Virus record (IMG/VR): IMGVR_UViG_3300046811_000044
Span: 1-28,499 of that record
Source of the DNA: a virus
DNA: 28,499 nt
Strand: one strand, 5' to 3'
Part shown: positions 1 to 28,499 of the stretch, one piece after another
Numbering within the stretch: the first letter of the stretch is position 1
Layout of the letters: every line of letters begins with the position of its first letter
Translations under genes and position numbers: made by a program
Notes under the pieces: model-generated
Seen by the model: only the letters and a program-made list of their open reading frames with translations
Databases searched by the model: none
What the model was told of the DNA's origin: nothing

Positions 1-1182
1 CCATCTAACAAGGTCTATGGTTATTACCTGGGTACAAATACCCTTGGTCTAGTTACTGACTGTGTTGTTACCGGAGTAGAGTTCCGTAACTGTCCTACTT
101 ATGCATTGGATATTGTTAACGCTCTTCGTGTAGCGGTCAACAACTGCTTCAGCCACGATAATGGTGGAACTTTAGGAAGTTTTAATAACTGTTCTGGATT
201 CGAAATTCTGAGCGATGATATAGTTCTTGAGAACTGCCGTGCTGTGGGTAATGCCAACAAGGGATTTATTGTTGGAGAAAGCGGTGTCCCTCATAAGAGA
301 GTTCGCATGCTCGGATGTACTGCTCAGGGAAATATCAGTGATGGCTTTAATTTCCACGACGGAGTAGCTGATAGCAGTATTATTGGATGTACCAGTCGTG
401 ACAATACAGCAGCAGGTATCAATATCTCCAGCTCCTCTATTCGTAACAATATTATTGGAAATACTCTTACGGGTAACTCCAACAATGGTATTCGTCTGGA
501 TAACACCAGCTACGCAATTGTCCATGGAAATATCTTGGATGCCAACGCTACGGCAAGCTCTGGTAATCCGGAGCTTTATTTGGTGACAGGTTCCAACCAC
601 AATATTGTTTCGCATAATATTGTCAATTCTGTTACTTCCAGTACAAGCATCGTAGAGCATGATACTGCTGATTTTAATAACTTCAGATCTAACATATTTA
701 ACAAGACTTTTACTTTGTTGGGTGCAAATTCCAATACTGTAGATTCTAATGTGGTTACCACTGTCAATGGACACGCACCGGTTTCTGGTGCTGTGACTCT
801 TACTGCTACTGATGTTGGCGCGTTGACTCAGGCAACTGCTGATACTCGCTATTCCTTCTTGACCGAGACTGTGAATACAGTAGCTTCTTCGGGTGCTACT
901 CAGACTATCCCAGCAGTTACGTCTTCTACTATTTCCGATATCACTCTATCTAATAACTGTACATTTACATTTCCAACAGCTACGGCTGGAACTTCCTTTA
1001 CTCTTGTTCTTAGACAGGACGGAACAGGAGGACGTACAGCAACCTTCCCAGCAGGAACCAAGTGGGCTAGTGCTATCGCCCCTACTGTGACTTCTACTGC
1101 TAGTGCTGTAGATGTATTCACATTCCTTTGTGTTAATGGTGTGGTTTGGATGGGCTTCACTGGTGGACAGGATATGCGATAA
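1..1182 (+). CDS. Tail spike / fibre with right-handed beta-helix (5' end outside window)
   Basis: The frame is open from base 1, so the gene starts upstream of the window. The visible part has repeated short strands rich in Asn, Gly, Ile and Val (for example NNIIGNTLTGNSNNGIRL and HNIVSHNIVNSV), which is the PbH1/NosD-type parallel beta-helix signature used by phage tail spikes to bind or cleave surface polysaccharide. After the helix comes a short linker (VNGHAPVSGAVTLTATDVGA) of the kind found in tail fibres, then a compact C-terminal domain of about 100 residues, rich in Thr and Ala. I see no catalytic motif that I can assign, so depolymerase activity is only possible. The stop overlaps the next start by one base. 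The fold class is fairly certain; the exact role is inferred from context and composition. Confidence 0.75.
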   Translation, partial: PSNKVYGYYLGTNTLGLVTDCVVTGVEFRNCPTYALDIVNALRVAVNNCFSHDNGGTLGSFNNCSGFEILSDDIVLENCRAVGNANKGFIVGESGVPHKRVRMLGCTAQGNISDGFNFHDGVADSSIIGCTSRDNTAAGINISSSSIRNNIIGNTLTGNSNNGIRLDNTSYAIVHGNILDANATASSGNPELYLVTGSNHNIVSHNIVNSVTSSTSIVEHDTADFNNFRSNIFNKTFTLLGANSNTVDSNVVTTVNGHAPVSGAVTLTATDVGALTQATADTRYSFLTETVNTVASSGATQTIPAVTSSTISDITLSNNCTFTFPTATAGTSFTLVLRQDGTGGRTATFPAGTKWASAIAPTVTSTASAVDVFTFLCVNGVVWMGFTGGQDMR

Positions 1183-1883
1183 TGAAAGCAGCTACTAGAA
1201 TCCGTATAGCCTCCAATAAGGTGAAGAATAATACACTATTAGTACAAAATGTGGGAGCGGTAAATTCTGCACAGGTTGCTGGTACTACATTGGCTATTAC
1301 TGTGCCAACTGGTGGTATTCCCATAGGTCATACTCTAATTATTAGATCAGCATATGACTTCACTAATACTGCCCCCACGATTGCTGATTCCCGTAGTAAT
1401 ACTTATACGACTATAAGAACTTCTGCGGGAACTGCTAATGCTATGCGAGCTAGTATCCACAGATGTGCGGTTACTACTAACCTATTGGCAGGGGATACAA
1501 TTACTATGACTTACCCTGTATCCATTATTAATAGAGCAGCGGTTATTGACGAATTCTCTGGAGTAGTAACGCCCCATGTTGCTGACGGAAACAATGGGGC
1601 GACTGGAGTTTCTACTACGCCCGATACATCTCTGACTACTACTCTTCCGGTAGACTTGGTAATTGGAATGGTTGGATCTACCGCCCCCGTTACGGATGGA
1701 TACACACAGGATTCCGCATGGACTGGTCTTACCCGAACAGGTACTCAGGCCGGAACCACACCGTTTATCAGTGTGGGTGGTGGATATCGACTTCCTACCA
1801 GTACGGGTACATTCCACTACAAGCCAGTTCTTGCCAATAGCGCCACCTGGGTTGACTTTGTCGTTGCTCTAAAGTCCACATAA
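1182..1883 (+). CDS. Probable virion beta-sandwich protein, function unknown
   Basis: This 233-residue protein starts at an ATG that shares its A with the preceding stop (TAATG), with AGGA nine bases upstream. A longer reading from a TTG at 1146 would run into the spike gene and has no better ribosome site, so I reject it. The sequence is rich in Thr, Val, Ser and Ala and predicted to be mostly beta strand, with stretches such as VAGTTLAITVPTGG and LPVDLVIGMVGSTAP typical of jelly-roll proteins attached to phage fibres. There is no signal peptide, membrane segment or catalytic motif. Translational coupling to the spike gene suggests a partner or secondary adhesin. It could also be a fibre-assembly protein; I cannot name a family. 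Confidence 0.6.
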   Translation: MKAATRIRIASNKVKNNTLLVQNVGAVNSAQVAGTTLAITVPTGGIPIGHTLIIRSAYDFTNTAPTIADSRSNTYTTIRTSAGTANAMRASIHRCAVTTNLLAGDTITMTYPVSIINRAAVIDEFSGVVTPHVADGNNGATGVSTTPDTSLTTTLPVDLVIGMVGSTAPVTDGYTQDSAWTGLTRTGTQAGTTPFISVGGGYRLPTSTGTFHYKPVLANSATWVDFVVALKST

Positions 1884-1891
1884 GGAGACTA

Positions 1892-2506
1892 ATGTTTATC
1901 TTTAATGAAGACAGAGCTATGGTCAATAAGTTCTCCAACCTTGTAGTGGGAGATGTTAATGCCCCAGATTCGGGAAGAGCCGTAGAAGTCTTATGGCTAG
2001 ATCCTGAAACAGAATTAGTAAATCTTAACTTCCCATGTATTGTCATCAACAACACTGGAATAGTATTTGATGAGGAAAGAGCGGCAGCAGGATGGTTCCA
2101 GCTTCCCTATACTCCCGAAGGTTTTGAATCTTGGGATAATCCGGAGGAGGTAGCTCAGTCTCCTTACTTCGCTCAGACACCAATACCCTATAATATTAAT
2201 TATGAGATAGAAGTGTTATCCCGAAATAACAAACATTCCACGTTTCTTACTGCCGTGTTATCTGGGCCGGATTTTCTCAGTGCCAGATTTGGTTATCTAG
2301 AAATTCCAGAAGACGGAACCATTAGAAGAATGGATCTTGTGGCTGGTCCGGACAGACAAAGTATTCATGATAGGGATGACAAGAGATTATTTTCTTCGGT
2401 CTATTCAGTAAGAGTTTCCACTGAACTTCTTCCAAAGGAGATCGAAGCGTACAGTATCGTCAATACAGTTGTTAAAGACATTTATATCTTGCCTCCCGAA
2501 ATCTAA
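1892..2506 (+). CDS. Probable tail completion / tail terminator protein
   Basis: The gene encodes 204 residues, with AAGGAG (1882-1887) overlapping the previous stop and the ATG five bases on. No motif is diagnostic. The protein is soluble, mixed alpha/beta, acidic in the middle (TPEGFESWDNPEEVAQSP), and ends with a strand-rich segment. The role is inferred from position only: in contractile-tailed phages the gene just before the sheath usually encodes the tail terminator or a head-tail completion protein (T4 gp15/gp3-like), and the length fits. An upstream neck protein is an alternative. Structural comparison with gp15-like and Neck1-like proteins would decide. Confidence 0.4.
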   Translation: MFIFNEDRAMVNKFSNLVVGDVNAPDSGRAVEVLWLDPETELVNLNFPCIVINNTGIVFDEERAAAGWFQLPYTPEGFESWDNPEEVAQSPYFAQTPIPYNINYEIEVLSRNNKHSTFLTAVLSGPDFLSARFGYLEIPEDGTIRRMDLVAGPDRQSIHDRDDKRLFSSVYSVRVSTELLPKEIEAYSIVNTVVKDIYILPPEI

Positions 2507-2528
2507 TTATTAAGCCAGGAGATATTAC

Positions 2529-4430
2529 ATGGTTTATCAAAGACCAGGCGTATACATTAATACGTCGCTTAACCCATTAACTCCGGGTGCTTCTGCGCCT
2601 GGTCAATCAACCGCAGCATTCGTAGGAGTACATACTCAGGGTCCTACTACACCTACATTGGTGACAAGCTGGAATCAGTTCACCAATCTCTTTGGTGGAT
2701 TCGGTAACGGTCAGAATCTTTTGCCCTTCGCTATCTGGCAGTACTTTGCTAATAATGGTAATCAGTGTTATATAGTAAGAGCTGCTGCTACTGATGCCGT
2801 TGCGGCTAACGAGACTCTTAATGACCGAGAGGTCGGGGCAGGTGGAATCCTTCCTCCTACTGGGGTAACAGCTACTCCGGGTGGAACCACAACACCTTCC
2901 TACACATATGAGTACACCGTAACAGCAGTAAATGGTACTGGAGAGACCAATGGTGGGGTACCTATTACTGCCATTGCTAACCAGACACTTACCAACACCA
3001 ATAATGTAGTTATTAACTGGACTGCGGTAGTAGGTGCTACCAGTTATAATATCTACCGTCGTAACCTGACTACTGGTGGGGTAACAGCTATTCCTTTGAA
3101 GCTGAGTTCTGTAACTTCTCCAACTGTTACATTTACCGATAATGGTACCTTCACGCCGCTTGGTTCTATTCCTCTATTCAACACAACAGGTACTCCAGTT
3201 CCTATCCTGAAGTTTATTGCCAGTGCCGTAGGTACGTGGGGCAACCAGACTTATGTTGATATCACTGATAGCCCTTATGGTGGTGGAAGAGTAAATATTG
3301 TAGTTCGATACGGTGGAACTACTGACGCTTTCATTGTGGAAAGATTTGTAGATGTAACTATGAATCGTACGGATTCTAGATATCTGGTATCTATGATCAA
3401 CTCCACAGTTCTTGGTTCCAAGTATATTCGTGCTGTAGACCTGGGAACATACACAACATGGACAACAGCTCAGACACCGCAGACACAGAGTGCTGTAGCC
3501 CTTTCTGGAGGATCTGATGGAGTAGCTTCTCCTAGCCTACTGTCTGCTACACAGCAGCTTTCAAGTATTCAGGGAAACTTGGATATTAATCTTCCGGGTA
3601 TTTACAGTACAGCTACCCTTAATCCTATTCTGGCTTTCACAAATACCAAGTCGAATATGTTCGTAGTTATAGATACTCCTCCTGCAACTATCGGAGCAGA
3701 TGGTGTAACTCCTAGCGAGTCCGCAACAGCCAATAGTTACTACGCAATGGTTATCGGTAACACACAGATTACTCCTACAGCTCAGGCTGCTATCTACGGC
3801 CCTTGGCTACAGGTTACTGATCCTACTTCTACAGTTCCGGGTGCTACAAAGACTCTTCCTCCGGGTGGTGCCGTTTTGGGAATTTATTCTCAGACAGACG
3901 CTAAGGCTGGTGTACAAAAGGCCCCTGCTGGTGTAACCATTCCTCTGCAAAGAGTTGTCGGTGTTGAGCTAGCATTCCAGGACACAAATCTTGATACACT
4001 AAATACCAATGGTATTAATATCAATAGATTTATCTCCGGATATGGTTTCTGTGTCATGGGTACTCGTACCTTGCTTCCCACTCTTCCAAGTCGTTATGTC
4101 CCAATTCAGCGCACATTGATGAGTATTCAATTCAATTTGACTCAGCTTACTCAATTTGCTATCTTCGAAAATAATAATGGAGATCTGTGGTCCAGACTTT
4201 CTGCTGTAGTTAGACAGTACTTACAGGGAATCTGGCAGCAGGGAGTTCTTCAGGGGGATATTGCTGATCAAGCATTCTTTGTACAGTGTGATGCAGACAA
4301 TAACACAGCTACCACAATCGCTGCTGGCGAAGTCCATGTCAAGGTTGGTCTTGCTCTAAATACTCCTGCCGAGTTTGTTGTTATTGATATTAATCAAATG
4401 TCCAGCAACTCTACTACAGTTCTTCCATAA
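2529..4430 (+). CDS. Contractile tail sheath protein with inserted Fn3-like domain
   Basis: The sheath subunit surrounds the tube and contracts to drive it through the cell envelope. The 633-residue protein has the sheath hallmarks: the N-terminal PGVYI strand, QCYIVRAAA around residues 79-87, the G-x-WGN segment near residues 235-239, and a C-terminal handshake region ending AEFVVIDINQ. Between the RAAA strand and the WGN segment lies an extra stretch, about residues 109-221, that reads as a fibronectin type III-like fold: PPTGVTATPGG, YTYEYTVTAVNGTGET, then NWTAVVGATSYNIYR. Such a domain would sit on the outer surface. AGGAGA (2516-2521) precedes the ATG. It is followed eleven bases later by the tube gene, as expected. 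Sheath identity is secure; the insert is a fold-level call. Confidence 0.93.
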   Translation: MVYQRPGVYINTSLNPLTPGASAPGQSTAAFVGVHTQGPTTPTLVTSWNQFTNLFGGFGNGQNLLPFAIWQYFANNGNQCYIVRAAATDAVAANETLNDREVGAGGILPPTGVTATPGGTTTPSYTYEYTVTAVNGTGETNGGVPITAIANQTLTNTNNVVINWTAVVGATSYNIYRRNLTTGGVTAIPLKLSSVTSPTVTFTDNGTFTPLGSIPLFNTTGTPVPILKFIASAVGTWGNQTYVDITDSPYGGGRVNIVVRYGGTTDAFIVERFVDVTMNRTDSRYLVSMINSTVLGSKYIRAVDLGTYTTWTTAQTPQTQSAVALSGGSDGVASPSLLSATQQLSSIQGNLDINLPGIYSTATLNPILAFTNTKSNMFVVIDTPPATIGADGVTPSESATANSYYAMVIGNTQITPTAQAAIYGPWLQVTDPTSTVPGATKTLPPGGAVLGIYSQTDAKAGVQKAPAGVTIPLQRVVGVELAFQDTNLDTLNTNGININRFISGYGFCVMGTRTLLPTLPSRYVPIQRTLMSIQFNLTQLTQFAIFENNNGDLWSRLSAVVRQYLQGIWQQGVLQGDIADQAFFVQCDADNNTATTIAAGEVHVKVGLALNTPAEFVVIDINQMSSNSTTVLP

Positions 4431-4440
4431 GGAGTGAAAT

Positions 4441-5019
4441 ATGGCTACAACTCTTGACTCACCAATAGCCAAGGCTAAGCCTTCTATTGGTCATTTAGCG
4501 ACTGATCCATTAAGAAATTTCAAGTTCAATGTCAATATCATCCACCCTACTCTTCAGGGTTTTGCGACTATGGGATTTATGACAGTAAGTGGTTTAAATA
4601 TCACCACTGAAGTTATCCCATACCGTGAAGGTGGAATGAATACTACTACACAGAAGATGCCGGGCCAGTCAGACTTCAGTCCTATCACGCTAAGTCAGGG
4701 AGTTGCCGTTGGCGCAGGACCGATGTGGCAGTGGATGAAGCAATTATTTACAGTTCAGCAGGGAACAGGAACAGGAGCTCCTGGTACTGACTTCCGCGCA
4801 ACCGTGGACGTTATGGTGCTTGCTCACCCCGTAGTTTCTAGTCAGGTTCCGGTAAAGGCTGTCTACCGTATCTACAATGCTTGGCCAACTTCTATTGCCT
4901 TCTCTGATTTCGATGCTGGAGCCAATGCTGTTCTTATGCAGCAGATGAGCTTGGCTCACGAAGGATTCGACTTCAAGCTAGCAACGTCAATAGGATTAAG
5001 CGGCGTTTCGTTCAATTAG
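4441..5019 (+). CDS. Tail tube protein (T4 gp19 family)
   Basis: This 192-residue protein forms the rigid inner tube. The sequence follows the T4_gp19 family pattern: DPLRNFKFNVNI at the N-terminus, a FMTVSGLNITTEVIPYREGG strand and loop near residues 46-65, MPGQSDFSPITLSQGVAVG, then a WQWMKQLF helix around residues 96-103, and a C-terminal beta section. The length is normal for the family. AAGGAG precedes the start closely and the gene lies directly downstream of the sheath gene, the standard sheath-tube pairing that keeps their output matched. A 95-base gap follows with no strong promoter or terminator that I can see, containing only a 12-codon ORF at 5061. Confidence 0.93.
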   Translation: MATTLDSPIAKAKPSIGHLATDPLRNFKFNVNIIHPTLQGFATMGFMTVSGLNITTEVIPYREGGMNTTTQKMPGQSDFSPITLSQGVAVGAGPMWQWMKQLFTVQQGTGTGAPGTDFRATVDVMVLAHPVVSSQVPVKAVYRIYNAWPTSIAFSDFDAGANAVLMQQMSLAHEGFDFKLATSIGLSGVSFN

Positions 5020-5114
5020 CTAAAACTTTAAGTAGAGGATAAAACTATAGGGGCTGTAGAATGGTTACAACAATACGCGCCCGAATTACTAGTAACTAAA
5101 CTGGAGAATTAATC

Positions 5115-5978
5115 GTGGAATTTCAAAAGCCTGAATATAGTATGTCTTTCGATGACTCTCCAGGTGAGGTCATTAAGGGTAATGATCAATCCCTTAATGA
5201 CCTTACTCAAAAGATTCTTAAGTCTACTAATCCTGCTCCTGTCATTGAAGATGTTCCTGATACTTATGTAAAGCTTCCGGCAGGATTGGTTTCCGGCGAC
5301 GAAGTTATTCAAAATGCAGAGGTAAGAGAGCTTACTGGTAAGCATGAAGAGCTACTGGCCAAGGCCAAGCTTTCCAATAATGCGGCCAAATATATTGACA
5401 CCCTACTTCAGTGTGGTGTTGTTTCCGTTGGAGAGGCACCAGCCACCAGTGCTCTGCTGGATACTATGCTTCAAGGAGATCTTGATGCTCTTATCATGGG
5501 AATCCGTAGAGCCACCTTTGGCGCTACCTTTGAAGTATTCAATGTAGCTTGTCCAACTTGTGAGGCCATGAACGACCTTGAGATGGATCTAACGGATATT
5601 CCTGTCAAGGAATTGGATGATCCTCTGGTTAGGGAATTTATCGTGGATCTTCGTAAGGGAAGAAAGGCCCGAGTACAGTTCCCGACTGGTGCTCTTCAAA
5701 AGGAATTATTTAAGAAGCAAATTGATATTACTGAGATGAATAGCGTTACGCTGGCAACTTGCGTACTTTCCTTCATTGACGCCAAGGGTAACGAGCGTCC
5801 GTGTAATGGTCTACTGGACGTACGAGATCTCGGGGTATCTGACCGTAGAACTCTACAGGAGTATATCTATACCAATCAGCCGGGACCAAGATACGACCAG
5901 GTAACTGCGCAGTGTCATTCCTGCGAAGGTGAGGTCCCTGTCCCTCTAACTGTGGGTATTCTGTTTCGGGAACTTTAA
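5115..5978 (+). CDS. Tail assembly chaperone / baseplate hub assembly protein (T4_baseplate family)
   Basis: The 287-residue product starts at GTG 5115 with GGAG (5103-5106) upstream. It matches the order of the T4 gp26-like T4_baseplate family: a LPAGLVSGDEV strand, a VRELTGKHEELLAKAK region, the LQGDLDALIMGIRRATFG helix, then CPTC (Cys146/Cys149). A second CHSC pair (Cys267/Cys270) near the C-terminus makes a likely zinc ribbon. In contractile phages and injection systems this gene sits between tube and tape measure and helps assembly. The last codons read CTG TTT CGG GAA CTT TAA. An ORF without a start codon follows in the +1 frame, so the chaperone is probably also made in a longer frameshifted form. 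Family call is good; the exact role is inferred. Confidence 0.82.
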   Translation: MEFQKPEYSMSFDDSPGEVIKGNDQSLNDLTQKILKSTNPAPVIEDVPDTYVKLPAGLVSGDEVIQNAEVRELTGKHEELLAKAKLSNNAAKYIDTLLQCGVVSVGEAPATSALLDTMLQGDLDALIMGIRRATFGATFEVFNVACPTCEAMNDLEMDLTDIPVKELDDPLVREFIVDLRKGRKARVQFPTGALQKELFKKQIDITEMNSVTLATCVLSFIDAKGNERPCNGLLDVRDLGVSDRRTLQEYIYTNQPGPRYDQVTAQCHSCEGEVPVPLTVGILFREL

Positions 5979-5979
5979 T
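5968..5979 (+). promoter_or_regulatory. Putative programmed +1 frameshift site (CTT TAA)
   Basis: At the chaperone's last sense codon, CTT (5973-5975) is followed by TAA. A tRNA reading CUU can slip one base onto UUU and continue at AAT 5977 in the frame that stays open to 6204. This is the same geometry as the CUU UGA shift in the bacterial prfB gene, including a G-rich element (GGGA, 5968-5971) directly upstream that could weakly pair with 16S rRNA. The downstream frame is closed by TAA at 5947, so any shift must occur in the roughly 30 bases before the stop. A -2 shift would give the same frame and is not excluded. Confidence 0.6.
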
Positions 5980-6204
5980 TACCAGAATCTTTATAAAGAC
6001 TACGAACAATTGGTAGACGCATATCATTGGCCTTTATCCGAAAGTAAGGAACTTACCTTCAGGGAGCGCCGACACTGGGTATCCAGATATTTGTATAAGC
6101 TGAACCAAGAGTACGAAAGAATGAATCAACTTAATAATCAAAACCAAACCACTATGAGATCCGTGGGACAGGGCGTTACTTTCAGTGGAATACCTTATAG
6201 GTAA
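5977..6204 (+). CDS. Frameshift-encoded C-terminal extension of the tail assembly chaperone
   Basis: Seventy-five codons remain open in the +1 frame after the chaperone stop. The first in-frame ATG is at 6121, after the conserved-looking part, and no ribosome site precedes the only early alternative start (TTG 6010), so independent translation is unlikely. The segment YKDYEQLVDAYHWPLSESKE followed by FRERRHWVSRYLYKL resembles the short HWP...ERRRW proteins found next to T4_baseplate genes in contractile injection systems (DUF6760-like). Its position directly upstream of the tape measure is where the T half of G/GT-type chaperones lies. The fusion product would be about 362 residues. Coding potential is clear; the expression mode is inference. 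Confidence 0.65.
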   Translation, partial: NYQNLYKDYEQLVDAYHWPLSESKELTFRERRHWVSRYLYKLNQEYERMNQLNNQNQTTMRSVGQGVTFSGIPYR

Positions 6205-6239
6205 TATAATGGAAGTACTAAACTAACTAGGAGATTTCA

Positions 6240-9200
6240 GTGGCTGAAGCTAATATCGGAGCCAGCCGCTTGTTGGGGACCAATGGTCTCCAGCAGGCGG
6301 TTGATTCTTTAGAGAACCAAATTAAAAGATTATCCAATGACTTCTCCAGATTATCTACCAGCATAGGAAATATGTCGGGAACCACCAATAGATCCGCAGG
6401 TGGTTCTATGGCTGGTAATAGCTGGAATACAAATTCAAATAGAGGATACTATTCTTCCAATGGTGGGGGTGGTATTTTTACCGCCTACGCTACGTTTGGT
6501 AACGCTGGCAATAATAATCCCAATAGAAGACGTAATGGTGGTGGAGGAAACTTCAACACTGGGAGCACACTGAGTGGCGGCATTCCTAATGGTGGGGCTA
6601 GATTTTCCTCAGCTGTGGGTATGGGCGCTAGTGTTATGGCTGGCCTTACTGCCTACGGTAACAGAAATATGTCCTCAAATATGCAGATGGATATGGCCGC
6701 CAACTATGCTTCTCGTATGGGTGGTATCGGACCTGGTGGCTACGATCAATCACGTATTGCTGCACAGCGCGCTTTGTTCTCCAATAATTATCTTGGTCTA
6801 AATGTAAATGATATGGCCGCTGCTGGTTATATCAATACCTATACTTTTGGTAGGGCTGCGCAGAATAATGGCGGTGTTGATCCCGCTTATGTTCGACAGA
6901 TGTCACAAGTTCAGGGATTCGGATACAACAGTCCTACTCAAGGCGCTACTGGTGCAGCTACTGCCGCACAGGAATCGTATACAGCTAGATCCTTGTTAAT
7001 GAGTCGTGCTATGGGTATCGCACCAACCATGGGTGCCGGAGGGGTGCAGACTCCCATGGGTGACATTGCCCGTTCCATCATGTCCAGATCTTTGAATCCT
7101 GGACGTTCTTATACTCCCTCTAACATTGCGTCGGCTCTTGGCCAAGGTGGTGGACTATCTGTAAACCTTCAGTACATGGGTCAGCAGATGGGTTGGAGTC
7201 AGGGAACTATCCAAGAGTACAGAAATTACATGACTAACTTTGTTAACGCACAGTCCAAGGGAATGTCTGCGGGAACTTTTGATACTTTACTTACTAAGGC
7301 GCAGGCTGGTAATACTTCCGCACAGAATCAGCTAAAGTCTGTGGGTGTAGGTTCTACTATGTTCGAGACTCAGAGAAATCTGAATTCTACTCGTACCACT
7401 CGACAGGAAGATATTCTGGAAAGCCTTGCTCCCGCTTTCAACACAGCTACTGATGTGGTAAATAAGTTCAGTTCTGCTCTTACTAAGCTCCTACAAAATA
7501 CAGGTTTGGATAAAGCAATAGGAACCGGAGCCGGTTGGGGTAGTGCTATCTCTGGAGGGCTAGGAGGCTTCTCTGGCGGCCTTGGAGCTGCTGGTGGATT
7601 CATGACAGCTATGCGTCTATTCAACATGTCTGGGGGCCTTTCTGGAGGCTTGGGAGGACTATTCGGTAGGGGTGCTAGTGCTGCCGGAAATGCGGGTGGA
7701 TTACTTAATGCCACTCGTGGAGCCAACGGGGTTTATAACATTACTAATCTTGCCAATGGTGCTGGTGGAGCAAGTCTACTAGCCCGTGGTGGTCCTTATG
7801 CGGCAGCTGGTGCTGCTGTAGCAGGGGCAGGAGTATTGGGATGGAAGGGTGCAGTAAGCTCAGAGGCTAACAATGAAAATGTGTGGCTACAAGGAATGAG
7901 TACGGCCCTTAAGTACAATCCTGCTGATCCTTTAAGCGCAGCATACCGAGGAGTTGGGGGAGTTCGTAGAGCCTATGACAAGTTCATCACAGGAAAGAAC
8001 AAGGAAAGTTTCTGGAGTCTCCTTAATCCTTGGGGACAAGAGAAGAGAATGACCAACACAGATGGTCGATCCGGTGGAGGAGCTGCCTCTAATCCTGCGG
8101 GTGGTGGAGATTCCGGTAACTCTAATGGAGCTACTAATGGTTCTGGAGCTACTGATTCTCAGATTATCCAGTTTGCGGAATCCCAGTTGGGTGTTCCCTA
8201 TGTATGGGGAGGGACTACTCCCGGTAAGGGATTCGACTGTTCCGGATTGATCCAATGGGCATACGGTAAGGCTGGAATAAGTCTTCCTAGAACTTCTGAG
8301 GAACAGCAAGGTGTTGGTACAGAGGTCGGTCTTAATGCCGTACAGCCGGGGGATCTTCTATTCAAGGGAACCCCCGCTCACCACGTGGCTATGGCTATAG
8401 GTGGTGGAAAGATTATTGAAGCCCCACACACAGGATTAAACGTACGTATTAGATCCTTTAGTGCTGGGGAGTTTACCAACGCTAAGCGTGTTGTTGGTAA
8501 CGTAGGAAGTGCTGGATCTCTTCTCAATGGAAACACGGGTAATGCGGTAAGTAATACTCTGAGCTCCGCACAGTCAAGAAGTGGTGGTAATGCTGGAGAT
8601 CTTTCCGGTATCAGTGAGCGCGCAGTGGTTCTATCGGCCCTTTCCGGCTCTATTGGAAGTCTTCCCGCAACTGTTGGTGCCAAATCTACTGGAGCAACTA
8701 GCGGAACTTCCCAGCTAGGAACTACTCCAACTGGTTCTGGAGGAAATGATAAGAGTTCTCTGCAATCCTACGCTCGTCAGCTTCTTTCCAAGTACGGTTG
8801 GGGAGACCAATGGAATTCCTTTGATGCTCTAGTTATGTCCGAATCCGGATGGGATTACGAGGCTACTAATCCTACTTCTGGAGCTTATGGTATTCCGCAG
8901 TCTTTGCCCGGAAGTAAAATGTCATCCGCTGGCTCTGATTGGCGTACCAGTGGGGACACGCAGCTTCGTTGGATGATGGATTACATCAACGACAGATATC
9001 ACTCTCCCAATGCAGCTTGGTCTTTCCACCAGAAGAATAACTGGTATGCCTCCGGGGCCTGGAGTCTTGACCAGGATCAGACTGCTGAGGTTCACAAGGG
9101 AGAAATGATTCTCCCTGCCAAGCAAGCCGAGACCGTACGTAGTGCTATTGTTAATGCTATTACCAATAAGTCCGATAGTGGAACTGGTACGGGAATCACC

Positions 9201-9332
9201 ATTGGTTCTATCCAAGTTAATCTACCAGTAGGATATTCCGGAACAAGACAAGAAGCACAGCTAACCGGCAAGATGATTGCTACTGCTATTGAAGAAAATA
9301 CCCGTAAGAATGCTCTAAAGATTGGACAGTAA
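6240..9332 (+). CDS. Tape measure protein with NlpC/P60 peptidase and transglycosylase-like domains
   Basis: The GTG start has AGGAGA (6229-6234) upstream. The 1030-residue protein sets tail length and is ejected with the DNA. Residues 1-60 are helical, residues 60-640 are rich in Gly, Asn, Ala and Met with hydrophobic Gly/Ala stretches, as in many tape measures. Residues about 639-755 form an NlpC/P60 domain: PYVWGG, FDCSG with Cys667, HHVAMAIGGG with His715, and His730 as third residue. Residues about 845-965 look like a goose-type or soluble lytic transglycosylase: MSESGWDYEATNP with Glu868, then GAYGIPQSLPGSKM. HKGEMILPAKQAE near residue 955 is a common tape-measure tail motif. Both enzymes would open peptidoglycan during entry. 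It overlaps the next gene by one base. Confidence 0.9.
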   Translation: MAEANIGASRLLGTNGLQQAVDSLENQIKRLSNDFSRLSTSIGNMSGTTNRSAGGSMAGNSWNTNSNRGYYSSNGGGGIFTAYATFGNAGNNNPNRRRNGGGGNFNTGSTLSGGIPNGGARFSSAVGMGASVMAGLTAYGNRNMSSNMQMDMAANYASRMGGIGPGGYDQSRIAAQRALFSNNYLGLNVNDMAAAGYINTYTFGRAAQNNGGVDPAYVRQMSQVQGFGYNSPTQGATGAATAAQESYTARSLLMSRAMGIAPTMGAGGVQTPMGDIARSIMSRSLNPGRSYTPSNIASALGQGGGLSVNLQYMGQQMGWSQGTIQEYRNYMTNFVNAQSKGMSAGTFDTLLTKAQAGNTSAQNQLKSVGVGSTMFETQRNLNSTRTTRQEDILESLAPAFNTATDVVNKFSSALTKLLQNTGLDKAIGTGAGWGSAISGGLGGFSGGLGAAGGFMTAMRLFNMSGGLSGGLGGLFGRGASAAGNAGGLLNATRGANGVYNITNLANGAGGASLLARGGPYAAAGAAVAGAGVLGWKGAVSSEANNENVWLQGMSTALKYNPADPLSAAYRGVGGVRRAYDKFITGKNKESFWSLLNPWGQEKRMTNTDGRSGGGAASNPAGGGDSGNSNGATNGSGATDSQIIQFAESQLGVPYVWGGTTPGKGFDCSGLIQWAYGKAGISLPRTSEEQQGVGTEVGLNAVQPGDLLFKGTPAHHVAMAIGGGKIIEAPHTGLNVRIRSFSAGEFTNAKRVVGNVGSAGSLLNGNTGNAVSNTLSSAQSRSGGNAGDLSGISERAVVLSALSGSIGSLPATVGAKSTGATSGTSQLGTTPTGSGGNDKSSLQSYARQLLSKYGWGDQWNSFDALVMSESGWDYEATNPTSGAYGIPQSLPGSKMSSAGSDWRTSGDTQLRWMMDYINDRYHSPNAAWSFHQKNNWYASGAWSLDQDQTAEVHKGEMILPAKQAETVRSAIVNAITNKSDSGTGTGITIGSIQVNLPVGYSGTRQEAQLTGKMIATAIEENTRKNALKIGQ

Positions 9333-10093
9333 TGGCTAATACCGAACCTATCACTGGTACGTTCCAGACTCTGTCTGGTCAACCTGGTTCTTTTGTTGTA
9401 GAGAATCCACCCTTCCATCCTAATATCCTTAATATTCCATTAAGACAGGTTGGAGTTACCAATACGGGAGGAACAGATACCGTACAGGGAACCAGTAATG
9501 CGCAGCTCTACAGAGGTCTTATGGCTTCCCGTGTTCAGGCCGGTCAGTCACAACAATTCAGAGTGAACTTTCTATATAACCCTGCAACCATTTCTGAATC
9601 TAGATCTCTAGATCTTAATAATGGTGTTCTTCCCCAGTATGCTAGAAATCCAGATGATCCTTCTAAGTACGCCACTGGATTGAACGCTATGATCAATTTC
9701 AGCTTATTATTTGACAGAACATTTGAATTATGGGATAGTGCTTATGTGAATACTGATGCTGGTAGGTATGGAATCTCAGTAGATACAAATGCCTTCTATA
9801 ATATGTTAAATATTAATCAGCTAACTACGCAGGCCCCAGTTCCTCTTGGAGGATCTGTTCCAGTGGATACTACAGCTCTATATTCCTATGTTGTTCAGGG
9901 AACTATGTCAGCCATCCCTGTGGATCTTTACTTCGGTTTTAGATCCATGGGGGCTCTGAAGTACTTCGGGTACGTTTCTGATCTAGAGATTACGTATACT
10001 CACTTCAACCAGAAGATGGTTCCTCAGCGCTGTGCTTTACAAGTAGGATTTACTCTTATGTCCGACCTGTTCTCTTCATCTGCTACTCAATAA
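9332..10093 (+). CDS. Tail tube initiator / hub protein (injection-system tube N-terminal family)
   Basis: The ATG shares its A with the tape-measure stop. The 253-residue product follows the pattern of the CIS_tube / phage LysM-partner family: FRVNFLYNPATISES, then INFSLLFDRTFELWDS, a segment predicting the contact with a wheel protein, DLYFGFRSMGALKYFGYVSD, and YTHFNQKMVPQRCALQVGFT at the end. Proteins of this type connect the first tube ring to the baseplate hub (Afp7/Pvc7-like, T4 gp48/gp54 position). In many homologues a LysM domain is fused at the C-terminus; here it appears as the next separate gene. Family assignment is from pattern recognition, moderately sure. Confidence 0.72.
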   Translation: MANTEPITGTFQTLSGQPGSFVVENPPFHPNILNIPLRQVGVTNTGGTDTVQGTSNAQLYRGLMASRVQAGQSQQFRVNFLYNPATISESRSLDLNNGVLPQYARNPDDPSKYATGLNAMINFSLLFDRTFELWDSAYVNTDAGRYGISVDTNAFYNMLNINQLTTQAPVPLGGSVPVDTTALYSYVVQGTMSAIPVDLYFGFRSMGALKYFGYVSDLEITYTHFNQKMVPQRCALQVGFTLMSDLFSSSATQ

Positions 10094-10102
10094 GGAGGAT
10101 CA

Positions 10103-10378
10103 ATGTCTATCAGTGTCTTCAGTAGATATGCAAGTAATACTGTTATGCCCATCGTAGAGAATGGGATTAATAGACCAACCATTATTATTACCACTCCTGC
10201 CCAGAGAAGAATAAGCTACAGCACGTATACATGGAGACTGGGAGATCAGATAGAGTACCTTTCTTATAGCGCCTATGGGGATGAGCAAGCTTGGTGGCTT
10301 ATTGCGGATGCCAATCCGGAGATCTTATTCTGGGATAATATAACTCCGGGAACTACGATAAGGGTTCCTAATGCTTAG
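10103..10378 (+). CDS. LysM-like / gpX-type baseplate protein (T4 gp53-like)
   Basis: This small protein of 91 residues has AAGGAGG (10092-10098) just before its ATG. It reads as a LysM-like fold: YTWRLGDQIEYLSYSAYGDE, then AWWLIADANPEI and the closing PGTTIRVPNA. The pattern gD-x(3)-LA-YGd-WW-I-NP-pGt-I-P is shared by P2 gpX, phage LysM baseplate proteins and T4 gp53. Such proteins clamp wedges to the hub rather than bind peptidoglycan in the assembled baseplate. The next gene starts inside its last codons, so the two are translationally coupled. Confidence 0.8.
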   Translation: MSISVFSRYASNTVMPIVENGINRPTIIITTPAQRRISYSTYTWRLGDQIEYLSYSAYGDEQAWWLIADANPEILFWDNITPGTTIRVPNA

Positions 10379-11606
10379 AAATCAAGCTGCTCTTCCTTTC
10401 TTTGAAGTACTTGTTAACGGAGAATATTTAAGAAGCTATGCTACTCAGGTAGAGATTATCCAGGAAATAAATTCGCATCCATTGGCATTCCTTCAAGTAC
10501 AGTACATAGGTCAGCAATCTGCTCAAGGTGTTCTAGGAGTACGAAGCTCCTGGCGTTATATAGCTGAGCATACTCCCATAGTTATCAACTATGGGATGAA
10601 GCCGGGATATGTCGGACAGTTCTTGGGTTATGTAGAATCATATAAGTTGGTAAAGACTGCCGAAGATATTGCGCATGCCAGTTTAATTACCAGCACTGTG
10701 GAATATACTATTGTGGGTACATCACAGGTTATGCAGTCCACCAATAACAGAACATGGAAGAACACTAGCCCATCTGCCATTGCTGCTCAGATAGCTGTGG
10801 AGAATGGATTCCGTGCGGTAGTTCATCCGTATGTATCCGCTATTGACTATCGTCTTCAGAATGTCAGTGATTTCAAATTCCTAAGTCAGTTGGCACAGGA
10901 AATTGGCTTCAACTTCTACGTGGATAATACTGATCTTTACTTTGTAAATCCCAAAGTAATTCTAGATCAATCCAATATACGAAATATCCCACAGTTCTGG
11001 GCTTATAATAGACCAGGTGTGTGGGATACGATTCGGAGTTTTACTCCTATTGTAGGAACTATTACTCCTGATGGAGGAATTGTTGCCAATAGAACTATGG
11101 TTGGTCTTAATCCTTATACCAAGAACTTAGTGCATGCTGCTAATCAATATGAGATATTTTCGTCACCGACTTCTTCGGTAACCCTACCTAGTATTACCAA
11201 GTATTATAATCAAGCTCCTGCGGAATCCCTACATGAAGCTCAGCAGAAGATCGTAGCAGATACCAACAGAAATCTCTACTGGCTTACTGCTCGTTCGGAA
11301 TTACGTGGTGACTATAGGGTGAAGCCAAATACATTAGTAAACTTTGTGGGTACTGCTCTTCCTACAACAGAATCAGGAATCTGGTTAGCCAAGTGTGTGA
11401 CACACTATTTGACTATGCCCGCCCCTACGGGCGAGAAGAGATCTGCAACCTATATAATGACAGCAGATCTTATAAGAGATCAGGTCTATACAGCCAATAC
11501 GGTAAACCCCGGTAATCTTTCTCCTACAATTCAGGTAATTCCTCCCAAGCTTATCGGAGGCGTATGGAGATCATCGAATGTGGGTGCTCAAGTAAATGCA
11601 AACTAA
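10371..11606 (+). CDS. Baseplate hub protein (gpD / T4 gp27-like)
   Basis: The 411-residue product begins with ATG 10371, eight bases inside the preceding gene. It resembles phage late control gene D and T4 gp27: an N-terminal tube-like barrel (PFFEVLVNGEYLRSY, VEIIQEINSHPLAFLQVQY), a middle TSPSAIAAQIAVENGFRAVV segment, the typical DFKFLSQLAQEIGFNFYVDN block around residues 167-186, and a second barrel with NTLVNFVGTALP and GIWLAKCVTHYL. A trimer of this protein adapts the sixfold tube to the threefold spike. The neighbouring OB-fold and LysM genes fit this role well. No lysozyme or other enzyme domain is present. Confidence 0.85.
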   Translation: MLRNQAALPFFEVLVNGEYLRSYATQVEIIQEINSHPLAFLQVQYIGQQSAQGVLGVRSSWRYIAEHTPIVINYGMKPGYVGQFLGYVESYKLVKTAEDIAHASLITSTVEYTIVGTSQVMQSTNNRTWKNTSPSAIAAQIAVENGFRAVVHPYVSAIDYRLQNVSDFKFLSQLAQEIGFNFYVDNTDLYFVNPKVILDQSNIRNIPQFWAYNRPGVWDTIRSFTPIVGTITPDGGIVANRTMVGLNPYTKNLVHAANQYEIFSSPTSSVTLPSITKYYNQAPAESLHEAQQKIVADTNRNLYWLTARSELRGDYRVKPNTLVNFVGTALPTTESGIWLAKCVTHYLTMPAPTGEKRSATYIMTADLIRDQVYTANTVNPGNLSPTIQVIPPKLIGGVWRSSNVGAQVNAN

Positions 11607-11826
11607 TTATCTGGGAACGTACAGAGCCTTGGTAACTTCCACTGCTGATCCTACGACTTCCAGAAAAATACGAACCCAGTGTCCCCAGATTGCGGGTACT
11701 GCTGAACTTCGCTGGGCAGAGCCTATCAATCCCCAAGCTCCTATCCCGGATGTGGGGACAATCGTGTGGATTGTATTCAGCGGTGGGGATCTAACCAAAC
11801 CAGCATATTTCAGTAACAAGGTATAG
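11596..11826 (+). CDS. OB-fold spike-base protein (T4 gp5 N-terminal / VgrG OB-like)
   Basis: The 76-residue protein overlaps the hub gene by eleven bases. It has the compact OB pattern of gp5/VgrG spikes: YRALVTSTADPTTSRKIRTQ, CPQ, a RWAEPINPQAP turn, then PDVGTIVWIVFSGGDLTKP and the final AYFSNKV. In T4 gp5 this domain is followed by a lysozyme and a beta-helical needle, and in VgrG by a needle. Here the protein stops after the OB domain, so it would cap or seat under the hub without a needle of its own. Wall digestion may instead be supplied by the tape measure. Fold call is good, function inferred. Confidence 0.75.
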   Translation: MQTNYLGTYRALVTSTADPTTSRKIRTQCPQIAGTAELRWAEPINPQAPIPDVGTIVWIVFSGGDLTKPAYFSNKV

Positions 11827-11833
11827 GACAGTT

Positions 11834-12253
11834 ATGGGATTACAAATGACTATTCCGTTTACCGTACTAGCCAATGGAACGGTATCCACGGAAACCAATA
11901 ATGACATACAGATTGCCCAACGAGTTCGCGCATTGGTTGGAACCGAAATAGGTCAAAGACCAATGCGGGCTGCTCTTGGTTTACCGCTGTCCCGACTTCT
12001 ATTTGGCTCAGCCACAACACTGGTTACGGCAGAATTGAGAGAGTTGATCATTAATCTTCTCAACTCCTATGAACCAGGATTACAGGTTACTGCCGTTACT
12101 CCTCTCTTGGATAAATCCAATGATGGTATGGCGGATATCCGCGTGGATTACACCCCAATTTTGCATGCATCTTCAGTAAGACCAGTAGCGGATACAGCTA
12201 TCATTACTGTTGGAGGAACTGTTGAGAACGTATCCCTTAATGGAAATACTTAA
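11834..12253 (+). CDS. Baseplate wedge protein, gp25-like
   Basis: This 139-residue product matches the GPW_gp25 family: PFTVLANGTVSTETNNDIQI, VRALVGTEIGQRPMRAALG, LLFGSATTLVTAELRELI and a YEPGLQVTAVTPL strand. Gp25 is a sheath-like initiator at the wedge and is essential for sheath polymerisation. The start at ATG 11834 has AGGA (11825-11828) upstream; a second in-frame ATG at 11846 is possible and would remove only four residues. The order hub, OB, gp25, gp6 is the conserved baseplate block. Confidence 0.88.
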   Translation: MGLQMTIPFTVLANGTVSTETNNDIQIAQRVRALVGTEIGQRPMRAALGLPLSRLLFGSATTLVTAELRELIINLLNSYEPGLQVTAVTPLLDKSNDGMADIRVDYTPILHASSVRPVADTAIITVGGTVENVSLNGNT

Positions 12254-12265
12254 GAAAGGTTAACG

Positions 12266-13786
12266 ATGGCGATTATAAGTCCTAGTATTCCGGCTATTGA
12301 TTACACTTCCAAGGACTACGCTGGTTTTATCAGCTCCATGTTGGCATACGCCAAGATTGCCTTCCCCGAGTGGACCAATCAAAATCCAGGCAGTCTTGAG
12401 ATTATGCTCATGGAATCCTTTGCCCGAGAGATGGATGTTCTTTCCTATTACGGTGACCGTATCGTAGCTGAATCATATATAGGTACAGCCACTCAGCTGT
12501 CCTCTGTCATTCAATTGGCACAACTATTAGGTTACACACCAGGACAGCCTTTAGCAGCCACTGGTACGGTTACATTCCAAACTGCTACAGGTAGCCCTAT
12601 TGTTGTGATGCCTGCGGGTACACAGGTAACCACTGCATTTATTACTTCTCTAAATGCCCCCATTACCTACGAGACACAGAGTTCTGTCAGTGTTCCGGCT
12701 AATGGTGGAACAGCTACTATTGCTATTGCTCAGGGTATCTCACAAGGTAGCACTCAATTTACCATTGGCAATAATACGGTCACTCCTACACAGATCAATG
12801 TAGAACTTATCGGTACTTCTGACGGCTCAGCCTTCCAGGCATTTGCTCTGATAAATAATCCCGTGGTTGTTGATTCCATTATTATCTATGTCCAGAATCC
12901 TCTGTACACTGGAGTTCCAGGTTCGGGTATTGATCCGATCATCCCCTGGAGTCAGTTGACTTCTCTTACCGCTGCTATCTCTTCCAGTCAGTCTTGGTCG
13001 TACACCACCGACGCCTCTGGTGTTGTGTCTATTCACTTTGGTGATAATGTCAATGGGGTTATTCCAGGTAATGGTTTGAATATCTATGCCAAGTACCGTG
13101 TAGGTGGGGGTTCTGTAGGAAATCTAGCGGCCAATCAAATTGTTGATATAGCATCAGCCATTACTGGAGTATTTGTTTCCGGATCTTCCGTCACTTCTGG
13201 TGGAACTGATGCGGAAAGTATTGATCAGATTCGTGTAAATGCTCCCCTTGCTTTTACTACTCAACAACGCGCAGTGACACTAGCTGACTACGCAAATTTA
13301 GCATTGTCTATTCCCGCTGTGTCTCAGGCCAATGCTGTGGCCAATAGCTACACAAATATCACTGTGTATATGACAGCCACTGGGAATACTGTTCCCTCTC
13401 AGCCACTACTTGATCAAGTACAGGCATACGTACAGACTCGTGCTTTGGCCGGGACGGTAGTCTCTACTTTGGCAGCCACCAGAGTTCCCATAACTGTTAT
13501 AGTTAATATCGGAGTAAGTTCCCAGTACAATCCTAATTCTGTACAGCTACAGGCTACTCAGGCAGTACAGAATCTATTTGCTCCAGCTAATGTAACGATG
13601 GGAGTTCGTATTCCAGTAAGCAAGGTGTACAATACTTTGGCTACAATTCCTGGGGTAACCTTTGTCAATATCACTGAGTTGCAGAGACAAGATGCTGCGG
13701 GTGCCAGTGTTACGGATATTCTTCTCCACCCATATGAGATTCCTATTCTTGGAACCCTTACTCTAACATCTACACTATCTTTCTAA
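12266..13786 (+). CDS. Baseplate wedge protein, gp6 / J-like
   Basis: The 506-residue protein is a baseplate J family member (T4 gp6, P2 gpJ). Visible landmarks are the N-terminal IDYTSKDYAGFISSMLAYAK and WTNQNPGSLEIMLMESFARE, the helix with MDVLSYYGDRIVAESYIGTA, LGYTPGQPLAATGTVTFQTA, a central beta domain with WSYTTDASGVVSIHFGDN, GVIPGNGLNIYAKYRVGGG, and the C-terminal part with ALTQ-like TTQQRAVTLADYANLAL. It dimerises into the ring that triggers sheath contraction. The ribosome site AAAGG lies just before ATG. Length is close to the usual for J-type proteins with an inserted beta domain. Confidence 0.9.
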   Translation: MAIISPSIPAIDYTSKDYAGFISSMLAYAKIAFPEWTNQNPGSLEIMLMESFAREMDVLSYYGDRIVAESYIGTATQLSSVIQLAQLLGYTPGQPLAATGTVTFQTATGSPIVVMPAGTQVTTAFITSLNAPITYETQSSVSVPANGGTATIAIAQGISQGSTQFTIGNNTVTPTQINVELIGTSDGSAFQAFALINNPVVVDSIIIYVQNPLYTGVPGSGIDPIIPWSQLTSLTAAISSSQSWSYTTDASGVVSIHFGDNVNGVIPGNGLNIYAKYRVGGGSVGNLAANQIVDIASAITGVFVSGSSVTSGGTDAESIDQIRVNAPLAFTTQQRAVTLADYANLALSIPAVSQANAVANSYTNITVYMTATGNTVPSQPLLDQVQAYVQTRALAGTVVSTLAATRVPITVIVNIGVSSQYNPNSVQLQATQAVQNLFAPANVTMGVRIPVSKVYNTLATIPGVTFVNITELQRQDAAGASVTDILLHPYEIPILGTLTLTSTLSF

Positions 13787-13796
13787 GGACTACGTA

Positions 13797-14453
13797 ATGG
13801 TTGCTATTTACCCAACTGGAATCAAAAACTTTACGTACAAGACTGATTTTACAGATATTGTGCATGCCGGAGATGTTAATGTTTCCTACGACGAAATCAG
13901 AGCTATTGAGAACACACTAGGTACTTCTCCTAATGTGGACAATATCAACGGTACTACTTACACGTGGCCCACTGTCAGTAGTAGAATCTCCGCAGTCAGT
14001 AAGGGAGTTTCTAACCCATTCTGTAATGTGGTAATTAATAATGCTCTGGCAACACAGCAGAGTCTCCCGGATTTTACTGGTGTTACTTGGGATACTCACG
14101 GAATGTGGAGCGGAGGATCTAATATTGTGTGTAAGCGAAGTGGTGTTTACACATTTAGCTACAACATAAATTGGTACAGCCCAAGCGCTCCGGGCAGTTC
14201 CTTCATTCGCGACGGATTTGTCAAATCTTCTTTAACAGTTGTGGGTAGCACTCACGCGTTCTTAGGAAATGGTGGATTCTTCCCGGCCGGATGGACTGTA
14301 GGTATTGAGCAAAGTGCATCTATTACTATGCCTTGGGTCAAAGGTTCTGCGGTGTTCTTGACACTGAACCAAAACGTCGCATCTACTGTTCCTTACTATG
14401 CGTCAGTTTCTGCGCTATTCGAGCGAGATGTTCCATCAGCAGGAAATCTATAA
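13797..14453 (+). CDS. Short tail adhesin with C1q/TNF-like head
   Basis: The first 60 of 218 residues contain HAGDVNVSYDEIRAIENTLG, an N-terminal attachment motif I associate with minor tail proteins of actinobacterial phages. Residues about 75-210 look like a ten-stranded jelly roll of the C1q/TNF type: TWDTHGMWSGGSNIVCKRSG, VYTFSYNINWY, a loop with basic residues, FFPAGWTVGIEQSASITM, and the terminal VPYYASVSALFER strand. Such heads bind receptors as trimers. AAGGA overlaps the J-gene stop. It sits between J and the gpI-like gene, an expected place for a receptor-binding protein or a fibre adaptor. Domain calls are by pattern, role inferred. Confidence 0.62.
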   Translation: MVAIYPTGIKNFTYKTDFTDIVHAGDVNVSYDEIRAIENTLGTSPNVDNINGTTYTWPTVSSRISAVSKGVSNPFCNVVINNALATQQSLPDFTGVTWDTHGMWSGGSNIVCKRSGVYTFSYNINWYSPSAPGSSFIRDGFVKSSLTVVGSTHAFLGNGGFFPAGWTVGIEQSASITMPWVKGSAVFLTLNQNVASTVPYYASVSALFERDVPSAGNL

Positions 14454-14462
14454 AGGAGAAAT

Positions 14463-16835
14463 ATGAGTCAGGGTTATGCAGTAGATTTTTATGGCACACC
14501 TACATATGGTTACTCTCAGCCAGCAGACTATAGCGTAACCCCTCTCACTGTTACACAGGTAGGGCATAATGCTTTAAGTCTGAATTGGGTTTCGCCTAAT
14601 TCAACTCCGTGGAAGAGCATGATTTTGGTTAGTAGTCTATATGGTTACCCCAATTCTCCAGCAGATGGCACGGTAAGGCTGACTATCAGTAATTCAGCTT
14701 CCATAACTAGTTTCGATGATCTTAATCTGCTACCAGGGCGTACCTATTACTACACCATATTCGTCAGTCTAGAATCCCCATCGTGGGATTCCGGGGCCAG
14801 TTATAGTGTAGGTTCTCTTGTTCTGTACAACGGATACTACTGGACAAGTCTTCAGGATTCTAATTTGGGACATACTCCTGCGGTTGGTTCTGCTTTCTGG
14901 AATAATACACAGATCAACCCCCTTTGGTATCCCGCAGGTTACGGAGCAGGTCTTACAGTAGCTGATTTTGGCTATTCAAAGTACCTGTACGACAGAACTC
15001 CACAACCGTACAAGATCACCACATCGGATATCTTTTCCAATACGGCTGTGGATAATCCCGCATTACTTCACTACTTGTCTGTATTCGGTTTTACTCTGGA
15101 TATGACGAAGACTGAGTACAATCTGCATCTTCAGGGAAATAATCCAGATATTGTAGGAGCCGCCAATCTGGATTGGCTTGGTAAAGAACTGGGAATTATT
15201 ACAGACTTTCTGGCTTCTCCACAACTACGTCGTAATCGTATCGACAATGCCGCAGAGAACTACAGACTGAAGGGGACTCTTCAGGGTATCCACAATGCCA
15301 TTGCTGCCATATCCGGATGGGATTCCGCCATCACTTATAGTGCCAATGAGATGTTGAACAATGATCAGGCTGCTTTCTATCATCCTCAGTATGAGGTGTG
15401 GAATAATTCAATTACTTATTTCACCAATCAATTGGTTCAATATAACGGATATAACTATAAATGTCTGACTCAAGCTTTCGGAGCCGCACAAGCCCCTACA
15501 GGAGCCAATACTTCCAATACCTGGTGGAGTCCTCAAGTCTCTACTACCACGACTCCTATACTGGATACAACGACTCTGAGGAACCCTTTTAACTCCACTG
15601 CTGCTGCTCCTAGATTCTCCACGTGGGCACCTGATCCTGCTCTAGGTAAGTTCAATGGAGTCTACACAGGCTTACCGCATCCGACAAACAGTGCTATCAA
15701 GAACTGGAATGCTCTCAGTGTTCAGCTACAGGCTGCACCGACAGGGAATGATCTGGCAGCCTATGGTGTGGGTTCTCCCGTATCTACAGTATGGAGTAAC
15801 GCTACCAACTATGTGATCAATAATTTTGTCTCCACCAATTCTGGGGCGAATATCTGGCTGGCAAAGAAGCCCTCTGGTCCAGGTACTCCTTATGGATTTA
15901 TCACACCCGGAACTGATGAGACATTCTGGTCTCCTATCCCAGTACCCTCTTCTGGTCTTCCTGCTAAGTATAATTGGATAAAGGATTCTATCCCAGTAGA
16001 TCACACAAGAATTTGGGACTCTGCTACTCAGTATTCTATCGGGGACAGAATTGTCTACTTCGGTATTATCTATGAAGCAGTCCACAATAACGTGAATAGT
16101 ACACCTACTGGTTACTATTACCACAATAAGGACTGGATCTATATCCAGCCTGCTGATTTTGTTTATACTGTTTCGAGTTATGAAGCTCGTATTACTACTA
16201 ATACAAGCACACAGAGTACCCTAGCCGACATGACCTTCATTGACGACACACTAAATACCAGTCCTACGTTCAATCAGGCTACATTCGGATTAGATAGTAA
16301 CTATCTATCCAGATTTGTTGCGGACTACACAGATCTCAATGGGATAAATGATAATACATTAGCAGATCTCAACAGACCATGGATAGCTACAACTAATTTG
16401 TGGGAAACCAGCTACGGTATGGCCTTTGTCAACCAGTCAGTAGCAGGAACCAATACATATTCCCCCATCTATTATGTCTCCGGTCTTAGTGATCCTACCT
16501 TGGGTATTACTTTTGTAACCGATTATGCGGACCAGGCCCACTATGGTCACGGAATTCTGTTCAGATATCAGGATGCAAATAATTTCTGGTACACAACCAG
16601 AAAGTCCTTGTACAAGGTAATCGCGGGAACTGAAACTCTGATGGCTTCGTGGACTCGTCTCAAGGATGGCGACAGAATGTTGGTCCAGCTGTTGAGCAAT
16701 ACTATTACGGTTACGGCATATAAGAGAGACGGCTCTGGAGGAACCAATTCCTTGGCATTCGTCACGGACTCTGCTTTGCAATCTGCAGTTAGACACGGAA
16801 TGATTCAAAAGTACTCACCCTCAGGAGCTGTGTAG
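14463..16835 (+). CDS. gpI-like baseplate protein with Fn3-like and four carbohydrate-binding-like modules
   Basis: This 790-residue protein has AAAGGAG directly before its ATG. Residues about 24-105 look Fn3-like (TVTQVGHNALSLNWVSP, LLPGRTYYYTIFVS). Residues about 190-290 carry the tail protein I pattern: PALLHYLSVFGFTLDMTKTE, LDWLGKELGI, then RRNRIDNAAENYRLKGTLQG, which anchors fibres to the wedge. Four modules of about 40 residues, at 108-146, 313-355, 444-489 and 518-558, share W-x-Y-G-V-Y-G-x-Y-P-W spacing as in CBM5/12 (chitin-binding) domains. Residues about 570-790 form a concanavalin/LamG-like domain. It therefore joins a baseplate anchor to glycan-binding heads. Order J then I is standard for contractile phages. 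Confidence 0.78.
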   Translation: MSQGYAVDFYGTPTYGYSQPADYSVTPLTVTQVGHNALSLNWVSPNSTPWKSMILVSSLYGYPNSPADGTVRLTISNSASITSFDDLNLLPGRTYYYTIFVSLESPSWDSGASYSVGSLVLYNGYYWTSLQDSNLGHTPAVGSAFWNNTQINPLWYPAGYGAGLTVADFGYSKYLYDRTPQPYKITTSDIFSNTAVDNPALLHYLSVFGFTLDMTKTEYNLHLQGNNPDIVGAANLDWLGKELGIITDFLASPQLRRNRIDNAAENYRLKGTLQGIHNAIAAISGWDSAITYSANEMLNNDQAAFYHPQYEVWNNSITYFTNQLVQYNGYNYKCLTQAFGAAQAPTGANTSNTWWSPQVSTTTTPILDTTTLRNPFNSTAAAPRFSTWAPDPALGKFNGVYTGLPHPTNSAIKNWNALSVQLQAAPTGNDLAAYGVGSPVSTVWSNATNYVINNFVSTNSGANIWLAKKPSGPGTPYGFITPGTDETFWSPIPVPSSGLPAKYNWIKDSIPVDHTRIWDSATQYSIGDRIVYFGIIYEAVHNNVNSTPTGYYYHNKDWIYIQPADFVYTVSSYEARITTNTSTQSTLADMTFIDDTLNTSPTFNQATFGLDSNYLSRFVADYTDLNGINDNTLADLNRPWIATTNLWETSYGMAFVNQSVAGTNTYSPIYYVSGLSDPTLGITFVTDYADQAHYGHGILFRYQDANNFWYTTRKSLYKVIAGTETLMASWTRLKDGDRMLVQLLSNTITVTAYKRDGSGGTNSLAFVTDSALQSAVRHGMIQKYSPSGAV
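14784..16136 (+). repeat. Four diverged CBM5/12-like protein repeats in the gpI-like gene
   Basis: The modules start with Trp108, Trp313, Trp444 and Trp518 and end with Trp146, Trp354/355, Trp489 and Trp558. Best examples are WDSGASYSVGSLVLYNGYYW and WDSATQYSIGDRIVYFGIIY, each followed by a short P-containing loop and a final Trp. The second and third copies are more diverged (WNNSITYFTNQLVQYNGYNY; WSNATNYVINNFVSTNSGA). They are not DNA-level repeats. The first precedes the tail protein I domain and the other three follow it. Confidence 0.6.
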
Positions 16836-19813
16836 TGGTTAATAATCAGTTATTTTTTACCAATGCTGACACTCTTAATAATGTTTTTACTAACGGAGTA
16901 TTCAACACCGACTGGAGTGCCAGTGGTGGAAGCTTTGGGTATGAATCCTCAACAAATCGTGCCTATGTCAATGCTACTTCCACTCCCAGCTTCTTCGGGG
17001 CTTCTCTATTCAACATCACAGATAATCATTTCTCTGCAAAAATAGATATAGCCCCCATAAATGGAGGCTCTGCGTTTACTGCATTGGTCATTAAGCAGGA
17101 TGAGACCAACTATGTATCCATGTCTGTGGACTACACGAATACGCTGCGAGCAGTATCTGTAAGCAGCAATGTTCCGGAATTAGTAGCTGCCAATTTTCCT
17201 ACGTATAATCCAACTACTCATGCGTACTGGAAGATCAGTAATGATAACAACCAGTTTATATTCTGGACTTCTGCGGACAGTGTTACTTGGACTCAGCTAA
17301 TATCCTTTGGATATTTCTGGGATACAACAAGAATTACTGTTAACTTTATTTCCGGATTCAATGGATCTAACGAATCTTCTTTACGACGAGCGTACATCAG
17401 TGTTGTCAACTCTACAGTAAGCGCCACTCCATTGACAACCACAGTTCGTGGTATTGACGGAGCTGCTGGGCCTGCTGTTGTTACTGATCCTAATGCTCTA
17501 TCTGCCATTGTTTCCGGTTTTGGTGGAACTCAGTCTTCTTTCCATGCCACTGGTGGATTACCAGAAGGAGGATTGACTGATATATCTGTTACTCCTTTGG
17601 TTGATTCGGCACGGTTTAGATATACCACTATTAATCTTCCGACATTTGCCGGAGGAGCTACAGTTAACTGGGTACGTCCTTATAGCTCCGCAGCTGTATC
17701 CACTCACTACAGAGATGGAACCTACTGGCCTACTGTTCACTCTGTCTATCCAGAATTCGGTGAACTGGCTCCGACAGATACCAATCCTGTGGCCTTGACT
17801 GATGTTCAAGTAGAAAAGGTTCCAGGACCGTATAACAGGTTGGATACCAATGCGGCATTCTATACTAAGACTTGTGAGTATGTTCCGCAGCAGGCCAATA
17901 CTCCTTCCGGTACGGCCGGTTCTACTTCGGTAACCCGAAGCAAGGATATATCTCTTGGCGGAGATTATTCCGGGAAGATGGTATTTGGGGGAACAGCTGT
18001 ATTGGATGGTATTGGTAATAGTGTTTACTATCCGTACCCAACCAAGTCTGCTCTTACTCCAATTCTTTACTACCTGTCCTCCAGTGAAATTATGCGCGGA
18101 ACTGTTTGGCTGTCCACTACTCGTGCTAGTACGCAATGGTATGCAGCGTTTGTTTTCTATGACGCCGACTTCACTTTGATATCTCAGAGTACATTCCTTG
18201 ATCCTTTTGCCACTCCGATTATCAAAACACATCCTGGATCGGGTGTTTGGCAGTCTGCCACGGTTCAGACTCCTACCTCTGTGGGTGGTGCGGTATGGGT
18301 CGGTGTAGTCCCTGTAGTAATCTCCTCAGGATCAGCCGAGACTGTCTATATGACGGGTCATAATATCCAGGGAATCAGTCCTAGCATCTCCAGTATTCCG
18401 ACCACATACAGTAATTCGAGAGAGCTGAATATTGTATTGAAGCCGGATAGGCTGAACTATGCCAGAAATTCTGGATTCACTCAGTCTATTGATGGTTGGC
18501 TTACGGGAAGTGCGGGAGTAACGACAACACCATCAGCTTCCGATTCATTCACAAGAACTGTAACCAATGGTTGGGGAACTGCCGATGTGGGTGGTTCTTG
18601 GACTCTTTCCGGCGGGGCCACAAGTGAATATAATGTAGGTTCTACGTTTACCAATAAGGCAGACCATGCAATTAACGCATTGGGGGTCAGTCGCAACACA
18701 CTATTGGCAGCCCCTACCGCAAGTCAGGATATACGAGTAGATATTCAAACCCTGGTATCTGCTGTAGGCAATTCCATTTACGCGGGAGTTACGGGACGTT
18801 GGGTAGATGCTTCCAATTTCTATTATGGAAAACTGGAATTAACTACCTCAGGCCAGATTTTGATAAGCATCTACAAGAGAGTAGCTGGTGTAGATACTGC
18901 CCTGTTTTCCCCAACTGCTACTGGACTTTCCGCCAGTGGGATACACACCATACGATTCCAAATTATAGGAACTACGTTAAGAGTGAAGGTTTGGAATACT
19001 GCAACGTCAGAACCAGTATCTTGGAATGCCACAGTTACTGATAGCTCTTTTGCCTCCGCAGGAAGTTACGGATGTAGAAGCTCTTTGGACAGTGCGTATA
19101 CCGGTGGACTACCTACGTCTGTATTCTTTGATAATTTCTTGGTCAATGGTACTCCCATGAGTATTGGTTGGGACACGACTGTAGGTTTTAATTCTTTGGG
19201 ATCTATGCGAGTGGATGCTATTGCTCCGCCTTCTTCGTACTCTGGGGGATCTACTGCAAAGATAGGAGCAGTATCCACACTTATCAATAACGGAGTTCAT
19301 ATATTCCCACTGGCCAGTGATCTTGTTATTGGACAGGTATACACCATTTCCGCCTATGTCAAGCAGGGTCCCGGTTGTCCGGATGTACTGATGGATATTG
19401 TTGATCCCAATTACAATGGTACGTTCAATATCAGTGTGAACAATACAAAGAATTCTGATCCAACAGCTACTATTGGTGGCTGGACCAGAGTATCCACAAC
19501 CTTCACGGTTCCACCAGATGGTTCTTCGGATTACGGTATGAGATTCCAAGTTCTATTCTCTGATCTACAAGCTTTCGCTCCGTTCTATTTCTGGGTGGAC
19601 AGTATCATGATAGAGAAGGGAAATCTTCTACAGCCTTATTTTGATGGTAGCTTTAGTACAGCGGATTACGCTTATGAAAATTTCACAAGTACTAATAATA
19701 GATCCTATTACTACAAGAATTTTACCAATAAGTCAAGAAGAATAAATGATATTATTGCTAATTATTCTCCTCTAGGAACTACTATTAATATACAAAGAGC
19801 TTTAACTCCTTAA
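16835..19813 (+). CDS. Large tail fibre / adhesin with LamG- and CBM4/9-like domains
   Basis: The GTG start overlaps the previous stop and has AGGAG (16823-16827). The 992-residue protein is nearly all beta. Residues about 28-205 and about 570-770 are concanavalin/LamG-like (in the second: SDSFTRTVTNGWGTADVGGS, IYAGVTGRWVDASNFYYGKL, FFDNFLVNG). The second copy appears nested inside a CBM4/9-like jelly roll, whose first strand is NYARNSGFTQSIDGW near residue 541 and whose rest runs from about 774 (VGFNSLGSMRVDA, YTISAYVKQGPG, GWTRVSTTFTVPPDG, FWVDSIMIEKG) to about 940. The last 50 residues are Asn/Tyr/Lys-rich. No catalytic residues stand out. It is the last tail gene and probably forms the long fibre that binds cell-surface glycans. 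Confidence 0.72.
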   Translation: MVNNQLFFTNADTLNNVFTNGVFNTDWSASGGSFGYESSTNRAYVNATSTPSFFGASLFNITDNHFSAKIDIAPINGGSAFTALVIKQDETNYVSMSVDYTNTLRAVSVSSNVPELVAANFPTYNPTTHAYWKISNDNNQFIFWTSADSVTWTQLISFGYFWDTTRITVNFISGFNGSNESSLRRAYISVVNSTVSATPLTTTVRGIDGAAGPAVVTDPNALSAIVSGFGGTQSSFHATGGLPEGGLTDISVTPLVDSARFRYTTINLPTFAGGATVNWVRPYSSAAVSTHYRDGTYWPTVHSVYPEFGELAPTDTNPVALTDVQVEKVPGPYNRLDTNAAFYTKTCEYVPQQANTPSGTAGSTSVTRSKDISLGGDYSGKMVFGGTAVLDGIGNSVYYPYPTKSALTPILYYLSSSEIMRGTVWLSTTRASTQWYAAFVFYDADFTLISQSTFLDPFATPIIKTHPGSGVWQSATVQTPTSVGGAVWVGVVPVVISSGSAETVYMTGHNIQGISPSISSIPTTYSNSRELNIVLKPDRLNYARNSGFTQSIDGWLTGSAGVTTTPSASDSFTRTVTNGWGTADVGGSWTLSGGATSEYNVGSTFTNKADHAINALGVSRNTLLAAPTASQDIRVDIQTLVSAVGNSIYAGVTGRWVDASNFYYGKLELTTSGQILISIYKRVAGVDTALFSPTATGLSASGIHTIRFQIIGTTLRVKVWNTATSEPVSWNATVTDSSFASAGSYGCRSSLDSAYTGGLPTSVFFDNFLVNGTPMSIGWDTTVGFNSLGSMRVDAIAPPSSYSGGSTAKIGAVSTLINNGVHIFPLASDLVIGQVYTISAYVKQGPGCPDVLMDIVDPNYNGTFNISVNNTKNSDPTATIGGWTRVSTTFTVPPDGSSDYGMRFQVLFSDLQAFAPFYFWVDSIMIEKGNLLQPYFDGSFSTADYAYENFTSTNNRSYYYKNFTNKSRRINDIIANYSPLGTTINIQRALTP

Positions 19814-19817
19814 TAAG

Positions 19818-19853
19818 AAAGAGACTATAGATAATTTCTATAGTCTCTTTTTT
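19818..19853 (+). terminator. Intrinsic terminator closing the tail module
   Basis: A perfect 13-bp stem (AAAGAGACTATAG, 19818-19830, with CTATAGTCTCTTT, 19838-19850) encloses a 7-base loop and runs into six T residues, with more pyrimidine after. It begins five bases past the stop of the 992-residue adhesin. On the opposite strand the stem is followed only by a broken T tract, so leftward termination would be weaker. Confidence 0.92.
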
Positions 19854-19872
19854 CTTTTCTCTTATAAAGACG

Positions 19873-19901
19873 AGTGTACTGCGTCTGGTCCAAGATGTCA
19901 A
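19873..19901 (-). promoter_or_regulatory. Candidate leftward promoter facing the terminator
   Basis: On the minus strand TTGACA (19901-19896) is separated by exactly 17 bases from TACACT (19878-19873), a good sigma-70-family / TAnnnT match. Transcription would run toward the tail genes, start near 19866 and meet the hairpin at 19850 almost at once. No minus-strand gene that I believe lies downstream. It could be a chance match, or produce a short RNA. Confidence 0.35.
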
Positions 19902-19941
19902 CCCATGGTAGGATGAAGCATCTACTAACTGAGGGAGACTC

Positions 19942-20199
19942 ATGATCTTTTTAGCAGTAACACTAGCAACCTTCTGGGCATGGGAGTTCATCTATACTCA
20001 TGCCGACTGGCTACCAGAATACGTAGCCTACTTCTTGGTACCAGCCATAGCAGTGGGCTTGTTCTTCACGCCACATCTTATCCTGTTTGCGTTGGCGTCC
20101 TCCGCCGTGGTAGGAATACTCCATCGGGTTGTTCACACCGCTAAAGCTTCTACTGTAGCTCTACCCCGTAGACGTTCGAACATCCCACCACCCCCGTAG
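19942..20199 (+). CDS. Small membrane protein, holin possible
   Basis: The 85-residue product has GGGAG (19933-19937) before the ATG. It has two to three hydrophobic segments: residues 1-17, about 25-43 (YVAYFLVPAIAVGLFFT) and 45-61 (LILFALASSAVVGILH). A short basic and Pro-rich tail follows (RRRSNIPPPP). Size, topology and charged C-terminus are holin-like, and the gene stands alone after the tail module, a common place for lysis genes. However, no endolysin is next to it, so this is only a suggestion. No promoter is obvious on the plus strand between the terminator and this gene. Confidence 0.6.
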   Translation: MIFLAVTLATFWAWEFIYTHADWLPEYVAYFLVPAIAVGLFFTPHLILFALASSAVVGILHRVVHTAKASTVALPRRRSNIPPPP

Positions 20200-20228
20200 T
20201 TGACCCGCCCGGACTGTCCGGGTAGAGT
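20200..20228 (+). promoter_or_regulatory. Candidate promoter with a perfect dyad in its spacer
   Basis: TTGACC (20200-20205) and TAGAGT (20223-20228) are 17 bases apart, and the spacer contains the perfect 7-1-7 dyad CCCGGACTGTCCGGG (20208-20222). This would suit a repressor operator controlling the operon that starts at 20264. The dyad could instead be the GC-rich stem of a factor-assisted terminator for the small membrane gene just upstream, though no T tract follows. Confidence 0.45.
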
Positions 20229-20263
20229 TCTTCTCGTCAGCAAGAAACTTTGAAGGAGGAAAC

Positions 20264-21517
20264 ATGCGGAACTATGACAAGCCGCTTACTTTTGTTCTGA
20301 CTGGCTCTGGTACCAGTACCACTGCCCATACCAAGACTCTACTTGAGGACTTTATCTTCGGTACTCTTGAGAACGTAGACGTGAAGTTCATTGTTCCGTT
20401 CTACGGTGCCAAGTCTTCCAGTCTCGGCAATGCCCTTGCTCTTCTCAAGGACTGGGGAATGGATGGGGATGACTTTATTCCGGTGGTTGAGCCCAACGGT
20501 GGTCATCATGCTATTGCCAGTGCCGGTATGTCTCACCAAGTTGAGGCAGGTACTTCTGTTCAGTTCTCCATCGATCTTCTTTCTGCGGCTCGTTCCGAGG
20601 GTCGTGATGTAGCCTTTATCAGCATCTTTAACCCTGACAGTGAGCAGGATCTTAAGGCTATCGAGACTGCAAAGGACTGGGACTGGCTTTCCACCCTCAA
20701 TCTTGCCGAGGGTCTTATTGATCACTTTGAAGGTTACGAGTCCATTGAGGATCGTGCTTTTCGTGAGGCTATCCAGCAGGAGTATCAGGCTAAGATGGCT
20801 GAGGACGAGCCGGAGAAGCCTATCGTTAAGAAGGCTACAACGCCCCGTAAGCGGGTTGCGAAGAAGCCGGTGGAGGCAGAGGACGTTCCTCTCACGGAAG
20901 AGCGTCAGAAGCCCCCTGTAGCCCCTGAGAAGCCTAAGCCTGCGTCTGGTCTCATTGCCAATGCTGTTGCCCGTGAGGCTGATAAGAAGCTAGCGCGGGA
21001 TCTTGCTAAGCTGGCTGCTGCTGATATGGTCAAGCACTGTAATGTAGATGCATTGGATGATGCAGAGCGCGCTTTCCTTGTCAGTAGTGGTCTGTATACC
21101 CAGAAGCAAGTAGACGATGAGCTGGCTATGTGTGCTGCTTCCGCTAAGGAAAGGGATAAGGTAGCGCGCAAGGAGGGAGAAGTTTGGGAAGAGAGGGAAG
21201 AGGGTTTCGTTACTGTTTACCAAATGCGAAATGGGAAAGTTCAGTCATCAGGTCCTATGCGAGAGAACACTGAGCCTTCTACTGAGCTGTCTGGTACTAT
21301 CACTATGTCTTCTAAGCTTCCTACTGAGCTTGAGCCTGCCAAGATGGTTGACCCGACTCCCGATGTGTGGAAGGACGTGGCCGCCGCAGTACCCGATATT
21401 ACGCATATTTCTGTTGCCAAGGAGGATCTTGTCAAGTTGAACGAGGGTATGCAGAAGATGGCTGAGGGATTCTCTGATGTTCTCAGCGCTTACAACAACA
21501 TGCTCGGAGGCGAGTAA
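20264..21517 (+). CDS. Unknown protein: Rossmann-like N-terminus and long charged C-terminus
   Basis: The 417-residue product has the strongest ribosome site in the window (GAAGGAGG, 20252-20259). Residues 1-150 alternate strands and helices (PLTFVLTGSGTSTTAHTKTL, VDVKFIVPFYGAK, GRDVAFISIFNPDS), which suggests a Rossmann-like nucleotide-binding domain; no canonical P-loop is present. Residues 165-235 are a Lys/Pro/Glu-rich linker (KKATTPRKRVAKKP), followed by helical segments that may form a coiled coil (ANAVAREADKKLARDLAKLA) and a C-terminal helix. First gene after the candidate promoter, so likely highly expressed and early. I do not recognise the family. It could be a regulator or a scaffold for the replication proteins downstream. 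Confidence 0.8.
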   Translation: MRNYDKPLTFVLTGSGTSTTAHTKTLLEDFIFGTLENVDVKFIVPFYGAKSSSLGNALALLKDWGMDGDDFIPVVEPNGGHHAIASAGMSHQVEAGTSVQFSIDLLSAARSEGRDVAFISIFNPDSEQDLKAIETAKDWDWLSTLNLAEGLIDHFEGYESIEDRAFREAIQQEYQAKMAEDEPEKPIVKKATTPRKRVAKKPVEAEDVPLTEERQKPPVAPEKPKPASGLIANAVAREADKKLARDLAKLAAADMVKHCNVDALDDAERAFLVSSGLYTQKQVDDELAMCAASAKERDKVARKEGEVWEEREEGFVTVYQMRNGKVQSSGPMRENTEPSTELSGTITMSSKLPTELEPAKMVDPTPDVWKDVAAAVPDITHISVAKEDLVKLNEGMQKMAEGFSDVLSAYNNMLGGE

Positions 21518-21723
21518 TGGCACAGGTTGGCGGAAACCACTACGAAACTATGGCCATTGCTCCATGGGAGATCATCAAGAGGAATGGTCTCGACTTCTGG
21601 GAGGGTAATGTTCTTAAGTATCTTCTCCGTTACCGTAAGAAGAATGGACTTGAGGATCTTATGAAGGCTCGGGATTATCTGGATTACCTGATTGAGAGGG
21701 AGTCCAGTGCATCTGACAATTGA
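21517..21723 (+). CDS. DUF3310 protein (SaV-like)
   Basis: The start shares its A with the previous stop; GGAGG (21506-21510) is well placed. The 68 residues match DUF3310 over nearly the whole length: GGNHYETMAIAPWEIIKRNG, DFWEGNVLKYLLRYRKKNGL, EDLMKARDYLDYLIER. The family is widespread in phages, sometimes called a nucleotide kinase, but I know no firm biochemical proof. Its compact helical form recalls a MazG-like fragment. It sits at the head of the replication genes, in keeping with a role in nucleotide metabolism or replication. Confidence 0.85.
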   Translation: MAQVGGNHYETMAIAPWEIIKRNGLDFWEGNVLKYLLRYRKKNGLEDLMKARDYLDYLIERESSASDN

Positions 21724-21817
21724 TTATGGTCCCATCTGGTTCTGGCTGGCATTCTATATGTGTATAGGTTTGATCGTTCTTATCGTAATCTATTTGGACA
21801 GTAAGGGTAGGAAGTGA
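21707..21817 (+). CDS. 36-residue single-span membrane microprotein
   Basis: A GTG at 21707, preceded by GGGAG with normal spacing, opens a 36-codon frame that overlaps the DUF3310 gene by 17 bases and ends in TGA within GTGA, the start of the next gene. The product has one hydrophobic segment (GPIWFWLAFYMCIGLIVLIV) with a charged end (YLDSKGRK). Without it there would be a 90-base hole in an otherwise gapless operon. The tight packing on both sides supports translation. Function unknown; single-span phage microproteins may act on host envelope proteins or lysis. Confidence 0.6.
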   Translation: MHLTIDYGPIWFWLAFYMCIGLIVLIVIYLDSKGRK

Positions 21818-22209
21818 ATTCCCATAACTTATGGGATGATTTATGGGGCTCTCCAGAACCGGAGAAGCCCCTTAAGTCATCTGGCTATAATTCAGTGACG
21901 ATGGCCAACTACTTTCAAAGTCTGTTGGTAAAACAAAGTTGGTACAAAGGATTTGGCATTGGTAATATCCAAGCCCTGTCGGGTCATTTGGCTCGATGGA
22001 AGAAGTCTGGACTGTCCAAGGAAGACTTGTACAGTATGATGGATTCCTACATGAAGATAGCGCAACGGTCAACCAATCCGGGTTGGCAGGATTTTGTCTC
22101 CAGGAGAGACCAACTTCTCTCCGTCACCCGAGTGGTTGACACAGAGACTGAGGATGACTACGATGAGGAGAAAGCAATGAGGGAGTACCTAGCCAGGAGG
22201 AACAAGTGA
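21814..22209 (+). CDS. Probable helicase-loader partner protein
   Basis: The 131-residue protein starts at GTG 21814, with AAGGG (21803-21807) upstream, and ends in GTGA with the DnaC-like gene. A helical core reads YFQSLLVKQSWYKGFGIGNI, QALSGHLARWKKSGLSKED, LYSMMDSYMKIAQ, with an acidic C-terminus (ETEDDYDEE). This K-x-G-L-S/T-x-E-x-I pattern is common in small proteins encoded before phage DnaC-like ATPases. I infer a replisome assembly role (adaptor or DNA-binding partner). No enzyme motif is visible; identity is not proven. Confidence 0.6.
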   Translation: MNSHNLWDDLWGSPEPEKPLKSSGYNSVTMANYFQSLLVKQSWYKGFGIGNIQALSGHLARWKKSGLSKEDLYSMMDSYMKIAQRSTNPGWQDFVSRRDQLLSVTRVVDTETEDDYDEEKAMREYLARRNK

Positions 22210-22904
22210 CAGTCCTTTCCAAGGAATTTTTTGATCACCGCTGGGATCGTGGTAATATTCCCACCAAGCTTCGTGGTATTCGTCTGAAGGACTATGTTCC
22301 TGCTACCAATTCGCGTACAGGTAAGCCGCATGCCAGTGGTATGGTGGCGCACATGGAGGCCATGGCTTTTGTAAAGGAGTTCTCTGATCATTATGTCTCG
22401 GAGACTCGTGCAAAGGATGGTAATATTCCTGACAACCGTCATGCTATCGGTAAGGGATTGATGTTCCATGGGCCCAATGGCACCCGGAAGACAACTCTTG
22501 CAGTTGCGACTCTTACTGATATTCAGCACCTTAACTATGGTTACTTCGGATTCTACATCCGTTTCTCTGACCTTAAGCGTGCACTGACTGATACCTTTAC
22601 CAAGGAGGAGACAGAGCGTACTCTTCTTGCTAAGCAGCATCTCAAGTTGGCAGAGCTGTCACCACTTCTAGTGCTTGATGATATTGGACAGGAGCATCGT
22701 ACCAATTCTGGATTTACTGAGAGTTATCTCCATGAACTTCTTCGGACACGCTATGAGGCTGCGCGTCCTACTATTGTGACTACAAATATTGACCCTGATA
22801 CTGACATGCTCGCCACCTATGGACCTAGCTTCCACAGTTTTATGCATGACGCATTTACTATTATGGAGATTCGGGGTTCCGATACAAGACTTACTAAGGA
22901 TTGA
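22206..22904 (+). CDS. DnaC-like AAA+ helicase loader with atypical Walker A
   Basis: The GTG start is in a GTGA overlap. The 232-residue AAA+ protein would load the DnaB-like helicase encoded at the window's end. Walker A is at residues 89-97, GPNGTRKTT; the position normally Gly before the catalytic Lys is Arg94 (codon CGG). Walker B is LLVLDDIGQE with Asp158/Asp159, followed by a helix and sensor-1 TIVTTN. The rest fits DnaC/IstB-type ATPases (LHELLRTRYEAARPTIVTTN). Length is normal. The Arg substitution may impair or alter nucleotide binding; the remaining motifs look intact, so this is not an obvious pseudogene. Confidence 0.85.
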   Translation: MTVLSKEFFDHRWDRGNIPTKLRGIRLKDYVPATNSRTGKPHASGMVAHMEAMAFVKEFSDHYVSETRAKDGNIPDNRHAIGKGLMFHGPNGTRKTTLAVATLTDIQHLNYGYFGFYIRFSDLKRALTDTFTKEETERTLLAKQHLKLAELSPLLVLDDIGQEHRTNSGFTESYLHELLRTRYEAARPTIVTTNIDPDTDMLATYGPSFHSFMHDAFTIMEIRGSDTRLTKD

Positions 22905-22905
22905 T

Positions 22906-23136
22906 ATGGAAGATAAGTACAATATTCATGATTTTATTTCCAAGATTGACTGGGAGGGCGGTGTCTATGGTGCTCTTGAGTATGGACTTACCGCCCGGGA
23001 TTATGATCTTCCCAAGCATCTGGTAGATTCTTGGAATGAAATTCGAGAACTCTTTGAGGATATAGATTCCCTGGTTAGTGAATGGTATCGTGAGTCGGAG
23101 AAGCATGCAAATACCGTACCTTTTGGGGAGGAGTAG
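22906..23136 (+). CDS. Small acidic protein of unknown function
   Basis: The 76-residue protein begins at the ATG two bases after the loader stop, with AAGGA about ten bases before. I chose this start over an upstream one (22789) that would lie inside the loader gene. The sequence is acidic and helical (DFISKIDWEGGVYGALEYG, LVDSWNEIRELFEDIDSLVS). No cysteine pair, membrane segment or known motif is present. It ends in TAG overlapping the GTG of the next gene. Probably one of the small early host-takeover proteins; no function can be given. Confidence 0.7.
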   Translation: MEDKYNIHDFISKIDWEGGVYGALEYGLTARDYDLPKHLVDSWNEIRELFEDIDSLVSEWYRESEKHANTVPFGEE

Positions 23137-23315
23137 TGCATATCTGTAATCCTGATGAGGTTGAAAAGATTTGGAATATCCTGGAGATGTTCGAAGCTAC
23201 GCCCGAGATTGACGAGCGTACTAAGCGTAAGATTTCCGAACGTATTGATTACGTATTTCAGAGCTTTTCCGATAAGGTATTCGACCACACTATTCATCTA
23301 TATGAGGAGGATTAA
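23136..23315 (+). CDS. 59-residue helical protein of unknown function
   Basis: GTG 23136 shares a base with the previous TAG and has GGGGAGGAG just before it. The 59-codon frame ends in TAATG with the next gene. The product is charged and helical (EVEKIWNILEMFEATPEIDE, RTKRKISERIDYVFQSFSDK). Gapless overlap on both sides and a strong ribosome site make it a real gene although short. Family not recognised. Confidence 0.68.
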   Translation: MHICNPDEVEKIWNILEMFEATPEIDERTKRKISERIDYVFQSFSDKVFDHTIHLYEED

Positions 23316-23518
23316 TGCGTAGATATCAGTACGAGATTAATGAAATTCATCAGATTTTTGAGGCAGAGGGTATCGCAATCCCTCAGGATTTATCCACATC
23401 CATGACAATTAATGATCGTCTTGATGATCTTCTGGATACTTTAGCTGATGAGGCATACGATAGGGGCATGGATTCTGCTCATGCCTGCTGTAATGATGAT
23501 TGCCAGAGTTGGTACTGA
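23315..23518 (+). CDS. 67-residue protein with C-terminal cysteine cluster
   Basis: The start overlaps the previous stop; GAGGAGG lies just upstream. The 67-residue product is acidic with two predicted helices (YEINEIHQIFEAEGIAIPQ; INDRLDDLLDTLADEAYDRG). Its C-terminus, HACCNDDCQSWY, has three Cys and a His that could bind a metal or form a disulfide. It ends in TGATG, coupling it to the nucleotidyltransferase gene. I cannot name a family. Confidence 0.68.
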   Translation: MRRYQYEINEIHQIFEAEGIAIPQDLSTSMTINDRLDDLLDTLADEAYDRGMDSAHACCNDDCQSWY

Positions 23519-24192
23519 TGACCAAAATACTTGAGGGAATCGTTGGTTCAACAGCCTACGGACTGGCTACTGAGAATTCTGATATCGATAAGCTAGGAAT
23601 CTTTGTTATCCCTACTGCGGAATTCTCCAGACTAAATCCACCACAGGAAAAGGATCTGAGTCAGGTAGCCACAGAACCTGACGTAACGCTCCACGAGCTG
23701 GGTAAGTTCTGCCGGTTGGCACTGAAGGCCAACCCTACTGTTCTAGAGCTTCTATGGCTGCCTGACGACCTTCTAACGACCATGTCTGAGGAAGGGCGAC
23801 AGCTCCGGTCGCGGCGTAGTTACTTCCTGTCGTCCAAGCTTGTGCGGGACGCGTACATGGGCTATGCTACGTCTCAGTTCAAGAGACTGAGTGAGCGAGG
23901 TACTACCTTCAGTTCTGATACTAAGAACCGAACCGAGAAGCATGCACGTCATCTCTTGCGCTTGATGCACCAGGGCTATACACTCTACACCACGGGAGAT
24001 CTTCCGATTCGCTTGGAAGATCCTGAGCGTTACCATGAATTTGGTAAGGTAACTGCGGATTCCACGCGGCATGCGGAACAGACTATCGAGCAATATCAGA
24101 AAATGTTTGATAAGGCTGAGAGTTTTCTCCCACCAGAGCCTGGTATTCAGGCAGTAGATATTTGGCTACGATCTATCAGAAAGAAGTTCTAA
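23518..24192 (+). CDS. RlaP-like nucleotidyltransferase (pol-beta superfamily, RNA-repair associated)
   Basis: The start is ATG 23518, overlapping the previous TGA; an upstream in-frame start at 23500 lies inside the neighbour. The 224-residue protein opens with ILEGIVGSTAYGLATENSDI, followed by DKLGIFVIP: the Gly-Ser of pol-beta transferases (Gly10-Ser11) and the metal-binding Asp22/Asp24 pair. This GSxAYG...SDxD form is typical of PF10127, which contains the RNA-repair RlaP family. A helical C-terminal part follows with conserved-looking LELLWLP, KARHL-like KHARHLLRLMHQG. The enzyme probably adds a nucleotide to RNA ends or mends them. A T4-type kinase/phosphatase lies 1.7 kb downstream in the same operon, which supports RNA repair. 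Confidence 0.8.
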   Translation: MTKILEGIVGSTAYGLATENSDIDKLGIFVIPTAEFSRLNPPQEKDLSQVATEPDVTLHELGKFCRLALKANPTVLELLWLPDDLLTTMSEEGRQLRSRRSYFLSSKLVRDAYMGYATSQFKRLSERGTTFSSDTKNRTEKHARHLLRLMHQGYTLYTTGDLPIRLEDPERYHEFGKVTADSTRHAEQTIEQYQKMFDKAESFLPPEPGIQAVDIWLRSIRKKF

Positions 24193-24368
24193 TGCCTCAT
24201 AATACTGTTGACCCATTTGACGGTAGTTTTGTTTGGTTTGACACTTCAATTATTCATCTACCTTGCGGTACTACCGATGCAATAGATGACGAGTATGATG
24301 AGGGCGAAGCCATTGATTGGATTTATGATCACAGTCCGGAGTGCCCTGCTCTAGAAAAGAAGTTCTAA
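24192..24368 (+). CDS. His/Cys miniprotein A (tandem paralogue)
   Basis: The 58-residue product starts in TAATG with the previous gene. It carries H22-L-P-C25-G and, later, A-I-D-W43, then D-H47-S-P-E-C51-P. The two His and two Cys are spaced as a compact zinc site. The middle is very acidic (DAIDDEYDEGEAIDW). The next gene encodes a shorter relative with the same residues in the same order. Function unknown; small metal-binding proteins of this size are often inhibitors of host enzymes, but that is speculation. Confidence 0.68.
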   Translation: MPHNTVDPFDGSFVWFDTSIIHLPCGTTDAIDDEYDEGEAIDWIYDHSPECPALEKKF

Positions 24369-24370
24369 TG
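24356..24370 (+). repeat. 15-bp direct repeat at two gene junctions
   Basis: AAAGAAGTTCTAATG occurs at 24180-24194 and again at 24356-24370. In both places it encodes the Lys-Phe stop of one gene and the ATG of the next. It brackets miniprotein A exactly, as expected if the two miniproteins arose by tandem duplication including the junction. Confidence 0.75.
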
Positions 24371-24526
24371 GATATTGATTGGTCTGATTATTTTTTGAGC
24401 CGCGATAGCTACAGCCCTGTAGTTGGTCATTTTACTTGTGGGGAAGAGGATGAATGTTACCTTCTATCTCAAGCTATTATCTGGGCCCAGGAACACGATC
24501 CTATTTGTCCGAAGAAGGGGAGCTAA
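24368..24526 (+). CDS. His/Cys miniprotein B (tandem paralogue)
   Basis: The 52-residue product starts in TAATG overlap with miniprotein A. It has H21-F-T-C24-G, then A36-I-I-W39 and E-H43-D-P-I-C47-P, the same pattern as miniprotein A with a three-residue deletion between the halves. It has an extra Cys30 and a basic end (PKKGS) that also supplies the GGGGAG ribosome site of the next gene. Probable zinc binder, function unknown. An upstream in-frame start at 24341 lies inside miniprotein A and is rejected. Confidence 0.68.
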   Translation: MDIDWSDYFLSRDSYSPVVGHFTCGEEDECYLLSQAIIWAQEHDPICPKKGS

Positions 24527-24527
24527 C

Positions 24528-24959
24528 ATGCCTGATTTTTATCTTGAAGATCATCCCATGACTAAGCAGGAGAAGAAGATTATGCGCTATGTAATTGCTG
24601 GCGGTGTTGTTGTACTTGTCGCAGCACCCATTATTGCCTGGTCTCTGGGAGTATTTACTTCCGGTGTTCACGGTACTGGTGAGATCATCAAGCAGAACAA
24701 TAACGCTAACAACCGTATTGCTGCAACGCAGACTTGGACAGCAGCATACAAGGATGTACAGCGTGACCAGGCAAATGTTAGTATGCTCAAGGCTAAGGCC
24801 AATACGGCTGACGCACAGAGCGAGGGCTTCTTGACGGACGCACAGAGCGTGTGCAATGATGACGTGGTCCACTACAATACACTCCACTCAGCACTTACTA
24901 TCAAGGACTGGAAGCCTGCTGAGCTTCCCGAGTCTTTCGATCTCTCGTCCTGTAACTAA
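24528..24959 (+). CDS. Single-span membrane protein with extracytoplasmic domain
   Basis: The real start is ATG 24528, with GGGGAG seven bases before; a longer frame from 24423 overlaps miniprotein B. The 143-residue protein has a basic N-terminus (MTKQEKKIMR), one membrane helix at about residues 20-43 (YVIAGGVVVLVAAPIIAW), then a soluble domain. This domain is helical with heptad-like spacing (VQRDQANVSMLKAKANTADA) and holds two Cys (SVCND and SSCN) that could form a disulfide outside the membrane. It is followed by a lipoprotein gene; the two probably act together at the cell surface. Confidence 0.75.
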   Translation: MPDFYLEDHPMTKQEKKIMRYVIAGGVVVLVAAPIIAWSLGVFTSGVHGTGEIIKQNNNANNRIAATQTWTAAYKDVQRDQANVSMLKAKANTADAQSEGFLTDAQSVCNDDVVHYNTLHSALTIKDWKPAELPESFDLSSCN

Positions 24960-24980
24960 TTTCCTAGAAGGAGGAACACT

Positions 24981-25610
24981 TTGAAGATCACCAAGCGTTC
25001 TATCGCCGCAATCTCTGTGGCTACTCTGGTGACTATCACGGCTACTGCTTGCTCTGCGGATAAGCCCGCACCATCGGTTGGGCAGGATGTACATAATCTG
25101 AATCAGATTCAGGATCAGAATGAGAACGAGACTGTAAAGGCTTATAATCAGGCACTCAAGAATATTGAGAATCAGTATCCTGCCTCTCAGATGAGTAATC
25201 CTCTTGAGCTTAAGATGCTCCGTGAGCGTGATCTTTATCTGAATGATGAGAACAAGCTCCAGTACATTTACATCTTCCCGACTGGTCGTTCTGAGGTTTT
25301 CTTCTCTTCGGTGAAGGGTAAGATTTCTTCTATGACTTCCCAGATGACTGCTACTGATGGTGTGTATGCTGCTGGTCAGTACGGCAATGGTTCCATGTCT
25401 GTTCCTATGCCACAGGATGACTTGTCCTATGGTGGCAGTCCTTGTGGGGACAATGGAATCTTCTGGTTCGATGCTCAGGGTGGATTTCATGAGGCGTGTG
25501 TGACTGCTGCTACGGTTATGGTAGAGTCTGCTCCATTGAAGCTTAGCGCTATCGAGATGCCTGCCACGTCGATGGACCCTGCAATTCTCGCGAAGATGAA
25601 GCAGAAGTAA
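24981..25610 (+). CDS. Lipoprotein of unknown function
   Basis: TTG 24981 follows a strong GAAGGAGG site. The 209-residue product has a classic lipoprotein signal: basic KITKR, hydrophobic core IAAISVATLVTITATA, then Cys24. The mature protein begins SADKPAPSVGQD, a flexible Ser/Pro linker, followed by a domain with DDENKLQYIYIFPTGRSEV-like strand pattern and two more cysteines (SPCGD and EACV). No enzyme motif is seen. A phage-encoded lipoprotein made early is most often a superinfection exclusion factor; the membrane-protein partner just upstream fits. A 67-base gap with a small hairpin follows. Confidence 0.78.
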   Translation: MKITKRSIAAISVATLVTITATACSADKPAPSVGQDVHNLNQIQDQNENETVKAYNQALKNIENQYPASQMSNPLELKMLRERDLYLNDENKLQYIYIFPTGRSEVFFSSVKGKISSMTSQMTATDGVYAAGQYGNGSMSVPMPQDDLSYGGSPCGDNGIFWFDAQGGFHEACVTAATVMVESAPLKLSAIEMPATSMDPAILAKMKQK

Positions 25611-25630
25611 TAAGATCGGCTCAACAGGGT

Positions 25631-25647
25631 GGAGGAATAACTCCTCT
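25631..25647 (+). other. Small hairpin in the leader of the PnuC-like gene
   Basis: GAGGA (25632-25636) pairs with TCCTC (25642-25646) around a five-base loop, with a possible flanking G-T pair. It is too short, and lacks the T tract, for an intrinsic terminator. It hides an SD-like GGAGG that is too far from the real TTG start to serve it; the working site is AGGAG just before 25678. It could be an RNA-processing or stability element. Confidence 0.3.
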
Positions 25648-25677
25648 GCTCTCTTGGATCTATCTTAGGAGAAACTC

Positions 25678-25896
25678 TTGGAGTGGTGGAGCTGGATACT
25701 GACAGCTTTTGGAGTTAGCGGTATCTATTTAGCTGGTAGGAAGAATAAGTGGGGATGGGTTATAGGTATTCTTTCCCAATTTTTGTGGGTAGCTTTTGCT
25801 ATCTCAACTGCACAGTACGGATTTATTCTGGGATCTATCTGTTATGGTTCGGTATATGCTATGAATTTTATTAAGTGGCGCAAGGAGGAAAAGTGA
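25678..25896 (+). CDS. PnuC-like / three-helix membrane miniprotein
   Basis: The product of 72 residues starts at TTG 25678, with AGGAG about six bases upstream. Three hydrophobic segments cover almost all of it: WSWILTAFGVSGIYLAG, WGWVIGILSQFLWVAFAI, YGFILGSICYGSVYAMNFI, ending in WRKEEK. The K-x-x-W-G-W-x-I-G-x-x-S-Q-x-L-W pattern resembles one three-helix unit of PnuC vitamin transporters, which normally have about 230 residues. A single unit would have to dimerise, as SemiSWEETs do. Transport of nicotinamide riboside or NMN is only a family-based guess. Its stop overlaps the kinase/phosphatase start (GTGA). Confidence 0.68.
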   Translation: MEWWSWILTAFGVSGIYLAGRKNKWGWVIGILSQFLWVAFAISTAQYGFILGSICYGSVYAMNFIKWRKEEK

Positions 25897-26804
25897 CTAC
25901 TATCACCCTGACCTATGGTCTTCCGGCATCAGGTAAGAGTACCTGGGCTAAGGAAGAGGTAAAGAATTCGGAAGGTAATATTGTTCGCGTTAATATGGAT
26001 GACATCCGTGCGATGCTGGCACTTCCTTATAGTAAGGATGCAGAGGCCGTAGCTCTTAAGGTTCAGGATCAGGCTATTCTTTCTGCTGTCAAGGCAGGCA
26101 AGGATGTGATCGTAGATAATACTCACATTCAGCAGAATATGCCTAAGCGTATTAAGCAGCTATTCGATGGTGATGTACTATTTAGGGTTAAGGACTTCTC
26201 CCACATTTCTATGGAAGACTGTATAGAGCGCGATAGGAATCCTAATAGGAACGTACTGGGACAGCCTAGCCGTACTGTAGGTTCTGAAGTTATTGGGCGT
26301 ATGTACAACAGTATGCGTGCCTCCAAGTGGAAGCTTACTGAGGAGTGGATGAACGACTATGCCTATCCTCTAGAGCCATACGTCCCAGATCCTGAGGTTC
26401 CGCTGTGTGTTGTCTTTGATATTGACGGTACGCTAGCACGACATCACCGTAGTCCTTATGACTACTCCCGTCTTCACACGGATACCGTTTTTTCTCACGT
26501 CAAGGAACTGAATCGCCTTTACTGGGAGGCATGCTCTAGTGTCTTCATTGTCTCTGGTCGTCCGGATACTTACCGTGCAGAGACTGAGAAGTGGCTTACG
26601 GATAATGAGATTAAGTATGATCACCTCTTCATGCGACGTGGCGACGACAACCGTAATGATGCTGATGTGAAGCATGAGATCTTTAATACCGAGTTTCGTA
26701 AGCAGTATGAGATTGAGGCTTGGTTTGACGATCGTGATCGTGTTGTCCGTCGTATGCGTAAGCTGGGAGTGAACGTGATGCAGTGCGCTGATGGGGATTT
26801 CTAA
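25893..26804 (+). CDS. pseT: T4-type polynucleotide 5'-kinase / 3'-phosphatase
   Basis: The GTG start (25893) overlaps the previous stop and has AAGGAGG upstream. Length, 303 residues, is almost that of T4 Pnkp (301). The N-terminal kinase has P-loop GLPASGKST (residues 9-17) and the NMDDIRAM motif with Asp36 and Arg39, equivalents of T4 Asp35/Arg38. The C-terminal HAD phosphatase has FDIDGTLA with Asp176 and Asp178, VSGRPDTYR, and the acidic FDDRDRVV with Asp279/Asp280, and ends in CADGDF as T4 ends in VASGDF. It converts 2',3'-cyclic phosphate/5'-OH RNA ends to 3'-OH/5'-phosphate for ligation. No RNA ligase lies in the window. Confidence 0.95.
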   Translation: MTTITLTYGLPASGKSTWAKEEVKNSEGNIVRVNMDDIRAMLALPYSKDAEAVALKVQDQAILSAVKAGKDVIVDNTHIQQNMPKRIKQLFDGDVLFRVKDFSHISMEDCIERDRNPNRNVLGQPSRTVGSEVIGRMYNSMRASKWKLTEEWMNDYAYPLEPYVPDPEVPLCVVFDIDGTLARHHRSPYDYSRLHTDTVFSHVKELNRLYWEACSSVFIVSGRPDTYRAETEKWLTDNEIKYDHLFMRRGDDNRNDADVKHEIFNTEFRKQYEIEAWFDDRDRVVRRMRKLGVNVMQCADGDF

Positions 26805-26965
26805 TGGGTGATTTTGATATATCTAATAAGGCTGATAAGTGCTTTATCTGTGGAATTACCACAAATCTAGTTATCAAGAATTCAGATATATATTTCTGCA
26901 ATTCTAATAAGTGCATTAAGAAGGTTAATGCTTACGCTGATCGACTATCGAAGGGTCCTGAGTAA
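26804..26965 (+). CDS. 53-residue zinc-finger-type protein
   Basis: The start overlaps the kinase/phosphatase stop (TAATG). The product holds Cys13-x2-Cys16 (CFICG) and Cys32-x4-Cys37 (CNSNKC), a treble-clef-like or zinc-ribbon-like pair, with a lysine-rich C-terminal helix (KCIKKVNAYADRLSKG). It could bind nucleic acid. The gene abuts the next ATG with no gap. Family not recognised. Confidence 0.72.
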   Translation: MGDFDISNKADKCFICGITTNLVIKNSDIYFCNSNKCIKKVNAYADRLSKGPE

Positions 26966-27445
26966 ATGGCTAAGCTACGGCAGCATCCACGCTGGAAGAT
27001 GGATTTATTTACAGATGACAATGATGTGGTTTGGCGTGTTCACAAGGCTGCTGTTTGTGCGGGGTCACACTGTGCTATTCATAACCCATCCGATCATCCG
27101 CTAAAGAATGCACGTAGGGTTCTTCGCGGGCCTGATCCATTCAGTCTGAAGCCAGTGGGATTTGTAGAGCGGGTTTGTGAGCACGGTTCTGGACATTCCG
27201 ATCCGGACAGTGTAGCCTTTTATGATAATAATGGACACCCTGGAACGGGTGTTCACGGGTGCGATGAATGTTGTAGGGGAGAAATGAACGTAGCATTTGA
27301 TGCAGAGGACTGGAAGCCCGAGGATGAGGGTGTTGGTACTGATCCTGTGGACTTCTCTCGTCTAAATGATCGTGAGATTGATGCTGAGGTTTCCAAGTTC
27401 GCTATTCAGTTGGGTAACTATCCGACATGCGAAGAGGAGAATTAA
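26966..27445 (+). CDS. His/Cys-rich protein of unknown function
   Basis: The ATG follows the previous TAA directly. The 159-residue protein has Cys31-x4-Cys36-A-I-H39-N-P-S-D-H44, then ERVCEHGSGHSDPDSVAF, and HGCDECCRG near residue 100. The CxIHxPSDH...CxHGxGHxDPD arrangement is one I associate with a common hypothetical family in actinobacterial phages. It probably binds one or two zinc ions; an HNH-like role is conceivable but I see no full HNH motif. The C-terminal third is acidic. The next gene starts inside its last codons. Confidence 0.72.
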   Translation: MAKLRQHPRWKMDLFTDDNDVVWRVHKAAVCAGSHCAIHNPSDHPLKNARRVLRGPDPFSLKPVGFVERVCEHGSGHSDPDSVAFYDNNGHPGTGVHGCDECCRGEMNVAFDAEDWKPEDEGVGTDPVDFSRLNDREIDAEVSKFAIQLGNYPTCEEEN

Positions 27446-27882
27446 GTTCTGAGAGGCTTCCGCGAGCCCTTGTGGTATTCGAAGGGCTCGTGGGAGTTCT
27501 TCCAGACGTAAAAACTTCAGCACTGGAAGCTCTGGCAAGAAAGCGTAAGAAGTGGGATGTAGCAGCGGGCTACTACCGATTAAATATTTCCACTTCTGGC
27601 GGTATGAGGGATCTGTACTGGAGACACCACTTCAGGGTGGATATTGTCACCTTTATAGATCCCAATTTTGTGTCAGCTATTCGTAATAGGATGGACAGTA
27701 GGAACTTGCTCTTCGGAGATGTACACTACTACGCCAATCCTGTTGAACTGTCGCAGGACTTGACCTATGATCAATCCATCTTGGGGGTTCTAGACCCCAA
27801 CCCTGCCAACACCTTGACGTACGGCTCCAGAGGACGCTACTGTTCTCCGGAACAGTTGGACTTGCTGAAGATCTTGATCTGA
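27427..27882 (+). CDS. Unknown protein, degenerate HAD-like fold possible
   Basis: ATG 27427 overlaps the preceding gene by 19 bases. GAGGAG at about 27434 lies after it, so a start at GTG 27472 is a possible alternative. The 151-residue product begins its core with ALVVFEGLVGVLPDVKTSAL, which resembles the DxDGxL strand of HAD hydrolases but with Glu and no aspartate. Then come DIVTFIDPNFVSAIRNRM, VHYYANPVELSQDL and SILGVLDPNPANTLTYGSRG. If HAD-like, it lacks the nucleophile. It lies just before the helicase gene; function unknown. Confidence 0.62.
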   Translation: MRRGELSSERLPRALVVFEGLVGVLPDVKTSALEALARKRKKWDVAAGYYRLNISTSGGMRDLYWRHHFRVDIVTFIDPNFVSAIRNRMDSRNLLFGDVHYYANPVELSQDLTYDQSILGVLDPNPANTLTYGSRGRYCSPEQLDLLKILI

Positions 27883-27902
27883 ATCCATTGAAAGGAGCGC
27901 GC

Positions 27903-28499
27903 ATGGCACTGAATGTAGACATGGTATTTGTGTCCAAGATTATTCAGGAGAGGGATATCTCTCCAGTAGTGGATATTCCTCCGGACTTTATTTTCAAAGA
28001 GGAATACCGTAAGGCTTATGAATATATTCGTGAGTATGTGGTTGAGCACGGTGAGGTACCTACTCTTCGTGTAATGAAGACAGATTGTCCAGACATTACA
28101 CTTACTGAGGTGGATGAACCGTGGGCCGATATCATCGGTCGAATTGAGAAGAAGTATCTTGACGGAGTTCTCTCCGAGAATATGGCTCTCGTTAACGGTC
28201 TTATCGCTGCGGGTAGAACTCAGGAAGCTATTAATGCTCTTGGTGCTGCCATATCGGAAGTGCATACTGTACTTCCGAATAAGCGAGATGTGGATGCCAC
28301 TCAGACTGGTGCGGAACGACTGGCACGGTATGAGGAGCGTCGTAATAATCCAGGACTCCTCGTTGGTGTTCCCTCTGGATTCCCAACTATTGACAAGGCT
28401 ACTCAGGGTTTCCAGCCCGGTCAGTTGATTACTCTTACCGGTCTTACCAAGGCTAGTAAGTCTGCTCTTGCCATGCTATTTGCCATGGCTGCTCAGTTG
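27903..28499 (+). CDS. DnaB-like replicative helicase (3' end outside window)
   Basis: AAAGGAG precedes the ATG. The 199 visible codons cover a helical N-terminal domain (IIQERDISPVVDIPPDFIFK, YEYIREYVVEHGEVPTLRVM) and the start of the RecA-like ATPase domain. The linker region SGFPTIDKATQGFQPGQLIT is the classic DnaB entry (G-x-x-x-L-D-x-x-T-x-G-x-x-x-G-x-L). The Walker A then reads GLTKASKSA at residues 180-188; Ser185 stands where Gly is normal (the rule is G-x4-GK-S/T). The partner loader is encoded 5 kb upstream. The gene would unwind the phage DNA fork. Call is strong for family, incomplete at the C-terminus. Confidence 0.85.
   Translation, partial: MALNVDMVFVSKIIQERDISPVVDIPPDFIFKEEYRKAYEYIREYVVEHGEVPTLRVMKTDCPDITLTEVDEPWADIIGRIEKKYLDGVLSENMALVNGLIAAGRTQEAINALGAAISEVHTVLPNKRDVDATQTGAERLARYEERRNNPGLLVGVPSGFPTIDKATQGFQPGQLITLTGLTKASKSALAMLFAMAAQL

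Follow-up and report, generated by a model that had tools for sequence, protein, structure and literature searches.

Do two overlapping reading frames in a phage tail gene cluster give two separate proteins, or one protein in a short and a fused form, and if the latter, where would the ribosome change frame? The question is raised by IMG/VR virus record IMGVR_UViG_3300046811_000044 (positions 1 to 28,499; this entire 28,499-nt stretch is termed the window), which falls into a group of phages akin to Streptomyces phage BRock, with GiJojo, LuckySocke, Alone3 and pSt2308 as further named relatives, and which appears to represent a Streptomyces-type phage with a contractile tail. The first frame, ORF1 (positions 5115-5978, plus strand), ends with CTG TTT CGG GAA CTT TAA, its stop codon being TAA at 5976-5978. 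The +1 frame is open from 5950 to 6204 and reads NYQNLYKDYEQLVDAYHW... past the ORF1 stop. An earlier note on this DNA had described the ORF1 end and the open +1 frame in the same way, and both are confirmed; it had further proposed an RF2-like +1 shift at CTT TAA (5973-5978, plus strand). We favor another site. With a probability of about 0.85, ORF1 and the second frame, ORF2, would constitute one gene for a G/GT-type tail assembly chaperone, read through a +1 slip of tRNA-Phe from UUU to UUC at positions 5964-5967, and the short form would end in the zero frame at CTT TAA.

The gene order in the window and in the named phages is tail sheath, tail tube, ORF1, ORF2 and tape measure. In the window, the genes for the tail sheath (2529-4430) and the tail tube (4441-5019; PF06841) precede ORF1, and a gene for a tape measure-like tail protein (6240-9332) follows ORF2, all on the plus strand. 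The tape measure-like protein contains an NlpC/P60 domain (Pfam, 3e-23) and a transglycosylase-like stretch (phrog_12661), possibly two wall-cutting domains. ORF1 starts with GTG, has GGAG upstream, and matches the T4_baseplate family (PF12322, 1.9e-8) as well as phrog_150; it is read here as the short ('G'-type) chaperone. Two CxxC pairs in ORF1 (CPTC and CHSC), whose cysteines are invariant or nearly so in the alignment of fused proteins, suggest a zinc-binding ribbon. Elsewhere in the window, two small overlapping ORFs (24162-24526) are alike, as judged by eye only, and may be a tandem duplicate.

A search of IMG/VR with the single ORF1 sequence retrieved no relatives, but queries with alignments did. 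Junctions were collected from the named phages, from IMG/VR loci (ORF1 and ORF2 profiles) and from bacterial genome contigs; the 125 readable junctions were reduced to 81 representatives below 90% nucleotide identity. In 80 representatives, ORF1 was long enough for clustering by protein identity, which gave 30 clusters below 70% and seven below 50%. Each of the 125 relatives whose junction could be read has ORF2 directly behind ORF1 and in the +1 frame, hence the frame change between ORF1 and ORF2 is not due to chance; the arrangement is kept down to about 35-40% protein identity. Two homologs on genome contigs do not fit: one (L160) has a different ORF1 end and no visible ORF2, and the other, a protein of a Pyrinomonadaceae MAG (L163, 2429-3343), appears to carry T4_baseplate and a DUF6760-like end in a single reading frame. 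The conservation across the relatives strongly supports a +1 programmed frameshift that would join a T4_baseplate-family chaperone to its +1-frame partner, and in this respect the proposal of the earlier note stands.

ORF2 could instead be made as a separate protein, through reinitiation or from a weak start within the gene, coupled to termination at the ORF1 stop. In GenBank, it is indeed given as a separate small hypothetical ORF in BRock, GiJojo, LuckySocke and Alone3 (it is omitted in pSt2308), and the window offers one ordinary start codon for the long ORF2, TTG at 6010. This TTG, however, lies within a conserved YEQLVD block, and the equivalent codon is CTG in LuckySocke, Alone3 and pSt2308; the conserved ORF2 residues begin directly after the ORF1 stop, upstream of TTG 6010, and the starts annotated in the published records cut into the conserved block. 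A start is not conserved among the relatives either: in 44 of the 81 representatives, ATG, GTG and TTG are all absent from the +1 overlap and from codons 1-8, which agrees with the view that ORF2 has no usable start. The open +1 overlap is as short as 17 nt among the representatives. Separate initiation would also leave two features of the ORF1 end unaccounted for, i.e. an invariant TTT_C and a constraint on the +1 frame ahead of the stop codon, and we consider it very improbable.

The first of these features is a TTT followed by C, two to four codons ahead of the ORF1 stop, which is found in 81/81 representatives (in the window, Phe TTT at 5964-5966 and C at 5967, plus strand). The next codon is CGN in 76 representatives (CGG in the window), CAG in three, CTC in one and CCG in one; the base after TTT is thus always C although the encoded residue varies. 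The Phe column at the site is TTT in 80/80 sequences, whereas the other Phe codons are TTT in 51% (188 TTT against 181 TTC). Among 49 conserved columns, no other is fixed for one codon, the runner-up reaching 81%; on the ORF1 tree, the third base at this site shows 0 changes, compared with 13 changes in the other conserved Phe column and 8-38 in the remaining ones. Elsewhere in ORF1, C follows an in-frame TTT in 6.1% of cases and a TTC in 23.8% (Fisher, 4e-7; given the relatedness of the sequences, which are not independent, P values are nominal). Slow decoding of CGN codons is not evident in these hosts, and no downstream RNA structure stood out from shuffled sequences when the window and two further loci (L036 and L001) were folded. 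A GTG GGN located 12 nt upstream of the TTT (window 5952-5957) is strongly kept in the 27 representatives of the window group, with GTG in 25/27 as compared to 18% of the Val codons elsewhere, and is a possible stimulator. The open-licence literature contained no report of a UUU_C site in these phages.

The second feature is visible in the 53 representatives that read TTT CGN NNN TRA. At the first base of the codon that precedes the stop, a third position when read in the +1 frame, variation is free; changes here are nonsynonymous in frame 0, save for C/T in Leu codons, and silent or nearly silent in the +1 frame. The third base, on which frame 0 places little constraint, is A in 50 of the 53, giving the codon TAT in the +1 frame, and the Ile codons at this position are ATA in 11 of 12 cases (10% elsewhere). 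A free first base together with a retained A argues for +1-frame reading upstream of the stop codon, and such selection ahead of the stop places the shift at TTT C.

From these comparisons, we infer that most ribosomes would terminate at TAA (5976-5978) to release the short form, and that some of them would slip by +1 while UUU (5964-5966) occupies the P site. In this step, tRNA-Phe (anticodon GAA), the one tRNA that reads both UUU and UUC and pairs better with UUC, would move from the former codon to the latter, and C5967 would be skipped; the shifted ribosomes would then continue in the +1 frame through ORF2 (5968-6204, plus strand; reading GNFNYQNLYKDYEQLVDAYHW..., with the stop at 6202-6204), which would yield a fused form of 362 aa (...VGILF-GNF-NYQNLYK...), presumably less frequent than the short form. 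For influenza PA-X (UCC_UUU_CGU), a slip of tRNA-Phe from UUU to the better-paired UUC has been argued as the mechanism (PMC3498833). For the window, a shift at UUU_C predicts the trans-frame peptide YDQVTAQCHSCEGEVPVPLTVGILFGNFNYQNLYK, and a shift at the stop codon would predict ELNYQNLYK. Given the invariant TTT_C and the constraint on the +1 frame ahead of TAA, the junction previously put forward, Asn-Tyr-Gln directly after Leu287, is probably wrong; ILF-GNF-NYQNLYK would be expected. If the analogy with lambda G/GT and P2 E/E+E' holds, coating of the tape measure protein would fall to the short form, and the fused form would bring in tail tube subunits.

The RF2-like alternative holds that the ribosome waits at TAA, that Leu-tRNA slips from CUU to UUU with the aid of a G tract, and that the output depends on release factor. 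It draws on genuine features of the window: CUU_UAA is able to re-pair as in prfB, a CGGG precedes CTT by 2 nt, and the stop codon is always near the join, a spacing that slippage at UUU_C neither needs nor explains. When the window is aligned with its relatives, however, the frame change is kept throughout and CTT TAA is not. Only two of the 81 representatives have CTT ahead of the stop, where 11 codons occur in all (CTA 25, CTC 21, ATA 11, GTA 9, TTA 5, CTG 3, CTT 2, ATC 2, and TTC, CCC and ATT one each), and CTA, ATA, GTA and the like re-pair poorly after +1 slippage. TAA, TAG and TGA are all used as the stop, and the G-rich tract that had been likened to the prfB geometry is not conserved, the CGGG being mostly CGC or CGT in the relatives; moreover, the +1 frame is under constraint already upstream of the stop. 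Judging from these alignments, we reject CTT TAA as a general shift site of the relatives and regard an RF2-like shift as very improbable, though some minor additional slippage at CUU_UAA could occur in the window. A sensing of release-factor level through the ratio of the two forms, as the earlier note had suggested, is also unlikely, because the prfB frameshift is missing in the 2,658 Actinomycetota genomes surveyed, and M. smegmatis frameshifts poorly at the prfB site (PMC12421855).

The frame of ORF2 could also be reached by transcriptional slippage or by a -2 shift, and these are the least probable of the explanations considered. Most relatives have just three consecutive T at the site (e.g. 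TTGTTTCG), and three T are too short for polymerase slippage. A -2 shift results in the same frame as a +1 shift and is used for Mu gpGT (PMC3498833), but the sequence at the site offers no good tRNA re-pairing by -2.

The assignment of the pair to the G/GT-type chaperones draws on ORF2 and on structure modeling. The relatives of ORF2 have W, E, R and W residues in common; 13 of 43 members match DUF6760 (best 8.8e-5) and 12 of 43 match Phage_P2_GpE (PF06528, best 1.9e-4), the matches seen in detail being below the curated cut-offs. A DUF6760 search of the record of the window gave no match, but neither did any control genome, and its outcome therefore carries no information. In a profile comparison (hhalign), ORF2 matched P2 E' and the -1-frame ORF2 of Acetobacter phage phiAP1 with a probability of 93.5. 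The phiAP1 gene (L171, 1366-2162) is annotated as tail assembly chaperone, and its second domain, located in the -1 frame (GGTTTTTTTATG run), matches the ORF2 profile. A model of the fused protein was built from the window fused protein together with the unchanged ORF1 and ORF2 rows, and had a mean pLDDT of 88; its join region was not relied on, since MAFFT placed the C-terminal part of the ORF1 rows over ORF2. The matches of the model in BFVD were T4-like baseplate hub assembly proteins. Its best PDB row was the HK97 tail assembly chaperone (2ob9; Z 5.7, 85 residues), a weak match that is suggestive only; a sequence search of the PDB gave no match, and Foldseek on the PDB gave nothing below E 0.001. 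On the probable likeness of ORF2 to P2 gpE'/DUF6760 and the matches of the structure model, the pair is read as a G/GT-type chaperone.

As in the G/GT chaperones of lambda (G/GT), P2 (E/E+E') and Mu, the two ORFs overlap and lie between tail tube and tape measure, the downstream domain has no conserved start of its own, and the partner domain would be added through a frameshift; P2 E/E+E', with gpE' as the probable counterpart of ORF2, is an established -1 pair. In contrast to these systems, which shift by -1 (Mu by -2), the shift here would be +1 at UUU_C, and the N-terminal part belongs to the T4_baseplate family. The candidate site is like the UUU_CGN sites of influenza PA-X and plant amalgaviruses in having UUU_C followed mostly by Arg CGN and in the predicted +1 direction, but it occurs in bacterial phages, CAG, CCG or CTC can take the place of CGN in the A site, a stop codon follows two to four codons later, and the shift is predicted from sequence comparison. 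Such UUU_CGN +1 sites have been cited for plant amalgaviruses and suggested for HF1-like haloviruses (PMC7230728). HF1 reads TTT CGC AGA TAG, and HSTV-2, for which the shift was judged very likely to be +1 (PMC5009743), reads TTT CGC AGA GAC GGG GGC GGC GAG TAG; thus, the stop codon moves, whereas the TTT CGC before the +1 partner stays. No relation was found between the halovirus ORF2 and that of the window group, hence the shared TTT CGC motif may be convergent. With prfB (RF2), the locus shares the +1 direction and, in the window, CTT followed by a stop codon; it differs in that CTT, stop type and G tract are not conserved, in that the window has TAA and not UGA, and in the host phylum, which lacks the prfB shift (PMC12421855). 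The tsh genes of Listeria phages PSA, A118 and A500 (CCC_UGA; PMC5009743) also represent a +1 shift in a phage tail gene beside a stop codon, but there in the major tail protein gene, at a Pro codon, and in a low-GC host.

A frameshifted tail chaperone is a known principle; the site and the direction are unusual, and are unannotated in the published relatives examined. If true, the slip at UUU_C would be a deeply conserved bacterial case of a class of P-site +1 slippage so far described mainly in eukaryotic viruses, and hosts that lack the prfB shift would provide an easy reporter setting for it. It would also link the T4_baseplate family to tail assembly chaperones and call for a correction of the Streptomyces phage records examined, which give two separate proteins or omit ORF2, and in which ORF1 is called a baseplate or hypothetical protein.

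More distant PF12322 genes show similar arrangements. In Bacillus phage SP-15 (L177, about 2200-2440), a T4_baseplate gene has a +1-frame partner, with TTT TTT CAC upstream of the stop, and in jumbo phage LR756508 a PF12322 gene has a +1 partner, with TTT CTA. The T4_baseplate gene of Acidovorax phage ACP17 (L176, about 2224-2393) ends with GAT TTT TTC GTA TAA and has a -1-frame partner; its T_TTT_TTC looks like a -1 slip site. The second domains of these three phages matched neither the ORF2 profile nor Pfam, and we take them as positional parallels only. The odds seem evenly balanced that +1 slippage at UUU_C is general among the contractile-tail chaperones of bacterial and archaeal viruses, across the seven clusters below 50% protein identity, with the T4_baseplate/gp26 family as the G part and a shift direction that has switched between lineages, e.g. 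to -1 in ACP17.
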